A DNA stretch of 64,000 bases from Microbacteriaceae bacterium 3FA27C10 (lineage in GTDB: Bacteria > Actinomycetota > Actinomycetes > Actinomycetales > Microbacteriaceae), in assembly GCA_005502775.1 (NCBI GenBank), contig SCNI01000014.1, positions 21,439-85,438 on the forward strand. The letters run 5' to 3'. Each line of letters opens with the position of its first letter. Position 1 is the stretch's first letter. A program made the translations under genes and the position numbers. Of the stretch, positions 1 through 64,000 are shown in pieces. Below the pieces are notes generated by a model. The model worked only from the letters and a program-made list of their open reading frames with translations. It was not told the DNA's origin and did no database searches.

Positions 1-676
1 GCTCCGGCTCGATGCCGATGGGCACGAGCACGACCTCGCCCGCCAGCTGGCGCCCGCGGCCGCGGAGCAGGCCCGCCTTGACCCCGCCGAAGGTGACGGT
101 GAGCTGCGCGGGCAGCACGACCTCGTCGGGCGCCTGGCCGCTGTCGGGATCGATGCCGCTGGGGATGTCGACGGCCACCACGGGAGGCAGCGCCGGCGCC
201 GCGAGCAGCGCTCGCACGACGTCGCGTGCGGCGCCCCGGAGCGCGGGGGAGGATCCGCTCGTGCCCGAGCCGGCACCCGTGCCGAGGATGCCGTCGACGA
301 CCACGTCGTAGGCGACCGCCTGCTGCAGCTCACCGATCAGCCGGGCGTCGGGCTCCCGGAGACGCACCCCGGCGGCGACGGCCGCCTGCCGGCCGGCTCC
401 GTGCATCCGTGACCCCACGGCGACGGCGTCCACCTCGATCGACTCCTCGGCTGAGGCTCCCGCCCCGGATGCCGCCAGCTCTGCTCCGGCGAAGAGCGCG
501 TCGCCGCCGTTGGAGCCCGCGCCCACGAGCAGCAGCACGCGGCCTCGGGCTTCGGGCAGCAGGCCGCGCAGCTGCTCGGCGAGCGCGTGCGCCGCGCGCG
601 CCATCAGGGGCTCGCCGGCCGCGAGGTGCGGCGCCTCGGCGTCGCGCAGCTGCTGGGCCGTGTATCCGCGGATCAT
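1..676 (-). CDS. nnr: NAD(P)H-hydrate epimerase domain (Nnr/YjeF N-terminal), 3' end outside the window
   Basis: Repairs hydrated NADH/NADPH by epimerising the R form to the S form, in the cytoplasm. The frame is open from the ATG to the window edge (225 codons). It begins MIRGYTAQQLRDAE, has the glycine-rich signature GAGSNGGDA at residues 52-60 and the motif AVDIPSGIDPDSG near residue 165, both typical of YjeF_N domains. In actinobacteria this domain is usually fused to an ADP-dependent hydrate dehydratase, which would lie beyond base 1; that is inference. The gene diverges from the transglycosylase-like gene, with about 310 bases between them. Confidence 0.9.
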   Translation of the reverse strand, partial: MIRGYTAQQLRDAEAPHLAAGEPLMARAAHALAEQLRGLLPEARGRVLLLVGAGSNGGDALFAGAELAASGAGASAEESIEVDAVAVGSRMHGAGRQAAVAAGVRLREPDARLIGELQQAVAYDVVVDGILGTGAGSGTSGSSPALRGAARDVVRALLAAPALPPVVAVDIPSGIDPDSGQAPDEVVLPAQLTVTFGGVKAGLLRGRGRQLAGEVVLVPIGIEPE

Positions 677-989
677 GGCTCCATCCTGGCCCCTGGCACG
701 GTCCGGGTGCCCGCGTGGAGAAACCTCTCAGAATGACCCCACATACTTGTAGCTTCAATCGTTCGCCCGGGGCATCCCGACCATCGGCCCCGCGAGCGCT
801 GCCGCGACATCCTGACGGGATCGCCGCAACCGACACCGACCGTCACCGCCAACTGCTGCGGCTCCGCGCAGACCTCCTTACCCGGGTCTGCCGGTGTTCC
901 GACGTGCCCGCCCGGGAGCGAGCCGCGCGGCAGGAGTGCCTTCCGTGCGCCTCGTGCGCCGGCACCCACTGGCCGAACCCTGGGAAAAC
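677..989. other. Divergent intergenic region and long leader of the transglycosylase-like gene
   Basis: No gene is supported here, although several open frames cross it because of the high GC content. It must hold the promoters of nnr and of the secreted protein. The leader of a cell-wall hydrolase gene in actinobacteria often carries a c-di-AMP (ydaO) riboswitch. I looked for the conserved ydaO core and did not find it. Confidence 0.5.
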
Positions 990-1925
990 ATGCTCAACGC
1001 TCCAGACCGCGCCGCTTCCGGCGGCACCCGCTCCACTGATTCCACCCGCTCCGCTCTCGATCCCCTCGCCGCCACCGTGCCGGCCGCCTCGCTCCGCCCC
1101 CGGCGCCGCCGTTCGAAGGGCCGGGAGGCCATCGCCCCGATCGCCGCCTTCGCGGCCGCGGGCCTGCTCGTGTCGATCGCGACCTTCGCGCATCCGGCGA
1201 CCGCGAGCGCCCAGACCGTCTCGGTGGGCACCACCATCGCCTCGAGCCCGGCTGCCACGGTCTCCGCGGGCGATGACAGCGGCTCCGACGCGAGCACCCG
1301 CCTGTTCGAGACCACCCGTGCCCAGGCCGATGCGCGGGCCGCCAAGATCGTCGCCACCGCGGGCAGCGTGCTCGGCTCGGTGAAGGGCAAGGTCGACACG
1401 GCGCCGCTCGTGTCGTCGATCGCCGCTCTGGCGAACTACCCCTACCTCGACACCACCACGGTGCAGACCCTGACCACGACCGCGCAGGCCGTGACCACCA
1501 CCGCGCAGGCGCAGGCCGCCGCCGTCGACAAGGCCGCGGCCGATGCCGCTGCTGCCGCTGCGGCGGCTGCGGCGGCCGCCGCGCAGGCCGCCGCCGACGC
1601 GCAGGCGCTCTCGGCCACGCCCGACGGCGCCCGCTCGGTGGCCGCGCAGATGGCCGCCGACCAGTACGGCTGGGGCTCCGACCAGTTCCAGTGCCTCGAC
1701 TCGCTCTGGACCAAGGAGTCGGGCTGGAACTACCAGGCCGAGAACGCCGGCAGCGGCGCCTACGGCATCGCGCAGTCGCTGCCCGGCAGCAAGATGGCGT
1801 CGGTCGCCGACGACTGGGCCACCAACGCGATCACCCAGATCACCTGGGGCCTCGACTACATCGCGCGCGGCTACGGCACGCCCTGCTCGGCCTGGTCGCA
1901 CTCGCAGTCGGTCAACTGGTACTGA
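990..1925 (+). CDS. Secreted transglycosylase-like cell-wall protein with Ala-rich coiled region
   Basis: Probably a peptidoglycan-active exported protein. With the ATG at 990 the product is 311 aa: a basic stretch (RPRRRRSKGRE, residues 37-47), a signal or anchor segment (about 49-68), a long Ala/Gln-rich helical region (about 105-215) and a C-terminal 90-residue domain. That domain contains CLDSLWTKESGWN and GAYGIAQSLPGSKM, the pattern of the transglycosylase-like domain in actinobacterial aggregation-promoting-factor and Rpf-like proteins; the Glu of TKESGWN would be catalytic. The frame continues upstream to 894, but those residues lack a signal-peptide pattern. The enzyme class is inferred from motifs only. 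Confidence 0.75.
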   Translation: MLNAPDRAASGGTRSTDSTRSALDPLAATVPAASLRPRRRRSKGREAIAPIAAFAAAGLLVSIATFAHPATASAQTVSVGTTIASSPAATVSAGDDSGSDASTRLFETTRAQADARAAKIVATAGSVLGSVKGKVDTAPLVSSIAALANYPYLDTTTVQTLTTTAQAVTTTAQAQAAAVDKAAADAAAAAAAAAAAAAQAAADAQALSATPDGARSVAAQMAADQYGWGSDQFQCLDSLWTKESGWNYQAENAGSGAYGIAQSLPGSKMASVADDWATNAITQITWGLDYIARGYGTPCSAWSHSQSVNWY

Positions 1926-1944
1926 TCCGCCGAGGTCTCCGGTT

Positions 1945-2003
1945 TCTGCAGGAATAGCGGGGAGCGACGCGAATACGGCGTCGCTCCCCGCTATTCCTGC
2001 AGA
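1945..2003. repeat. Perfect 26-bp inverted repeat (hairpin) with a competing second pairing
   Basis: The left arm 1945-1970 and right arm 1978-2003 are exact reverse complements around a 7-base loop (GAATACG). The element starts 20 bases after the stop of the transglycosylase-like gene and ends 20 bases before the next start. Within it, GACGCGAAT (1966-1974) can also pair exactly with ATTCGCGTC (2003-2011), which would open the main stem. It probably terminates transcription, but there is no U-tract and the arms are longer than an ordinary terminator needs. Confidence 0.85.
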
Positions 2004-2022
2004 TTCGCGTCACGATGGGGAC

Positions 2023-2511
2023 ATGGTCTCCGTTCTGCACGGCGTGCGCTCCGTCGTGGCGCGATTCTCGCGCTCGCGCTTCTTCCGTCGCGTCGGCCCC
2101 ACCGTCATGCCGCCGCTCGAGCGCGGCATGGCCTGGCTCACCCGCGGCCGGGTGCCGCTGAGCGGCCTGCTCGTGCCGTCGCTCGTGCTGCACACCACGG
2201 GGGCGAAGTCGGGCCTTCCGCGCGAGACCGCTCTGATGTTCTGCCCCGAGCCGGCCGGCCGGATGCTCGTGACGGGCAGCAACTTCGCCGGCGCCGCGCA
2301 CCCCGCGTGGAGCGCCAACCTGCTCGCGCATCCCGAGGCCTGGGTGAGTCTCCGTGGCCGCCGCATCGCGGTGCGGGCCGAGCTCGTGGGCGACGACGAG
2401 CGGGAGGCGGTCTGGGCCCACATCGAGCGGCAGTGGCCCGGCTACCGGGGCTACGAGCGCGCATCCGGTCGCACTCTGCGCATCTTCCGCCTCACGCCCC
2501 ACCCGGCGTGA
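2023..2511 (+). CDS. Nitroreductase-family deazaflavin (F420)-dependent oxidoreductase
   Basis: Small split-barrel protein (162 aa) of the Ddn/nitroreductase family, which uses reduced F420 or a related flavin to reduce varied substrates in the cytoplasm. Family signatures are HTTGAKSGLPRETALMF (about residues 53-69) and the later GAAHPAWSANLLAHPEAWV block that shapes the cofactor pocket. Its ATG lies 20 bases after the large hairpin. The frame is open further upstream, but that part overlaps the previous gene and is compositional shadow. Substrate unknown. Confidence 0.85.
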   Translation: MVSVLHGVRSVVARFSRSRFFRRVGPTVMPPLERGMAWLTRGRVPLSGLLVPSLVLHTTGAKSGLPRETALMFCPEPAGRMLVTGSNFAGAAHPAWSANLLAHPEAWVSLRGRRIAVRAELVGDDEREAVWAHIERQWPGYRGYERASGRTLRIFRLTPHPA

Positions 2512-2529
2512 CTTGTTAAGCTTGCGGGC

Positions 2530-3726
2530 ATGGGGCCCGAAGCAGACGGCAGCGCGCTGAGCGACACCGACCGCTACGAGCAGCTCCGCGTCGCGGCCGT
2601 CGAGCGTCTCGACCTGCTCGACACCCCCGCCGAGGAGCGGTTCGACCGCATCACCCGCATCGCACGCGAGCTCTTCCACGTGCCGATCGCCGAGATCAAC
2701 CTCATCGACGACTCCCGGCAGTACACCAAGTCGCCGCAGCCCACGGGCACCGGGGCGAGCATCGACCTGATCGACTCGTTCTGCGCCATCACGGTGCAGC
2801 AGCCCGACATGATCGTGGTGCCGGATGCCACGAAGGATGCGCGCTTCTCCCGCCGCTCCGCGGTCTCCGACGAGCGTCACGTGCGCTTCTACGCCGGCCG
2901 GCCGCTCAGCCTCGGCGACGACTACCGCGTGGGCACGCTGTGCCTCGTCGACACCGAGACGCGCGAGTTCGGCGTCGAGCAGCAGCGACTGCTCGATGAG
3001 ATCGGGCTCTGGGTCGAGCGGGAGCTGCAGGACACCGCCGACCTCGACCGCGCGGCCGAGGTGCAGCAAGGGCTGCTGCCGAAGGGGCAGCCGAGCTGGC
3101 CCGACTACGACGTCGCGGGCGTGTGCCTGCCGGCCAAGAACGTGGGCGGCGACTTCTACGCCTGGCACGGCTCCGAGACGGGCATCGAGCTCACCCTCGC
3201 CGACGTGATGGGCAAGGGAACCGCCGGCGCCATCATGGCCGCCACCGTGCGGTCCGCCTTCCAGTCGCGCACCGGCGACGACGTCGTGGCGGCCGTGGCC
3301 GGGGTCAACCGGCAGCTCGCCGCCGATCTCGGGGTCACGGGCAGCTTCGCCACCCTCTTCCACGCGGTCATCGACGTTCCCACCGGCCGGCTCGACTACG
3401 CGGATGCGGGCCACGGCCTGACCGTGATCGTGCGCACCGACGGGTCGTTCGAGCGTCTCGAGGCGACGGGCCTGCCGATCGGCATCGTCGCCGACGGCGA
3501 CTGGTCGCGCGGAGCGGCGGCGCTCGGACCGGGCGAGAGCCTGGTGTCGTTCACCGACGGCCTGCTCGACCTCTTCGACGGCTCGCTCGACTCGCTCGGC
3601 CCGATCGCGGCGATCGTCACGGCGGCGAGCGGCCCGCACGGCGCCGTCGCCCGCTTCGCCGAGCTCACCGCAGCGGGCGCGGCCCACGACGACGTGACCG
3701 TGGTCGTCGTGACACGGCAGCCCTGA
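2530..3726 (+). CDS. GAF domain-SpoIIE/PP2C serine phosphatase (RsbU-type)
   Basis: Signal-dependent phosphatase expected to dephosphorylate a STAS-domain anti-sigma antagonist and so release a stress sigma factor. The 398-aa product has an N-terminal GAF sensor (about residues 15-165) and a SpoIIE-type phosphatase domain (about 190-395). The metal-binding motifs NVGGDFYAW, DVMGKGTAGA, DAGHG and FTDGLLDLF are all present, so it should be active. It is convergent with the anti-sigma kinase and STAS genes just downstream, the likely partners. TAAGCT ends 7 bases before the ATG, which suggests a leaderless transcript. Confidence 0.92.
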   Translation: MGPEADGSALSDTDRYEQLRVAAVERLDLLDTPAEERFDRITRIARELFHVPIAEINLIDDSRQYTKSPQPTGTGASIDLIDSFCAITVQQPDMIVVPDATKDARFSRRSAVSDERHVRFYAGRPLSLGDDYRVGTLCLVDTETREFGVEQQRLLDEIGLWVERELQDTADLDRAAEVQQGLLPKGQPSWPDYDVAGVCLPAKNVGGDFYAWHGSETGIELTLADVMGKGTAGAIMAATVRSAFQSRTGDDVVAAVAGVNRQLAADLGVTGSFATLFHAVIDVPTGRLDYADAGHGLTVIVRTDGSFERLEATGLPIGIVADGDWSRGAAALGPGESLVSFTDGLLDLFDGSLDSLGPIAAIVTAASGPHGAVARFAELTAAGAAHDDVTVVVVTRQP

Positions 3727-3754
3727 ACGCGCCCGTCCGGCGCGCCCGTCCTGC

Positions 3755-4180
3755 TCAGAGCTGCGGTTCGCCCGCCTCGCGCGCCCGGCTGATCGACCAC
3801 ACGTTCCGCTCGTCGACCCGCTCGTAGCGCAGCTCGTCGACGAGCGCCTGGATGAGGGCGATGCCGCGGCCCGACTCGGACAGCTCGTCGGGCATCTCAC
3901 GGTCCATCAGAACGATGCCGCCCGCGTCCGCCGTGTCGGTGAGCGAGGCCGAGAGCCCGTTCTCGTCGGCCGTCACCGAGAGCACGCAGGTGACTCCGCC
4001 GTCGCCGGCGGCGTGCTGGATGACGTTCGACGCGAGCTCGATGAGCGCCGTCTCGAACGCCATCCGGTCGAACTCGCCCACCTCGGGGTTCTCGGCCCAG
4101 ACGGTCTCGAGGAACTCGTGCACCGCATCCACGTCGCCGGGCGGCGAACTGAACACCAGACTCTTGCGTTCCTCACTCAC
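3755..4180 (-). CDS. Anti-sigma regulatory factor, HATPase kinase (RsbW family)
   Basis: 141-aa GHKL ATPase of the serine-kinase anti-sigma class. It binds and inhibits a sigma factor, and phosphorylates its STAS antagonist to inactivate it. The N-box is seen in ALIELASNVIQHA (about residues 44-56) and a G-box in GRGIALIQALVDELRYE (about 108-124). Its start overlaps the end of the upstream STAS gene by 8 bases, so the two are translationally coupled. The convergent phosphatase supplies the opposing activity. No sigma factor of this system is in the immediate neighbourhood. Confidence 0.9.
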   Translation of the reverse strand: MSEERKSLVFSSPPGDVDAVHEFLETVWAENPEVGEFDRMAFETALIELASNVIQHAAGDGGVTCVLSVTADENGLSASLTDTADAGGIVLMDREMPDELSESGRGIALIQALVDELRYERVDERNVWSISRAREAGEPQL

Positions 4181-4505
4181 GGGCGGCCTCCTCGACGCTG
4201 GCGAACGGGGTCAGGATCGTGTCGACGTTGGAGAGCTTCAGCACCATGCTCACCTGGGCGGAGGGGCTCACGATGCGGAGGTCGCCGCCGGCCTCCCGGG
4301 CCGACTTCAGGCAGCTGATCAGGGCGCCGAGCCCGGAGGAGTCCATGAACTGCACACGGCTGAGGTCGACCACGACCCGCGGGCGCCCCGCCTCGATCGC
4401 GCGGGTGACCACCTCGCGCATCGGCGGATCCGACACCATGTTCAGCCGCCCGTCGCCACGCACGACGACGGTGTCGTCGCCGAGTGATTCCGTGGAGAAC
4501 TCCAT
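4173..4505 (-). CDS. STAS-domain anti-anti-sigma factor (RsbV/SpoIIAA family)
   Basis: 110-aa single-domain STAS protein that sequesters the anti-sigma kinase when unphosphorylated. The phosphorylation-loop motif VQFMDSSGLGALI places the target serines at residues 56-57. It is first in a two-gene operon with the kinase. An AGGGGG ribosome site lies about 10 bases before the ATG. Together with the GAF-SpoIIE phosphatase this forms a complete three-protein partner-switching module. Confidence 0.92.
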   Translation of the reverse strand: MEFSTESLGDDTVVVRGDGRLNMVSDPPMREVVTRAIEAGRPRVVVDLSRVQFMDSSGLGALISCLKSAREAGGDLRIVSPSAQVSMVLKLSNVDTILTPFASVEEAARE

Positions 4506-4558
4506 AGACCGTGACCCCCTACAAGTAAGCTGATCCCAGGCTAGCGAAAGGTGGAGAG

Positions 4559-4774
4559 GTGTCCGACCCGGAACGCGCCATCGCGCGCATCGTTCAGACC
4601 TACCCCAACGTCAAGGTGGTGCTGAGCGACATGGTGTTCAACGACTCCTACTTCCACTCCGCCGGCGTCGACGGCGGCACCCTCTACATCAACGCCGAGC
4701 TCACCTCGGTGATCGCCGCCCAGGAGGGCTGGACCGGCAGCATCATCACGGCCGAGGCCCTGCCCGACGCGTGA
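4559..4774 (+). CDS. Small conserved-looking protein, function unknown
   Basis: 71 aa from a GTG start with GGTGGAGAG directly upstream. I do not recognise the family. It is acidic, soluble and has no signal or membrane segment; it begins MSDPERAIARIVQTYPNVKV. Its stop overlaps the GTG start of the CDP-alcohol phosphotransferase gene by 4 bases (GTGA), so the two are translationally coupled and the frame is very probably real. It diverges from the STAS gene. Confidence 0.7.
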   Translation: MSDPERAIARIVQTYPNVKVVLSDMVFNDSYFHSAGVDGGTLYINAELTSVIAAQEGWTGSIITAEALPDA

Positions 4775-5328
4775 CCGTTCCCAACGCCATCTCGATCGGG
4801 CGCCTGGTCATCCTGACGCCCCTCTTCGTGGTGCTGGTGCTCGTCGTGCACACCCCGCTGCTGGCGCTGCTGACGCTCGTCGTGCTCGGCGTCACCGACT
4901 GGGCCGACGGCTTCATCGCGCGCCGCTTCGACCAGGTGAGCGAGCTCGGCAAGAAGCTCGATCCGGTGGCCGACCGCGTCTCGCAGCTCGCGGTGTGCGT
5001 CACCCTCGTCGTCGCCGGGCTGGTGCCGCTCTGGATGGCGCTCGTGCTGCTCGCGAGCGACCTGCTGCTGGGTGTCACCGTGCTGGTGCGGAAGCCCGGC
5101 ATCGTGAAGGTGCGCACGCTCGGCCGGGTGCGCACCGTGCTGCTGATGGTGGGCTTTCCGCTGCTGCTGCTCGTGCAGTCGTTCTGGCCTGAGGATGCGC
5201 TGCTCGGCGCGGCTGCGCTCGCCGTGGTGGGCGTGGGCTGCGTTCTGCACGCCGTGGCGAATCTCGAGTACACCTGGGTGACGGCGCGCGGGCCGCGGGT
5301 CGAGCCTGAGCCGAGCCGGGTTCCGTAG
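4771..5328 (+). CDS. CDP-alcohol phosphatidyltransferase family protein
   Basis: Integral membrane enzyme that transfers a phosphatidyl group from CDP-diacylglycerol to an alcohol (PgsA/cardiolipin-synthase type). The full active-site signature lies at about residues 43-68, DWADGFIARRF followed by GKKLDPVAD, matching D-x2-D-G-x2-A-R-x8-G-x3-D-x3-D. About five further hydrophobic segments follow and the length (185 aa) is normal. The GTG start overlaps the previous gene by 4 bases. The acceptor alcohol cannot be told from sequence. Confidence 0.9.
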   Translation: MTVPNAISIGRLVILTPLFVVLVLVVHTPLLALLTLVVLGVTDWADGFIARRFDQVSELGKKLDPVADRVSQLAVCVTLVVAGLVPLWMALVLLASDLLLGVTVLVRKPGIVKVRTLGRVRTVLLMVGFPLLLLVQSFWPEDALLGAAALAVVGVGCVLHAVANLEYTWVTARGPRVEPEPSRVP

Positions 5329-5381
5329 CAGCGCTCCCTTCGGCAGCCGCTCGGCCCCGGTGGATGCGCGGCACTGGTGGA

Positions 5382-6440
5382 TCAGAGCGGGTAGGCGAGC
5401 GCCTGTTCCGCCGCGAACCCGCACCAGACCGCCATGCCGGGCGCAAGGTCGAGAGCCGCGACCTCGCCGGGCGCGAGATCGGCCGCGATGAGCTCGGTGC
5501 GCACCCGCACGACGTCCCCGCGCGGTTCGAGATCGAGAACCGTGCCCGGCACCACCTGCAGCCCGGCGCCGGATGCCGGCGGCGCGACCCGCACCGAGAC
5601 GAACGCCGGGCGCACGGCGATCGCGGCCCGCGCATCCGGAGCCAGCGGCGTCTCGCTCGTGGCCCGCAGCCGCAGCCCGCCCTCGGTCACGAGTTCGCCC
5701 GCGGCCCCTCCTCGCCCTGTGAGCAGGTTGAGTGCCGCGAGCCCGGCGGTGAACGGGTTGGTGGGGCGGTCGAGCACCGCGCGGGTGGGGCCGGCGTCGA
5801 CGACGCGGCCGCCGTCCATCACCACCACCCGGTCGGCGAGGGTGAAGGCGTCGAGGATGTCGTGGGTGACGATGAGGGTCGTGCGGTTCGCGAGAACGCG
5901 GCGCAGCATCCGGCGCAGAGCGGGCGCCACGGCCACGTCGAGCGCTGCCATCGGTTCGTCGAGCAGCAGCAGCTTCGGCTCCGCGGCGAGGGCCCGGGCC
6001 ACGGCGATGCGCTGGGCCTGGCCGCCCGAGAGCTCGGCGGGCCGGCGATCGGCGAGCGCGGCGGCGTCGACCTCGGCGAGCCACTCCTCGGCGAGCGCTG
6101 CGGAGGCCGCCTTGCCGCGCCCCCGGCTGCGTGGACCGAAGGCCACGTTCTCGCGCGCCGTCAGGTGCGGGAAGAGCAGCGCCTCCTGGGCGAGCAGGGA
6201 GATACCGCGGCGGTGCGGCGGGAGCCAGGGCCCCCGGCCGTTTCCGGCGATGTCGAAGAGGCGCTCGCCGTTCAGCACGGCGCGGCCGGAGTCGGGGCGC
6301 AGCAGCCCGGCGAGCACACCCAGCAGCGTCGACTTGCCGGCGCCGTTCGGACCGAGCACGGCCACGGTCTCGCCCTCGGCGAGCTCGAGTTCGACGTCGA
6401 AGCCGCGGGCACCCACCCGGCCGGCGAACTGCAGGCTCAC
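5382..6440 (-). CDS. modC: Molybdate ABC transporter ATP-binding protein with TOBE domain
   Basis: Cytoplasmic ATPase that drives molybdate import with ModB and ModA. The product is 352 aa from a GTG whose GTGA overlaps the modB stop by 4 bases. Walker A is GPNGAGKST, the ABC signature [15 protein letters not shown], and Walker B LLLLDEP. The C-terminal 120 residues form a TOBE/Mop-like region that senses oxyanion in related ModC proteins. Last gene of the mop-modA-modB-modC run. Confidence 0.93.
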
Positions 6441-7369
6441 GACGGGGCTCCCTCGGGCGGCTCGGCGGTCTCGGCGCGGCGCGCATCCCGGCGTGCATCC
6501 CGTCGCGCCCGTCGTGCTCGCCGCAGGGGAGAGGCCTCGCCGGCCTGGTGCGCGACGCTCACCACGACGATCGCCACCACCACGAGCACGAGCGACAGCG
6601 CCACCGCCGCGTCGGGATCCGTCTCGCGCTGCAGGTAGATCTCGAGGGGGAGCGTGCGGGTGACGCCCTGCAGGCTCCCCGCGAAGGTGAGCGTGGCCCC
6701 GAACTCGCCGAGCGCGCGGGCGAACGAGAGCACGGCGCCCGAGAGCAGCGCCGGCAGCACGAGCGGCAGGGTGATGCGCCGCAGCACCGTGGTGGGCGCG
6801 GCGCCGAGCGTGGCGCCGACCGCCTCGTAGCGGGTGCCGACGGTGCGCAGCGCGCCCTCGAGGCTCAGCACGAGGAAGGGCAGCGCCACGAAGGTCTGGG
6901 CCAGGACGACCGCGGTGGTGGAGAACGCGATGTCGATGCCGGCGACGCTCAGGCTCTGGCCGAGCAGCCCGCGCCGGCCGAAGGTGTAGAGCAGGGCGAT
7001 TCCTCCCACCACCGGCGGCAGCACGAGCGGCAGCAGCACGAGCGAGCGCAGGACCTTCTGCCCCCAGAACCGCGTGCGCGCCAGCACGATCGCCATCGGA
7101 ACGCCGAGCACCACGCACAGGGCGGTCGCGGCCAGTGAGGTGCGCAGGCTCAGCCAGAGCGCATCCAGCGAGGACGGCGAGGTGATGAGCGGGAGGAACT
7201 GCCCCCAGTTCACCCGAACGACCATTCCCGCCAGCGGCACCACCACGAAGAGGGCGCCGACGATCGCGACGGCGAGGATCCACCTCGGCACGCCGCCGTA
7301 CAGGGCCGGCGCCCGCAGGACGCGGGCGCGGGATCGCTGAGCGGTGCGTGAGGATGCGGGGGCGGCCAT
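6437..7369 (-). CDS. modB: Molybdate ABC transporter permease
   Basis: Inner-membrane channel of the molybdate importer, 310 aa. About six membrane segments are visible. The coupling loop [21 protein letters not shown] is the EAA motif that contacts ModC. An Arg-rich cytoplasmic tail ([18 protein letters not shown]) follows the last membrane segment and is longer than in enterobacterial ModB. It lies 53 bases after modA and overlaps modC by 4 bases. Confidence 0.93.
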
Positions 7370-7422
7370 CGGTGCGGTCGGTCGGTGCGGGTCGGTCGGG
7401 TGCTCAGCCGGACGGCGGATGC

Positions 7423-8256
7423 TCAGGGCTTACCGAACCCGGCGTCCTGCAGCACTCCCTGGCCCACGCTCCCGGTCACGAAGTCGATGAAGGCCTGGGC
7501 GAGCTCCGGGCTCTTCGAGGCGGTGACCGGGGCGATCGGGTAGGTGTTCACGGCCTGGCTCGACTCGGGGAACGGGATTCCCTGCACCTTGTTGCCCGCC
7601 GAGGTGACGTCGGTGACGTAGACGAGCCCCGCATCCGCTTCGCCGCTCGTGACCTTGCCGAGCACGTCGGTGACCGAGGACTCCTCGCTCACCGGGGTGA
7701 GCGTGACGCCGGTGGCCTGCTCGACCGTGACGGTGGCGGCGCCGCAGGGCACCTGCGCGGCGCAGATCACGGTCTTGATGCCGGGCTTCGCGAGGTCGGC
7801 GAAGGCCGCGATGTTCGCCGGGTTCGACGGCGGGACCGCGATCTCGAGCACGTTGGTGGCGAAGTCGACCGGGGCCGAGGCGGCGATGAGGCCGCCGTCG
7901 GTGAGCTTCTTCATGTTCTTGGTGTCGGCCGAGGCGAAGACGTCGGCGGGCGCACCCTCGGTGATCTGCGTGACGAGATCGGAGGAGCCGGCGAAGGTGA
8001 GCGCCACCGTGGTGCCGGGGTTCGCCGCCTCGAACTCGGTGGCGAGCTCGGTGAAGGTGGCCTTGAGCGACGCGGCGGCGAAGACGGTGATGCTGCCGGA
8101 GAGGGCGGGGGTCGCGCTCGCGGTGGCCGCGGGGGTGCCGGCGCCCGTGGCGGTGGCGGAGGCGCATCCGGTGAGCGCGGCGACGACGGCGCCGGTGGCG
8201 GCGAGGCCGACGACCAGGCGCGCGGCGAACAGGCGACGGGGGTGCTGCTTCGTCAT
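7423..8256 (-). CDS. modA: Molybdate-binding lipoprotein
   Basis: Extracytoplasmic solute-binding protein of the molybdate importer, 277 aa. The N-terminus has a basic stretch, a hydrophobic segment and the lipobox LTGC with Cys31, so it should be lipid-anchored. The mature part carries the ModA-type ligand residues in [15 protein letters not shown] and [12 protein letters not shown] Thr/Ala-rich linker follows the anchor. Its ATG overlaps the stop of the upstream mop-like gene (ATGA). Confidence 0.93.
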
Positions 8257-8660
8257 TCCTGAACCCTTCCCGGGGTCTCGATGATGACCGTCGTGGCTTT
8301 CACGACGGCGACGGCGACGGAGCCGAGCTCGAGGCCGAGCTCGCGCACGGCCTCGCTCGACATCAGGGAGACCACACGGTGCGGGCCGCACTGCAGCTCG
8401 ACCTGGGCCATCACGGTGTCCAGGGTGATCTCGGTGACCACGCCCACGAAGCGGTTGCGGGCGGAGCGCCCGATCTCGGAGGGGTCTGCCGGCAGCACTG
8501 CGTTCTTGCGGGCGAGCTGCGCGAGGGAGAGGCCGTCGACCACGCTGCGGCCGGAGGCGTCCTTCGCGCTCTCGAGCACGCCCGTGTCGATCCAGCGACG
8601 CACGGTGTCGTCGCTGACGCCGAGGAAGCCCGCGGCATCTTTGATCCGTATCTGAGACAT
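8253..8660 (-). CDS. MerR-like helix-turn-helix plus molbindin (Mop) domain regulator
   Basis: 135 aa: an excisionase/MerR-like DNA-binding part (MSQIRIKDAAGFLGVSDDTVRRWIDTG) followed by one Mop domain (about residues 68-132, ending VVKATTVIIETPG) that binds molybdate. It is the likely molybdate-responsive regulator of the operon. The ATG at 8660 is chosen because the longer frame runs into the tRNA gene; TAGACT lies 7 bases before this ATG, implying a leaderless start. The stop overlaps modA by 4 bases. Confidence 0.88.
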   Translation of the reverse strand: MSQIRIKDAAGFLGVSDDTVRRWIDTGVLESAKDASGRSVVDGLSLAQLARKNAVLPADPSEIGRSARNRFVGVVTEITLDTVMAQVELQCGPHRVVSLMSSEAVRELGLELGSVAVAVVKATTVIIETPGRVQE

Positions 8661-8724
8661 GGGAACAAGTCTAGGGCCGCATCTGCGGAGTATTCGCCCG
8701 AGGGGGTCTGCGAGCTCGTTCGAG

Positions 8725-8795
8725 AGGCGCCTACGGGATTCGAACCCGTGTCTACGGCTTTGCAGGCCGCTGCGTAACCACTCCGCCAAGGCGCC
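8725..8795 (-). tRNA. tRNA-Cys (anticodon GCA)
   Basis: A 71-nt cloverleaf: acceptor arms GGCGCCT and AGGCGCC pair perfectly with discriminator U. The anticodon loop reads CTGCAAA with anticodon GCA, and the T-arm contains GGTTCGAATCC. CCA is not encoded. It sits just upstream of the mop-like gene on the same strand. Confidence 0.96.
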
Positions 8796-8860
8796 GGATG
8801 TGGTGCTGTCCTTGGAGCGTAGACGCCTTCGGAGGGGGAGTGGTCATTGTTACGGGGTGT

Positions 8861-9829
8861 TCAGCGCATCCGGGCGGCCACGTCGTCGAGGGCGCGGTGG
8901 GCCTCGGGGGTCCAGCCGGCGCCGACGAACACGTGGATGCTGCCGGGGTAGAGCCGCAGGGTCACGGGCGACCCCGCGCGCGTCGCCTTGGCGGCGAAGC
9001 GCTTGGCATCGGTGAGCAGGATGTCGTGGTCGCCCTGGTAGATGTGCGTCGGCGGCAGGGCGTCGAGGTCTCCGAAGAGCGGGCTGACGAGCGGATCGGT
9101 GGTCGCGCGGGCGCCCGCCCAGGCGATGCCCTGCTGCACGAGCGGGGCTCGGTCGAGCATCGGGTCGAGCGCTTCGAGGGCGTCGATGCCCGGATCGGCG
9201 AGGGTGACGTCGAGCCAGGGGGAGAAGAGGAAGGTCGCATCGGGCATCCGGAGGCCGGAGTCGCGGGCGTGCAGGGCGAAGCCGGCTGCGAGGCCGCCGC
9301 CCGCCGAGTCGCCGCCCACGAACACGCGCGGCGCGGCGCGGCCGGCGTAGTCGGCGCTCGTCGCGGGCGCCTTCCTGCCCGTGCCCGTGCTCGTGCCTGC
9401 CGCCGCACGCCTCGCCGGCTGGGCGGCGTCCAGACCGGCGCGCTCGAGCTCGCGGGCGTACACGGCCTCGAGCAGCGGGTAGGCCTCGTCGACGGTGTGC
9501 TCGGGAGCCAGCCCGTAGTCGACCACCACGAGGGCGGCCCCGGTGCGCCGCAGGATGCCGCCGATGATGCTCCAATGCGGCCCGACCATCGGATGCTCGT
9601 AGGAGCCGCCGTGCAGGTACACGAAGCGGTCGCCGGATGCGCCGCGCCGCGGAGTGAGGGTCGTCACCTCGAATCCGCCCACCGTGGCGACCTCGACGAC
9701 GCACCGCCGTCGCAGGCTCGCGGGCATCGGCGCCGCGACCTTCGGCGCATCCGCCGCGCGCTTGTCCCACAGGGCCTTCACGAGCGGGATCGACGCGAGC
9801 CCTCGCGTCAGCGTCATGGGGATCGACAC
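8861..9829 (-). CDS. Alpha/beta hydrolase, hormone-sensitive-lipase family
   Basis: About 322 aa esterase/lipase-like enzyme. The oxyanion motif HGGS (in VYLHGGSYEH) and the nucleophile motif GGDSAGGG are present; a C-terminal YPGSIHVF supplies the likely catalytic His, with an Asp in the GDHDILL segment. I chose the GTG at 9829 because GAGGAG sits 5-6 bases upstream; an in-frame GTG at 9835 lies on top of that site. No signal peptide. It is transcribed away from tRNA-Cys and downstream of the TetR gene on the same strand. Substrate unknown. Confidence 0.85.
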   Translation of the reverse strand: MSIPMTLTRGLASIPLVKALWDKRAADAPKVAAPMPASLRRRCVVEVATVGGFEVTTLTPRRGASGDRFVYLHGGSYEHPMVGPHWSIIGGILRRTGAALVVVDYGLAPEHTVDEAYPLLEAVYARELERAGLDAAQPARRAAAGTSTGTGRKAPATSADYAGRAAPRVFVGGDSAGGGLAAGFALHARDSGLRMPDATFLFSPWLDVTLADPGIDALEALDPMLDRAPLVQQGIAWAGARATTDPLVSPLFGDLDALPPTHIYQGDHDILLTDAKRFAAKATRAGSPVTLRLYPGSIHVFVGAGWTPEAHRALDDVAARMR

Positions 9830-9963
9830 GGTCACTCCTCGCTTCGCGGGCCTGCCGTGCGGATGCGCCGCCGGCTCCGGTGAGCCGATCCTACGGCCCG
9901 GGCGCTCGAGAGCGCGGCCGATCCCGCCGCGTCGGCTGCGCCTGCCGGGTGGCGGCTCTTCGT

Positions 9964-10524
9964 TCAGTCGGCGGTGAGCGCCCGCAGCTCCGTGAGGGCC
10001 TCGCGGATGCAGACGGCCAGGGGCGGTGCGTCGACGTCGCCGACCCAGCGCGCGAAAGCCGCGTGGAACACGGCCACGCCGGTCTGCGCCGCCAGGGTCG
10101 CCGCGAGCGGGTCGACGCCGCGCCGTTGCAGGGCGGCGGCGGCGGCCGCTCCCAGGCTCGCGAGCTTCAGCAGCTCCCGCTCCTGCAGGCTGGGGTTCGC
10201 GGTGAGGATCGCCGCGCGCTGGGCGGCGTACTCGCGCTCGGGGATGCCCGAGCCGGCCACCTCCATCGCCCGGCCGACGGTCTCGACCGGGCCGACGCCC
10301 GCGGGCGTGGCCTCGATGGCGGCGAGCACCGCCTCCTGCAGCCCGACCGAGCCGTTGAAGAGCACTTCGCGCTTGTCGGCGAAGTGCCGGAAGAAGGTGC
10401 GTTCGGTCACGCCCGCCCGCTCGGCGATCTCGGCCACGGTGGTCTGCTCGAAGCCGCGCTCGCCGTAGAGCTGCATCGCGGCCAGGGCGAGGCGGCCGCG
10501 CGCATCCGGTTCCCAACGTGCCAT
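9964..10524 (-). CDS. TetR-family repressor, divergent from an NAD-epimerase
   Basis: 186 aa; N-terminal HTH in FEQTTVAEIAERAGVTERTFFRHFADKRE-type sequence (residues 25-54) and an all-alpha ligand domain. It is the obvious regulator of the divergent epimerase gene through the TGACATC operator between them. TAGAAT ends 6 bases before the ATG, so its own mRNA is probably leaderless. It is clearly paralogous to the TetR at 22317: both begin with M-x-R-W-x-PDAR and share the TFFRHF-x-DK block. Confidence 0.92.
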   Translation of the reverse strand: MARWEPDARGRLALAAMQLYGERGFEQTTVAEIAERAGVTERTFFRHFADKREVLFNGSVGLQEAVLAAIEATPAGVGPVETVGRAMEVAGSGIPEREYAAQRAAILTANPSLQERELLKLASLGAAAAAALQRRGVDPLAATLAAQTGVAVFHAAFARWVGDVDAPPLAVCIREALTELRALTAD

Positions 10525-10564
10525 GACGCCATTCTAGTGCGAGCCCTGCGGAGTGATGACAGGA

Positions 10565-10604
10565 GCTGACATCGGGTGCTAGAGTGATGTCAGCAACTGA
10601 CATT
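10565..10604. promoter_or_regulatory. Operator-like TGACATC repeats between TetR and epimerase genes
   Basis: GCTGACATC (10565-10573) and GATGTCAGC (10586-10594) form a 9-bp perfect inverted repeat with a 12-base spacer. A third half-site, CTGACA, follows at 10597-10602. The dyad lies between the two divergent starts, as expected for the TetR site. TAGAGT at 10580-10585 inside the spacer could be the -10 of the epimerase promoter. Confidence 0.75.
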
Positions 10605-10646
10605 GATCGCCCAGGCCGTGCAGGCCGGGCGGAAGGAGGCGCACTC

Positions 10647-11549
10647 ATGCGCGTATTCGTCACCGGGGCATCCGGCTGGATCGGCTCCGCCGTCGTCCCC
10701 GAACTCCTCGCGGCGGGTCACGAGATCGAAGGCCTGGTGCGCACCGAGGAGAAGGCGGCGGCCCTGACGGCGCTCGGAGCGACGGCCCGGCTCGGCGACC
10801 TCGACGACCTCGACGGCCTGCGTGCCGGCGCCGAGGCATCCGAGGGCGTGGTTCATCTCGCCTTCAAGCACGACTTCTCCGACATGGCGGGTGCCGGCCG
10901 CACCGAGCGTGCCGCCGTCGAGGCGATGGCCACCGCGCTCGCGGGCAGCGACCGGCCGTTCCTGTTCGCCTCGGGCGTCGCGATGCTGGCGCCGGGCCGC
11001 GTGCTGACCGAGCGCGACGCCTCGCCGGCGGTGGGGCCGGATGCTCCGCGCGGCGGCGGAGAGAACTTCGCGCTCGAGTTCGTGGAGCGCGGTGTGCGCT
11101 CGGTGGCCCTGCGCTTCGCGCCGACGGTGCACGGGCAGGGCGACTACGGGTTCCTGTCGGTGATCGCCGCGATCGCGCGGCAGAAGGGCGTGGCCGGGTA
11201 CATCGGCGACGGCTCGAACCGCTGGCCCGCGGTGAACCGGGCGGATGCGGCGGCCGCGGTGGCGCTCGCACTCGAGAAGGCGCCGGCGGGAACGCTCGTG
11301 CACGCCGTGGGCGAGGAGGGCATCTCGGCCAAAGAGATCGCCGAGGCGCTCGGCCGTACGCTCGGCGTGCCGACGGCGTCGATCGCGCCCGAGGCCGCGG
11401 CCGAGCACTTCGGCTGGATCGGCAGGTTCTTCGGCGTCGACATGCCCGCCTCGAGCGTGCTGACGCAAGAGCTGCTCGGCTGGACGCCGACGCATCCCGG
11501 CCTTCTCGCCGACATCGAGGCGGGCTACTACCCGGGTCTCGCGGCATAA
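10647..11549 (+). CDS. NAD(P)-dependent epimerase/dehydratase family oxidoreductase (atypical SDR)
   Basis: 300 aa with an N-terminal Rossmann signature MRVFVTGASGWIGSAVV. The start at 10647 is preceded by GGAGG at good spacing; the upstream in-frame ATG at 10584 lacks a site and lies in the operator. The classic YxxxK is not obvious, as in many atypical SDRs that act as isomerases or flavin reductases. It is divergent from and probably repressed by the TetR gene. It is paralogous to the 21352-22233 protein: both share the FVTGxxGxIGSAVVxELLAAGH start, a RWPAV block and the EKAPAG segment. Substrate unknown. Confidence 0.9.
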   Translation: MRVFVTGASGWIGSAVVPELLAAGHEIEGLVRTEEKAAALTALGATARLGDLDDLDGLRAGAEASEGVVHLAFKHDFSDMAGAGRTERAAVEAMATALAGSDRPFLFASGVAMLAPGRVLTERDASPAVGPDAPRGGGENFALEFVERGVRSVALRFAPTVHGQGDYGFLSVIAAIARQKGVAGYIGDGSNRWPAVNRADAAAAVALALEKAPAGTLVHAVGEEGISAKEIAEALGRTLGVPTASIAPEAAAEHFGWIGRFFGVDMPASSVLTQELLGWTPTHPGLLADIEAGYYPGLAA

Positions 11550-11556
11550 TCGACAG

Positions 11557-12120
11557 ATGACCTCGGGGGAATTCGACAGGGCCCAGAGCGTGCAGCCGGC
11601 CGCCGCGGCGCAGCCACCGGCGCCGCAGCTGCCGGCGATGCCGTCGCTGCCGCCGCCGGGCTGGTACACCGACCCCGACCCGGCCGCTGGAGGGCGCGAG
11701 CGCTGGTGGACGGGCTCGGCCTGGTCGCCTCACACCGCGCGCGCCGCGCGGAACGGGATCTTCGGAGCCGACTACGAGCGAGCGCATCGCCCGGGTGCGA
11801 ACCACGCCGTGCGCCGGGGTTCACGGTTCTATCTGGTCGGGGTGCTGCTCTGGGTGGCGTCGGTCATCGGCATCGTCGTGGTCGGCATGCTGGGTGTGCA
11901 GGGGAGTCCGGTGCCGTTCGCGGCGACCATCGTGACCGGATTGCTCGGGCTGATCGCGGTCGCCGTGGTGCTCATCGGGATCGCCGCGTTCCACGGAGTT
12001 CGTGGACTGCGGGCGGCGGCCCAACACGGTGCGACGGTGCCGGCGGTGCGTCTGATCGTGGCTCCGGTGGTCATCGTCGTCGTCACCGTCGGCATCGTGC
12101 TGATGATGTTCCTCCGCTGA
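11557..12120 (+). CDS. DUF2510 membrane protein
   Basis: 187 aa. After a Pro/Ala-rich start comes the DUF2510 motif GWYTDPDPAAGGRERWWTG (about residues 35-53), a short domain typical of actinobacterial membrane proteins. Three hydrophobic segments follow, at about 90-112, 120-148 and 165-186. It starts 8 bases after the epimerase stop; CATAAT ends 6 bases before the ATG, so it may also have its own leaderless promoter. Function unknown. Confidence 0.8.
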   Translation: MTSGEFDRAQSVQPAAAAQPPAPQLPAMPSLPPPGWYTDPDPAAGGRERWWTGSAWSPHTARAARNGIFGADYERAHRPGANHAVRRGSRFYLVGVLLWVASVIGIVVVGMLGVQGSPVPFAATIVTGLLGLIAVAVVLIGIAAFHGVRGLRAAAQHGATVPAVRLIVAPVVIVVVTVGIVLMMFLR

Positions 12121-12165
12121 CGCCGCGGCGCCCCCGACGCGGTGGCTGCCGCCGAGTCCGCGTGC

Positions 12166-12609
12166 TCAGCGGTCGAGCGGTGCTCGCTGTGCGTCCCGTG
12201 CCGCGTGCGCGGCGTGCGCCTCGGCGACGGGCGTGACCCGCACCACCTCCGCGAGCGGCCAGCGGGCGCTGAAGTACGCCTCGGCGACGGCCATCGGCAG
12301 CTCGCCGTCGGTCTCGCCGGCGTCAGAGAGGGCGGCCCGGTCGGGGACGGCGGGGCCGGCGACGAGGGCGATCACGTCGACCGGGCCGAAGCTCTCCTCG
12401 ATCGTCCACAGCGCATCCGTCAGCGAGAGCAGCTCGGTGTCGCGCGTCTCGGCGGTCAGGATGCCGTCGGCGTACACGTTCACGAGCAGCGCGAACGGCG
12501 CGGCATCGCGGGTGATCACCGCCACCTGGTCGTGCTGTTCGAGCAGGGCGCCCGCGAGCGTGCGGGCGGCCACGTCGTCGTCGCTCACGATGCACCAGAC
12601 TTCGGACAT
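12166..12609 (-). CDS. Small Rossmann-like protein, function unknown
   Basis: 147 aa from the ATG at 12609, preceded by GGAGGAGG. The N-terminus MSEVWCIVSDDDVAARTLAGA and the DVIALVAGPAV segment resemble the first strands of an SDR/Rossmann fold, but there is no glycine-rich nucleotide loop or catalytic YxxxK. It is too short for a complete SDR and may be a divergent or truncated relative. It is convergent with the DUF2510 gene and divergent from the DUF805 gene. Confidence 0.7.
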   Translation of the reverse strand: MSEVWCIVSDDDVAARTLAGALLEQHDQVAVITRDAAPFALLVNVYADGILTAETRDTELLSLTDALWTIEESFGPVDVIALVAGPAVPDRAALSDAGETDGELPMAVAEAYFSARWPLAEVVRVTPVAEAHAAHAARDAQRAPLDR

Positions 12610-12824
12610 TCGCACAGACCTCCTCCGGCGCTCTCGGCGCCGTCCCGGGGTTCCGGCCACCCGGCTGGGCCGTCGGTCATCCCATGCTCGCCGCTGGCGG
12701 CGCGTGGCGAATCCTCCCAGGGTGCACATCGCGCTACTGCGGATGCGGTACCGCGGTGCCATGCGAGCGGGCTGCGCTGACCGCTACCCTGGACCCGTTC
12801 AGCATCTGGAAAGGGAACGAGACC

Positions 12825-13193
12825 ATGACATTCGGCGAGTCGATCAGCACGGTGTTCCGCAAATACGCCGACTTCGCCGGGGTGGCGTCGCGCTCGGAGT
12901 TCTGGTGGTGGATTCTCTTCACCGCTCTGGTCTCGGCCGCGCTGAACGTGTTCACCGCGGTGCCGATCAGCGGTGGATCGAGCGTCGGCGCCCTGCTCTC
13001 CGGGGTCTGGTCGGTGGCCGTGCTCGTGCCGAACCTCGCGGTCGGCGTGCGCCGGCTCCGGGATGCGGGGCACAGCTGGCCGAATCTGTTCTGGGTGCTC
13101 GTGCCCATCGGGGGACTCGTCGTGCTGATCGTGTACTTCACGCAGCCCTCGCGGCAGCCGGTGCCGAACGGCCCGGAGGCGATCCGCGTCTGA
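12825..13193 (+). CDS. DUF805 membrane protein
   Basis: 122 aa with the family start MTFGESISTVFRKYADFAGV and the characteristic aromatic block SRSEFWWWILF. Three membrane segments are visible, with VGVRRLRDAGHSW just before the last one, also diagnostic of DUF805. Start chosen at the family ATG with AAGGGAACG upstream. Function unknown. Confidence 0.88.
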   Translation: MTFGESISTVFRKYADFAGVASRSEFWWWILFTALVSAALNVFTAVPISGGSSVGALLSGVWSVAVLVPNLAVGVRRLRDAGHSWPNLFWVLVPIGGLVVLIVYFTQPSRQPVPNGPEAIRV

Positions 13194-13269
13194 TCGCCGC
13201 CAGCGACCGACCGCTTACGGCGACCGCCGACTGCGGCGATGCGGAAGCGGATGCCCCGGGCACGGCGAA

Positions 13270-13298
13270 GGGCCGGGCACTGCGAGAGTGCCCGGCCC
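13270..13298. terminator. Bidirectional terminator hairpin
   Basis: GGGCCGGGCACT (13270-13281) and AGTGCCCGGCCC (13287-13298) are perfect 12-bp arms around the loop GCGAG. It lies between the convergent DUF805 and clp genes. No T-run follows, as is common in high-GC actinobacteria. Confidence 0.85.
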
Positions 13299-13331
13299 GT
13301 GTGTTCACCAGGAGGGGTGAAACCTGTGCCG

Positions 13332-15959
<2,628 letters not shown>

Positions 15960-15978
15960 GAAACCTCCTGGTTTGAAA

Positions 15979-15999
15979 CTTGAGTGCCTTACGCTCAAG
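15979..15999. promoter_or_regulatory. HAIR element (HspR operator)
   Basis: CTTGAGT-N7-GCTCAAG, one base from the HspR consensus CTTGAGT-N7-ACTCAAG. It lies 20 bases upstream of the clp start. Flanking bases extend the symmetry (TTGAA before, TTCAA after). In actinobacteria HspR represses clpB and dnaK operons through this site. Confidence 0.9.
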
Positions 16000-16040
16000 T
16001 TCAACGCCCGAGGGGCCGGGTTATTCCCGAGCCGCAGACA

Positions 16041-17096
16041 TCACGGGTGCACGATGATCTTCACCTGCGACTCGTTGTGGTTGATGAGCTGATCGAAGCC
16101 CTGGTCGACGAGGTCGTCGAGGGCGATGCGGCCCGTGATGAACGGGGCGAGGTCGACCTTGCCCTGCTGCACGAGGGCGATCGTGGCGGGGTGGTCGTTG
16201 GCGTAGGCGATGGTGCCGCGCAGGTCGAGTTCCTTGAGCACGAGCTTCTGCATGTCGACGCTGGCGGGGTGCCCCCAGATCGACACGTTCACGATCACGC
16301 CGGCCGGCCGCACGGCGTCGAGCAGGGTGTCGAGCACCGCGTTCACGCTCGAGCACTCGAAGCCCACGTCGGCGCCGCGGCCGTCGGTGAGGGCGCGCAC
16401 GGCCTCGGCCACGTCGCCGTCGCGCGGGTCGAGCACGTGGTCGGCCACGCCGGTGCTGCGCGCGCGGTCCTTCCGGGCCTCGCTCAGCTCCGAGATGATG
16501 ACGGTGAGGCCCTCGGCCTTGAGCACGGCGGCGAGCAGCAGGCCGATCGGGCCCGCGCCGCCGATGAGCGCCACGTCGCCGGCTCCGGCGCCGGAGCGCA
16601 CGAAGGCGTGGTGCCCCACTGAGAGCGGCTCGATCAGCGCGGCCTGGTCGAGCGGGATGTCGCCCACCGGGTGCACCCAGCGCCGCTCCACCACGACCTT
16701 CTCGCTGAGGCCGCCGCCTCGGCCGCCGAGGCCGATGAAGTTCATGTCGTGCGAGAGCTGATAGGCGTCGCCCTCGCCCGTGGGGACCTCGGGGGAGATG
16801 ATGTACGGCTCCACCACCACGCTCTCGCCGACGGTGAGGTCGGTGACGCCCTCGCCGAGGGCTGCGACGGTGCCCGAGAACTCGTGCCCGAGGGTGATGG
16901 GGGCCTCTTCGTGCGAGATCGGATTCGGGTGGCCGGGCGCCGGAACGAAGATGGGCCCGTCGAGGTACTCGTGCAGGTCGGTGCCGCAGATGCCGCACCA
17001 CGCCACGTCGATGGCGACGGTGCCGGGCAGCAGGGTGGGCTCCGGGATGTCCTCGATGCGGATGTCGTGGCGGGCGTAGTAGCGGGCGGCCTTCAT
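16041..17096 (-). CDS. Zinc-dependent medium-chain dehydrogenase, 2,3-butanediol dehydrogenase type
   Basis: 351 aa MDR enzyme. WCGICGTDLHEYLDGP (about residues 33-48) and LGHEFSGTV supply the catalytic zinc Cys/His/Glu; the NAD site is ALIGGAGPIGLL. The motif set, including the FVPAPGHPNP insertion, is that of R,R-2,3-butanediol dehydrogenases that interconvert acetoin and butanediol. The structural zinc-lobe cysteines are missing, as in that subgroup. AAGGAG precedes the ATG. It follows the SDR gene on the same strand after 149 bases. Confidence 0.85.
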   Translation of the reverse strand: MKAARYYARHDIRIEDIPEPTLLPGTVAIDVAWCGICGTDLHEYLDGPIFVPAPGHPNPISHEEAPITLGHEFSGTVAALGEGVTDLTVGESVVVEPYIISPEVPTGEGDAYQLSHDMNFIGLGGRGGGLSEKVVVERRWVHPVGDIPLDQAALIEPLSVGHHAFVRSGAGAGDVALIGGAGPIGLLLAAVLKAEGLTVIISELSEARKDRARSTGVADHVLDPRDGDVAEAVRALTDGRGADVGFECSSVNAVLDTLLDAVRPAGVIVNVSIWGHPASVDMQKLVLKELDLRGTIAYANDHPATIALVQQGKVDLAPFITGRIALDDLVDQGFDQLINHNESQVKIIVHP

Positions 17097-17245
17097 GGGT
17101 GACTCCTTCGATCCAGCACCGGGCTGCGGTGACACCGCCATCGTCGCAGTCGCCGCGGGTGCGGCACAGGGCCGAAAGGCCCACGGATGCGGTGGGCCGT
17201 CGTCGACGGCGACCCGCCGCATCCGCGGACCGGAGCGTGCGGAGC

Positions 17246-18028
17246 TCAGTACTTGTACGACTGCCCGCCGTCGATCGGCACCACGGCCGCGTTGATGTAG
17301 CTGGCGTCGTCGCTCAGCAGGAAGGCCACGACGGCGGCGATCTCGGGGGCCTCGCCGTAGCGCTTGGTGGGGTTGCCCTGGATGAACTGCTCGGCGGCGC
17401 CGCGCGGGTTCTCGGGGTCGAGCTGCTTCATCGAGTTCTCGACCATCGGGGTCCAGATGGCGCCGGGGGCGATGGCGTTGATGGTGATGCCGAACTGGCC
17501 GTACTCGATGGCCGAGTTGCGGGTGAGGCCGACGACGCCGTGCTTGGCGGCGGCGTAGCCCGACTGGTTGCCGATGCCGCGGATGCCGCCGACGCTTGCC
17601 GTGTTGACCACGCGGCCGGCGCCCTGCTCGTGCATGACCTTCAGCACCTTCTCGAGGCCGAGGAAGACGCCGCGCAGGTTGATCGCGACGACCCGGTCGA
17701 ACTCGGCCGAGGTGAAGGCCTCGGTGAGGTTCTGCTTGCCCTCGATGCCGGCGTTGTTGAAGAAGCCGTCGATGCGGCCGAACTTCGCGAGGGTCTGGGC
17801 GACGTAGCGGTCGACGTCGGCCTCGTTCGAGACGTCGGCGACGACGGTGATGATCTCGGTGTCGGGGGCGATGGCGGTGACGGCGTCGACGGAGGTGGCG
17901 AGACCCTGCTCGGAGACGTCGACGAGGGCGAGTTTCGCGCCCTCCTCGGCGAGACGCACGGCGGCGGCGCGGCCGAGGCCGGATCCTCCGCCGGTGATGA
18001 GGACGACACGATCGGTAAAGCGGTTCAC
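17246..18028 (-). CDS. Short-chain dehydrogenase/reductase
   Basis: 260 aa classical SDR: TGGGSGLG cofactor loop (about residues 12-19), NNAG, the catalytic Ser in NTASVGG, and YAAAK with the active Tyr and Lys. GTG 18028 is chosen because GAAAGG lies upstream; the longer frame begins in the leader. It resembles levodione/acetoin-type reductases of actinobacteria, which would fit the adjacent butanediol dehydrogenase, but the substrate is inference. Confidence 0.9.
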   Translation of the reverse strand: MNRFTDRVVLITGGGSGLGRAAAVRLAEEGAKLALVDVSEQGLATSVDAVTAIAPDTEIITVVADVSNEADVDRYVAQTLAKFGRIDGFFNNAGIEGKQNLTEAFTSAEFDRVVAINLRGVFLGLEKVLKVMHEQGAGRVVNTASVGGIRGIGNQSGYAAAKHGVVGLTRNSAIEYGQFGITINAIAPGAIWTPMVENSMKQLDPENPRGAAEQFIQGNPTKRYGEAPEIAAVVAFLLSDDASYINAAVVPIDGGQSYKY

Positions 18029-18073
18029 GAGGTGACCTTTCAAACGGGTCCGCATCCGCGGGCCGGAATGCGG

Positions 18074-18095
18074 CGAACGTCATAACCGACGTTCG
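18074..18095. promoter_or_regulatory. TetR-type operator upstream of the SDR/butanediol dehydrogenase genes
   Basis: CGAACGTC-ATAACC-GACGTTCG is a perfect 8-bp inverted repeat 46 bases upstream of the SDR start. The form is typical of TetR-family operators. No TetR gene adjoins, so the regulator would act in trans. Confidence 0.7.
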
Positions 18096-18121
18096 TTGGA
18101 TAAAAGCATACGCCGGGCGGC

Positions 18122-18152
18122 TTGACTTCAAGCGCTTGAGGTCTGGTGGGAT
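18122..18152 (+). promoter_or_regulatory. MerR-type promoter with 19-bp spacer
   Basis: TTGACT (18122-18127) and TGGGAT (18147-18152) are separated by 19 bases, the overlong spacing that MerR activators correct by twisting DNA. The spacer is largely filled by a near-perfect dyad, GACTTCAAGCGCTTGAGGTC (18124-18143, one mismatched pair). The -10 ends 6 bases before the merR ATG, so the mRNA is probably leaderless. Confidence 0.82.
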
Positions 18153-18158
18153 GTCTGC

Positions 18159-18596
18159 ATGACAGTGATGACGATTCAGGATGCGTCGCGCCGCACCCGG
18201 CTCAGCGAACCCACCCTGCGCTACTACGAGGAGGTCGGGCTGATCGGCCCGATCGCCCGCGACGAATCGAGCGGCCACCGCCGCTACGGCGAGGCCGACC
18301 TCGACGCGCTGCAGGCCCTCGCCTGCCTCCGCGCCATGGGGGTGGGCATCGCCGACATGCGCACCTACCAGGCCAATCGCGCCATCGGCCGCTCCGCCGC
18401 GGGGGAGCAGCGAGACCTGCTCACCCGCCACGCCCATCGCATCGAGACCGAGATCGCCACGCTCCGTGTGCACCTCGACTACCTCGAGGCGAAGGCCGCG
18501 CTCTGGGATGCGCGCGACCGCGACGACCCGCAAAGCGAGGCGGCCGCCGCCGAGCGCGTGAATGCGATGCTCGACCGGCTCGAGGCGGGGCTGTGA
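18159..18596 (+). CDS. MerR-family transcriptional regulator
   Basis: 145 aa. The N-terminal winged HTH is SEPTLRYYEEVGLIGPIARD (about residues 16-35) with wing GHRRYGEADLDAL; a coiled-coil dimer helix spans about residues 85-125. The C-terminus has no Cys cluster, so it is not a metal sensor of the classic type. It probably autoregulates from the 19-bp-spacer promoter and controls the downstream reductase, whose ATG overlaps its stop by one base (TGATG). Confidence 0.92.
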   Translation: MTVMTIQDASRRTRLSEPTLRYYEEVGLIGPIARDESSGHRRYGEADLDALQALACLRAMGVGIADMRTYQANRAIGRSAAGEQRDLLTRHAHRIETEIATLRVHLDYLEAKAALWDARDRDDPQSEAAAAERVNAMLDRLEAGL

Positions 18597-19558
18597 TGAC
18601 CCGGATGCTCGTGACCGGCGCATCCGGATACCTCGGCACCCGCGTGGTCGCCGACCTCCTCGCCGGCGGCGTCGAGGTGCGTGCGACCGTGCGCACCCCG
18701 GCGAGCGAAGAGGCGCTCCGCACGGCCCTCACGCGGGTTCCGGAGGCCGACACCAGCGGTCTCGAGGTGGTGTTCGCGAGCCTCACCGACGACGTGGGCT
18801 GGGCGTATGCCGCAACCGGCATGGACGGCGTCCACCACCTCGCTTCGCCGATGATCCTGGCGACGAGCCCCGACGAGATCGTGCCGCCCGCCCGCGACGG
18901 CGCCCTGCGGGTGCTGCGGGCCGCGCGCGATGCCGGCGTGCCCCGCGTGGTGCTCACGTCATCCTTCGCCGCGATCGGCTACTCGCCGAAGCCGGTGCGC
19001 GACTACACCGAGGACGACTGGACCGACCCCGCCACCCCGGGCCTCGCGGCCTACCCCTTGTCGAAGGCGGTCGCCGAGCGCGCCGCGTGGGACTTCATCG
19101 AGCGCGAGGGCGGAGGCACCGAGCTCGTGACGATCAACCCCACCTGGATCGCCGGCCCCACCCTCACGGTCGACGCCCGTTCCTCGCTGCAGGTGTTCAC
19201 CGGGATGCTCTCGGGCGCCATGACCCACACGCCCCGGCAGCGCTTCGGCATCGCCGACGTGCGTGACGTCGCGTGGCTCCATCAGGCGGCGATGCGGGCT
19301 CCGGATGCCGCGGGCAAGCGCTATCTCGCTCTCGCCGACGGGCCCACCCTGACCTTCCTCGACGTCGCGAACGTCTTGCGCGAGCACCTCGGCGCCTTCG
19401 CCGAGCGGGTGCCCACCGAGGAGGCGCCGGGGGAGGAGCCCACTCCGCTCACCATCCACAACGACCGCGCGAAGCGCGAGCTCGGCTTCCGCCCGCGCCC
19501 GGCCGAGCAGACCATCCTCGACACGGCCGCGAGCCTGCGGGAGCTGGGGCTCGCCTGA
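18596..19558 (+). CDS. NAD-dependent epimerase/aldehyde reductase (extended SDR)
   Basis: 320 aa, of the dihydroflavonol-4-reductase/aldehyde-reductase group. The cofactor loop is VTGASGYLG at the N-terminus; TSSFAAIGY carries the catalytic Ser, and YPLSKAVAE the Tyr and Lys. Start by one-base overlap with merR, so the pair forms one transcript. It is a different subgroup from the two TetR-linked epimerases in this window. Possible role: reduction of a toxic carbonyl sensed by the MerR protein (inference). Confidence 0.88.
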   Translation: MTRMLVTGASGYLGTRVVADLLAGGVEVRATVRTPASEEALRTALTRVPEADTSGLEVVFASLTDDVGWAYAATGMDGVHHLASPMILATSPDEIVPPARDGALRVLRAARDAGVPRVVLTSSFAAIGYSPKPVRDYTEDDWTDPATPGLAAYPLSKAVAERAAWDFIEREGGGTELVTINPTWIAGPTLTVDARSSLQVFTGMLSGAMTHTPRQRFGIADVRDVAWLHQAAMRAPDAAGKRYLALADGPTLTFLDVANVLREHLGAFAERVPTEEAPGEEPTPLTIHNDRAKRELGFRPRPAEQTILDTAASLRELGLA

Positions 19559-19595
19559 CGTCAGCCCGCCCGAAGAGAACCGCGACCGGACGAGA

Positions 19596-19632
19596 GCCGG
19601 CGCCGGCCCGTCACCCCGAGGCCGGCGCCGGC
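19596..19632. terminator. Bidirectional terminator hairpin overlapping the efflux-pump stop
   Basis: GCCGGCGCCGGCC (19596-19608) and GGCCGGCGCCGGC (19620-19632) pair perfectly over an 11-base loop. The convergent reductase and MFS genes end here. Each arm is itself partly palindromic, so other foldings compete. Confidence 0.55.
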
Positions 19633-21230
19633 CTCTTCTTCGCCCGTTCGGGAACGGTCGACGGGATGCCGCGCGAGAACGCCAGGGCGAGAACCGAAAT
19701 GGCGAGCAGGCCGAAGAACGCCACGTGCAGCGAGGACAGCTGCGAATCGCGGTAGATGCCCTCGAGCGAGGAGGCCTCCGCGGCGGTCAGCCCGGCCTTC
19801 TCGCCGAGCTGGGCCACCGAGGCCGCCGGCACGATCGCCACGCCTCTCTGGGTGGCTTCGCCGATGAGGCTCTGCGCCTCGGCGGGCAGATCGCTCGCGG
19901 CCACTCCTCCGGCGAACGACGTGGCCAGGCTGCCGATCAGGATCGACCCGATCAGCGCGGTTCCGAGCGACGATCCGAGGTTCTGGAACACCCCCTGCAA
20001 TCCGCCCACCTCGCTCGTCTCCTTCTCGGTGACGCTCGACATGTTCACGTTGCCCAACTGCGAGGCGAGCAGCCCGAGCGCGGCGCCCGCCAGGAACATG
20101 CCGGCGGCGAAGAGCAGGCTCCGGAGGTCCTCGGTCGCCGCTCCGAGCAGCAGCAGGGCGCTGAAGACGAGGATGAGCTGCCCCGTGCGCACGATCCGCC
20201 GGGCCGACCACACCGTCGAGAGCCGCGTGCCGACGACGGAGAAGAGGATCAACGAGATCGAGAGCGGAAAGATCTTGAGGCCCGTCTGGAGTGCGTCGAG
20301 CCCGAGCGTCATCTGCAGGTAGACCGGAACCATGAAGAACAGCCCCGCGGTGACCGCGTACTGCGCGCCGAGAACGGCGAGCCCGCTGCGCAGCTGCCGG
20401 ATGGAGAACATCTCGACGTGCACGAGCGGCGCCCGCCCGCGTCGCACGAGCATCCGCTGCCGTCGCAGGAACGCGAACACGAGCGCCGCGCCGGCGAGGA
20501 TCAGCCAGGCGGTGAGCGAGACCCCGAGCGGGGCGATCTCGACGTCGCCGATGGTGGGGGAGGCGAGCGGCCGGATCCAGCCCCAGGTCTTGCTCTGCAA
20601 CATCCCGAACACGATGAAGACGAGCCCGACGGCCGAGAGCGCCACGCTCAGGATGTCGATGCGCACGGATTGCCGGGTCGTCGCATCCGTGATGCGGCGC
20701 GAGAAGAGCACCACGCCCGCCATGATCACCACTTCGGCCACGAAGACGAAACGCCAGTTGGAGTAGGTGGTGACGAACCCGCCGATGAGCGGGCCGGCGG
20801 CCACCGCCGCGCCCGAGACGGCGCCGATGATGGCGTAGGCGGTGATGCGCGCGCCGCCCCGGTAGTTGTCGGCGATGAGGGCGGCGATGGCCGGGATCAC
20901 GAGAACCGCGCCCAGTCCTTCGACGATCGACCAGCCGAGGAACAGCAGCTGGATGTTCGGGCTGAGCGCCGTGATCAGCGAGCCGAGGGCGTAGACGCAG
21001 GAGCCGATCACGAAGGCCCGGCGGCGCCCCCAGATGTCGCCGAGCTTGGCGCCGAGGAGCATCATCGCCGCCATGGTGAGGGTGTAGAAGGTGATCGCGC
21101 CCTGCATCGCCGCCACGGTGGTGTGGAGATCGGCGACCACCGTGGAGATCGACACGTTCATCACGGTGCCGTCGAGCACCATCACGAACTGCGCGGCGCC
21201 GAGGATGATGACCACCGACCATTTCTTCAT
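19611..21230 (-). CDS. DHA2-family (EmrB/QacA) MFS drug efflux transporter
   Basis: 539 aa with about 14 membrane segments, the DHA2 count. Signature D1 is seen in QFVMVLDGTVMNVS (residues 14-27) and motif A in AKLGDIWGRRRAFVIG (about 60-75). Proton-driven drug/H+ antiport in the cytoplasmic membrane is expected; substrates unknown. A basic, Pro-rich tail ends the protein. It is transcribed alone or with the upstream epimerase 120 bases away. Confidence 0.92.
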   Translation of the reverse strand: MKKWSVVIILGAAQFVMVLDGTVMNVSISTVVADLHTTVAAMQGAITFYTLTMAAMMLLGAKLGDIWGRRRAFVIGSCVYALGSLITALSPNIQLLFLGWSIVEGLGAVLVIPAIAALIADNYRGGARITAYAIIGAVSGAAVAAGPLIGGFVTTYSNWRFVFVAEVVIMAGVVLFSRRITDATTRQSVRIDILSVALSAVGLVFIVFGMLQSKTWGWIRPLASPTIGDVEIAPLGVSLTAWLILAGAALVFAFLRRQRMLVRRGRAPLVHVEMFSIRQLRSGLAVLGAQYAVTAGLFFMVPVYLQMTLGLDALQTGLKIFPLSISLILFSVVGTRLSTVWSARRIVRTGQLILVFSALLLLGAATEDLRSLLFAAGMFLAGAALGLLASQLGNVNMSSVTEKETSEVGGLQGVFQNLGSSLGTALIGSILIGSLATSFAGGVAASDLPAEAQSLIGEATQRGVAIVPAASVAQLGEKAGLTAAEASSLEGIYRDSQLSSLHVAFFGLLAISVLALAFSRGIPSTVPERAKKRPAPASG

Positions 21231-21351
21231 CGCAACCGCCCGTTCTCGTGCGCTGGAGCCGGGCCCGCGGTCACGGGTGTCGGCTGCCCGTCATCTTCCT
21301 CTCTTGTCGAGGCGCTGAACAGCAGATCCGGCCACCCGTGTCGCGGTGCGG

Positions 21352-22233
21352 TCAGGGCCGGAGGTTCTCCAGGTCCTCCAGCAGGCTCGCATGCGTCGGC
21401 GCCCAGCCGAGCTCGGCGCGGGTGCGCGCGCTGGACGCCGGCTGGTCGGCCACGAAGACCGGGCCGAGGGGCCCGAAGTTCTCGGCCGGAACCTCGGCGA
21501 CGGGCAGGCCGAGCCGCCGCCCCACCACCGTCATGATGTCTCTCACCGAGTCGCCCTCATCCGTCACCGCATGCCAGGCGGTGCCGGCGGGAGCTTTCTC
21601 GAGCGCGAGCCGGAACAGCACGGCGGCGTCGAGCGCGTGCACCGCCGGCCAGCGCTGGGCGCCGTCGCCCGGGTAGCCGGCCACGCCGGTCTGGCGGGCG
21701 ATGCGGGTGAGCAGGCCCGCGAATCCGCCTTCGCCGTTCGCGTGCACGGTGCGGGGGAGCCGGACGGAGGAGGTGCGGACGCCGCGCCCCGAGAGCGCGA
21801 GGATCCTCTCGACCGTGATGCTGCGGCCGGCCACCGGCCCGTGGGTGGGCAGCGGGTCGTCCTCGGTCGAGGCGCGGCCCTCCGCCTGGGGTGTGCCCGA
21901 CACGGTGACGAGCGGCTTGCCGGTGTCGACGAGGGCGTCACCGAGGGTCTCGAGGGCGGCGGTCTCGTCGGCGATGTTCGCCGCGAGGGCGTCGGGCGAG
22001 CTGAAGTCGTTGCCGAAGGCGAGGTGGATGACGCCGTCGGCCGCGACCGCCTGTTCGCGCAGCACCTCGAGATCGGTGAGGTCGCCGTTCACAGCATCGG
22101 CGCCGGCCGCCCGCGCCTTGGCGGCCGAGGCCTCGGAGCGGGTGAGGGCGATGACGGAGTGGCCGGCCGCGAGCAGCTCGGCGACGACCGCCGAGCCGAT
22201 GAGTCCGGTGCCACCGGTGATGAAGACGCGCAT
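21352..22233 (-). CDS. NAD(P)-dependent epimerase family oxidoreductase, paralogue of the 10647 gene
   Basis: 293 aa from ATG 22233, which has GGAGG upstream; the longer frame starts at a GTG 12 bases earlier. Rossmann loop MRVFITGGTGLIGSAVV. The order of blocks (GVIHLAFGNDFS, VRLPRTVHANGEGGF, RWPAVHALDAA, LEKAPAGTAWHAV) matches the 10647-11549 protein closely. It is divergent from a TetR gene that is paralogous to the TetR of the first module, with a 54-bp dyad between. Substrate unknown. Confidence 0.9.
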   Translation of the reverse strand: MRVFITGGTGLIGSAVVAELLAAGHSVIALTRSEASAAKARAAGADAVNGDLTDLEVLREQAVAADGVIHLAFGNDFSSPDALAANIADETAALETLGDALVDTGKPLVTVSGTPQAEGRASTEDDPLPTHGPVAGRSITVERILALSGRGVRTSSVRLPRTVHANGEGGFAGLLTRIARQTGVAGYPGDGAQRWPAVHALDAAVLFRLALEKAPAGTAWHAVTDEGDSVRDIMTVVGRRLGLPVAEVPAENFGPLGPVFVADQPASSARTRAELGWAPTHASLLEDLENLRP

Positions 22234-22248
22234 GAAGACCTCCACAAG

Positions 22249-22302
22249 TGATGCGACTGATGTCCCATCACTCTAACACCTGATGGGACTCGCGTCGCAT
22301 CA
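22249..22302. promoter_or_regulatory. 54-bp nested dyad operator between epimerase and TetR genes
   Basis: Outer arms TGATGCGAC (22249-22257) and GTCGCATCA (22294-22302), and inner arms CCCATCA (22264-22270) and TGATGGG (22281-22287), are all perfect and share one centre at 22275.5. Two TetR dimers could bind. TAGACT at 22305-22310, the -10 of tetR, adjoins the outer arm. Confidence 0.82.
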
Positions 22303-22316
22303 CGTAGACTGCTGCC

Positions 22317-22898
22317 ATGCCCAGATGGAAACCGGATGCGCGACAGCGGCTGGCCGTGGCCGCTCTCGACCTCTTCACCGAGCAGGGCTACGACGAGACC
22401 ACGGTCGCCCAGATCGCCGAGCGGGCCGGCCTCACCCGCAGCACCTTCTTCCGCCACTTCGGCGACAAGCACGAGATCCTCACCGCCGGCCAGGAGATGC
22501 TGAGCACGCTCTTCGCCGAGGGGATCGCGGAGGCGCCGGCCTCGGCATCGCCGCTGGACGCGGTGGCGCTCGGCCTCGACCGTGCAGCCGGGGCCATGAC
22601 CTCGTTCAACCGCGACCTCGGCCCGCGTCTGCACGCGGCCACCGAGGCCAACGAGGAGCTCCGCTCCCGCAGCGCCATGAAGTCGGTCGTGATGGCGACG
22701 GCGATCTCGGATGCGCTGCTCGCGCGAGGTGTGGCGGCCCCGGCTGCGCAGGTGGCCGCCGAGCTCGGCGTGCTCGCGTTCGGGGCCGGCTATCGCGCCT
22801 GGAGCGACCCCGCCCGCGACGCGGCTCCCGGCGAGCTCACCCCGCACACCCGCGCGGCCTTCGCGGAGCTGCGGGAGGCGGCGGCCGCCCTGCGCTGA
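22317..22898 (+). CDS. TetR-family repressor, paralogue of the 9964-10524 regulator
   Basis: 193 aa: HTH in DETTVAQIAERAGLTRSTFF with RHFGDKHEIL following (about residues 25-55), then a ligand-binding domain. TAGACT ends 6 bases before the ATG, giving a leaderless autoregulated gene whose promoter touches the dyad operator. It should repress itself and the divergent epimerase. Like its paralogue it starts MPRWKPDAR. Confidence 0.92.
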   Translation: MPRWKPDARQRLAVAALDLFTEQGYDETTVAQIAERAGLTRSTFFRHFGDKHEILTAGQEMLSTLFAEGIAEAPASASPLDAVALGLDRAAGAMTSFNRDLGPRLHAATEANEELRSRSAMKSVVMATAISDALLARGVAAPAAQVAAELGVLAFGAGYRAWSDPARDAAPGELTPHTRAAFAELREAAAALR

Positions 22899-23042
22899 GC
22901 GGCGCTCGCGCCAGAAGTGGCACCCACCCCTCCTTCAGGGGCTGCCGATGGGATGGTCGACACTCGTAGAGTGAGCGAGGCGATCCGACGAGTCGTCCGT
23001 GCGACTGCCCGTTGCGTGCGCTCCGACCCGATTGTGACGACG

Positions 23043-23981
23043 ATGACGAATACGCCTGCCTCCGGCTGGTACAGCGACCCCCAGGATCCGACTCGCGAGC
23101 GGTGGTGGGACGGAGCGGCCTGGGGTGAGCACTCGCGGCCGATCGCCTCTGCCGCGACGGCGGGCTGGCGGCCCACTCGGGCGACCTGGATCTCTGCAGC
23201 GGTGGCCTTCCTCATCGCCCTCGTCGCCGCGGCGACCGGCGGGCTCGGCGCCTTCCTGGTCGTCGCTGGTCTCTATGGTCTCGCTGCCGCGGTCTGGACA
23301 CTCGGCACGAAGAAGTCCGGCTGGCTCAATCTGCGGGGTCGCGCGACAGCCGTCAAAGTGGTCGTCGGTGTCTCGGTCGCCGTGGTCCTCCTCGGAGTGG
23401 TCGCGCATCCGTGGGCGCCGAATGCGGTGGCCGAGGGAGGATCGCCGCAGGTCGTCTCGGCGCCGGCGGCGTCCTCATCCGCGTCGCCCTCGTCGAAGCC
23501 GACCCGGGTTCCGACTGTCACGGCCACGCCCACGCCGACCGCCACGCCCAAGCCTGTGACGAAACCGGTCTCGACTCAGACCGGCCAGTCAGCGGAGGTC
23601 GCGGAGACCGCCCTCAAGGCGGACGGTTTCGCGGTGCAGAAGACTGCCTCGGACGGTTCGGCGCAGACGGACTGGAGCGGCTGGACCGTCGTGGAGCAGC
23701 GCCCGGCCGCCGGAACGGCCGTCGAGGTGGGTGGGACCGTCGTGATCGTGCTGGCACCTCCGGCGCCCGCTCCGGCTGCCCCCGTTGCCCCGGCTGAGCC
23801 CGACCCGGCCCCGGCCCCCGATCCCGTCCCGCCGGCAGAGCCGGCCCCCGCGCCGATTCCCGACGTGTCCTACGCGAACTGCGCCGCCGCTCGGGCCGCG
23901 GGGGCTGCGCCCATCCACCGCGGCGAACCGGGCTACAGCTCGAAGCTCGACCGCGACGGCGACGGCATCGCCTGCGAGTAG
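23043..23981 (+). CDS. DUF2510-PASTA-like-Excalibur surface protein
   Basis: 312 aa. DUF2510 motif GWYSDPQDPTRERWWDG (about residues 8-24), two membrane segments (about 45-85), a third near 105-122, then a Ser/Thr/Pro-rich external stalk. A PASTA-like module follows (SAEVAETALKADGF to VEVGGTVVIVLAP). The C-terminus is an Excalibur domain ending DRDGDGIACE, a calcium-binding-like loop. ATG 23043 is used because the DUF2510 motif starts right after it, as in the paralogue at 31292-32281. Role in the cell envelope is inferred. Confidence 0.8.
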   Translation: MTNTPASGWYSDPQDPTRERWWDGAAWGEHSRPIASAATAGWRPTRATWISAAVAFLIALVAAATGGLGAFLVVAGLYGLAAAVWTLGTKKSGWLNLRGRATAVKVVVGVSVAVVLLGVVAHPWAPNAVAEGGSPQVVSAPAASSSASPSSKPTRVPTVTATPTPTATPKPVTKPVSTQTGQSAEVAETALKADGFAVQKTASDGSAQTDWSGWTVVEQRPAAGTAVEVGGTVVIVLAPPAPAPAAPVAPAEPDPAPAPDPVPPAEPAPAPIPDVSYANCAAARAAGAAPIHRGEPGYSSKLDRDGDGIACE

Positions 23982-24062
23982 CAGCACGGACGTGGAGACC
24001 GTCGACCGGGAGTTCTGACCACTGAATCATGCCCGGCCGGCGCCCGAGGCGGCGCCGCCACT

Positions 24063-24839
24063 TCAGCTCCGCTGCGCCAGGAACCCGTCGACGGCCGCCC
24101 ACGTGGCATCCGGCCGCTCGAGGTGAGGGAGGTGCCCGGCCTCCGCGATCTCCACGAACCGCGCTCCCGGGACGGCGCCGGCGATTGCGCGGCCGTACCC
24201 GGGTGTCACCACGCCATCGCTCGCTCCCCACACCACCAGCGTCGGCACCCGGATGGCGGCGAGCCGCGGCAGCAGTCCGGGGTCGTCCATGCCGCGCCCG
24301 GCGATCGCCGCCATCGCGCGGGCGTTCCCGGCCTGGATCGCGCGGGCCTGCTCCGAGAGCGCGGCCGGATCGATGAAGCCGCGGTCGGCGTCGTGCCAGG
24401 CGAGTTCGGCCAGCTGTCGGGGGCTCAGTGAGAAGAAGTCGGCGATCGGTTCCCCGGCCACCACGACGCCCACCGCATCGATCACGACCACCGACTCGAT
24501 GAGCCCCTCGAAGGCAGCGCCGTCCTCGGCGGCCTGCACGGCCATCTCGAGGGCGATCCACCCTCCGAGCGACGACCCGACGAGCGTCGCTCCGCGGGCC
24601 GGCCGCCGGGTGGCGGCGTCATCGACGAGGAGCTGCAGGTACTCGGTGGCGAGCTGCGCGACGGAGGTGAGCGTCTCCGGAAGATCGGTGCCGTCCCAAC
24701 CCGGATGCGTCGGTGCGACGACGTGCCGCGTCGCAGCGAGGTGGGCTGCGATCGGCGCGACGGTGCGGGGACCCCCGCCGCCGTGCAGGACGAGGGCGGT
24801 CGGCAGATCGGGCTGGTGTGTGATGGTCTCAGCGTTCAT
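24063..24839 (-). CDS. Alpha/beta-fold hydrolase
   Basis: 258 aa. Nucleophile elbow GSSLGGW with Ser at about residue 90, an HGGGG oxyanion stretch near residue 20, and the C-terminal AGHLPHLERPD with the catalytic His; VWGASDGV carries the acid. GGAGAG precedes the ATG. It is divergent from a MarR gene across an AT-rich operator and is probably MarR-regulated. Substrate unknown. Confidence 0.88.
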   Translation of the reverse strand: MNAETITHQPDLPTALVLHGGGGPRTVAPIAAHLAATRHVVAPTHPGWDGTDLPETLTSVAQLATEYLQLLVDDAATRRPARGATLVGSSLGGWIALEMAVQAAEDGAAFEGLIESVVVIDAVGVVVAGEPIADFFSLSPRQLAELAWHDADRGFIDPAALSEQARAIQAGNARAMAAIAGRGMDDPGLLPRLAAIRVPTLVVWGASDGVVTPGYGRAIAGAVPGARFVEIAEAGHLPHLERPDATWAAVDGFLAQRS

Positions 24840-24850
24840 GATCTCTCCAA

Positions 24851-24883
24851 ATCAACATATTTATATAAACTTGCTGATACGCT
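24851..24883. promoter_or_regulatory. AT-rich MarR operator and marR promoter
   Basis: An imperfect 28-bp palindrome spans 24851-24878, with ATCA/TGAT ends and TTTATATAAA at its centre. TACGCT (24878-24883), the -10 of marR, abuts it and ends 6 bases before the ATG. Such AT-rich sequence is rare in this GC-rich DNA. Confidence 0.75.
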
Positions 24884-24889
24884 AGCACC

Positions 24890-25306
24890 ATGACGACCGA
24901 TCTGGAACTGCTCGGACAAGCCCTCAAGCGCGCGCAGTACCGCAACCACCGCACGATGGATGCGGCGCTGCAGGATGCGGGCGTGAGCCTGGTGCAGTGG
25001 GACGCCCTGAGGGCCATCGACCAGGCGCCCGGTGCCTCCGCGCACGAACTGGCGGTCGCCACCTTCCAGAGCGACCAGTCGTTCGGCACCCTCGCGGGGC
25101 GGCTGATCGACCGCGGTCTCGTCGAGCGCGCTCCCGGCCGCGGCCGTCGCGTCGAGCACACGCTCACCGAAGCGGGGGCCGACACTCTCGCCGCCGGCCG
25201 TCGCGTCGTGGCGGCCGAGCTGCCGAAGCTGTTCGCGCCGCTCGACGAGCCTCAGCGCGCAGCGCTCTTCGACGCCTTGAGCGCGCTGCAGGCGGCCGGC
25301 GTCTGA
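24890..25306 (+). CDS. MarR-family transcriptional regulator
   Basis: 138 aa winged-helix regulator. The DNA-binding part includes SAHELAVATFQSDQSFGTLA and the wing RAPGRGRRVEHTLTEAG. It probably represses itself and the divergent hydrolase through the AT-rich palindrome. The -10 TACGCT ends 6 bases before the ATG, so the gene is likely leaderless. Confidence 0.9.
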   Translation: MTTDLELLGQALKRAQYRNHRTMDAALQDAGVSLVQWDALRAIDQAPGASAHELAVATFQSDQSFGTLAGRLIDRGLVERAPGRGRRVEHTLTEAGADTLAAGRRVVAAELPKLFAPLDEPQRAALFDALSALQAAGV

Positions 25307-25514
25307 CGGGGGCGGCATCGCGCATCCGGATCGACTGCGCCTACTCGGCCTCGCCGGAGGTCGGGAGTGCAGCGCGGGAGGCGATGAACGCCGTAGGCGA
25401 GAGTGTGCGCACGGAGGAGCTGCGGTATCACCGGTACGTCGGCCACGCGGATTCAGTGCTCGTTGAGCGACGAGAGATGCGCGCCCGGCTAGCCCGGCGG
25501 CCCCGGCTCGCGGT

Positions 25515-26903
25515 TCACGCGGTCGAGCGCTGGGGGGTTCTGGTGCGCCGGCGCGTGATGGCGCGGGGCGTCTGCTCGACGTCGACCCATCGGGGCGGCA
25601 CGATGTGCGGCGTGCCGTTCAGCATGGTGAGCGTCCAGGCGGAGCGATGCAGGTGGCTGTGGTGGAAGTGGCAGAGGAGTACGCCGTTGTCGATGTCGGT
25701 GCGTCCGGGTGGATGGTCTTTGGATACCCATTCGTCTGCGTGGTGTGTTTCGCAGAAGGATGGCGGTCGGTCGCAGTCGGGCCAGACGCATCCGCCGTCG
25801 CGGGCTGCTAGTGCTCGGTTCTGGGCCGCGCTGAAGAGCCGCTGGGTCTTGCTGTGGTAGAGCACCGCGCCGCGGTCGCTGAAGAGGGTGGCGGCGAGGG
25901 GGGAGTGGCACCGCAGCTGGGAGATGGTGGAGGCGGGGACGGGTTCGTCGATTCCGTCGATCCAGCCGACGCCGCGGCCCGCCTCGAGGTCGTCGAGCGA
26001 GATGTGCACGTTGACGGTGGTGGTGGCGCCGTTCAGGCGGGGCATGTCGGGGGCGCCGGCCGCGCGGGCGATGAGTTCGGTGACCGTGTCGGCGTTCTTC
26101 TGCACTTGGGTGCGGGTGTCGGCGGTGGCGGCTTCGGCGACGAACTCGTCTTCGCTGAGGAACCGCGGGCCGGCCACGCGGGGGCTTTGCAGGGCTTGGA
26201 TGCTCGCGAGCCACACGCCGCCCTGTTCGGGCGTGAGGGCGAAGCGCCCCCGGATCATGCCGTCGGCGGCCTGTGCGATGGTGAGCGAGCGGAGTTGCTG
26301 GTGCGCGTCGTCTCGGGGTTCGGCGCCGTCGGGGTCGAGGAGCTCGCGCAGGTGGATGGCGAGCTTCGCTGTCTGGTCGGCCGTGAGGTGGCAGTTGATG
26401 GTCTCGTCGACGAGAGTCTGCTCCGCACTCGCCACCTCGTCGGGGTCACATCCGCGCTTCGCGAGCTCGCTGCACCGCTCGACGATGACCGTGGCGGCCT
26501 CGACGGCGAGAACGCCCTCGTCGAGTGCCTCACCGACGGACGGGAAGGGTGCCGGTCCCTCGCCGCCCCCGAGCAGCACGGCCCCACGCAGAAGCAGGCC
26601 GAGCTCGAGCCGCGCCTTGCACTCGCGAGCCGAGGCGCCCGTGACGCTCGCGACGAGCTTGACCGGGCTCGTGAAGTTCTGCGACCGACTCAGCCCCTCG
26701 TCGCCGAGCTCGCTGCGCGACCGCACCCCGACCTCCCCAGCGACCCGAACCTGCCCTGCGGAGACGACCCGCCCGACCGCCTCGAAAGCCGCCATGACGT
26801 CGAGCAATTCCTCGTCGCGCAGACCCGCCAAACCCTCTCCGACCCCGCCCGCGACGATGCGAAGATCGTCGGCGATCTCCCGGAGTCGAGCGGCTGTCTG
26901 CAT
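25515..26903 (-). CDS. DUF222/HNH endonuclease-domain protein (13E12 repeat family), copy 1
   Basis: 462 aa. An N-terminal DUF222 domain (about residues 30-330) is followed by an HNH domain: CVWPDCDRPP, then CETHHADEW, then DNGVLLCHFHHSHLH, with the His-Asn-His residues and zinc Cys in place. These proteins occur in many copies in actinobacterial genomes; their role is not established. TAGAAT ends 6 bases before the ATG. Copy 2 at 33365-34747 differs at only a few dozen residues, and the promoter region is conserved too. Confidence 0.9.
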   Translation of the reverse strand: MQTAARLREIADDLRIVAGGVGEGLAGLRDEELLDVMAAFEAVGRVVSAGQVRVAGEVGVRSRSELGDEGLSRSQNFTSPVKLVASVTGASARECKARLELGLLLRGAVLLGGGEGPAPFPSVGEALDEGVLAVEAATVIVERCSELAKRGCDPDEVASAEQTLVDETINCHLTADQTAKLAIHLRELLDPDGAEPRDDAHQQLRSLTIAQAADGMIRGRFALTPEQGGVWLASIQALQSPRVAGPRFLSEDEFVAEAATADTRTQVQKNADTVTELIARAAGAPDMPRLNGATTTVNVHISLDDLEAGRGVGWIDGIDEPVPASTISQLRCHSPLAATLFSDRGAVLYHSKTQRLFSAAQNRALAARDGGCVWPDCDRPPSFCETHHADEWVSKDHPPGRTDIDNGVLLCHFHHSHLHRSAWTLTMLNGTPHIVPPRWVDVEQTPRAITRRRTRTPQRSTA

Positions 26904-27014
26904 GCTGAGATTCTATCAGAAATACCTGATCAAAGCTCGTTTAATCGAGTGGGGGTCACCCACTCCGCGGTGCTCAGTTCCGACAAATTCGATGCCGTCG
27001 AGGGCTGCGTGGCA

Positions 27015-28904
27015 TCAACAGGCATTGAGGTTCTGCACCCCCGTGCCGAGGCTGTTGGGTCCACCGAGAAGCGTGACTTTCGGCGGACCCCATGACGCGA
27101 GAAGGTCGCGGGTCGGTCCAGGAACGCAATCGGTCCGCGCGAGCAACAAGGGAGCACCCTCGACGCCCGCCAGCACTCCGCCTGTCAGAGCATCCGGGAA
27201 GTTGATCCCGGTGGCGAGGTAGGCGCTCGACGGCTTCGGGAAGTATGCAGCGTTGACCGCGTTCGCGACGTCGAATCGGGTAGCGCCACCGAACCGCACC
27301 ACTGCGTCGCCGTACTGACGCCGAAGCTGTTCTTCGATGCCGGTCGAGATGCTCGCCGGTCCGCCTGTTATGACCACGTGTTCGACGCCGAGTCGCGTCA
27401 ACTCGGCCATGGTTGGAGCGTCGAGCGCAGGCTGCTCGCCTTTCACGAGGATGACCGGTGCCGCTGAGGATGCGGCGGCCGGAATGGAAGACAGTGCGTC
27501 GGCGAAGCCGTTGCCTGTGGCGAGAAAGGCGGTGTCGGCTCCGTCGGGAAACTCGGTGGACGAGATCGTGCGGGACGCCTCATAGCGATCGACGCCCGAG
27601 TCGCGGCGTACGGTCACCGCGGAGGCATCCAGCCCTGCTTGTTGCATGAGGAACGCGATCTGGTCGTCTGCGACCGAGTTGGGGCCGCCGACGATCACGA
27701 TCTCCCGGGGATGCAGCCAGCGGAGATACGAGGTGATCCTCACGTCGTGCGGGCTGGTCAACACGAGGGGTGCGGCTCGGTTCGCGGCAGCTGCGCCCGC
27801 GCTCAATGCATCGGAGAAGTCTTCGCCTGACGCGATGTAGACGGTCGGCCCACGATTCTGGAAGGCGAGGGCCGCATTGATGACGGCCCCCTCGTATCGG
27901 GTCGCGCCGGACAGTCGTGTGGTCTTCGTCGTCGGGAGAGAGGTACTTGAGCCGACAGGGAGAATCGTCGTGGCTCTCACGCCGTGGTCGTAAGCGGCGG
28001 CTCTGGCGACGTCGATGCGCTCTAGCCCGTTCCCGGCGATCCGAGGTGCGAGCACGCCCGGGAGTTGGGCGAAGTCGAGTGCCAGGGATGTCTGGTCTGC
28101 CGAGACCACCGGGCTGACGGCGGTCGGGATCGGGTTCTCGAAATGACCGACGATCGCTTCGGGTTCACTGAGAGACGCGCTGGGTGCAACGCCATCGCGG
28201 CCCCACAGGGCCGACGACGCTTGAAAGCGCACGACGGAGTCGGGTTCGACGACGGTTCCCTCGGGTACGGAAGCCCAATACCTTTCGTCGTTGTACGGCG
28301 AGTCGGCGCGGAATTCGGAGAGGCGCACCTCCGTTGTGGTCGGCAGGTCCGGCGTGTTGGTGAGACGCACGGTGTAGCGTGCATCCGCGTTGTATGCCTG
28401 GCTGACGTTCGTCGCTTCGAAATCGGTCGGGATGCGACCCGCTTCGGGCACGACGCCGGTCGCATGGAGTCCGAGCGAGATGGCTTTTTGCTCCCCGTAG
28501 ATCGTCAACGCACGATCGTAGAAGTCCGCAGGAATGGGGATGTCGACAATGGTGGTTGTGGGCTCGACGGGAGTGGTGCCGTGGAGTGCGGACCCGATGC
28601 TCCAGTCGATGGTTCGGGGCTCGGCGGCGAGGAAGTCCGGCGCGAGTTCCACGCGCAGTTCCGTGGTGGTTCTCGTGATCTTCGGAGTCGACGTGCGGGC
28701 GGAGAAGAACTGCGATGACTGGTAGAAGTATGGTCTGTCTTGAAGGGTGGCCACTATTTCAGACCTCGCCACGTCACCCACCCCGCTGGCGCCCGCCGCA
28801 ACTGCGGCCGATGCCGTCGCCGCGTCTGCGTCGGAGGAAACGCCCACGGCGCCCCAGACGAGCGCCATCGCTGCCGCCGTCACCAGCGCCCGCCGAATCA
28901 CCAT
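27015..28904 (-). CDS. Secreted protein with three cell-wall-binding repeats (CWB2)
   Basis: 629 aa with a signal peptide (MVIRRALVTAAAMALVWG, cleavage near the ADA-A stretch). The C-terminal half holds three CWB2 (PF04122-type) repeats, each with an SGATRYEGA/SGVDRYEAS/GGATRFDVA start and an A-D-A-L-S core; three such repeats normally anchor proteins to secondary wall polymers. The N-terminal 330 residues are not recognised. AAGGGGGAA precedes the ATG. GC content is lower than in the chromosomal genes nearby. Confidence 0.88.
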   Translation of the reverse strand: MVIRRALVTAAAMALVWGAVGVSSDADAATASAAVAAGASGVGDVARSEIVATLQDRPYFYQSSQFFSARTSTPKITRTTTELRVELAPDFLAAEPRTIDWSIGSALHGTTPVEPTTTIVDIPIPADFYDRALTIYGEQKAISLGLHATGVVPEAGRIPTDFEATNVSQAYNADARYTVRLTNTPDLPTTTEVRLSEFRADSPYNDERYWASVPEGTVVEPDSVVRFQASSALWGRDGVAPSASLSEPEAIVGHFENPIPTAVSPVVSADQTSLALDFAQLPGVLAPRIAGNGLERIDVARAAAYDHGVRATTILPVGSSTSLPTTKTTRLSGATRYEGAVINAALAFQNRGPTVYIASGEDFSDALSAGAAAANRAAPLVLTSPHDVRITSYLRWLHPREIVIVGGPNSVADDQIAFLMQQAGLDASAVTVRRDSGVDRYEASRTISSTEFPDGADTAFLATGNGFADALSSIPAAASSAAPVILVKGEQPALDAPTMAELTRLGVEHVVITGGPASISTGIEEQLRRQYGDAVVRFGGATRFDVANAVNAAYFPKPSSAYLATGINFPDALTGGVLAGVEGAPLLLARTDCVPGPTRDLLASWGPPKVTLLGGPNSLGTGVQNLNAC

Positions 28905-29151
28905 CGAATTCCCCCTTGTTCTGCGCGGTGCCGCGCAGAGCAATTCTGCAGCTGTAGACGTGCTGGATCCTAATTGGCCGGCTGCCGCGTAACGCGAGGT
29001 CATCCACTGCGCGATCGCGCACCGCTGCCGTAGCCTGAGAGGGCAGTGCGCACAACGAAGCCTCGCGTCCCCACCGGACACGCCTGCGACATCCCCATCC
29101 GTGGAGTGGAGTCGCGCCATCGTGGCTTCCCTATTCGAGGAGCACACCGCT

Positions 29152-29223
29152 ATGGTCACCATCATGAACGCCCATCTCGTCGGCGCACACGCCGTTCTCG
29201 CCCGGGCGGGGTTCTGTCGATGA
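29152..29223 (+). CDS. Leader peptide upstream of mesX-mesD
   Basis: 23-codon frame MVTIMNAHLVGAHAVLARAG ending FCR. GAGGAG lies 8 bases before the ATG, and the TGA overlaps the mesX ATG. The pattern LV-x2-H-x4-R and a C-terminal Cys-Arg resembles the short leader peptides found ahead of sulfur-metabolism genes in actinobacteria. There ribosome behaviour at a late Cys codon is thought to control the operon. It could simply couple translation of mesX, which has no good ribosome site of its own. Confidence 0.6.
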   Translation: MVTIMNAHLVGAHAVLARAGFCR

Positions 29224-30230
29224 CGAACGTGACCTTCTCCATCGACAGCACTCGTTTCGACGAGAACTACCGCCCCCTTCCCAACTCGCGCATCACCACG
29301 AACTTCGCCAATCTGGCCCGCGGTGAGAAGCGCCATGACAACCTGCGCAACACCTTCACGATGATCGACGCTCGTCTGAACGAGCTGGCTCGAGACGACG
29401 ACGACGAAGACGGCGACCGCTACTCGATCGAGCTCGACATCATCTCCGCGAGCGTGGATGTCGACGGCGCGGGCATCCGAGATGCCGTCCCGCTCATCGA
29501 GGTGCTGCAGACCACCATCGTCGACCGCCGCACCGGTGAACGCACCCAGGGCATCGTCGGCAACAACTTCTCCTCCTACGTGCGGGACTACGACTTCAGC
29601 ATCGTGCTCCCCGCCCACACCAAGAACCCCTACGCCGGCGGCCTCCCCGAAGACTTCGGAGTGCTGCACGGCAACCTCTTCAAGGCCTTCCTGCAATCGG
29701 ATGCCTACGCCCAGCATTTCCACAAGTCGCCCGTCATCTGCCTGAGCGTCTCCACGAGCAAGACCTACGACCGCACCGAGAACGTGCATCCGGTTCTGGG
29801 CGTCGAGTACCGCCAGAGCGAGTACTCGCTGACGGATGCCTACTTCGCGAGCATGGGCTTGAAAGTGCGTTTCTTCATGCCCCCGAACAGCGTCGCCCCC
29901 CTGGCCTTCTACCACCTCGGCGATCTGACCGGCGACTACACCGACCTCGAGCTGGCCGCCACGATCGCCACGATGGAGACGTTCCAGAAGATCTACCGAC
30001 CCGAGATCTACAACGCCAATCACACGGCCGGGGCGTCGTACCAGCCGAGCCTGACGAACCCCGACTTCTCGCCCATCCCGATCGTCTACGACCGCGAGGA
30101 GCGCAGCCGTCTGGCGGTCGAGCAGGGCAAGTTCGCCGAGGAGCACTTCATCGAGCCGCACAAGGCCGTTCTCGAGGAGTGGTCGGCAGCCTTCGCCGTG
30201 AACCAGAACGAACAGCAGGGAGCCCGCTGA
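29220..30230 (+). CDS. mesX: DUF1852 protein MesX, partner of the core methionine synthase
   Basis: 336 aa DUF1852 protein, beginning MTNVTFSIDSTRFDENYRPL. DUF1852 members were linked genetically to methionine synthesis and are required, with oxygen, by the folate-independent methionine synthase MesD encoded next door. No cofactor motif is obvious by eye. Start chosen at the ATG that overlaps the leader-peptide stop; the track upstream of it has no family sequence. Its own stop overlaps the mesD ATG by one base, so both are co-translated. Confidence 0.85.
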   Translation: MTNVTFSIDSTRFDENYRPLPNSRITTNFANLARGEKRHDNLRNTFTMIDARLNELARDDDDEDGDRYSIELDIISASVDVDGAGIRDAVPLIEVLQTTIVDRRTGERTQGIVGNNFSSYVRDYDFSIVLPAHTKNPYAGGLPEDFGVLHGNLFKAFLQSDAYAQHFHKSPVICLSVSTSKTYDRTENVHPVLGVEYRQSEYSLTDAYFASMGLKVRFFMPPNSVAPLAFYHLGDLTGDYTDLELAATIATMETFQKIYRPEIYNANHTAGASYQPSLTNPDFSPIPIVYDREERSRLAVEQGKFAEEHFIEPHKAVLEEWSAAFAVNQNEQQGAR

Positions 30231-31258
30231 TGACCAAGCTTCTTCCCACCTCGACCGCCGGCAGCCTGCCCAAACCCTCGTGGCTCGCGGAGCCCGAGAA
30301 GCTCTGGTCGCCCTGGAAGCTCGACGGCGATGCGCTGGCGGAAGGCCGGCACGATGCCCTGCGCCTGTCGCTCGCGGACCAGCAGCAGGCGGGCATCGAC
30401 ATCGTGAGCGACGGCGAGCAGACCCGTCAGCACTTCGTGACCACCTTCATCGAGCACCTCAGCGGGGTGGATTTCGAGAACCGCGAGACGGTCCGCATCC
30501 GCGACCGCTACGACGCCTCCGTGCCGCGCGTCGTCGGGGCGGTCACCCGCGAGAAGCCGGTGTTCGTCGACGACGCCCGGTTCCTCCGTTCGCAGACCGA
30601 CCAGCCCATCAAGTGGGCCCTGCCCGGCCCCATGACCATGGTCGACACGCTTTACGACGCCCACTACGGCAGCCGCGAGAAGCTGGCCTGGGAGTTCGCG
30701 ACCATCCTGAATCAAGAGGCGCGCGAATTGCAGGATGCGGGTGTCGACATCATCCAGTTCGATGAGCCCTCTTTCAACGTCTTCTTCGACGAGGTGAACG
30801 ACTGGGGCGTGGCCGCTCTGGAGCGGGCGATCGAGGGGCTCACGGTCGAGACGGCGGTGCACGTCTGTTACGGCTACGGCATCAAGGCGAACACCGACTG
30901 GAAGGCGACCCTGGGGGAGGAGTGGCGTCAGTACGAGGCGATCTTCCCCAAGATCCAGGCCTCGGCCATCGACATCGTCTCGCTCGAGAGCCACCACTCG
31001 CACGTGCCCATCGACCTGATCGAGCTCATCCGGGGCAAGAAGGTGATGGTCGGGGCCATCGACGTGGCGTCCGCCGACGTCGAGACGCCTGAGGAGGTCG
31101 CCGACACCCTGCGGCAGGCCCTCCAGTTCGTGGACGCCGACAAGCTCTACCCCTCCACCAACTGCGGCATGGCCCCCCTGCCCCGAAGCGTCGCCCGCGG
31201 CAAGCTCGCCGCGCTGGGCGCCGGCGCGGCCCTCCTCCGAGCCGAGCTGTCGGCCTAG
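30230..31258 (+). CDS. mesD: Core methionine synthase MesD (MetE C-terminal-like)
   Basis: 342 aa, equal to the catalytic C-terminal half of MetE without the folate-binding N-terminal half. The zinc ligands are His211 and Cys213 (HVCYGYG), Glu253 (SLESHHS) and Cys312 (NCGMAP); FDEP at 178-181 is the family motif near homocysteine. It methylates homocysteine using a donor that is not methyl-tetrahydrofolate in this family; the true donor is unknown. The mesX-mesD coupling identifies the MesD branch. Confidence 0.85.
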   Translation: MTKLLPTSTAGSLPKPSWLAEPEKLWSPWKLDGDALAEGRHDALRLSLADQQQAGIDIVSDGEQTRQHFVTTFIEHLSGVDFENRETVRIRDRYDASVPRVVGAVTREKPVFVDDARFLRSQTDQPIKWALPGPMTMVDTLYDAHYGSREKLAWEFATILNQEARELQDAGVDIIQFDEPSFNVFFDEVNDWGVAALERAIEGLTVETAVHVCYGYGIKANTDWKATLGEEWRQYEAIFPKIQASAIDIVSLESHHSHVPIDLIELIRGKKVMVGAIDVASADVETPEEVADTLRQALQFVDADKLYPSTNCGMAPLPRSVARGKLAALGAGAALLRAELSA

Positions 31259-31273
31259 GCTCCCTTAGAGCCT
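31257..31273. terminator. Weak hairpin between convergent genes
   Basis: AGGCTC (31257-31262) and GAGCCT (31268-31273) with a 5-base loop overlap the mesD stop and precede the end of the convergent DUF2510 gene. It is short; a terminator role is only possible. Confidence 0.35.
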
Positions 31274-31291
31274 CGACGAGAGAAGGCCGGC

Positions 31292-32281
31292 CTACTCGCA
31301 GCCGATTCCGTTGCCGTCGCGGTCGAGACCGTAGATGTCCGTGCCCACCACCTGCACCGGGCCGGCCACGTAGGCGGGACCGTTGCCGCTGCCACCGGCG
31401 CAGTCCACGTCGGATGCGATGGGCACGCAGGCGCCCGCGTAGTTCGGATCGCAGCCGCCACCCTCGTCCGGAGCAGGCTCGGCGGGTGCCGCCGCCGGCG
31501 GGGCCTGGCGCGTGCCGATCGCGGTGACCTCGTCGACCGGGGCGACCGTCACCGTCTCCGAGATGAGTGCGCGTGCTGTTTCGACGCCGTCGATCAGCGT
31601 GATCTCCCACTTCGAGACCTTCGTGCCGGGTGCGCCGCTGGTGACGACGACGTTCGTCCCGGCATCCATGTCCGCATCTTCATAGCTGGTCTTGTTGAAC
31701 GCGATCGGTTCCGACGTCTCAGCCACCTGCGTCGTCTTGACCGGGGTGGGTGCCGGCGTCGGGGTCGGGGCGGCTTTCCTCGTCGGCGTCGGCGTGGCGC
31801 TCGCCGTGGCCACGATCGTGGTGCCGGCACTGACCCCCTGAGCTTGCCCGATCGGCTGCGGATGGGGTGCGATCACTGCGCCGAGGATCAGAACGGCAGT
31901 GGAGATGCCGACGGCCAGCCATCCGGCACCGCGTGTGCGCGGCAGGTTGAGCCAGCTCGGTGTTTGACGCACGACGGTCCAGATACCGCCGCCGAGCCCG
32001 AAGAGGGAGAGGCCGACGAGGAATCCTCCGAACCCATTCGTTCCGCTGCCGATGACCGCGACGAGCAGGGCGATCGCGGCTGTCACCCAGGTGCTCACGG
32101 ACGGGCGCCAGCGGCGGTGCGCCGCAACAGCGCCCCCGTTCTGAGCGCCGGGCACAGGTGGGTCGGTGACGCCTCGTTCCTGCTCCGTGGATGCCTGCAT
32201 CCACGCAGCTCCATTCCAATAGCGCTGCTGACCGGGGGCATTGGGGTCTGGATACCAGCCTGCAGGCGAAGAAGGCGTCAT
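31292..32281 (-). CDS. DUF2510-G5-Excalibur surface protein
   Basis: 329 aa, with the same plan as the 23043-23981 protein: DUF2510 motif GWYPDPNAPGQQRYWNGAAW at the N-terminus, hydrophobic segments at about 65-125, and a Thr/Pro stalk. A G5-like module replaces the PASTA part (TSYEDADMDAGTNVV to VDEVTAIGTR), and an Excalibur domain ends in DRDGNGIGCE. G5 domains bind sugar or zinc in wall proteins. ATG 32281 is chosen by match to the paralogue; both have GATTGTGA just upstream. Confidence 0.8.
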   Translation of the reverse strand: MTPSSPAGWYPDPNAPGQQRYWNGAAWMQASTEQERGVTDPPVPGAQNGGAVAAHRRWRPSVSTWVTAAIALLVAVIGSGTNGFGGFLVGLSLFGLGGGIWTVVRQTPSWLNLPRTRGAGWLAVGISTAVLILGAVIAPHPQPIGQAQGVSAGTTIVATASATPTPTRKAAPTPTPAPTPVKTTQVAETSEPIAFNKTSYEDADMDAGTNVVVTSGAPGTKVSKWEITLIDGVETARALISETVTVAPVDEVTAIGTRQAPPAAAPAEPAPDEGGGCDPNYAGACVPIASDVDCAGGSGNGPAYVAGPVQVVGTDIYGLDRDGNGIGCE

Positions 32282-32453
32282 CGTCTTCACAATCGTGTCG
32301 GGTCGCGGAGACGTGCGCTGGTGCGTCCGTAGCCGCTGCGTGTGATTCGCTGCCTGCAGGCTATAGCTGTCGCGTATTCGTCAGTGCCCCCACTTCGGGG
32401 AGTGCAGCTCTCCTCCGAGCTGAGCGATCGTCTTAGCCTCCGGTCGGATCGCG

Positions 32454-32750
32454 TCAGGCGCTGAGCAGTGGAACGATCCGGTCGAGTTCCCCGGCCTTCG
32501 CCTCGGTGACGAGTTCTAGGTCGTACCGGGTCTGCAAGTTCGTCCAGAACCGATCAGAGGTGCCGAATGCCCGGGCGAGACGCGCAGCAGTATCAGGGGA
32601 GATCCCGCGCTTGCCGTGAACGATCTCGTTGATCCGCCGGGCGGGCACGTTGATCGTCTGCGCAAGCCGGTACTGACTGATCTCCAGTGGCTTCAGAAAC
32701 TCCTCAAGCAGGATCTCTCCCGGGTGGATCGGAGCGTGTGCCGTGGTCAT
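32454..32750 (-). CDS. higA: HigA-family antitoxin (XRE HTH)
   Basis: 98 aa: HPGEILLEEFLKPLEISQYR and the HTH VPARRINEIVHGKRGISPD are the signature of the HigA/VapI group. It neutralises the HigB toxin and represses the operon. It lies 12 bases after higB, in the toxin-first order typical of this family, with GAGGAGG before the ATG. Confidence 0.92.
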   Translation of the reverse strand: MTTAHAPIHPGEILLEEFLKPLEISQYRLAQTINVPARRINEIVHGKRGISPDTAARLARAFGTSDRFWTNLQTRYDLELVTEAKAGELDRIVPLLSA

Positions 32751-32762
32751 GATGCCCTCCTC

Positions 32763-33044
32763 TCAGTGGTAGTCGACGATTTCCACATCGACCGGGCCCG
32801 TGCGGGTCCAGACGAAGCAGATGCGCCATTGATCGTTGATTCGGATGCTGTGCTGGCCTTCGCGATCGCCCGTCAGCTGTTCGAGGCGGTTGCCGGGTGG
32901 AACACGAAGGTCAGCCAAGTTCTCAGCTGCGTCGAGGATGAGGAGCTTGCGGTTCGCCATTCTCTGCAGATCAGGGCCGAACCGACGAACGTGCTGCCGG
33001 TGCCAAACCTGCTCTGTGTTGAGATTGGCGAACGAGTGGATCAT
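32763..33044 (-). CDS. higB: HigB-family mRNA interferase toxin (RelE superfamily)
   Basis: 93 aa. MIHSFANLNTEQVWH and the C-terminal WRICFVWTRTGPVDVEIVDYH are typical of HigB host-inhibition proteins, which cut mRNA on the ribosome. The basic and aromatic residues of the RelE fold are kept, so it is probably active. ATG 33044 is preferred over a TTG two codons earlier; TATCAT lies 5 bases upstream, so the transcript may be leaderless. Confidence 0.92.
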   Translation of the reverse strand: MIHSFANLNTEQVWHRQHVRRFGPDLQRMANRKLLILDAAENLADLRVPPGNRLEQLTGDREGQHSIRINDQWRICFVWTRTGPVDVEIVDYH

Positions 33045-33053
33045 GCCCAATGA

Positions 33054-33068
33054 TAACGGGTCACGTTA
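33054..33068. promoter_or_regulatory. higBA operator
   Basis: TAACG-GGTCA-CGTTA, a perfect inverted repeat 9 bases upstream of the higB ATG. It overlaps the probable -10 region, suiting autorepression by HigA. Confidence 0.7.
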
Positions 33069-33236
33069 CTAGTGGCTACGTGAGCAATCGATACCTAGCC
33101 AAAGTCACAGCGCAGATTCATCCTTCGACCTCAGGGCACCTCGGGCATACACTTTTTGGCGTCCGCGTCTGTTCACTGATGAGTGAATTCGCTATCAGGT
33201 CGTGGTGAACCTGCCGACCCAGCCATGAGCATCGTT

Positions 33237-33323
33237 GGCAAGCGCGGAGCGCGCGGCAGTCTCGTATGATTCGGCGCCCGGATGGTTGGCTCGGCACGAG
33301 CTGCCGCGCGCTCCGCGCTTGCC
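33237..33323. repeat. Long inverted repeat (23-bp perfect arms) downstream of DUF222 copy 2
   Basis: The arms 33237-33259 and 33301-33323 are exact reverse complements. After one unpaired base, CTCGT (33261-33265) and ACGAG (33296-33300) extend the stem inward, leaving a 30-base apical loop. It lies between higBA and the 3' end of the DUF222 gene. Too long for a simple terminator; it could be a repeat element or a small miniature transposon remnant. Apart from it, bases 33069-33364 hold no gene I can support. Confidence 0.8.
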
Positions 33324-33364
33324 CTCGATGACCATGGCCGGCCGTCGAAGGCGGGCGCGCTCGA

Positions 33365-34747
33365 TCAGGCGGCTGGGCGTCGGGTGGTGCGTCGGCGGGT
33401 GGTCGGGATCGGTGTTTGAGTGGCGTCGATCCATCGGGGTGGGATGAGGTGGGGCACACCGGTGTGCATGGTCAGTTTCCAGGATGACTTGTGTAGGTGT
33501 GAGTGGTGGAAGTGGCAGAGGAGTACGCCGTTGTCGATGTCGGTGCGTCCGGGTGGATGGTCGGCGGAGACCCATCCGTCTGCGTGGTGGGTTTCGCAGA
33601 AGGAGGGGGGCCGGTCGCAGTCGGGCCAGACGCAGCCGCCGTCGCGGGCGGCGAGGGCTCGATTCTGAGCGGGGCTGAAGAGCCGTTCTGTCTTGCCGTG
33701 GTAGAGCACCGCGCCGCGGTCATCGAAGAGGGTGGCGGCGATAGGGGAGTGGCAGCGCAGCTGGGCCACGGTGGAGGCGGGAACGGACTCGTCGATTCCG
33801 TCGATCCAGCCGACGCCGCGCCCCGCCTCGAGGTCGTCGAGCGAGATGTGCACGTTGACCGTGGTGGTAGCGCCGTTCAGGCGGGGCATGTCGGGGGCGC
33901 CGGTGGCGCGGGCGATGAGTTCGGTGACGGTGTCGGCGTTCTTCTGTGCTTGGGTGCGGGTGTCGGCGGTCGCGGTCTCGGCGACGAACTCGTCCTCGCT
34001 GAGGAACCGGGGGCCGCTCACGCGGGGGCTCTGCAGGGCCTGGATGCTCGCGAGCCACACGCCGCCCTGCTCGGGCGTGAGGGCGAAGCGCCCGCGGATC
34101 ATGCCGTCGGCGGCCTGTGCGATGGTGAGCGAGCGGAGCTGCTGATGCACCTCATCGCGAGGTTCGGCGCCGTCGGGGTCGAGGAGCTCCCGCAGGTGGA
34201 TGGCGAGCTTCGCTGTCTGGTCGGCCGTGAGGTGGCAGTTGATGGTCTCATCGACGAGAGTCTGTTCGGCGCTCGCCACCTCGTCGGGGTCACATCCGCG
34301 CTCGGCGAGCTCGGCGCACCGGCTGACGATGATCGACGCCGTCTCGACAGCGAGGATGCCCTCGTCGAGTGCTTGCCTGACGGCCGGGAACGGGGCCGGA
34401 CCTTCGCCTCCACCCAGCAGTACCGCACCGCGCAATCGCCGGCCGAGCTCGAGCCGCGCCTTGCACTCTCGAGCGGACGTGCCCGTGACGCTCGCGACGA
34501 GCTTGACGGGGCTCGTGAAGTTCTGCGACCGACTCAGCCCCTCGTCGCCGAGCTCGCTCCGCGACCGAACCCCGACCTCCCCGGCAACCCGAACCTGGGC
34601 AGCGGACACGACCCGCCCAACGGCCTCGATGGCGGCCATGATGTCGAGCAATTCCTCGTCGCGCAGCCCCGCCAAACCCTCTCCGACCCCGCCCGCGACG
34701 CCGCGAAGATCGTCGGCGATCTCCTGAAGGCGAGTGGCTGTCTGCAT
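33365..34747 (-). CDS. DUF222/HNH endonuclease-domain protein, copy 2
   Basis: 460 aa, collinear with copy 1 at 25515-26903. The HNH motifs are CVWPDCDRPP, CETHHADGWV and DNGVLLCHFHHSHLH. The two copies diverge mainly at the last 25 residues. The upstream sequence, including TAGAAT 6 bases before the ATG and the following ATACCTGATCAAAGCTCG stretch, is shared almost base for base. The copies are in the same orientation, so they form direct repeats that could recombine. Confidence 0.9.
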   Translation of the reverse strand: MQTATRLQEIADDLRGVAGGVGEGLAGLRDEELLDIMAAIEAVGRVVSAAQVRVAGEVGVRSRSELGDEGLSRSQNFTSPVKLVASVTGTSARECKARLELGRRLRGAVLLGGGEGPAPFPAVRQALDEGILAVETASIIVSRCAELAERGCDPDEVASAEQTLVDETINCHLTADQTAKLAIHLRELLDPDGAEPRDEVHQQLRSLTIAQAADGMIRGRFALTPEQGGVWLASIQALQSPRVSGPRFLSEDEFVAETATADTRTQAQKNADTVTELIARATGAPDMPRLNGATTTVNVHISLDDLEAGRGVGWIDGIDESVPASTVAQLRCHSPIAATLFDDRGAVLYHGKTERLFSPAQNRALAARDGGCVWPDCDRPPSFCETHHADGWVSADHPPGRTDIDNGVLLCHFHHSHLHKSSWKLTMHTGVPHLIPPRWIDATQTPIPTTRRRTTRRPAA

Positions 34748-34854
34748 GCTGAGATTCTATCAGAAATACCTGATCAAAGCTCGTTTAGTCGAGATTGGAT
34801 CACTCGCAATCGACGCCGATTCGGGGACCCCACTAGCGCCCTAACGATCCCCCC

Positions 34855-36255
34855 TCAGCTGTCGCGCAGCGCCTCGGCCGGGTGCACCCGGCTCGCCCGG
34901 CGGCCCGGCAGGATCGAGGCCAGCATCGAGAACCCCACGGCCCCGCCGAGCACCGCCACCACGAACCACGGCGACAGCACCGGCCCGCTGAACCCCTGCA
35001 CTCCGAAGGTCGAGTTGGCGCCGACGAACCCGTAGAGCACGCCGAGCAGCAGCCCGAGCACCGCGCCGATGCCCGCGACGACGACGCTCTCGACGAGCAC
35101 CATGCGCCGGGCCTGACGAGCGGTCAGTCCCACCGAGCGCAGCACTGCGATCTCGCGCCGGCGCTGCAGCACCGACAGCGACAGATTGCTGCCCAGACCG
35201 ATCGCGGCGACGAGCACGGAGAAGGCAGTGAGCACGTAGACCACGATCAGCATCACAGTGATGAACTGCGAGACCTGCTCGAGCTCGACGGCATCGCCGA
35301 AGTAGGCGCGGGTCTGGGCGAGGTACATCTCGCCGGCGACCGTGAACATCGTCACGAGTGTCACCCCGATCAGCACCGACACGACGGTGCGAGCCGTGCG
35401 CACGGGGTTCGCTCGCAGGTTCGCGCCGGCGAGCAGATCGGCACCGCGGCCGCGGAGCATCCGGGTCACGCCGCCGACGATCGGAGCGGTGAAGGCGGGC
35501 GCACCGAGGATGATGCCCACGATCGACAGCACCCCGCCCGGGAACGCGATCAGCAGCCCGAACGGCGACACCAACCCGACGATCACGCCGAGAGCGAGGA
35601 ATCCGATGCCCACGACGGCGAGCACGATTCCGACGATCCCTCGACCGCGGGCGGCGGATGCCGGCAACTGCGTGCTGCCGGCGTCGCTCCGGGCGCCCTC
35701 GGCGGGGGAGACGCGGGCGACGATCTTGGCCCCGTTCGAGGCGGCCAGGGTCGAGACCGCGAGACACACGACGGCGGGAACGATGACGAGCTGCGGCGTC
35801 CACGCGAACTCGAGCCCCGCGCCGAACGAGGCGTTCAGGATGCCGATGGCCGCCAGCGAGACAAGGATTCCCGCAGCGATCCCCGCAATGGCTCCCGCGG
35901 CCCCCACGGCGAGCCCGTCGATTCGAGACGCCCGGCGGACCTGTCGCGAGGTCGCCCCCACCAGCCGCAGCAGCGCGATGTCGCGCCGGCGTCCGGCGTA
36001 GACGGTGGCGAAGGTTCCGGAGATGACGATCGCGGCGGTCAGCACGGCGATGCCGAGGAAGACGAGCCCGACGGAGGTCAGGGCAGCGCGCACCGGGGCG
36101 GCATCCTGCATCCCCGTCGTCGACAGTGCCCGCACGAACACCTCGATGGTCTCGAGCAGCAGCACCGCGAACGCGGCGACCACGGCCACCACCGCGACCC
36201 CGGCGGCGTACCGCCCGGCGGTCTCCCGCAGTTCGCGGAGGGCCCACAGCCTCAT
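34855..36255 (-). CDS. ABC transporter permease, FtsX/MacB-like
   Basis: 466 aa. Two FtsX-type permease units: each has a membrane helix, a short external region and a three-helix bundle, with [18 protein letters not shown] and [18 protein letters not shown] as the repeated coupling motifs. Such permeases with a MacB/LolD-like ATPase export peptides, lipids or lipoproteins, or move mechanical force across the membrane. It overlaps the ATPase gene by 4 bases. Confidence 0.9.
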
Positions 36256-37139
36256 TCGGACACCGCCGGGAGGTGGGCGGTGTTCTGGGCGGCAGCGGCG
36301 GCGGACCCGGCCGACTGTCCGCCGGCGAACCCGCTCGTCTGCACGCCTCCGATCCCGGCGATGTGCGCGGTGGCCTGTCCGTGCATCCGCCCGCTCACCT
36401 GCGCGCTGATCTGCTCGGCGGTGCCGCCGGCGAAGTCGTCGATCACGGCGCCGTCGCTCATCAGGATGACGCGGTCGGCCACGCTGGCGGCCCGAGGGTC
36501 GTGTGTGATGAGTACGACGGTCTGGCCGTACTCGGTCGATGCCGATCGCAGCAGCCCCAGCACCTCGTCGCCCGACGCGCTGTCGAGGGCACCCGAGGGC
36601 TCGTCGGCGAAGATCACGTCGGGTCGGGTGACGAGGGCACGGGCGATCGCGACGCGCTGCTGCTGTCCGCCGGAGAGTTGGTGCGGCCGGTGGTTCAGAC
36701 GATCGCGCAGGCCGAGCCGGGTGACGACCGCGCCGATCCAGGCTTCGTCGTCGGTGCTCGGCCGCGATCCGGCGAGAAGGAACGGCAGCCGGATGTTCTC
36801 CTCGGCCGTCAGCGCCGGCAGCAGGTTGAACGCCTGGAACACGAACCCCATCCGCTGACGCCGGAGCAGCGTGAGCGGTTCGTCGCGCATCCCGGTGATC
36901 TCCTGCTCAGCGAGCCAGACCTGCCCCGACGTCGGGGTGTCGAGCCCGGCGAGCACCTGCAGCAGCGTCGACTTGCCGGATCCGCTCGGCCCCATGATGG
37001 CGGTGACCGACCCGGCGGCCACGTCGAGGTCGACGCCCCTCAGGGCGTGCACGGGCGACTCGGGCGAGCCGAAGACTTTGGTGATCCCGCGCGCGACGAC
37101 GGCGCGGGTCTGAAGGGACTGGGGTGCTGAAGTGCTCAT
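36252..37139 (-). CDS. ABC transporter ATP-binding protein, MacB/LolD type
   Basis: 295 aa. Walker A is GPSGSGKST, signature [15 protein letters not shown], Walker [13 protein letters not shown]; this last motif marks the LolD/MacB group. A Gly/Ala-rich tail of about 60 residues after the ATPase core is unusual and of unknown use. First gene of a two-gene operon with the FtsX-like permease. Confidence 0.92.
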
Positions 37140-37332
37140 GGGACCACGGTAGGGATCCCGGACGGCCCGCCGAATCGGCCTTCAGGACGATCCTCTTGCG
37201 CCTCTGGGCGCCGGTGTGGTCCTGAGGTATGACGCGTTCCGACGGTCGGGCCGTGTTTCCTCGACCGGAGTCGCCCCAGCTCCGCAGCGACCACCGTCGG
37301 AACAGCTGGCCAGCGGCCGCACTCAGCCCCAC

Positions 37333-37728
37333 TCAGGCGGCTGAACTCTCCGAGGCGTCTTTCAGTAGCTGGCTGACTCGTTGCTTCGAAACGTGCAGAA
37401 CTGTCCCGATGTCCTCAAGGGTGAGCCCGCCTGCCTTGAGTGTCAGTACCGCTGCTCGCGACTTGGCAGCCGAAACCGAGTTGTAGTGCCTCGATAGTTC
37501 GCGCGCCTCTTCCGCGGCGGCGACCTCCGACGCTGCATCCGATGGCATGGTGGGTCGCAGATCGAACTCGATGGAATCCTCGGCTTCGCCGGTCACGAAT
37601 GCGATCGCCTCGACGATCTCGTTTGCCTGTGACAGTCGTTTCACCTGAGATATGGCGCCGGGTGCTCCCTCGGCCTGGAGCACCCACCACTTGCCGGTCC
37701 ACTCTGCAGAGACCGTGTATCGGCTCAT
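37333..37728 (-). CDS. Small regulator with HicB-like N-terminus and sigma-4-like HTH
   Basis: 131 aa from the ATG at 37728, with AAAGGGG upstream; two GTG codons just before it are alternatives. The N-terminal part (YTVSAEWTGKWWVLQAEGAPG) resembles the small beta-alpha domain of HicB-type antitoxins. The C-terminal part AAVLTLKAGGLTLEDIGTVL and HVSKQRVSQLLKDA is a clear HTH. No toxin gene lies beside it. The domain calls are by eye. Confidence 0.65.
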   Translation of the reverse strand: MSRYTVSAEWTGKWWVLQAEGAPGAISQVKRLSQANEIVEAIAFVTGEAEDSIEFDLRPTMPSDAASEVAAAEEARELSRHYNSVSAAKSRAAVLTLKAGGLTLEDIGTVLHVSKQRVSQLLKDASESSAA

Positions 37729-37974
37729 CGCCACCACCCCTTTCCGAGAACATCATCGAATTGCGACCAGAACTTGCGCGCAGTGACATCGTCGATCCCG
37801 GCGTGCCGGCCGAGCGTCGGACGGCTTCCGCCTATCGAGTACTTCAGTCGGCTCACCTCAGTACGCAATTTCTACGAGTCTCCTGACTGCTGTTAATTCG
37901 GTCTGGTTGTGCTTCCGAACGTGGTTTCGCATGCGCGCGGAATTCCCTATCGCGGTGTTAGAAGGGAAATCAAC

Positions 37975-38205
37975 ATGTCAATCGGATCTCTGACAAGGGC
38001 AACTGCGAAACTCGCGACCGTCGGTATGATCTCGCGCTCTCTGGTGCTTGGTGCCGGCGTGGCGGGCGCTTCGGCGGCCCCCGCGCGGCCTGTGATGGTG
38101 CAGCATTCTCCCGCGCAGTGCTACTGGTACCAGTTCGATGCGATCGCCGGGGGACTGCTCTACTACCTGTGCATACACGATGTAATTCCGCCGTTCCCCC
38201 ACTGA
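37975..38205 (+). CDS. Small secreted peptide or protein, unknown
   Basis: 76 aa from the ATG at 37975 with AGAAGGGAAA upstream. A signal peptide (about residues 1-35, cleavage near GASAAPA) leaves a mature chain of about 40 residues with two Cys (QCYWYQF and YLCIHDV), which could form one disulfide. No family recognised; a bacteriocin-like or signalling role is possible but unproven. It is convergent with a membrane-protein gene 7 bases away. Confidence 0.6.
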   Translation: MSIGSLTRATAKLATVGMISRSLVLGAGVAGASAAPARPVMVQHSPAQCYWYQFDAIAGGLLYYLCIHDVIPPFPH

Positions 38206-38212
38206 CTTCTGG

Positions 38213-38683
38213 TCAGTAGATGACCTTTCTGACGACGAGAATGAGGGCGCCTACGAGGAGAACCAGGAGAAAGACGAGGGCGAAAGCGTTCGCGAGTGGG
38301 CTGGACCCCGGGCCCCGAATTACCCACTCGATGCACCCGCCCGTCACGCTGCCGAGCGCAATCGCTCCCGCGCCGATAGCGCTCGGCAGCGTTGCCGATC
38401 CGCACGCCCTTGACCGGCGGCTGAGCGAAAACACGAGAACACTGACGACTAAGAAGCCCAGGCATGCCAGCGATGCCAGCGCAGCATCATCGATCGCACG
38501 CATGGCGACGGGGGGAGTCAGCCCGCCAACGATCGAGCTGATCGTGGTGGCGAGAACAATCATGACGCGCCGTGCCCGGTGCGGAGGGTGGGAAGCGGAG
38601 CCGAATAGCGCGTTCGCTGTTACCAAGAATGCGGCGGCGGTGACGAATGCGGCGCCCAGAGCGACCAGCGTAACCAGATTCAT
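38213..38683 (-). CDS. Small membrane protein, unknown
   Basis: 156 aa from ATG 38683 with four or five hydrophobic segments (about 4-28, 42-62, 70-90, 103-125, 133-152). The frame is open to an ATG at 38926, but the extra 81 residues are soluble, Cys-containing and would overlap the padR promoter, so I prefer the inner start. No family recognised. Confidence 0.55.
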   Translation of the reverse strand: MNLVTLVALGAAFVTAAAFLVTANALFGSASHPPHRARRVMIVLATTISSIVGGLTPPVAMRAIDDAALASLACLGFLVVSVLVFSLSRRSRACGSATLPSAIGAGAIALGSVTGGCIEWVIRGPGSSPLANAFALVFLLVLLVGALILVVRKVIY

Positions 38684-38924
38684 TGCGGCACCAATCCCAT
38701 GCGCAGGGCATATCCACTCAAAAAAAGAATATCGACAACCACCGCAAGATTGTGAGCTTAATTCAAGCATCGCTTGGGGGATGCAGCTTGACATCGTCGT
38801 CCGCACGGACAGCCATGCCGGAGTGTCGGCGAGACTTTTTACTTCGGCGAATCCGCGTGCAATTGCGACCCGCTCACCGAAACGTTGGTTGTGGTTCTTC
38901 CGCTTCGGGGTTACCGTGTATTGC

Positions 38925-39260
38925 ATGGTACCGGTGCTGGGAACTCAGTTCCGTAAGGGTGTTGCTGAGTTTTGCATTCTTGGCCTGTTGTCAAAGGAGC
39001 CCATGTATGGGTGGGAGTTGTCTACTCGGCTTCAAGCGGACGGGCTGATTGCAAGCATGGGGACGTTGTATCCACTGCTCGGACGATTGCGGGACCGAGG
39101 ATCGATTACTTCATCGATCGTTCCGAGCAAATCGGGGCCGTCCAGGAAGTACTACTCGCTTACTCCTAGGGGTGTGGCTGAGCTTGACAGTTTCACGAGA
39201 GCGTGGTTTCCGTTCGTTTCGACCGTGAGTTCGGTGCTGGGAGGAGTACGTGATGATTGA
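38925..39260 (+). CDS. PadR-family transcriptional regulator
   Basis: 111 aa. FRKGVAEFCILGLLSKEPMY followed by GWEL is the PadR start; the winged helix follows with SMGTLYPLLGRLRDRGSI and the wing KSGPSRKYYSLTPRG. Its stop overlaps the next gene by 8 bases. PadR genes coupled to a HAAS-domain membrane protein are common; the pair controls membrane or envelope functions. Confidence 0.88.
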   Translation: MVPVLGTQFRKGVAEFCILGLLSKEPMYGWELSTRLQADGLIASMGTLYPLLGRLRDRGSITSSIVPSKSGPSRKYYSLTPRGVAELDSFTRAWFPFVSTVSSVLGGVRDD

Positions 39261-39828
39261 CGTTCGATCCGGAACGAGCCGAGAGTATCTCGGTGAACTT
39301 CAGCGCGCGTTGAGTGGCGTTGACGCTGACCTGGCTGTCGAGATATATGAGGGTGTCGCCGAGGAGCTGGGGCAGCTCGATGATGAGCAAGCGCGGATGC
39401 GCATCTCAGAACTCGGCCCGGCCAAGACAATCGCTGCCCAGGCCTCAGAGCGCCAGCTCAGCGGGGTACTGCAATCTCGTGGATTTGGTCTCGCAGCATC
39501 GCTGGTTCTCGCATTTGCCTGGCTGGTTGCGCCTGTCATCGGTTACGTGATCGGTGCGGTGGCTGTGTCGCTGTCGTCTCGGTGGACCACGCGTCGAAAG
39601 CTGAGCGCAATATTTGCTCCTATTCTCATCGGCGCAATAGTCGCCGCTGGGATCGGCATAGTGACGGTACTGAGCGGGATATCCCAGACGAACGCGGCCA
39701 TGTGGAACGTCATCGCCGGCGCCTACCTGACGTTTGGTATTGCGGCAGCGGTGTTCGGGCTCAGACTGTGCGCCCTCCTGCGGAAGCCGGAGGACGCACA
39801 ACCTGTATCCGCGGCGCCGGGGGCTTAG
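39253..39828 (+). CDS. HAAS/DUF1700-like membrane protein coupled to PadR
   Basis: 191 aa from ATG 39253 (a GTG at 39250 is equally placed after GGAGGA). An N-terminal helical domain of about 80 residues (REYLGELQRALSGVDADLAV, then AEELGQLDDEQ) matches the HAAS pattern, followed by three or four membrane segments. It overlaps padR by 8 bases. Its stop TAG shares bases with the TAA of the convergent secreted-protein gene. Confidence 0.75.
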   Translation: MIDVRSGTSREYLGELQRALSGVDADLAVEIYEGVAEELGQLDDEQARMRISELGPAKTIAAQASERQLSGVLQSRGFGLAASLVLAFAWLVAPVIGYVIGAVAVSLSSRWTTRRKLSAIFAPILIGAIVAAGIGIVTVLSGISQTNAAMWNVIAGAYLTFGIAAAVFGLRLCALLRKPEDAQPVSAAPGA

Positions 39829-40490
39829 GTCCAGCTCACGTTCGCGGAGCCCCCCACGATGTCGAGGCGCAATTCGAACCACGTCGTGTAGGGAGCGCCG
39901 CATGTCGTTGCCTGGACGTTCATCTGTGCTCGGCTCGCAAACGGACGTCCCAGATAGGTGATCGAGGCGCCGCAGGCGCCGCCGATGGAGTAGCCACCAC
40001 CCCACGGAACCGACGTCACTGTATTGGATGAAAGGTTGTATGAGGTGTAGAAGCTCAGCGCCACCAGGCCGACCCACATATCGATCTTGCACCCGTTGTA
40101 CTGGGCGCCACTGACCTGACACTGGGTGATCCCGCGGGTTGAAACCCCACCCGTCAGGTCTTCGGTCGCGTGCTGAATCCGAACGACGCTGATCGAGCCA
40201 TCCTCGAACGTGGAGATAGTGTAGGCGCCGTCTGCGCGGCTTTCGGCCACGACGGAGGTCGTGGGGTTCGAGCTGTCGAAGGAATCCCATTCCTCGCCAG
40301 CCTCGTAGGCAGTGATGAGATCATCCTGAGTCGCCTGATCGACGCCGAATTCCGTGAAGAAGGAGCGCGCGCCCACGACTTCGGCAGAATCAGTGGCGAT
40401 GGGTTCCGCCATCGCCGGTACCGCCCCGACGAACGCCATCCCGGCGGCCAACGACACAGCTGCCAACACCTTCAATTTCGTTTTGAACAA
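39825..40490 (-). CDS. Secreted protein of unknown function
   Basis: About 221 aa from a TTG at 40490; an ATG at 40562 and a TTG five codons later are alternatives, so the start is uncertain. Residues FKTKLKVLAAVSLAAGMAFV and the following GAVPAMA form a standard signal peptide. The mature part has four Cys and Trp/Gly-rich strands (VPWGGGYSIGGACGAS), suggesting a small beta-sheet extracellular domain. No family recognised. Confidence 0.6.
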   Translation of the reverse strand: MFKTKLKVLAAVSLAAGMAFVGAVPAMAEPIATDSAEVVGARSFFTEFGVDQATQDDLITAYEAGEEWDSFDSSNPTTSVVAESRADGAYTISTFEDGSISVVRIQHATEDLTGGVSTRGITQCQVSGAQYNGCKIDMWVGLVALSFYTSYNLSSNTVTSVPWGGGYSIGGACGASITYLGRPFASRAQMNVQATTCGAPYTTWFELRLDIVGGSANVSWT

Positions 40491-40650
40491 TTCCTCAATC
40501 CAATCTGATTCGGATGGGAGCAACGCCACCCTCGCGGCGTCGTTGCCTAGACCGAGCACCATTCATGGGGCTCATAAAAGTGATGTCCGGGAGGTGATGA
40601 AAGGTTCACGCGGCAAGAGCCTCATAAGACACGTTTGTTGAATAGGACTA

Positions 40651-41274
40651 GTGTTGTACGCTGTGGGGGACGAATCAGCGCCAGATTCCGCGCTCTGGCT
40701 CGAAGCCATTTCCGGCACCGAGCGAGCCTTCGTGACAATCTTTGATCGATATCGGGCTCGGATATTCAGAGCCGCATTCCGCCGCACAAATAACGTGGGA
40801 GATGCCGAGGAAGTCGTTGCCATCGTCTTCTTAGAGGCATGGAGACTCCGCAAGCGGGTGCGCATCGTTGACGGCTCTCTATTGCCTTGGCTGCTCACAG
40901 TGACGACCAATGTCACGTCGAACCTCTCGCGCTCCCAGCGCCGCTACGCCCGGATGATCGCGCAGCTTCCACCTCCTAACGAACAAGAAGACCACGCAGT
41001 GCATATCGACGAGTTGCTCGACGGCCGTGATCGCGCTCGAGCGATCACGGCGGCACTTGGCGCCTTAGCTCCGGGCGATCGCGCCGTGGTCGAACTGTGC
41101 CTCATCGAGGAGCTGGCGATGAGCGACGCGGCCACCGCTCTCGACCTGCCGATCGGGACCGTAAAGTCGCGACTGCACCGAGCGCGCGGGCAACTTCGAA
41201 CCAAATTGGCGCATGTGGACATAGTTATAGAGCCACACGCTGCCATTGGACGAGAAGAGGGGAGGCGGACATGA
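40651..41274 (+). CDS. ECF-type RNA polymerase sigma factor
   Basis: 207 aa. Region 2 is seen in FVTIFDRYRARIFRAAFRRT and GDAEEVVAIVFLEAWR; region 4 in LGALAPGDRAVVELCLIEEL and LPIGTVKSRLHRARGQL. GTG start with AGGAC just upstream. It overlaps the downstream membrane-protein gene by 4 bases, the usual place for a partner or anti-sigma protein. The promoter it reads is unknown. Confidence 0.9.
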   Translation: MLYAVGDESAPDSALWLEAISGTERAFVTIFDRYRARIFRAAFRRTNNVGDAEEVVAIVFLEAWRLRKRVRIVDGSLLPWLLTVTTNVTSNLSRSQRRYARMIAQLPPPNEQEDHAVHIDELLDGRDRARAITAALGALAPGDRAVVELCLIEELAMSDAATALDLPIGTVKSRLHRARGQLRTKLAHVDIVIEPHAAIGREEGRRT

Positions 41275-41783
41275 CACCTGTTGAACCTAAGATGACTGAC
41301 CAAAGAACCGAAGCGATCCGCGCTCTTCTTGCGGCGCGGGTCCGTAGCGAGCCCGAGGTTCGACGGAGTCGAACACGCAAGCGGATCCTGGTTTGGGGTG
41401 GTGCCGGAATTCTCGGAGTGGCGGCACTGACGACAGGATCTGCGCTTTTGTTCCACGCGGCGCCGATCACCGATGTGAGCATCGTGCACTGTCTGAGTTC
41501 GATCGTTCCCTCCGCCGACGGTACCTATCCAGGATCGTCAGCCACCATCGCTGATGGTGCGGGCCCGGGCCGCGTTGACGACGCACTCGCCTTGTGTCGG
41601 CAAATGTGGCAGCAAGGCATCCTGAGAGGGCCGGTCGATCCCGTCGCACCAACTCACAGCCCGGGAAACGTCGAAGTCCCCAACCTGCAGGTTTGCGTGA
41701 TGCGCGACGGGACCGCTGCCGTGGTCCCGAGCGACAACTCAGCGGTGTGTCACTCGATCGGCATGGCGCCGCTCGAGCGGTGA
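41271..41783 (+). CDS. Single-pass membrane protein coupled to the sigma factor
   Basis: 170 aa. A cytoplasmic basic part of about 40 residues, one membrane helix (about 41-63), then an exported part with three Cys (VHCLS, ALCRQM, QVCVMRD and a later VCHS). There is no zinc anti-sigma motif (HxxxCxxC), so it is not a standard ZAS anti-sigma, but its overlap with the sigma gene suggests it senses or transmits an external signal. GGGGAGG precedes the ATG. Confidence 0.7.
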   Translation: MTPVEPKMTDQRTEAIRALLAARVRSEPEVRRSRTRKRILVWGGAGILGVAALTTGSALLFHAAPITDVSIVHCLSSIVPSADGTYPGSSATIADGAGPGRVDDALALCRQMWQQGILRGPVDPVAPTHSPGNVEVPNLQVCVMRDGTAAVVPSDNSAVCHSIGMAPLER

Positions 41784-41786
41784 GTT

Positions 41787-42341
41787 CTATCCGAACGTAC
41801 CGACCGGTCGGAACACCAACGCCTTTACATTGTCATTCCACGTCCCCACGGAGGCGCAGTATGGCGTGCAATTCAGGCGTGAGCCTCCATAACTAATCGC
41901 CGTGTAAAGCGTTAGCCAGCACCCATTTGAGCCCTCAGCTGAACTGATGTTGTTGTCCCAGCCTGAAGCCAGCGCGGGAAAACCGAACGTCACTCCTGCG
42001 CATCCACTCGATCCCCAAAACGTCAGGCTGCCGCCTCCACGATTCGCGTCCTGGTAAACAGTTCCCACCACGGTGTTTGCCATCAGCCCACGATTCGCCG
42101 CGCTATTTTGGCTGACGCCGATGCTTTCCAGGAATACCGACACCTCATCCTGCGTCGCAAAGCATATCGGGGGCGCAGGTGTCGCGTTTTGATCAAGCGT
42201 CGCGGTGACCTCAGCGGTGCAGTGAATCTCCTGCCCGTCTGCCGTGGTAGTGAGGGCGGTGGCGGTTTGTGCCGGAACGACGCCTACTATCGCGGACGCT
42301 GCAATGGCGATCGCGATGATGATCGGTTTGGTTATCTTCAT
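41787..42341 (-). CDS. Secreted beta/gamma-crystallin-like protein (peptidase-inhibitor I36 type)
   Basis: 184 aa with a signal peptide (MKITKPIIIAIAIAASAIVG). The C-terminal 90 residues hold two crystallin-like motifs, YQDANRGGGSLTFWG with WDNNISSA, and YTAISYGGSRLNC with WNDNVKAL; the N/D-N-x-x-S/K-A loops can bind calcium. The fold is shared with the Streptomyces metalloproteinase inhibitor family I36. Its target is unknown. It ends 3 bases from the convergent sigma-partner gene. Confidence 0.72.
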   Translation of the reverse strand: MKITKPIIIAIAIAASAIVGVVPAQTATALTTTADGQEIHCTAEVTATLDQNATPAPPICFATQDEVSVFLESIGVSQNSAANRGLMANTVVGTVYQDANRGGGSLTFWGSSGCAGVTFGFPALASGWDNNISSAEGSNGCWLTLYTAISYGGSRLNCTPYCASVGTWNDNVKALVFRPVGTFG

Positions 42342-42498
42342 ATGAACCCCTGTCTACTCGGCGAGGGCACGTGCCCCGTCGAACAGATATGTCCACTGGA
42401 GGCCCGTTGGTTCATCTAGCTCTTCCTGGTCGACCCCGCTCACAGCGGAATCCGGCCAACGGCCCGATCGCAGCACTCGAGGGCGCGTCGCGTATTCC

Positions 42499-42582
42499 GA
42501 GGCCGACCATCACCATCCCCTTCTCTCGAAGATGAGGGTGCGTGCCGGTTCCGATGGCATCGCCGGCTCAGCCGGTGCGAGA
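42499..42582 (+). pseudogene. DUF2075 helicase remnant, fragment A
   Basis: The short frame EADHHHPLLSKMRVRAGSDG matches the conserved HPLLSQMRVRAG block that also occurs in fragment D near 46460-46500. The DNA of the two is clearly homologous here. Open frames end on both sides. It is a scrap of another copy of the same gene, lying 275 bases upstream of the MazG-like gene. The rest of 42342-42856 holds no gene I can support. Confidence 0.6.
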
Positions 42583-42856
42583 ACGCGTCAACCGGATGCA
42601 CGAAGACATCGAGTTCATCAGGCGCGTCAGGAATCGAATTTCTCACTACTAGCCGACCTTCGATCGCCCCAGAATTCAGCTCGTGGAGTCGATCGAGGCG
42701 ATCGCAGTATGGAGATCAGCGGATTTCGGGGAATGGGTTCGTTGTTCGCACTCGGTCACAGAGGTGACCGCACCGCCTCCGGCCTGGTTTAGTTCAGGAA
42801 CCGCAGCCCCATGATTGGGACGACCGCGAGGCTCCCCGGGTTGATAACCTGGCCGA

Positions 42857-43180
42857 ATGGCCGCCACCCCCACCATCCACGAAGCCCTGGCCGCCTTCGT
42901 GGCCGAGCGCGACTGGGCCCAGTTCCATACCCCCGAGAACCTCGCCAAGAGCATCTCCATCGAGGCAGCCGAGCTGCTCGAGCTCTTCCAGTGGTCCCCG
43001 GATGCGGACGAGCAGCAGATCCAAGACGAGCTCGCCGACGTACTCACCTACGCCTACCTCCTCGCCGCCCGCCTCAAGCTGAACCCCGACGACATCGTCC
43101 GTGCCAAGCTCGCGAAGACCCGCGAGAAGTACCCCGTCGAGAAGTCCCGCGGCACGTCCACGAAGTATGACCAACTCTGA
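42857..43180 (+). CDS. MazG-like nucleotide pyrophosphohydrolase
   Basis: 107 aa all-alpha NTP-PPase. SIEAAELLELFQWSPDADE and DELADVLTYAYLLA provide the E-x-x-E and E-x-x-D metal ligands. It hydrolyses nucleoside triphosphates, possibly modified ones or phage precursors. TAACCT ends 6 bases before the ATG (leaderless). The stop lies 14 bases inside the next gene, so it was co-translated with the GIY-YIG/DUF2075 gene that is now broken. Confidence 0.88.
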   Translation: MAATPTIHEALAAFVAERDWAQFHTPENLAKSISIEAAELLELFQWSPDADEQQIQDELADVLTYAYLLAARLKLNPDDIVRAKLAKTREKYPVEKSRGTSTKYDQL

Positions 43181-43681
43181 GATCGTCCGTCTCCCGTTCG
43201 ACAAGGCCGAGGTCGGCGTCTGGGCGCGAAGCGGCGACAGGCGCATCACCAACTGGCCGGTCGTCTACATCCTCGACGACGACACGACCAGCGCACGCCG
43301 AGCATCCGATCGCCGCAAGATCTACGTAGGTGAATCCCTCAACGTAGCCACCCGCATGCGCCAGCACCTCGCGAGCATCGAGCGCAGCCACCTCACCAAC
43401 CTCCGCGTCATCCTCGACGAGACCTTCAACAAGTCCGTCTGCCTCGACCTCGAGTCCTTCCTCATCGAGATGCTCAGTGGCGACGGCGCCTTCGAGGTGC
43501 TCAATCGCAACGACGGCATCGTCAACGCCGACTACTACAACCGCGCATTCTACCAAGACAGCTTCGACGCCATCTTCGACCGCCTGAAGCTCGACGGCGT
43601 CTTCACCCGCACCATCCCCGAGATCATCAACAGCGACCTCTTCAAGCTGAGCCCCTTCAAGTCGCTCACCGACGACCACTC
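43167..43681 (+). pseudogene. GIY-YIG nuclease-DUF2075 helicase, N-terminal fragment B
   Basis: The ATG at 43167 starts MTNSEIVRLPFDKAEVGVWA, then the GIY-YIG core PVVYILDDD, KIYVGESLNVATRMRQHL, and the linker TFNKSVCLDLESFLIEMLSG with VFTRTIPEIINSDLFKLSP. In intact homologues this runs on into a Walker A ATPase. Here family sequence stops at about KSLTDDH; the frame continues to 43757 only over the antisense strand of the next gene. The GIY-YIG part could still make a truncated nuclease. Confidence 0.82.
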
Positions 43682-44350
43682 TTACCCGTCAGCTGGCCAG
43701 CCAGGCACAGATTGCAATAATCGCACTCGCTCCTCTGATAGCACTCCAGCTCGGTGATGCGAGCCCTGCACGCTGACCCATCGCCCCAGCGACTTGCCGT
43801 TTCTGGCCAGGATGAAAATCGGCACCCGAAGCGAATTACCCTTCAATACCCAATCCTTGTAGTCATCGACGTAGTCGCGATATCTAGCATCCTGCTCGCT
43901 CCAGGCCCACCCAGAGAATGAATTGAGGATGCCTATTTGATCATTCGAAAGGCTGCCTTCGAGGAAGCGCCGGCGAGTGGACTTCACCCACAGACCGAGC
44001 TCCGAATCTTCTCTCGAGACCATCTGGGGAACTCGAGCAGTTCTCCAGTGAGAGACGTATTCGCGAAGCATGGAAACACCGTGCTCGAAGTCGTAAGTGC
44101 TGTCGCTTCGAGTTCTGCGAGCCGGCATGTTCCACTGCCAGTTGTCTAGCGATTCAAGCTGAGCTCGCTGGCGTTCATTTAGATCGTGTCTCCGTTTGCG
44201 AATATCGTCCACCCATCTACCAAGCTGAAAGTACCCCTCCATGAGGTTCGCACGGACTGGTAACTTGCCTTCGCGACTTGAATACAGGTGCAAGTAGCGA
44301 AGTGCTACATCGAAAGACTCGACGGGATCTGGGGTGGTGGACGGGGTCAC
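43682..44350 (-). CDS. Helicase-associated (HA) repeat protein, antisense within the broken helicase
   Basis: 222 aa from a GTG at 44350 with GAGGA 7 bases upstream; an ATG at 44371 is the alternative. Three HA repeats (PF03457-like) are visible, each with LG-x-WV near its middle and W-x-W near its end: LGRWVDDIRKRRHDLNERQR, LGLWVKSTRRRFLEGSL and LGRWVSVQGSHHRAG. HA domains bind DNA and usually end phage-like or transposon-linked helicases; here they stand alone. The gene fills almost exactly the gap between helicase fragments B and C. Confidence 0.8.
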   Translation of the reverse strand: MTPSTTPDPVESFDVALRYLHLYSSREGKLPVRANLMEGYFQLGRWVDDIRKRRHDLNERQRAQLESLDNWQWNMPARRTRSDSTYDFEHGVSMLREYVSHWRTARVPQMVSREDSELGLWVKSTRRRFLEGSLSNDQIGILNSFSGWAWSEQDARYRDYVDDYKDWVLKGNSLRVPIFILARNGKSLGRWVSVQGSHHRAGVLSEERVRLLQSVPGWPADG

Positions 44351-44432
44351 GGGAATATCCTCGCAGTTCATGGGAGGCTCAACGCAGCCATCCAACTTGT
44401 GACCGGTCCGAAGGACTTGGCTAGCGTGCGAC

Positions 44433-44855
44433 CGCGACCCTCTCTTTTCCGAGTTCTTCACCGACGAGCACTGGATGCGCTCCGCGACCTCCGCATCGTC
44501 ATCTCGCAGCAGTCGCTCCGCAAATCGGTGAAGAAGGGCTTTCGCAAGACCCGCGGTCTCGACCCGTCGATGGTGCTGACGGCGTTCGAGGTGGGGGAGC
44601 CTGAGCACGACTATGACCTCCTCATCGCCGACGAGACGCACCGCCCGTATCCGCGCGCGAACCAGCCGGCGGCGGCACAGAACATCAAGTTCTGGGACAT
44701 CGCGACGAAGCTGTTTGGCCACGACGACACGTCGAAGACCCAGCTCGACTGGATCACGGCCAAGAGCACCCACCATATCTTCCTGGTGGACCCAGCGCGG
44801 AGCGTGAAGCCGGCCGACATTCTGATCGAAGCGACCGCCGCCGATCTTCACCAGC
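44433..44855 (+). pseudogene. DUF2075 helicase, middle fragment C (frameshifted)
   Basis: RDPLFSEFFTDEH at 44433 is in one frame, then LRDLRIVISQQSLRKSVKK continues in another, so there is a frameshift near 44475. YDLLIADETH is the Walker B/DEAH-like block (normally DEAH), and FGHDDTSKTQLDWITAKS follows. The Walker A segment, about 100 residues, is missing between fragments B and C. The end overlaps in homology with the start of fragment D. Confidence 0.78.
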
Positions 44856-44872
44856 CCATTCCTCGTCGATGA

Positions 44873-45271
44873 GAATGGGGCCGGTTCCGATTGCGTCCGC
44901 ACCTGAGCCGGATGTTGGTCGCCCATGGGCGTACGTGACTCCCGCGATCACGATTTCTGAACGATAGGTGACACCTGGTCGAGATACGCGGCGAGCGTGC
45001 GGAAGGCGTTGCCAAGACAATTGTCACAAAACGGTAACGTGTACGTAGATATACTTGCTCTGTACGTATACGTACCCGTAGGTTGCAAGTAGAAATCGTG
45101 CACGTGCTGAAAGAGGCACCAGACATCCGCCCCAGTACGGCGGGCAATGCTGGTCGCGTATTGAAGCGGGTGGGGGCAACCACCCAAATCGTAACCGATT
45201 TAGAGGGGTCGCGCTCGCCCGGGTTTGGCGGGCGTGGCGCCTTGCCAATCTCTCGACGTTAGGACCATGAA
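44873..45271. other. Intergenic region before the DndB-like gene
   Basis: No gene is supported. A minus-strand frame (44948-45187, 79 codons, with a CDNC motif) has no ribosome site or family match and is probably chance. The region is richer in A+T than its surroundings and contains the GTACGTA repeats described separately. Confidence 0.5.
45041..45075. promoter_or_regulatory. GTACGTA repeats upstream of the DndB-like gene
   Basis: GTACGTATACGTAC at 45062-45075 is a perfect 14-bp palindrome, and GTACGTA occurs again at 45041-45047. The cluster is about 200 bases before the gene start and could be the operator of a resident regulator. Confidence 0.5.
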
Positions 45272-46351
45272 TTGGCTTCGTTGGCGAACAAACCGATGCT
45301 CAGTTTCCCCGCGTTGCGCGGACACATGGGCAGTCGCGACTATTACGTCATCCTCTTACCCCTTAGTCAAGTCGGTCGGATTCTGCAGGTGCCCGACGGG
45401 GAGCAGCTGTCGCCCGAAGCTAGGTCGCAGAGGAAGATCGTACAAAGCCGGATCCCAGAGATCGCCAGCTACATCCTCGACAATGAGGAGGACTGGTTGT
45501 TTTCGAGCATCACCGCCTCATTTGACGCCGACGAAAACTTCATCGAGAGTCCTGAGAATCCCAGCTCCGGTGTACTGCAAATCCCACTCGATGGTCGATT
45601 GCTAGTGAACGATGGTCAGCATCGTAGGGCTGCTATAGAGCGTGCACTTCGGACAGACCCCACTCTTGGCTCGCAGATGATCAGCGTCGTCTTGTTCCCT
45701 GCAGAAAACCTTGAACGAAACCAGCAGATGTTCTCGGACCTGAACAGGACGGCTCAGAAGACATCTCGCTCGCTGAACATCATGTACGACCATCGAGACC
45801 CGCTGAATGAGATTGCTACGGCTCTCGAGTCTCAAGTTCCGCTACTTCGAGGTCGCGTCGAGAAGGAGAGCCAGTCCTTAGCGGTGAGATCGGCAAAGCT
45901 CATCACATTGTCTTCTCTATATGACATGTCACGTGAGGCAATTGGTCGCGAACTAACGGCTACCGAGTCGCGACCAGTTCTTGACGCCTTTGAGAAGTCT
46001 CTCGTCGACGGGTGGCTCTCCCTCACAAATGCGATCCCTCAGTGGCAAGCAATTGCGTCGGATGGCCTCAGACCCGCTGAAGCGCGAGCGGAATTCATAA
46101 ACGTCCACTCTGTCTTCTTCTTCGCCATCGGGGGTGTGCTGCATCGGATGCTTGATGCCGCCGACACTGATGCAATCTTCGACAAGCTGCACGAGATTGA
46201 TTGGCGTCGCGCAAATCATGAATGGCAGGGCGTTTGCATGCTGGGACCCGACATTATTACGCGTCGACAAACCCGCCAAGTTCTCCGCGAGCATTTATTG
46301 TGGCGCGTCGGGCTGCGGCCTGACAAGCCGAAGCCAGCCTTCAGTAACTGA
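45272..46351 (+). CDS. DndB-family DGQHR-domain protein, solitary
   Basis: 359 aa from TTG 45272, with AGGA 7 bases upstream; ATG 45296 is a later option. The defining block LLVNDGQHRRAAIERAL is at residues 110-126, followed by QQMFSDLNRTAQKTSRSLN, the pattern of the DndB family (PF14072). DndB regulates DNA phosphorothioation and binds DNA. No dndA, C, D or E is in the window, so its present role is unclear. Its stop codon touches the first base of helicase fragment D. Confidence 0.82.
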   Translation: MASLANKPMLSFPALRGHMGSRDYYVILLPLSQVGRILQVPDGEQLSPEARSQRKIVQSRIPEIASYILDNEEDWLFSSITASFDADENFIESPENPSSGVLQIPLDGRLLVNDGQHRRAAIERALRTDPTLGSQMISVVLFPAENLERNQQMFSDLNRTAQKTSRSLNIMYDHRDPLNEIATALESQVPLLRGRVEKESQSLAVRSAKLITLSSLYDMSREAIGRELTATESRPVLDAFEKSLVDGWLSLTNAIPQWQAIASDGLRPAEARAEFINVHSVFFFAIGGVLHRMLDAADTDAIFDKLHEIDWRRANHEWQGVCMLGPDIITRRQTRQVLREHLLWRVGLRPDKPKPAFSN

Positions 46352-46790
46352 CGGCCCAGAGCACCCACAAGATCTCCCTGGTCGACCGCGCGCAGAGCGT
46401 GAAGCCGGCCGACATCTCGATCGCGGCCCTCGCGCGGCTCGTTGCCGACGCCAAGTCAGCCGAACATCGCCACCCACTTCTCTCGCAGATGAGGGTGCGC
46501 GCTGGTGCCGACTGGGTCGGTCACGTGAGGCGGATGCTCGGCGCCGTGACGGGGTCGCAGCCGGCCGAATCCGTCCCCGACTTCGGCGTCTACAACTTGT
46601 GGGTGTTCGACGACGTCTCCGAGATGCGTGCGGAGATAGCGCGCCGAGACCGCGAGGGGGGGTCTTGCGCCTAGTCGCGGGCTACGCCTGGACGTGGAAG
46701 TTGAAGGGGCGACAGGCCGGGCTTCGACATCGAGATCGGCGAACTGCGGATGCGCTGGAGGAGCACCCAGACCGAAGGGACCCGGTACTC
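46351..46790 (+). pseudogene. DUF2075 helicase, C-proximal fragment D (frameshifted)
   Basis: Starts directly at the DndB-like stop with a second copy of the segment that ends fragment C. In frame: ISLVDRAQSVKPADIS, then HPLLSQMRVRAGADWVGHVR. The frame changes at a run of seven G near 46656-46662 (LRLVAGYAWTWKLKG follows) and again before DIEIGELRMRWRSTQTE. The helicase C-terminus is absent. It is decayed coding sequence with no likely product. Confidence 0.78.
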
Positions 46791-46850
46791 CGATAGCACC
46801 TGCGCCGGTTTGTGCCAGGGGACTCGAGCGACTGATCTAGCGAGCTACGG

Positions 46851-47000
46851 CTAGTCTGCTTGGTCGACGTAGCCCTGCAACAGGTCTTTGACTACATCTG
46901 TCAGCGTGCGCCCTTGCCGTGCTGCCTTTTCCTGAGCTGCCAAGTACAACTCGGGTGGAATTCGAAACGACTTGTGCGGCGTCTTCGGCTGATTAGGCAT
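46851..47000 (-). CDS. Ribbon-helix-helix-like small protein (antitoxin-like)
   Basis: 49 aa from ATG 47000: HKSFRIPPELYLAAQEKAAR followed by QGRTLTDVVKDLLQGYVDQAD. This is the CopG/Arc pattern of a basic strand then two helices. It is divergent from another RHH-like gene, with a dyad between them. No toxin is adjacent on its own strand, so it may be a lone repressor. Confidence 0.68.
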   Translation of the reverse strand: MPNQPKTPHKSFRIPPELYLAAQEKAARQGRTLTDVVKDLLQGYVDQAD

Positions 47001-47053
47001 TGACTCATCGTGCCAGAGTTGGGATTCAACCAAGACTATTGCGAGGTGTACAT

Positions 47054-47073
47054 CCACCAAATAACCTTGGTGG
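47054..47073. promoter_or_regulatory. Operator between the divergent RHH-like genes
   Basis: CCACCAA-ATAACC-TTGGTGG, a perfect 7-bp inverted repeat. It covers TAACCT (47062-47067), the probable -10 that ends 7 bases before the ATG at 47075, so a bound RHH dimer would block that leaderless promoter. Confidence 0.68.
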
Positions 47074-47074
47074 T

Positions 47075-47500
47075 ATGACACCTTCATCGATCTTCGCATC
47101 TGTGATTGTCCCGGCCTATCTGGCAGATGCCTTCAGGCGCCGGGCGCGAGAGGACCAGTTGTGCGCGGAGGAAGCACTCGTTCGCTTGCTTTCTGATTGG
47201 GTGAACGACCCTGAGCCAAAGCCCGATTGGAAGGACTTGCCTAAATCGCTGTACGAGACCGAGCAGGAGGCGGCCGAGCTCGGCGACATCGGATCGGCTT
47301 CACAGCCAATTCATCTCGGGCGTGACCGCAAGTTGCGTCGCTGCCGACACTGCGGAATTCGCGTGCCGAAGTTGCGTCGAGTCATGCCCTGGAAGGCGTG
47401 CTCAGAGGATTGTTCGGACGAGCTTTGGATCAAAGCGAATCTCGCCAACGTTGAATCTCCAAGGTTGAGCAGCTGGAATTCTCAATTGAATGCGGGCTAA
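47075..47500 (+). CDS. RHH-like protein with C-terminal Cys cluster, unknown
   Basis: 141 aa. The start MTPSSIFASVIVPAYLADAF with RRRAREDQLCAEEALVRLL resembles a strand-helix-helix DNA-binding unit. The C-terminus holds CRHCGIRVPKLRRVMPWKAC and CSEDC, a likely zinc site. TAACCT 7 bases upstream suggests a leaderless start. It stands 350 bases before the methyltransferase genes and could be their controller, but this is inference. Confidence 0.65.
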   Translation: MTPSSIFASVIVPAYLADAFRRRAREDQLCAEEALVRLLSDWVNDPEPKPDWKDLPKSLYETEQEAAELGDIGSASQPIHLGRDRKLRRCRHCGIRVPKLRRVMPWKACSEDCSDELWIKANLANVESPRLSSWNSQLNAG

Positions 47501-47850
47501 CTTGAGTCGATGAACTGCATCATCCGATCGGACTCGAAGAGCTCGGCGGACTGCGCTCGAATATTCGTGTCTCCTTGGGCGGGCTCCAAATCGCTCGCTC
47601 CGAGCGCTTGATGCCATAGAGAGCGTGATCGGCGGACTGCGCCCATGAATGTGGTTTCAAGGAGAGCTCGGGAAGCAACCCAATTGAGATGGCCTGCCGC
47701 TTTTGGCTGGGAGACCGTTCTGCTCCGGTGTGGCAGGAGGGCCGACCGGGTCGGAGAAGGTACCGTAGCAACACTACTTTGGCGCCGCAATGTCGGTGGC
47801 CCGCGTTAGGTTGGGCAAAAGTTCAGATCCAAGTTTTGAAGGGGTGCGTA
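47501..47850. other. Intergenic region before the restriction-modification unit
   Basis: It must contain the promoter of the methyltransferase genes. A minus-strand frame (47497-47790, 97 codons, ending AQSAELFESDRMMQFIDSS) has no start signal and no family I recognise; it may be the tail of a lost gene. Otherwise nothing is visible. Confidence 0.45.
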
Positions 47851-48972
47851 GTGATCCACTCGCTGCCAGTTATTGATCTTTTTGCGGGAGCAGGTGGGCT
47901 CGGCGTTGGCGCGCAACGCGCCGGCGCCGACCTTCGGCTATCCATCGATAACGACGCCTTTTCTGTTGAAACACTCAAGGCGAATCCGGGCTTGCACCTC
48001 GGAGAGGCGGTTCACGCAGACGTAACGAACCTTCACGGCACGGACCTCCGCAGAATGGCGGGCCTCCGCGCGGGCGAAGACGTCGTAGTTATCGGCGGGG
48101 CTCCCTGCCAGCCGTTCAGTAAGGCGGCCTATTGGGTCGATAAAGGCGGAGAAGCCGCGTACAGACGCGCGCGTGCTCGGGGAGAGGCTGCCGAGCGACC
48201 TACCGAAGCCTTGGTAGCCCGACCGGATAGCCGAAGGACGCTAGTGCACGAGTTCTGGCGTCTCGTTACTGAGTCGGATGCCTCGGCGTTCGTGTTTGAG
48301 AACGTGCCCAGCATTCTTCACCCGCGAAATAAGCACATCTTCGAAGCGTTGCGCAGCGACGCCGAGTCGGCAGGTTACAAGACGCGAACTGTGGTAGCCA
48401 CAGCTACCGATTACGGGGCGGCCCAGGCGCGCCAGCGCGTCTTTCTTTTAGGTTCGCTTGAATCGACGCCTGATGCCCCGATTCAGACCCATGCCGAATC
48501 GCCCAGCTCTGGTCAGAGATCCTGGGTTACGGCTGGAGAGGCGTTGCAGCACCTATCAGGGCCGGCCTTCTCAGAAGAGGGCGAGACCGTCGAGGGCCGC
48601 TGGGCCGAGCACCTGCGACAAATCCCTCCGGGTATGAACTATAAGTTCCACACAGCTTGGGCTGGGCATCCCGAGCCCACCTTCGAAACCGAGACTCGCT
48701 ATTGGAACTTCCTTCTTAAGCTCTCTCCGGACCGGCCATCATGGACAATACCTGCTAGCCCCGGACCGTGGACCGGGCCGTTCCATTGGACAGGACGCCG
48801 ACTTCGAGTCAGTGAACTTGCAGCCCTTCAAGCATTTCCCGATGGCTACCAGTTCGCGGGCCCGCGTCGCGAGAAAGTGCGCCAGATTGGAAATGCAGTC
48901 CCATCGCTAATGGGAGAGCACATGGTTGCCTCCGTCCTACGCAGCCTCTCTGCCGCTCGACAGGCCGCCTAG
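47851..48972 (+). CDS. DNA (cytosine-5)-methyltransferase 1
   Basis: 373 aa from GTG 47851 with AAGGGG 8 bases upstream. The C5-MTase motifs are in order: I FAGAGG (11-16), IV APCQPFS with catalytic Cys86, VI ENV (150-152), VIII QARQR (192-196), and X RQIGNAVP near the C-terminus. Between VIII and X lies the target-recognition part, with IPPGMNYKFHTAWAGHPEP and LLKLSPDRPSWTI. It is followed with a one-base overlap by a second, related enzyme. Confidence 0.93.
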   Translation: MIHSLPVIDLFAGAGGLGVGAQRAGADLRLSIDNDAFSVETLKANPGLHLGEAVHADVTNLHGTDLRRMAGLRAGEDVVVIGGAPCQPFSKAAYWVDKGGEAAYRRARARGEAAERPTEALVARPDSRRTLVHEFWRLVTESDASAFVFENVPSILHPRNKHIFEALRSDAESAGYKTRTVVATATDYGAAQARQRVFLLGSLESTPDAPIQTHAESPSSGQRSWVTAGEALQHLSGPAFSEEGETVEGRWAEHLRQIPPGMNYKFHTAWAGHPEPTFETETRYWNFLLKLSPDRPSWTIPASPGPWTGPFHWTGRRLRVSELAALQAFPDGYQFAGPRREKVRQIGNAVPSLMGEHMVASVLRSLSAARQAA

Positions 48973-50051
48973 TGACCGGACCACGAGCAGTTAGCTTGTT
49001 TTCAGGATGTGGCGGACTTGATCTTGGCTTTCGTAACGCAGGCTTCCAGATTATTGCTGGCGTAGACACTGACCCTTTCTCTGCCAAAAGCCACGCCATC
49101 AACTTTCCGGAATCCACCTTCTTCGAGGGGAGCATTGCTGATTTCACTGAGGATCGAGCCATCGAGCTACTTGGTAGAGATCAACTGAGCGACGTAGACC
49201 TGCTAATTGGCGGTCCGCCTTGCCCGCCATTTTCGAAGAGTCGGTTCTACCGCACTGACAAGCCGCGGGCGATGAGCGATCCGGTCGGGGAAGTTACAAT
49301 TTCGGGGTATCTCGAAACGCTAAGGTGGCTAAAGCCGAAGGCCTTCTTGCTCGAGAATGTCGCGGGTATGGCCTTCAAAGTTCACAAAGAGACGCTCGAC
49401 CACATTCTTGAGACTGCCGCCAACCTCGGGTACAAGTGTGAATCGCGGGTGCTGAATGCGGCGGACTATGGTGTCCCGCAGATTCGCCAGCGCTTTTTCA
49501 TCGTTGGTGTGCGCGAAGGCAGCGATTTCAAGTGGCCCGACCCAACGCATCGCGATCCCGCTGTCGAGAATCAATCGACTCTTCCTGTCTGGGAGACGGC
49601 CGGCTCAGTCATTGCCGACCTCGATACAGATGAGAACGCCAAGGATGCAGGCCATGTAGCGGGGGGCAAACATCGCCATCTGCTCGAACAGATCCCGCCC
49701 GGAGACAATTACTTGTTCCTCACCGCAAAGAGGGGCCACCCAAATCCGGAGTTCGAGTGGAGAAAGCGCTACTGGTCGTTTCTCCTGAAGCTCAGCCCGG
49801 ATATGCCCTCATGGACCATCCAAGCGCGACGCTCAAATAACATGGGCCCGCTCCACTGGCGGAACCGGATTCTTCGTATTGAAGAAGTGAAGCGCCTCCA
49901 AACGTTTCCTGACGACTGGCACCTCGTGGGCAATGTCGAGCAGCAATGGCGGCAAGTCGGGAACGCCGTGCCGCCGCGTCTGGCCGAGGCTCTCGCAGTA
50001 CAGGTCGCGTCTACGCTGGCTGAATCTCAAACTGTTCGACTCGTGGCATGA
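48972..50051 (+). CDS. DNA (cytosine-5)-methyltransferase 2
   Basis: 359 aa; GTG overlaps the previous TAG. Motifs: I FSGCGG (10-15), IV GPPCPPFS with catalytic Cys84, VI ENV (128-130), VIII QIRQR (170-174), X RQVGNAVPP. Motif IV reads PCP rather than the usual PCQ. The target region shares IPPGDNYLFLTAKRGHPNP and LLKLSPDMPSWTI with the first enzyme, so the two are paralogues that probably read related or complementary strands of one asymmetric site (inference). Confidence 0.93.
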   Translation: MTGPRAVSLFSGCGGLDLGFRNAGFQIIAGVDTDPFSAKSHAINFPESTFFEGSIADFTEDRAIELLGRDQLSDVDLLIGGPPCPPFSKSRFYRTDKPRAMSDPVGEVTISGYLETLRWLKPKAFLLENVAGMAFKVHKETLDHILETAANLGYKCESRVLNAADYGVPQIRQRFFIVGVREGSDFKWPDPTHRDPAVENQSTLPVWETAGSVIADLDTDENAKDAGHVAGGKHRHLLEQIPPGDNYLFLTAKRGHPNPEFEWRKRYWSFLLKLSPDMPSWTIQARRSNNMGPLHWRNRILRIEEVKRLQTFPDDWHLVGNVEQQWRQVGNAVPPRLAEALAVQVASTLAESQTVRLVA

Positions 50052-50063
50052 CAAAGGTGGATA

Positions 50064-51527
50064 GTGCCAACTCAGAATCAACCAAAGCTTCCTGCGGCGA
50101 ACGAGTTCACTCCCGGGCAGTTGGGCGGCCCAGGCGCACTGTATGAATTGTTCGAGCTAGTTCAGAGTCGACATGGTGACAGAGACTCGATAATTGAGGC
50201 CATTCGCCTTCGATGGTTTTCTACGTCGGCCCAGGATCGTCTGGACCCTGCGGAGCGCCTTGAACAGCAGCGGAAACGAGCAGCCAACGTCGTTTCGGGT
50301 ATGAGGCAATATGGGCTCTTGGAAGCATCAACAGACCCTCTGATGCCGTCTCAACTAGGCGCTGAGATCGCGTCACACGCTAGCGAACCGGCTGTCGGCT
50401 ACGACGTATTCGTCAATTTCCTCTTACGAGAACGGCACGGGTTCGAGTTGCTCGAGATCGCGAGGAGCATTCGGAGTCGTGATGGGACGGTAAGTAAGTC
50501 TGCGGTCGACGTCGACTTAATTGCTCGCGGTTACTCGGTGTCCACGAACAGTTCCTACTCCGGCAAGCTCCGTCAGTGGCTTGAAATCGCTGGTGTCGTC
50601 AACGAGAAGTGGGAAGTTGATGACGCGCGTCTAGTGGAACTTGGTGGGATCAGCCTTGACGGCATTGGCAATTGGCGCAATCTGACCGCAGACCAACAGG
50701 CCGTTATTGAAGTCCTGCGTATTCGATGGACCGGAAATCAAGAGGCAATCCCGTCAAGCGAGTTGCTCGAACTACTTCGACAGCGAAATGTTGATTTCAA
50801 CCCAGGACAGGTCAAGAGGCAAATATATGGTCCTTTGGCTGCCAGCGGATGGATTACCCACGAGGTCACTTCGAGCGGTAGAGGCGGCAAAGGGGGGCTC
50901 ATATCGCTTACCCCGCGAGCCCTCGATGCTGATATTGCGCTTATCAGTGGTCTCAAGCTGGGGGATATTCCCGTCGAATTGCAGAGAGAACTCGGGCGTC
51001 CTCTGCCAGAGATAATTGCCGACCTGGATTCTGACGACACCGGAATCAAGGGTGCGGCGTTGGAGTTGCTCTCGCTCAGAATCGCGGCTGATGCAGGACT
51101 GCTGCCCGTGGAACTTCGACTACGCGGGTCCCAGACAGGAGGCGCGGAGGTGGATTTGGTTGCGGAGATGGCCAACCTACATTTCTCGAGGTGGCTGTTT
51201 CAATGCAAGAACCAGACGGCGCGCGTAGGTTTGAGCGTTCTGGCCAAGGAAGTCGGGATGGCGACGCTTCTGCGAGCACAGGTTGTAGTTATAGTGACGA
51301 CTAGCACGTTTGCTCGTACTGTCCGGACATATGCAAGGCAGGCCGCTGAGTCAAGTGCGATTCAAATAGTTCTTCTCGATAGGAACTCACTTGCTGCCTA
51401 TCGAAGAGAGGGCCCGCGAGCGCTCCGAGCGGAACTTAGGCAGTATGCTTTGGACTCTTTGACGCTCAAGCGTTCCCAACTTGCCGCTGTTCCGAGCGAT
51501 GCCGAACAAATGGACGAGGGTGAATAG
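50064..51527 (+). CDS. Winged-helix PD-(D/E)XK restriction endonuclease
   Basis: 487 aa from GTG 50064 with AAAGGTGG upstream, 12 bases after methyltransferase 2. Residues 20-310 look like a series of winged-helix modules (SSYSGKLRQWLEIAGVVNEK is one). A Mrr-like nuclease domain follows: Glu334 in ALELLSLRIAADAG, Glu362-Asp364 in GGAEVDLVAEM, and Q380-K382 in LFQCKN. The QCK form is common in restriction enzymes. With the two methyltransferases it makes a compact restriction-modification system; its site is unknown. Confidence 0.85.
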   Translation: MPTQNQPKLPAANEFTPGQLGGPGALYELFELVQSRHGDRDSIIEAIRLRWFSTSAQDRLDPAERLEQQRKRAANVVSGMRQYGLLEASTDPLMPSQLGAEIASHASEPAVGYDVFVNFLLRERHGFELLEIARSIRSRDGTVSKSAVDVDLIARGYSVSTNSSYSGKLRQWLEIAGVVNEKWEVDDARLVELGGISLDGIGNWRNLTADQQAVIEVLRIRWTGNQEAIPSSELLELLRQRNVDFNPGQVKRQIYGPLAASGWITHEVTSSGRGGKGGLISLTPRALDADIALISGLKLGDIPVELQRELGRPLPEIIADLDSDDTGIKGAALELLSLRIAADAGLLPVELRLRGSQTGGAEVDLVAEMANLHFSRWLFQCKNQTARVGLSVLAKEVGMATLLRAQVVVIVTTSTFARTVRTYARQAAESSAIQIVLLDRNSLAAYRREGPRALRAELRQYALDSLTLKRSQLAAVPSDAEQMDEGE

Positions 51528-51858
51528 CGGTACAAACTGTACCGCCCTCACACCTCAGCTTGGCGACACGTGTCGTGCGCACGATCTAGGGTCACTGTTG
51601 TGCCCACGGAGCGCCTTCGTGACTTCTGGCTGCCCAATGGCGACTTGCTCTACATCCCGTCCAGCCCGTGTAGGCATGTCTGTCTCGGCGCCGGCTGAAG
51701 TGACTATCCATGCGAGGCTGTAGCGCTCACAAGCAGGCCACCCGCGTCTGAGAGACGACCTGGGCGGCCCGTCCGACCTCGATCGCGCATCGGCCGCGCT
51801 ATTTTCAATGTCTGACGAACTCGTCCCGATAGTCGATATTGATTCCGAGCGCGACATC
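51528..51858. other. Intergenic region at the island edge
   Basis: No gene supported. Two overlapping short frames show no start signals or family patterns. Composition changes from the lower-GC island to normal high-GC sequence across this stretch. Confidence 0.5.
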
Positions 51859-51995
51859 TCAGGTCTGCGGCAGGAAGCCCTTCTCGTTCACGCTGACGGC
51901 GATCGAGAACAGGATCGCGTCGCGCTCGTCTCCCTGCACGTTCTCGAGGTTTTTCACGAACAGGCCCTCGCTGTCGTTGCCGAGCTTCAGCGGTC
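51859..51995 (-). pseudogene. Remnant of a superfamily I helicase (DUF4011/DUF3320 type)
   Basis: The minus-strand frame reads GLFVKNLENVQGDERDAILF then SIAVSVNEKGFLPQT and stops. FVKNLENVQGDERD is the conserved motif V region of large SF1 helicases of the DUF4011 group; homologues continue into NVAVTRAR, which is missing. About 45 codons are left, overlapping by a few bases the end of the small membrane-protein gene. A decayed island gene. Confidence 0.65.
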
Positions 51996-52196
51996 GCTTC
52001 CGCGGCGGCGGAGGCCCGCCACGAGCAGCACGATGCCGAGAACCACGAGCGCGCCGCCGATGTAGAGCCAGGTGCGGTCGCCGGTCATGGAGCTGCCGGG
52101 GATGAGGTTCGCGCCCTGTCCGGCGAAGACGGCTCCGATCAGCAGAGCGACAGCACCGACGATGGTGAGCGTTACGCGCCCGGCTCTGCTTCTCAT
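51987..52196 (-). CDS. Small two-helix membrane protein
   Basis: 69 aa from the ATG at 52196 (a GTG lies 9 bases upstream). Two membrane segments, about residues 8-28 and 45-63, are followed by a basic end GLRRRGSDR. TAGCGT ends 7 bases before the ATG, a leaderless arrangement. Function unknown. Confidence 0.7.
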   Translation of the reverse strand: MRSRAGRVTLTIVGAVALLIGAVFAGQGANLIPGSSMTGDRTWLYIGGALVVLGIVLLVAGLRRRGSDR

Positions 52197-52300
52197 GGTC
52201 GTCACGCTACTCGGGTTCGGTGCTGAGGCGCTTGTTAGGCAGAGAACTGGTGGTGGATGGCACCCGGCGGGTTGGGCCCGCGACGGGGGTGTCGCGCAGA

Positions 52301-53083
52301 TCAGGCGGTGACGCGTTCGAGGTCCGCGGTGATCGCGGCCGCCGTGGACTGCAGGGCGGGCACGAACTCGTCGCGCATCCGTTCCAGGGTGGTCGAGAGC
52401 GTGGTCGACACGTTGACGGCTGCGACCACGCTGCCGCGGCGGCTCACCGGCACCGCCACCGAGCGCAGGCCGAGCTCGAGTTCTTGATCGACGATCGACC
52501 AGCCCTGCCGGCGCACGCGCGACAGCTCGGCGGCGATCGCGACGGCGTCGTGGAGGGTGTTCGGCGTGAGCGGCGGCACCTCGAGCAGCTCGGGGCGGGC
52601 GGTGAGCTGCGCCTCGGGGAGCGCGGCCAGCAGCACGCGGCCCATCGAGGTGGCCGCGGCGGGGAAGCGGGTTCCGATCGTGATCGTGACCGCCATGATT
52701 CGCCGGGAGGGCACCCGGGCGATGTAGACGATCTCGCCGTCGCTCAGCACCGAGGCCGAGCTCGACTCGCCGAGCGACTGCGAGAGGCTCTCGAGGTGCG
52801 GCTGTGCGATCTCGGGCAGGGTCAGACCCGCCAGATAGCTGTAGCCGAGCTCGAGCACCTTCGGCGTGAGCGCGAAGTTCCTCTCGTCACTCCGCACGTA
52901 GCCGAGCTCGGTGAGCGTGAGGAGAAAGCGCCGCGCCGTGGCACGGGAGAGGCCGGTGACGGCCGCCACCTCGCTCAGGGTCATCTCGGGGCGCTCGGCA
53001 CCGAACGCCGAGATCACCGCCAGGCCCCGCGCGAGCGACTGCACGTAGGGGCCCTCGCCCGTGTCTCTCATCTCGTCAGCCAC
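52301..53083 (-). CDS. IclR-family regulator, PcaR/PobR-like
   Basis: 260 aa. The N-terminal winged HTH is MTLSEVAAVTGLSRATARRF (about residues 34-53); the IclR effector domain follows, with GEIVYIARVPSRR and GTRFPAAATSMGRVLLA. It is of the subgroup that controls beta-ketoadipate pathway genes. It starts 42 bases after pcaF on the same strand, and TAGCCT ends 6 bases before its GTG, so it also has its own probable leaderless promoter. The target site is likely ahead of pcaI. Confidence 0.9.
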   Translation of the reverse strand: MADEMRDTGEGPYVQSLARGLAVISAFGAERPEMTLSEVAAVTGLSRATARRFLLTLTELGYVRSDERNFALTPKVLELGYSYLAGLTLPEIAQPHLESLSQSLGESSSASVLSDGEIVYIARVPSRRIMAVTITIGTRFPAAATSMGRVLLAALPEAQLTARPELLEVPPLTPNTLHDAVAIAAELSRVRRQGWSIVDQELELGLRSVAVPVSRRGSVVAAVNVSTTLSTTLERMRDEFVPALQSTAAAITADLERVTA

Positions 53084-53125
53084 CCTGTCAGGCTAGCGTC
53101 GCTCCACCGTCTCGGCCGCGAGCCC

Positions 53126-54298
53126 TCACCGCTCCAGAACGACGGCGAGACCTTGGCCGACCCCGATGCAGATCGCGGCGACGGCGACTCCGCGCCCACG
53201 CCGCGCCAGCTCGTGCGCGGCGTGCCCGATGATGCGGCCGCCAGAGGCCCCGAGCGGATGACCCAGCGCGATCGCGCCGCCGTGGATGTTCACCTTCTCG
53301 GGGTCGAGATCGGGCCAGAGCCGCAGGCAGGCCAGCGACTGCACGGCGAAGGCCTCGTTGAGCTCGACCACGTCGACGTCGGCCCAGGTCTTGCCCGCGT
53401 TCGCGAGCGCCCGGTTCACTGCCTCGACCGGCCCGATGCCGAAGACATCGGGGTCGACCGCCGCAGCGCCGCGCCCGATGATGCGGGCGAGCGGCTCCGC
53501 GTCGAGGGGCGCGTTCTCGGCACCGACGATCACCATCGACGCGCCGTCGTTCAGCGGCGACGCGTTGCCGGCCGTGATCGTGCCGTCGGGCCGGAACGCC
53601 GGCTTCAGGGCCGCCAGCGACTCGAGGGTCGAATCGGCGCGGATGCCCTCGTCGCGCTCGAGCGCCGCGCCCGGCACCGGCACGATCTCGCCGTCGTAGA
53701 AGCCGGCATCCCAGGCGGCCGCCGCCTTCGTGTGGCTCGCGACCGCGAAGGCATCCTGCTCCTCGCGGCCGATGCCGAAGCGCTCGGCGAGGATCTCGTT
53801 CGACTCGCCCAGCGAGATCGTCCACTCCTTCGGCATCCGCGGGTTCACCAGCCGCCAGCCCAGCGTCGTCGAGTGCAGGGTCTCGTTGCCCGCCGGGTAG
53901 GTGCGCTCGGGCTTCGACAGCACCCACGGCGCCCGGCTCATCGACTCGACCCCGCCCGCGAGCACGAGCCGGGAGTCGCCGGACTCGACGGCCCGGGAGG
54001 CGTCCATCACGGCCTGCACCCCCGAACCGCAGAGGCGGTTGACCGTGATGCCGGGAACGGATGTCGGCAGCCCCGCCAGCAGCACCGCCATGCGCGCGAC
54101 GTCGCGGTTGTCCTCGCCGGCCTGGTTCGCGGCACCGGCGACCACGTCGTCGATCAGCGCCGGGTCGAGCTGCGGATGTCGGTCGAGCACCCCGCGCAGG
54201 ACCGTGGCGAGCAGGTCGTCGGGCCGGATGTGGGCGAGCCCCTTCCCGAAGCGCCCGAACGGCGTGCGCACGGCGTCGTAGACGAAACTGGCGATCAT
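53126..54298 (-). CDS. pcaF: 3-oxoadipyl-CoA thiolase
   Basis: 390 aa thiolase. The catalytic Cys is in VNRLCGSGVQAV (about residue 90), His and the second Cys in the C-terminal NIHGGAIALGHPLGASGG and AICIGVGQG. It splits 3-oxoadipyl-CoA into succinyl-CoA and acetyl-CoA, the last step of the beta-ketoadipate pathway. The assignment to PcaF rests on its 4-base overlap with the CoA-transferase subunit gene; by sequence alone it could be another acyl-CoA thiolase. Confidence 0.9.
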   Translation of the reverse strand: MIASFVYDAVRTPFGRFGKGLAHIRPDDLLATVLRGVLDRHPQLDPALIDDVVAGAANQAGEDNRDVARMAVLLAGLPTSVPGITVNRLCGSGVQAVMDASRAVESGDSRLVLAGGVESMSRAPWVLSKPERTYPAGNETLHSTTLGWRLVNPRMPKEWTISLGESNEILAERFGIGREEQDAFAVASHTKAAAAWDAGFYDGEIVPVPGAALERDEGIRADSTLESLAALKPAFRPDGTITAGNASPLNDGASMVIVGAENAPLDAEPLARIIGRGAAAVDPDVFGIGPVEAVNRALANAGKTWADVDVVELNEAFAVQSLACLRLWPDLDPEKVNIHGGAIALGHPLGASGGRIIGHAAHELARRGRGVAVAAICIGVGQGLAVVLER

Positions 54299-54963
54299 GA
54301 GCGCCCCTCCTGGGTCACGGATGTGGCATCGACGAGATCGAGCCCGGTCAGCGCGCGCAGCTCGTCGATCGTGCCGCCGCCGAAGATCTCGGTCACGGCG
54401 AAGCCCGTGGGCGCCACGTCGAAGACCGCGCGATCGGTGTAGACCCGGCTCACGCAGCGCTTGCCGGTGAGCGGGTAGGAGCACTCGTCGACGAGCTTCG
54501 ACCCGCCGTCGCGGGTGAGCAGATCCGTCATCACCCAGACGTTCTTGGCGCCGATCGCGAGATCCATCGCGCCTCCGACGGCCGGGATCGCATCCGGTGC
54601 CCCCGTGTGCCAGTTCGCCAGGTCGCCGCGCTGCGAGACCTGGAACGCGCCGAGCACGCAGATGTCGAGGTGGCCGCCCCGCATCATGCCGAACGAGTCG
54701 GCGTGGTGGAAGTAGGCGGCCCCGGCCAGCTCGGTGACGGGCTGCTTGCCCGCGTTGATGAGGTCGGGGTCGACGAGCGACGGCTCCGGCGCGGGCCCCA
54801 TGCCGAGCATCCCGTTCTCGGTGTGGAGGATGATCTCGAGCCCCGCGGGGAGCTGGTCGGCGATGAGCGTGGGCGCGCCGATGCCGAGATTCACGATGGA
54901 GCCCTCGGCGATGTCCTCGGCGATCCGTGCGGCGAGTGCGCGCCGTTCGAGCCCCGCGGTCAT
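54295..54963 (-). CDS. pcaJ: 3-oxoadipate CoA-transferase subunit B
   Basis: 222 aa beta subunit. VNLGIGAPTLIADQLP and the catalytic Glu in HTENGMLGMGP (about residues 47-57) define the family I CoA-transferase; GAKNVWVMTD and CSYPLTGKRCVSRVYTD follow. It moves CoA from succinyl-CoA to 3-oxoadipate together with PcaI. It overlaps both neighbours by 4 bases (ATGA). Confidence 0.92.
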   Translation of the reverse strand: MTAGLERRALAARIAEDIAEGSIVNLGIGAPTLIADQLPAGLEIILHTENGMLGMGPAPEPSLVDPDLINAGKQPVTELAGAAYFHHADSFGMMRGGHLDICVLGAFQVSQRGDLANWHTGAPDAIPAVGGAMDLAIGAKNVWVMTDLLTRDGGSKLVDECSYPLTGKRCVSRVYTDRAVFDVAPTGFAVTEIFGGGTIDELRALTGLDLVDATSVTQEGRS

Positions 54964-55673
54964 GAGGCGGCCTCCGCACCGACGAACACGCCGTCGTGGA
55001 GCCAGGGTCTCTCGCCCACCGCGACCACGCGGTCGACGAAGATACCCGGCGTGACCACGGCCTCGGGATCGAGCGCGCCGAGGGGGACGACCTGGTCGAC
55101 CTGCACGATGGTGGTGCGGGCCGCCGCCGCCATGATCGGCCCGAAGTTGCGCCCGGTCTTGCGGTACACGAGGTTGCCCCAGCGATCCGCCGCGAGCGCG
55201 GAGACCAGCGCGTAGTCGGCGTGCAGGGGGTATTCGAGCAGGAAGTCGCGGCCGTCGATGGTGCGCTGCTCCTTGCCCTCGGCGATGAGGGTGCCCACGC
55301 CGGTGGGGGTGTAGAAGGCGCCGATCCCCGCGCCCGCGGCACGGATGCGTTCGGCCAGATTGCCCTGTGGCACGATCTCGAGCTGCACGGCACCCGCGCG
55401 GTAGAGCTCGTCGAAGACCCAGGAGTCGACCTGGCGCGGGAAGGAGCAGATGACCTTCTTCACGCGACCGGCCTTGAGCAGGGCGGCGAGCCCGGTGTCG
55501 CCGTTGCCCGCGTTGTTGCTCACGATCGTCAGCTCGCTCGCGCCCTGCTCCCGCAGGGCGTCGATCAGGGCGACCGGATGCCCGGCCAGGCCGAATCCGC
55601 CGACCATCACGGTGGCACCGTCTTCGATGCCTGCCACGGCGTCGGCCAGATGGTCGACCGTCTTCGAGATCAC
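54960..55673 (-). CDS. pcaI: 3-oxoadipate CoA-transferase subunit A
   Basis: 237 aa alpha subunit. DGATVMVGGFGLAGHPVALI near residue 18 is the family start; GAGIGAFYTPTGVGTLIAEG and LVYRKTGRNFGPIMA are diagnostic. First gene of pcaI-pcaJ-pcaF. The upstream enzymes of aromatic breakdown (pcaHGBDC) are not in the window, so this operon supplies only the last two steps. Confidence 0.92.
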   Translation of the reverse strand: MISKTVDHLADAVAGIEDGATVMVGGFGLAGHPVALIDALREQGASELTIVSNNAGNGDTGLAALLKAGRVKKVICSFPRQVDSWVFDELYRAGAVQLEIVPQGNLAERIRAAGAGIGAFYTPTGVGTLIAEGKEQRTIDGRDFLLEYPLHADYALVSALAADRWGNLVYRKTGRNFGPIMAAAARTTIVQVDQVVPLGALDPEAVVTPGIFVDRVVAVGERPWLHDGVFVGAEAAS

Positions 55674-55729
55674 GTGAGCCTCCCTGCTCTTCCCCCGACG
55701 CCCTCATCATCCGGCGCGGTGTGCGCTTT

Positions 55730-55758
55730 GTGAACATAAGTGCGTCTGGTGAACAGAC
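55730..55758. promoter_or_regulatory. Probable IclR operator upstream of pcaI
   Basis: GTGAAC occurs twice, at 55730-55735 and 55749-55754 (19 bases apart), and the second lies in GTCTG-GTGAA-CAGAC, a perfect short dyad (55744-55758). It is about 60-85 bases before pcaI, between it and the neighbouring gene on the same strand. Fits the nearby IclR protein, but is unproven. Confidence 0.5.
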
Positions 55759-55783
55759 TAGCCGATCGCCGAGCAGGACTCCA

Positions 55784-56503
55784 CTACGACTGCACGACGG
55801 CGCCCAGACGCTCTTCGCGCGCGGCCGCCACCTCGAGCCCGCGCTCGGTCGTAGGGAACCGGCTCACCGCATCCTGAACACCCTCGGCCGGGAGGTTGGC
55901 GCCGAAGAGCTCGCTGTGGGGCTCGAGCGCGATGCTGTCGTGCAGTGAGCCGACCAGCACCGGGTCGAAGCCCGAGGCATCCACCAGCGCGGACACCTCG
56001 GCCAGGGCGCTCTCGTCGTCTCCGGCGATACCGATGGCCTTGCGGCCGGGCGTGCCCGCGGGCGTGGGGCCCTCATCCAGGTCGTGGTAGCCCATGTGGT
56101 TGAAGGCCTTCACCACGCGGGAGCCGGGGAGGAACGCCTGCACGAGCTCGCTCGTGGAGACGCGCGGGTCGTCGAGGTCGTCGCGGATGCCGTCGACCTC
56201 CCACCAGTAGTTCATGGCGTCGACGACGAGTTTGCCCTGCAGCAGCTCGGCCGGGATGGAGCGGTACTTGCCGAGGGGGAGGGCGAGGATGACGACGTCG
56301 GACTCGCGGGCGACCTCCTCGGCCGTCGTCGCGTGGGCGCCGGGGGCGAGCACGTCGATGATGAGGGCGATCTTCGCGGGGCTGCCCGATCCTGCGATGA
56401 GCACCCGGTAGCCGGCGGCGAGGAGGAGGCGGGCGAGTACGGTGCCGACCTTGCCGGCGCCGAGGATGCCGACAGTGGGGAGGGTGGGCTGGAGGTCACT
56501 CAT
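55784..56503 (-). CDS. NADP/F420-type oxidoreductase, coenzyme-binding domain
   Basis: 239 aa. The N-terminal Rossmann loop is VGILGAGKVGTVLARLLLAA. The later ALPLGKYRSIPAELLQGK, VVKAFNHMGYHDL and GIAGDDESA blocks match NADPH:F420 oxidoreductase-like proteins. It overlaps the luciferase-type gene by 8 bases, suggesting a joint redox function. Whether it binds F420 or only NADP is open. Confidence 0.82.
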   Translation of the reverse strand: MSDLQPTLPTVGILGAGKVGTVLARLLLAAGYRVLIAGSGSPAKIALIIDVLAPGAHATTAEEVARESDVVILALPLGKYRSIPAELLQGKLVVDAMNYWWEVDGIRDDLDDPRVSTSELVQAFLPGSRVVKAFNHMGYHDLDEGPTPAGTPGRKAIGIAGDDESALAEVSALVDASGFDPVLVGSLHDSIALEPHSELFGANLPAEGVQDAVSRFPTTERGLEVAAAREERLGAVVQS

Positions 56504-57557
56504 GGGCGGTATCCGTTCCGTTCTCGGCGGCGAGCAGCTCGCGCACGCGCGGCGCCACCTGCGTGCCGAACAGCTCGATGGTGCGGGCTCGGGCGTCGAC
56601 CGGCAGGCCGCCGATGTCGTACTTGAGGTCGAAGCGGCTGATCTGCAGCTCGTGCGTCATGTGCACGATCTTCTGCGCCACCGTCTCGGGCGAGCCTACG
56701 AAGAGCGCGCCCGTGGCGAGCTCGAGCTCGTAGCGCTCGCGGGTGGGCGGGTAGAAGCCGCGCTCGCGGCCCATCATCGTGACCATCGGCTCCCAGGAGC
56801 GCCACCAGGTCTCGGCCGCCTCCTCGTCGGTGTCGGCGATCAGGCCCAGGGCGTGCTGACCGACGGGCTGCTTCGGCAGCCCGAACTGCTCGAGCGCGCG
56901 GAAGTAGAGGTCGACGTGGCCGGCGAAGCGGTGCGGCTCGCCGCCGATGATGGCCAGCATGAGCGGGAGGCCGTAGCGGGCGGCGCGGATGACCGAGTTG
57001 GGGCTGCCGCCGACGCCGATCCAGGTGGGGATGCCGCCCGGGCGCATCCGCGGGTGCAGGGTCTGGTCGGTGAGCGGGGTGCGCACAGTGCCCGACCAGG
57101 TCACCGACTCCTCGCGCTGGAGCTTCATGAACAGCTCGAGCTTCTCTTCGAAGAGTGTCTCGTAGTCTTCGAGCTCGTAGCCGAACAGGGGGAAGGACTG
57201 GGTCTGGGATGCGCGGCCCAGCACCAGCTGCGCCCGCCCGTTCGAGAGGGCGTCGAGGGTCGAGAACTCGTTGTAGAGGCGCACCGGGTCGTTGGTGCTC
57301 AGCACGGTGACCGCGGTGCCGAGACGGATGCGCTCGGTCGCCGTGGCGATGCCGGCCAGCAGCACGGGGGTGGCCGAGTCGACGAAGCCCTCGCGGTAGT
57401 GCTCGCCGAGGCTGAAGACGTCGAGGCCGACCCGTTCGGCATGCTTGGCCTCCTCGACGAGCAGGCGCACGGTCTCGGGGTCGGACAGGGTGCGGCCGCC
57501 GTCGGTGGGGACGTCGCCGAAGGAGTTCAGTCCGAATTCGATCGGGCTCGTGGTCAC
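56496..57557 (-). CDS. Luciferase-like (LLM class) flavin-dependent oxidoreductase
   Basis: 353 aa TIM-barrel enzyme. DVFSLGEHYREGFVDSATP, RIRLGTAVTVLSTNDPVR and TWIGVGGSPNSVIRAARYG are typical of the LLM family using FMN or F420. GTG 57557 is chosen for AGGAG upstream; the ATG at 57581 has none. First gene of a two-gene operon with the NADP/F420-type protein, and divergent from a MarR gene. Confidence 0.9.
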   Translation of the reverse strand: MTTSPIEFGLNSFGDVPTDGGRTLSDPETVRLLVEEAKHAERVGLDVFSLGEHYREGFVDSATPVLLAGIATATERIRLGTAVTVLSTNDPVRLYNEFSTLDALSNGRAQLVLGRASQTQSFPLFGYELEDYETLFEEKLELFMKLQREESVTWSGTVRTPLTDQTLHPRMRPGGIPTWIGVGGSPNSVIRAARYGLPLMLAIIGGEPHRFAGHVDLYFRALEQFGLPKQPVGQHALGLIADTDEEAAETWWRSWEPMVTMMGRERGFYPPTRERYELELATGALFVGSPETVAQKIVHMTHELQISRFDLKYDIGGLPVDARARTIELFGTQVAPRVRELLAAENGTDTAHE

Positions 57558-57585
57558 GGTGTTCTCCTGGTTTTCGATCATATGA

Positions 57586-57597
57586 TTGACATGTCAA
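57586..57597. promoter_or_regulatory. MarR operator TTGACATGTCAA
   Basis: A perfect 12-bp palindrome between the divergent luciferase-type and marR genes, ending 12 bases before the marR GTG. It sits where a -35 box would be and is the expected MarR site. Confidence 0.75.
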
Positions 57598-57609
57598 CTA
57601 GGAGGGTTC

Positions 57610-58116
57610 GTGGAAAATTCCCTGGCAGCGGAGTCGCCGAATCGCCGTCGATCGCCGACCGCGGAGGAGCTGCGGGTGTGGCGCGACTTCGTCGAGACCG
57701 GCGACCGCATCCGGTCCCGTCTCGCCGCGCGGCTGCAGGCCGAGTCGGGGTTGTCGACGGGGGACTACGCGGTGCTGCTCGCGCTGTCGGAGGCTCCGGG
57801 GAGGCGCCTGCGGTCGTCGGAGCTGGCGGCGGCGATCGACTGGGAGCGGAGCCGGTTGTCGCACCATCTCGGGCGGATGGAGGCTCGGGGGCTCGTGGTG
57901 CGGGAGGCGTCGGCCCACGACAGCCGCGGCGCCGAGGCCGTGCTCACCGCGGCGGGGGCCTCGCAGTTCCGGCGGGCGTCGGCCTCGCACCTGCGGGCCG
58001 TGCAGGAGCTGTTCGTCGAGGCGTTCGTGCCAGGCGGGCGGCACGACGGCGTGGGGCTGCGCCCGGTCGAAGAGGTCACGGGGGCCCTGCGCGAGCATCT
58101 CGCGTCGATGGGGTAG
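57610..58116 (+). CDS. MarR-family transcriptional regulator
   Basis: 168 aa. The winged helix includes RSSELAAAIDWERSRLSHHL and the wing REASAHDSRGAEAVLTAAG. GTG 57610 has AGGAGG 6 bases upstream; the ATG at 57586 falls in the operator palindrome. It probably represses the divergent luciferase-type operon and itself. Confidence 0.9.
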   Translation: MENSLAAESPNRRRSPTAEELRVWRDFVETGDRIRSRLAARLQAESGLSTGDYAVLLALSEAPGRRLRSSELAAAIDWERSRLSHHLGRMEARGLVVREASAHDSRGAEAVLTAAGASQFRRASASHLRAVQELFVEAFVPGGRHDGVGLRPVEEVTGALREHLASMG

Positions 58117-58241
58117 TGCCCTCCGCAAGACCGGCCGGATCAAGGTCCATCGCCCTCTCGTCGACCGCGTCGGGTTCATCTACGCTTGTCGACAAGCGCC
58201 GCGCTGATGCGGTGACGGCCTCGAGGGGCGAGGGGGAGCGG

Positions 58242-59132
58242 ATGGGGGACGACATGGGTATAGAGGGAGAACTGCGGAGCGACGAGCAATCGGGCGTGAG
58301 CATCCAGAGCTTGGCTCGCGACGGCATCCTGCATCGGGAGTGGTCGACCGAACTGACCGAGGTGCAGTCGCGTTCGTACGCCGCGATACTCGGCGCGGAG
58401 CCGCCTGTCGACGGCCGGAGCTGGTACGCGGGCGAGGCGCTTGCCACGAAGTTCCTGACGCTCCTCGACGGCACGCTGGAGGCTGCGGTCATCCAGCACT
58501 TCTGCGCGGTCGCCGGGAGGGAGTTCAAGCAGACTTTCCGGCTGGTGTCCGGCACGGATCTTCGCCGGCGCTACCTTCCGGATGCCACCAGGCTTCGAAC
58601 GATCGACCTCGTCATCATCGATTCCGCCGAGTGGAATGACGACGAGTCCGCCGGGGCGCCAGCACGTGACGCGGTAGTCGCCATCGAATGCAAGTTCAAG
58701 GCACAGGTCAACTACGGGGATTGCGGGGGTCACGGCGACGGACTCCTGTACGGCAATCAGATCGTGTGCTACCCGAACGGATGCTCCAGCAGCGCCGTCG
58801 TCGCGCCGCAGGTCGGCTTCGTCTGGCTCGGCCTGCCGAATGCGGACGGGGACGTGGTCTGGCCGCCGGCGAGTGCGATGAACCCGCGGTGGATCGAGCT
58901 GCAGCGGTCGCGAGGTGCCTCGGCGGGGACGCTCGCCCTGTACACCGACTTGCTCGCGCTGCAGACAGAGGTGGTCGAGAGCGGTATCTGGACGGTGACG
59001 GGCTGGCCGGCTCTCTACGACCTCGTGGAGGAGACGCTGCGTGAGACGCATCCGCACGCCGTCGCACCGGTGCTGCGAGCACTCGGCGCGCGGCCCGCCT
59101 ACCGCGCGGCGGGCTCCAGGGAACACAGATGA
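58242..59132 (+). CDS. Putative PD-(D/E)XK nuclease-like protein, unknown family
   Basis: 296 aa from ATG 58242 with GGGGGAG upstream. I do not recognise the family. Conserved-looking acidic residues fit a PD-(D/E)XK core: Glu80 (DGTLEAAVIQHF), Asp122 (TIDLVIID) and Glu149-x-Lys151 (AIECKFKAQVNYG). It lacks membrane segments. It ends 22 bases before a degenerate-kinase gene on the same strand, and the two may act together. Nuclease activity is inferred from spacing and motif only. Confidence 0.6.
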   Translation: MGDDMGIEGELRSDEQSGVSIQSLARDGILHREWSTELTEVQSRSYAAILGAEPPVDGRSWYAGEALATKFLTLLDGTLEAAVIQHFCAVAGREFKQTFRLVSGTDLRRRYLPDATRLRTIDLVIIDSAEWNDDESAGAPARDAVVAIECKFKAQVNYGDCGGHGDGLLYGNQIVCYPNGCSSSAVVAPQVGFVWLGLPNADGDVVWPPASAMNPRWIELQRSRGASAGTLALYTDLLALQTEVVESGIWTVTGWPALYDLVEETLRETHPHAVAPVLRALGARPAYRAAGSREHR

Positions 59133-59154
59133 GCGTGGGGTAGCTTCGCTGTTC

Positions 59155-60696
59155 GTGGCGGAAGAACTGGGTCAGCAGGCGATCGTGTCGCGCGGGGCGG
59201 GCATCCGCGTGCGGGAGGTCGATCTCGGGGCGAGGGCGCTCATCGGGAGCGGGGCCGCCACCCAGGTGCACCGGCTCGAGGCCTTCACCGTTCCCGGGTA
59301 CCTCGGCGGGCTCGCGCTGGTGCGCATCCGGGATCGGGAGACGACGCCGACCCACGGGGACTCGGCGGTGCTCGCTCAGCTCGTCGCGATGCGGTGGGGG
59401 CTCGACGCGCGGGAGCGCGCGCTGCTCGACGGACTCGCCGCGTGGCCGCTGGCCGTGGTGGAGGGCGAGGGCGGCGACGTCGTGGGGTGCCTCGTGCCGT
59501 TGGCTGCGCATCCCTTCTACTACCTGCCGGCCGACGACACGAAGAACGGCAAGGTGCCGCAGCAGGCGAAGTGGCTCGTGGTCGCTCCGAAGCGGGCCCG
59601 GCGGGCCGGCGCCGCCGCCGTGGGGGAGCGGGATGTCGTCGCGCGCAGCACCGTGCTGGCGCGGGTGTGCCTGCTGCTCGAGCTGCTGCATCGGCACGGG
59701 GTGGTGTACGGCGACCTCTCCGATCGGGCGGTGCTGTTCGGGGCCGGAGACGTCGCCGAGGCGTTCGTGGTGGGATGCGAGGGAGCGGCTATCGCCGGCG
59801 ACGGCACGCCGCAGCGCAACAGCGCGGGGTGGGCGGCGCCCGAGGCGTTCGGCGGCGAAGACGACGACGAAGACGGGAAGACGGATGCCGCCCTCTCGAC
59901 CGCCCCGTCGGTGCAGACGGTCGCGACCGACCTCTACAAGCTCGGCCTCCTCATCCTGCGGGTGCTCGCGCCGGCCGGCGACGGGCTCGAACGCAGCCGG
60001 GACGCCGACCGCGTGCGCGGGGTGCTCGACGAGACCGGGCAGCGGATGATGCAGGATGCGCTGGGCGAGGAGCCGGGCGACCGGCCCACCGCCGCCGAGT
60101 GGTACGCCTACCTGCGCGGCCTGATCGTGGAGAACCTCGAGGCGCCCGTCGTCCGGAGCGTCACGGTGACTCCGGCGCTCGTGGCCGAGGGCGACGAGGT
60201 GCGGCTCGAGGTGGAGTTCACCGGCGCCCGGCAGCTCACCATCGAGCTGCCGGGGCGGGCCGACATCACGCGGGAGGTCGGCGGGCGGATCGTGTCGGAG
60301 CGGTTCACCGCCCGGCAGAGCGGGCGCATCGGCGTTCGGGCCCGCAACGACCACGGCGAGACCGCCGCATTGTCGAACGTAGTGCGGGTGCTGCCGGTGC
60401 CGGAGCCGTCACGGGTGGCCGTCGAGGCGCCCGACGTGGCCGCGATGCTCGGGGCGCTGCCCGATCTCGCACCCCTCGAAGCCGCGGTCGGCATCTCGGC
60501 GGATGCCGCCGGCGACGGCTCGCTCGCCGAGCGCGTCTCCGCCCTGCAGGAGCGGATCGGCGCCGACGCGCTGCCGCTGAACGAGCTGCTCCGCATCGGC
60601 CTCGAGGCCGAGCGGGTGTCGCGCGAGCGCGACGCGCTCTTCCCGTCGTTCGAGGAGTTCCTCGGCGGCGTCACCGACTCGAAGAATCAGCGCTGA
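59155..60696 (+). CDS. Degenerate protein kinase with Ig-like domain
   Basis: 513 aa from GTG 59155; TAGCTT ends 8 bases upstream. The kinase-like domain spans about 25-360: LHRHGVVYGDLSDRAVLF is the catalytic loop with Asp187, and GWAAPEAF is the APE motif. The Asn usually found after the loop is Ala193-like, and the DFG position reads VVGCEGA with no Asp, so phosphotransfer is doubtful. An Ig-like beta-sandwich follows (SVTVTPALVAEGDEVRLEV to GIGVRARN-type strands, about 325-420), then a helical tail. No membrane segment. Confidence 0.68.
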   Translation: MAEELGQQAIVSRGAGIRVREVDLGARALIGSGAATQVHRLEAFTVPGYLGGLALVRIRDRETTPTHGDSAVLAQLVAMRWGLDARERALLDGLAAWPLAVVEGEGGDVVGCLVPLAAHPFYYLPADDTKNGKVPQQAKWLVVAPKRARRAGAAAVGERDVVARSTVLARVCLLLELLHRHGVVYGDLSDRAVLFGAGDVAEAFVVGCEGAAIAGDGTPQRNSAGWAAPEAFGGEDDDEDGKTDAALSTAPSVQTVATDLYKLGLLILRVLAPAGDGLERSRDADRVRGVLDETGQRMMQDALGEEPGDRPTAAEWYAYLRGLIVENLEAPVVRSVTVTPALVAEGDEVRLEVEFTGARQLTIELPGRADITREVGGRIVSERFTARQSGRIGVRARNDHGETAALSNVVRVLPVPEPSRVAVEAPDVAAMLGALPDLAPLEAAVGISADAAGDGSLAERVSALQERIGADALPLNELLRIGLEAERVSRERDALFPSFEEFLGGVTDSKNQR

Positions 60697-60713
60697 GCCG
60701 CGCCGTCCCCGCG

Positions 60714-61061
60714 TCACACCCCGAGAAGAAGCAGCACCAGAGTCGCGATCGAGAGCACCAGCAGCACGGCGGCCGGCGCGACGTTCTTGTCGCTCTTGCG
60801 CACGTGGGCGATGATCGCGCCGATGAAGTAGATCACGGCGCCGATCGCCGCGGCGATGGCGAGGGGGGTCCACCAGATGCCCACGATCAGGCCGACGGCG
60901 GCCGCGACCTCGAGCAGGCCGAGCACGGTCAGCATCCGCGAGGACACCCCGAGCCCGGTCATCTGGGTGACGATCGCCGGCGCGCGACGCAGTTTCTGGA
61001 TGCCCGAACCGGCGAGGGCCAGGGCGAGCAGGATCGAGATGATGACGGAGGCGATGTGCAT
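60714..61061 (-). CDS. DoxX-family membrane protein
   Basis: 115 aa with four membrane segments in the DoxX pattern: ALALAGSGIQKLRRAPAIV after the first helix, then LGLLEVAAAVGLIVG. Function of this subgroup is not well defined; related proteins are linked to redox or stress. It diverges from a TetR gene across a GAAACG dyad and is probably repressed by it. Confidence 0.88.
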   Translation of the reverse strand: MHIASVIISILLALALAGSGIQKLRRAPAIVTQMTGLGVSSRMLTVLGLLEVAAAVGLIVGIWWTPLAIAAAIGAVIYFIGAIIAHVRKSDKNVAPAAVLLVLSIATLVLLLLGV

Positions 61062-61082
61062 GGAAGGGGACTCCTAGTCTGA

Positions 61083-61106
61083 GAAACGAACAGTTGCTTC
61101 CGTTTC
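61083..61106. promoter_or_regulatory. Operator between doxX-like and tetR genes
   Basis: GAAACG (61083-61088) and CGTTTC (61101-61106) form an inverted repeat with a 12-base spacer, 22 bases upstream of the DoxX ATG. TTGAAA on the minus strand overlaps it as a possible -35 box. Confidence 0.6.
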
Positions 61107-61165
61107 AATGCGGATACCGCTCTCCGTATTCCGCACGACCCGGGGAATTTCCGTACCATCGAAAG

Positions 61166-61795
61166 ATGACCGGCAGCGAGGGCCCGGAGAACCGGACGCC
61201 ACGACGAGACGTGCTGCGCAACCGCGCGCGCCTCGTCGGCGCCGCCCGCCGGGCCTTCGCGCGGCACGGGCTCGACGCCCCGCTCGAGCCGATCGCCACC
61301 GCCGCGGGCGTGGGCAACGCCACCCTCTACCGCCACTTCCCCACCCGCGCGGCGCTCTGGCAGAGCGTGCTCGAAGACCCGCTGCTCGAGGTCACCGCCC
61401 TGATCGAGGCCGCGGTCGCCCGCACGGACGCGTGGGAGGGGCTCGTGCACTTCCTCCGCGGCCTCTGCGAACTCGAGGCCCGGGAAGAGGGCTTCACCTT
61501 CCTCATGACCGCGTCGCTCGACGGCGCCCCGCGTCTCGCCGAGCTGCGGACGGGCATCCGGGACAGCATCGGCGCGCTGGTGCGACGAGCGCACGAGCAG
61601 AAGGCCATCCGGCAGGACGTCGTGGAGTCCGACTTCGCCGTGATCATCCTCTCGGTCGCCGGGGTCATCGAGGCGACCCGTGATATGGATCCGCTCGCCT
61701 GGAGCCGGCACCTTGGCCTCATCCTGGACGGCATCCGCACGCCGTCGCCGACGCCGCTGTCCTCGCCGTCGAGCGCGTGCTCCGAGCTCATCTGA
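61166..61795 (+). CDS. TetR-family transcriptional regulator
   Basis: 209 aa. HTH is APLEPIATAAGVGNATLYRH followed by FPTRAALWQSVL (about residues 35-66); a TetR C-terminal domain follows. TACCAT ends 6 bases before ATG 61166, so a leaderless start is likely; the in-frame upstream ATG at 61094 lies in the operator. It probably controls the divergent doxX-like gene. Confidence 0.9.
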   Translation: MTGSEGPENRTPRRDVLRNRARLVGAARRAFARHGLDAPLEPIATAAGVGNATLYRHFPTRAALWQSVLEDPLLEVTALIEAAVARTDAWEGLVHFLRGLCELEAREEGFTFLMTASLDGAPRLAELRTGIRDSIGALVRRAHEQKAIRQDVVESDFAVIILSVAGVIEATRDMDPLAWSRHLGLILDGIRTPSPTPLSSPSSACSELI

Positions 61796-61888
61796 GCGGG
61801 GAGCCCGCACTGCGCGCAGCGCCCGCATGGCTCACGGGGCCGGCCCGGCGCGCGGGGCGGCGGCCATGTCCGTCGATGCGGGCTCCTG

Positions 61889-64000
61889 TCAGAGCTGCGC
61901 GCGGCGGGTGCGGCGGCGCAGAATGCTGAGCGAGGCGCCCAGGAGGAGCGCCAGTGCAGCGCCCGCGGCGAGGGATGCGGGGCCACCGGAGGCCGTGCCC
62001 GTCGCGGCGAGCGTCGGGGTGCCGGCGGCCACCACCGTGAGGTCCAGCGAGGCCCGCCCGCCGTCCTCCGCGACAGCGGTGAGCGTGGCGGGGCCGGCCG
62101 CGACCGTCTCGGGGAGGCGCAGCGTGACGCGGAACGCGCCCTGCGCATCCGTCGTCGTGGTCACGGCGAGCCCGCCGGGCCCGGCGAGAGCGACGGATGC
62201 GCCCGGGTCGTACCCCGCGCCCGCCACCTCGAACGCGGTGCCGGCCACGACGGTGCCCGCCGCGGAACTGATGCGGCCGACCGCGGCGCTGAGCGTGAAC
62301 GTCTCGGGTGCGGCCGGAACCGGGTAGTCGAGCGCCGCGAAGGTGAGGAACTGGTCGAGGAACGGCGCCCGGCCGCCGGCGGCCGGCACATCGGCCGCCG
62401 TGGACTCGACCGGCACGCTCACCGTGCCGCCCGTGACGACCACGGGCGTGCCGCTGGGCTTGGGGATCCAGTAGCCCCACTCGATCGTGTCGACGGTCAC
62501 GGCGAGGCGGTGGCCGGCGCGCACGGTCCAGTCCATGCTCAACAGGGTGAACCGGGTGACTCCGTCGGCAGACAGGGTCGAGACGTTGTCGTTGACGATG
62601 ACCGCGCTGCGGTCGGGCGCGACATCCCACAGCTGCACCATCGTGTTGCCGGCGCCCTGGGTGTTCAGCTCGACCACGGGGGTCCCCGTGAGCCGCACGT
62701 CGGTGCGCAGCGGGCGCGAGAGGGTCAGCACGCCCACGGACTTGTCGTTCGCGTCGGGCACGGGGTCGCCGTGGCCGTCGTCGAGCCGAACGGAGAACGG
62801 GTTGGGGTTGGGGCCGACCGGATCGTCGTCGGTCTGCGTGCCCCGCCCGGTGTCGGTGTAGGCGCCGGCCTGCAGCGGGATCACCGCGGTCTTCGCAGTC
62901 GTGCCCCAGGAATTCTGAATGCGCCACCGTCCGAAGTTGTCCTGGATGTAGAAGTACGACGACACCTCCGTGGTCTGCTCCTTCAGGTGGGCGTCGTAGA
63001 ACGCCATCACCTCGTCGAACCAGGTGGTGCGGCCCATCTGCAGGGTGCCGTTCTTGTCGAGCTCGTTGCCGCGCACGTGGTCCCACGGGCCGAGCCACGC
63101 GCGAACCTCGCCGGTGTGGCCGTCGAGGAACTGCTGCATGCCCTCCGGCTTGGTGTTCTGCTCGGTGAGCCCCTGGGTGAACAGCAGCGGCACCGCCGAG
63201 CCGCCCACGTTCGCCGGCAGGTCGCGGCTGCGCCAGAAGTCGCTCTGGCGGTCCATCTCCTTGGTCTCTGCCATGATGGTCTGCCGGCACTCCGGATGGG
63301 TCGTCTCGTAGGCCGCGTTCTGCAGGTACTGCGGGGTGTCGGCCGGGATGTCGTAGCCGTCCTGCTGGTAGGCGTGGTCGACGCCCGGCAGGCTCGCCGT
63401 CACGAGGTAGGACAGGGGGCTCTCGACCTGCTGCGGGCGCGAGATGCCGTTGGTGATGAGGTAGTCGTAGCCGCTCCACGAGGGCTCCTGAGCCACGACC
63501 GCCTTGAGGCCCGCGGGCTGGAGGTCGATGCCCGCGAGACCCGTGGATCCGTCGTAGGACTTGCCGTAGAGGCCCACCGCGCCCGTCGACCACGACTGCT
63601 GCGCCGCCCATTCGACCGCGCTGACCACGTCGGCCTGCTCGCCGGGGCCGAGCCAGTCGATGCATCCGGTGCTCGCGCCGAAGCCGCGCAGGTCGACGTA
63701 GACGAAGGTGTAGCCGCGGGCCATCAGCTGCGCGCCGTCGATGAGGTCGGTGAACCGCGTCGAGGGGCCGGTGTGGGCCGGATGCGTGTCGACGTTCGCG
63801 CCGGAGTGCGAGAAGTAGGGGCCGATCGACATGATGACGGGGGTCTTCTCGCCGGGCGCGAGGTTCGCGGGGCGGAGCACGTCGGCGTGGAGCTGCACGG
63901 CGTCGCCGTTGCTCGACGGGGCGGAGGAGGGGAAGTAGGCCTCGGTCCAGGCGGCGCCGTCGGGCACGGAGGGGTTCTGGGCGTGGGTGACGCCGTGCAG
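61889..64000 (-). CDS. Sortase-anchored CocE/NonD-type hydrolase, 5' end outside the window
   Basis: At least 703 codons, open to the window edge. The hydrolase part has GLYGKSYDGST with the nucleophile Ser, and GPWDHVRG with the likely catalytic His, as in X-Pro dipeptidyl-peptidase/CocE serine enzymes; a jelly-roll domain follows. Near the C-terminus are an Ig-like module, then LAATG, a hydrophobic segment and RRRTRRAQL, a class E sortase signal. The mature enzyme should be covalently wall-bound. The GTG at 63967 is internal; a signal peptide is expected beyond base 64000. Confidence 0.88.
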   Translation of the reverse strand: MHGVTHAQNPSVPDGAAWTEAYFPSSAPSSNGDAVQLHADVLRPANLAPGEKTPVIMSIGPYFSHSGANVDTHPAHTGPSTRFTDLIDGAQLMARGYTFVYVDLRGFGASTGCIDWLGPGEQADVVSAVEWAAQQSWSTGAVGLYGKSYDGSTGLAGIDLQPAGLKAVVAQEPSWSGYDYLITNGISRPQQVESPLSYLVTASLPGVDHAYQQDGYDIPADTPQYLQNAAYETTHPECRQTIMAETKEMDRQSDFWRSRDLPANVGGSAVPLLFTQGLTEQNTKPEGMQQFLDGHTGEVRAWLGPWDHVRGNELDKNGTLQMGRTTWFDEVMAFYDAHLKEQTTEVSSYFYIQDNFGRWRIQNSWGTTAKTAVIPLQAGAYTDTGRGTQTDDDPVGPNPNPFSVRLDDGHGDPVPDANDKSVGVLTLSRPLRTDVRLTGTPVVELNTQGAGNTMVQLWDVAPDRSAVIVNDNVSTLSADGVTRFTLLSMDWTVRAGHRLAVTVDTIEWGYWIPKPSGTPVVVTGGTVSVPVESTAADVPAAGGRAPFLDQFLTFAALDYPVPAAPETFTLSAAVGRISSAAGTVVAGTAFEVAGAGYDPGASVALAGPGGLAVTTTTDAQGAFRVTLRLPETVAAGPATLTAVAEDGGRASLDLTVVAAGTPTLAATGTASGGPASLAAGAALALLLGASLSILRRRTRRAQL

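Follow-up and report, generated by a model that had tools for sequence, protein, structure and literature searches.

The window, a stretch of 64,000 nucleotides, carries two adjacent genes on the + strand, P0001 (58242..59132; 296 amino acids) and P0002 (59155..60696; 513 amino acids with a GTG start). As the sequence-only reading had stated, 22 bases separate the stop codon of the first gene from the start codon of the second. The start of P0001 could alternatively be placed at a GTG at 58296, which is the annotated start of its sole close relative, P0003. Further upstream lies a + strand gene (57586..58116), which we take from its sequence to be a MarR-type regulator gene, and a DndB/C5-methylase/Mrr island is present approximately 7 kb upstream. 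The G+C content of P0001 was 67.3% against 74.4% in P0002 and 73.4% in the MarR-type gene. A 42-bp promoter-like element (59116..59157, + strand) precedes P0002 and overlaps the end of P0001, whose stop codon (59130-59132) it includes.

Alignment of nine P0001 family sequences revealed that E65 (codon 58434..58436), D122 (codon 58605..58607) and the E and K of E149-C-K151 (codons 58686..58694), which form the (D/E)xK motif, were invariant (9/9). The family shows the active-site signature of the PD-(D/E)XK superfamily, a conserved Asp together with (D/E)xK. A nuclease-like arrangement of Glu80, Asp122 and Glu149-x-Lys151 had been proposed earlier; the last two elements stood, whereas Glu80 was dropped as a catalytic residue because this position varied (6 E, 2 Q and 1 N), E65 being the invariant glutamate. 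Since E65, D122 and E149-x-K151 are kept in nine rows, P0001 is likely a PD-(D/E)XK-type nuclease, as judged solely from the motif. P0001 had no match in Pfam or NCBIfam, and its best matches were at E 1 in a profile search of PDB sequences, at E 0.16 in PHROGs and at E 0.017 (AbiEii) in PADLOC. Two of five plasmid relatives produced matches to PDDEXK_4 (PF14281), Mrr_cat (PF04471) or DUF2726 (PF10881) covering the D..ExK stretch, at E 0.066-0.11 and all under the family cut-offs, and unrelated families scored equally well in the same search (e.g., Sterol-sensing at 0.082). DUF2726 belongs to the PD-(D/E)XK superfamily. The AF2 model of P0001, computed from 4 alignment rows only, had a pLDDT of 41 and a pTM of 0.34, too low to be used for a fold prediction.

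A two-lobed protein kinase-like fold was found in P0002, and the match lists of whole-protein fold searches were filled by kinases. The catalytic-loop Asp, D187 (codon 59713..59715), lies within YGDLSD and was kept in 41/41 non-gap rows, and the A-P-E motif occupies residues 228-230. At the metal-binding Asn position P0002 has Ala192, and at the DFG Asp position it has Gly207. The earlier description of a kinase fold that keeps the catalytic-loop Asp and APE and loses the metal-binding Asn and the DFG Asp was confirmed, and it held across 42 Herbiconiux-type rows, in which position 192 was never N (37 S, 3 A, 1 P and 1 gap) and position 207 was G in 42/42; the alignment omitted two of the 46 matches, P0004 (the window's own protein) and P0049. 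The beta-3 Lys was also lost, as all 39 non-gap rows lack K in its column; the alignment is loose there, and one outgroup row that has the Lys sits one column off. The set of residues expected of an active kinase (beta-3 Lys, catalytic-loop Asn and DFG Asp) was not found in P0002. As the Asn and the DFG Asp are absent, and the Lys is absent by the looser alignment, P0002 was classed as a pseudokinase and not as a kinase. Some pseudokinase-like families bind nucleotide unusually and perform other transfer reactions, and P0002 could in the same way be a living enzyme, given that it retains D187, the A-P-E region and a kinase fold. We consider this distinctly unlikely because the Asn and the DFG Asp (and, by the looser alignment, the Lys) have disappeared from the 42 genus-type rows, whereas relatives outside the genus keep them.

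The beta-sandwich noticed earlier in P0002 was present in the structural model. This putative Ig-like domain covers approximately residues 330-413 (60142..60393), in model blocks with a pLDDT of 86-93, and contains eight strands at a pLDDT of approximately 90; the match to the I-set profile reached only E 0.16. It is followed by C-terminal helices (residues ~428-507; 60436..60675) of lower model confidence. The top Foldseek rows for P0002 were the animal proteins twitchin and titin kinase, both of which have a kinase followed by an Ig domain; however, the domain placement was not superposable (rmsd ~18-20 A, 13% identity), and the likeness is one of layout only. PADLOC matched P0002 to MkoA at E 2.4e-5 over residues 168-324, but this match covers only 151 of the 1112 profile positions (128-278) and is not a full-length match.

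The distribution of the two genes was compared across 16 genomes of the genus, a set that overlaps with the named Herbiconiux loci and is not independent of them; most loci were read with a simple custom gene caller. The pseudokinase was present in 15/16 genomes, whereas the P0001 family was present in 1/16, namely the window's own genome. P0001 matched 2/299 in the family sample and 1/396 in the order sample; these counts are lower bounds, as the plasmid relatives were found by tblastn and missed by the protein homologue search. The known relatives consist of one Herbiconiux strain, one Amnibacterium chromosome and five plasmids, the latter beside ribonucleotide-reductase genes. No relative was found among viral contigs or phages, nor in a contig scan of genomes with P0001 alone as query. 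The relatives were found beside nrd or adenine-methylase genes, or alone, and a profile search (E 0.01) of the surroundings of six of them (one chromosome and five plasmids; 16-19 kb each) revealed neither a P0002-family kinase nor DUF4407.

These results bear on the earlier proposal that P0001 and P0002 form a two-gene anti-phage system, in which the pseudokinase senses and the nuclease cuts. The proposal draws on the adjacency of the genes on one strand at 22 bp, the nuclease-like motif of P0001, the DndB/C5-methylase/Mrr island upstream, and a PD-T4-5-type gene that takes the same slot in H. solani. The 15/16 versus 1/16 split largely refutes it; the two families are not conserved neighbours and are usually unlinked, which is the very observation that the sequence-only reading had named as contrary to its proposal. 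Moreover, the pseudokinase has a promoter-like element of its own, into which the stop codon of the nuclease gene runs. In view of the split and of the absence of such a kinase from the 16-19 kb examined around P0001 relatives, the two-gene reading was rejected, and the probability left to it is very small.

The stretch in front of the pseudokinase gene is a variable slot with the MarR-type gene at its upstream edge. It measures 20 bp in H. ginsengi, whereas in H. solani it is filled by a PD-T4-5-type gene (PADLOC E 1.2e-15) and in the present genome by P0001. PD-T4-5 is an AbiF/D-like defence gene according to the relevant passages of PMC9519451. P0001 occupies the same slot but has no PADLOC match to PD-T4-5 at E values up to 5. 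P0001 is likely recent cargo, unrelated to the pseudokinase gene behind it. A defence role for the nuclease by itself is reasonable, because the same slot holds the PD-T4-5-type gene in H. solani, and P0001 would likely cut incoming DNA as a stand-alone restriction-type nuclease. A cargo slot whose content differs between species, a PD-T4-5-type gene in one and a predicted nuclease in the other, is also a place in which further defence genes may be sought. Alternatively, P0001 may be what is left of a type II restriction-modification pair after loss of the methylase. In 3/3 Curtobacterium plasmids a family member is paired tail-to-tail with a D12-class adenine methylase, which favours such a pair; against it, a relative of that methylase was absent from the window's own genome (0/2 genomes, in a search run without a positive control), and the stretches examined of two Pseudarthrobacter plasmids had no annotated methylase. 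No methyltransferase was present among the immediate neighbours of P0001 in the window. We regard this origin as doubtful.

With the neighbouring predicted nuclease gene set apart as likely cargo, the 42-bp element points to another gene. Within it, GGGAAC (59119..59124) may serve as a -35-like part and TAGCTT (59141..59146), located 8 nt before the GTG start, as a -10-like part, conforming to the TANNNT rule for the -10 given in the relevant part of PMC3898074. A pattern search of the window's own genome (<=3 mismatches) revealed only two sites, one before P0002 and one before a DUF4407 gene (G000:C76:13532-14545; PF14362, 253.7 bits against a cut-off of 31.3). Across the genus, the pattern found exactly two copies in 13/16 genomes, one in two genomes (G155 and G307) and none in G093, and a further, more diverged copy precedes the pseudokinase gene in G155. 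All 28 sites directly precede a pseudokinase or DUF4407 match; as the pattern was built from known sites, matches before those genes are given by construction, while the absence of other sites is not. A reversed control pattern produced 0 matches in all 16 genomes. The 25 distinct sites were conserved from approximately -39 to +4 of the GTG, with little conservation beyond. The element could be a promoter giving a leaderless mRNA. In 5/6 DUF4407 genes measured, an ATG lies 76-79 nt past the GTG of the element with a stop or frame change between, so the leaderless reading is less apt for many DUF4407 genes than for the pseudokinase.

DUF4407 was likewise present in 15/16 genus genomes, and G093, which is 99% complete, was the sole genome without the pseudokinase and without DUF4407 as well as without the element. 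The two genes occurred on one contig in 13/15 genomes, and in all of these (13/13) on the same strand with DUF4407 downstream; the 13 linked genomes represent one shared inheritance and not 13 independent events. The distance between the match starts was 2.4-14.8 kb, with other genes between. The window's own genome has the pseudokinase and DUF4407 on different contigs, C21 and C76, where the linkage is not visible. DUF4407 is thus the likely conserved partner of the pseudokinase. The near-exclusive shared element and the joint presence and absence make the two proteins a directly testable partner pair. To our knowledge, partners have been assigned to few bacterial pseudokinases. The literature passages on the DUF4407 family (PF14362) assign it no function, and a limited literature search found no function in print for the Herbiconiux pseudokinase or DUF4407. 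The locus also calls for caution in inferring operons from adjacency, as the close neighbour appears to be recent cargo and the likely partner lies elsewhere.

A related arrangement was found outside the genus in Rhodococcoides kyotonense, which carries DUF4407, an unknown gene, a DA1-like gene and a kinase-Ig gene in this order, all on the same strand. The kinase-Ig protein of strain KB10 (L097/L029) has the same kinase and Ig-like layout as P0002, with 28% identity over the alignment, and DUF4407 lies upstream of it on the same strand; it differs in having the genes for the DA1-like peptidase and the unknown protein between. This relative keeps the Lys, DxxxxN and IDLDS, and since the Lys, the Asn and the DFG-like Asp are kept, the R. 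kyotonense kinase is probably active. Furthermore, of 17 other DUF4407 loci examined in the order, two have a same-strand Ig-profile match that overlaps or abuts the upstream side of DUF4407; these two matches were weak (E 1e-4 and 1e-3) and came from two other families. Apart from the kinase-Ig proteins themselves, no further Ig matches at E<0.01 were found among 6042 ORFs. Besides R. kyotonense, 30 other genomes had kinase matches, and the 18 kinase neighbourhoods examined among them contained no DUF4407. Such a kinase was absent near the 17 other DUF4407 loci and such an Ig-like protein from 15 of the 17, some of these stretches being short contigs, which indicates that DUF4407 usually works without such a kinase.

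The element may instead be a relic, with one promoter copied to a second nearby gene and the two proteins sharing no common task. This would agree with the location of both genes in one region, with the near-identity of the element between them and with the occurrence of DUF4407 mostly without this kinase. The joint absence of the two genes in G093, the linkage of DUF4407 with an Ig-kinase relative in R. kyotonense and, in two other families, the presence of Ig-like proteins immediately upstream of DUF4407 argue against a relic, to which we assign a minor share of the probability.

We favour, with somewhat better than even confidence, the explanation that the pseudokinase and DUF4407 are a pair sharing the element and would form a membrane signalling module, that P0002 is likely a dead adaptor that would hold or gate DUF4407, and that P0001 is likely unrelated cargo. 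Under the pair explanation, both genes would be switched on together from the shared promoter, and the catalytically dead P0002, its kinase fold serving as an adaptor or sensor, would hold or gate the DUF4407 membrane protein through the Ig-like domain, which may contact DUF4407 or its partners. The signal could be related to the cell envelope. P0002 probably descends from an active kinase-Ig protein encoded in an operon with DUF4407, of the kind present in R. kyotonense today. In the bacterial pseudokinase adaptor of the MviN/FhaA type, a dead kinase fold provides the surface for docking at a membrane protein, and the role proposed for P0002 may resemble this. A bolder version, which we advance tentatively and hold at slightly less than even, is a two-gene regulon: one dedicated promoter element with only two sites in a 4-Mb genome would drive a signalling complex of DUF4407 and the dead kinase-Ig protein, whose kinase, active in the ancestral operon, would have lost its activity on becoming a permanent docking subunit. 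If true, this would provide the first function for DUF4407 and define a novel type of pseudokinase receptor in bacteria.

An invertible promoter at the DUF4407 gene of the window's own genome was also considered, as an inverted copy of the element occurs there, and was rejected. The inverted copy, which terminates contig C76, is absent from the other loci examined with that gene start, and thus looks like an assembly artefact.

The predicted PD-(D/E)XK-type nuclease gene P0001 (window 58242–59132, + strand, ORF of 296 amino acids) and the next gene downstream, the pseudokinase gene P0002 with an Ig-like domain (59155–60696, + strand, ORF of 513 amino acids), lie on the same strand 22 bases apart, as the sequence-only reading had described from the DNA and as the ORF coordinates bear out. 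The window ends at the contig end. The closest named matches of both proteins in the protein database were from Herbiconiux, and the window was Herbiconiux-like. Neither protein had a Pfam match at E values up to 5. Using PADLOC, weak matches could be observed between P0002 and the MkoA kinase (E 2.4e-5, 151 of 1112 positions) and between P0001 and AbiEii (E 0.017).

The same reading had suggested, as an inference, that the two genes form a two-gene defence system, an idea that did not survive the comparison of genomes: P0002 was found in 15 of 16 genomes of the Herbiconiux-type genus, whereas the P0001-family profile was found in one, the window's own. Among 299 genomes of the family, P0001 was present in two (the own genome and G159) and P0002 in seven, six of them of the genus, with one match weak; the profile detected only the own genome in an order sample of 396. 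For P0001, the protein database gave a single close relative (P0003, 96%, Herbiconiux sp. 11R-BC); for P0002 it gave 46 proteins, P0002 itself among them. Profile scans of 16–19 kb around each of six P0001 relatives detected no kinase of the P0002 family, no DUF4407 gene and no such Ig-like domain. P0001 and P0002 are almost certainly not a pair.

The DNA before P0002 recurs before a DUF4407 (PF14362) gene in related loci. In the own genome, this 42-bp promoter-like element (window 59116–59157, + strand) occurs at two places with up to 3 mismatches, before P0002 and before its one DUF4407 gene. A wider pattern revealed two sites in 13 of the 16 genus genomes, one in G155 and G307, and none in G093, while a control pattern gave no match in the 16 genomes. 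All 28 sites lay directly before a pseudokinase or DUF4407 gene; G155 carries a diverged copy before the pseudokinase, and G093 lacks DUF4407, pseudokinase and element altogether. The 25 distinct sites are conserved between roughly −39 and +4 of the GTG, and conservation drops outside this stretch, which has the layout GGGAAC, 16 nt, TAGCTT, 8 nt, GTG. Because the usual −10 motif of M. tuberculosis is TANNNT centred 7–12 bp before the transcription start (PMC3898074), transcription likely starts at the GTG and yields a leaderless message. The fit of this leaderless reading at DUF4407 was mixed: in the six loci measured, the ATG lay 76–79 nt past the element's GTG, and the stretch between them was in frame and open in one, contained a stop in three, and was in another frame in two. 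In L020, L021, L026, and L027, the DUF4407 gene seems to begin at the GTG itself. The element probably acts as a promoter that co-expresses P0002 and DUF4407. At the end of contig C76 of the own genome (L047), the element and the adjoining DUF4407 start recur in inverted orientation, which is probably an artefact of assembly.

DUF4407 was located 2.4–14.8 kb downstream of the pseudokinase on the same strand in all 13 genomes with both on one contig; they were on separate contigs in the own genome and G303. The own DUF4407 protein, 564 amino acids in length, has a long, probably coiled-coil part, and a crude hydropathy scan gave five windows, read as four likely transmembrane stretches, three N-terminal and one after the coiled-coil part. 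We consider a functional tie between P0002 and DUF4407 quite probable. In Herbiconiux sp. VKM Ac-1786, an NYN-domain ORF (L024 11850–12272) lies between the two genes.

Outside the genus, DUF4407 of R. kyotonense is followed on its own strand by three genes: an unknown one, one for a DA1-like peptidase, and one for a kinase that shares the Ig-like domain and retains the Lys, DxxxxN, and IDLDS residues. When the class was searched with the kinase-Ig alignment at a threshold of E ≤ 1e-12, 32 of 394 genomes matched, including the own genome and G930, which appears to be the R. kyotonense assembly itself; no DUF4407 gene was detected in the 18 neighbourhoods fetched from the 30 others. Within the order, DUF4407 exceeded the cut-off in 18 of 248 genomes, one of them the own, and the stretches fetched from the 17 others, several of them short contigs, contained no kinase of the P0002 type. 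In two of these 17 (G368 and G421, of two other families), the ORF directly upstream of DUF4407 matched the Ig profile (L080 9463–10680 and L084 10110–10709; E 1e-4 and 1e-3), with no kinase in either ORF; kinase-Ig proteins aside, no other of 6042 ORFs matched below 0.01. It therefore seems to be the Ig-like domain, and not the kinase, that goes with DUF4407. P0002 may be an adaptor acting via its Ig-like domain, a tentative reading to which we give slightly less than even weight. DUF4407 would be a membrane protein and P0002 its soluble dead-kinase partner, docking through the Ig-like domain and either sensing a ligand in what was once the kinase cleft or simply bridging to other proteins; one factor reading the element would likely turn both on together. 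Pseudokinases and kinase-Ig proteins are familiar as such; what appears new to us, and was not met in the literature searched, is the link of a pseudokinase to DUF4407 through a promoter-like element that the two genes share almost exclusively.

P0001 is probably cargo, inserted where the stretch between a MarR gene and the element varies among loci. H. solani, H. ginsengi, and VKM Ac-1786 share the gene order of the window: one strand carries F420-reductase-like and luciferase-like genes, the other MarR and the pseudokinase, with the flanking genes named from their sequences. H. daphne, H. oxytropis, and nzgw90 have the luciferase-like gene but no MarR; the flanking order differs in the remaining named pseudokinase loci. 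The MarR stop lies 20 bp from the element in H. ginsengi and 892 bp in VKM Ac-1786, with no called gene inside. The H. solani slot is filled by a PD-T4-5/Abi-like gene (L019 9253–9945; PADLOC PD-T4-5 E 1.2e-15; Pfam Abi_2 0.005, under the cut-off) whose stop is 16 bp before the element. P0001 occupies the slot in the window, and its stop codon falls inside the element, so that its final codons (SREHR) are written in older promoter-like sequence. The C-terminal residues of P0003 are the same, which suggests that it occupies the same site in strain 11R-BC. The G+C content of P0001 was 67.3%, against 74.4% and 73.4% in its two neighbours.

Translated searches revealed P0001 relatives in five plasmid records of 417–608 kb (three Curtobacterium, two Pseudarthrobacter). 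Class Ib nrd genes lay about 0.2–1.2 kb from a family copy in all five, and a D12-class adenine methylase was tail-to-tail with a family member in all three Curtobacterium plasmids; in L030 this member is a second, paralogous copy (13902–14804), 3 bp from the convergent methylase gene (14808–15563). In L032 (6978–8639), the P0001-like domain is fused to a protein of about 300 amino acids without a Pfam match, which in L034 (7051–7953) is encoded by a separate gene upstream. In both Pseudarthrobacter plasmids (L031 and L033, region nrdF to nrdI), other genes intervene between nrdE and nrdF. The G159 copy is flanked by presumably gpsA-like and ddl-like genes.

The nuclease-like spacing proposed earlier held in part. 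D122 and E149-x-K151 were invariant across nine family rows, together with E65, T69, C161, Q173, C176, Y177, G180, C181, and others, whereas position 80 varied (six E, two Q, one N). These residues follow the Asp / Glu-x-Lys signature known from PD-(D/E)XK enzymes, and Glu80 was set aside as the upstream acidic residue in favour of E65. Matches of two relatives to PDDEXK_4, Mrr_cat, or DUF2726 (E 0.066–0.11) were under the cut-off and count for little, because unrelated families score equally; the structure model had a pLDDT of 41, too low to be used. P0001 is likely a nuclease, and the chances that it is a defence gene are about even.

Window 45272–51527 carries on a single strand a gene of the DndB family (PF14072, E 1.9e-94), a tandem pair of C5 cytosine methylase genes, and a restriction-type gene of the Mrr_cat kind, likely a defence island on a mobile stretch; G+C was 57–61% over 38–52 kb, compared to 70–74% over most of the remaining window. 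In L012, a candidate defence gene of the PDC-S48 type (15617–16855; PADLOC E 4.2e-159) lies roughly 5 kb away from an orthologue of the pseudokinase. The − strand of the window holds two DUF222 genes (25515–26903 and 33365–34747), about 6.5 kb apart, which were very similar over the 70 residues compared.
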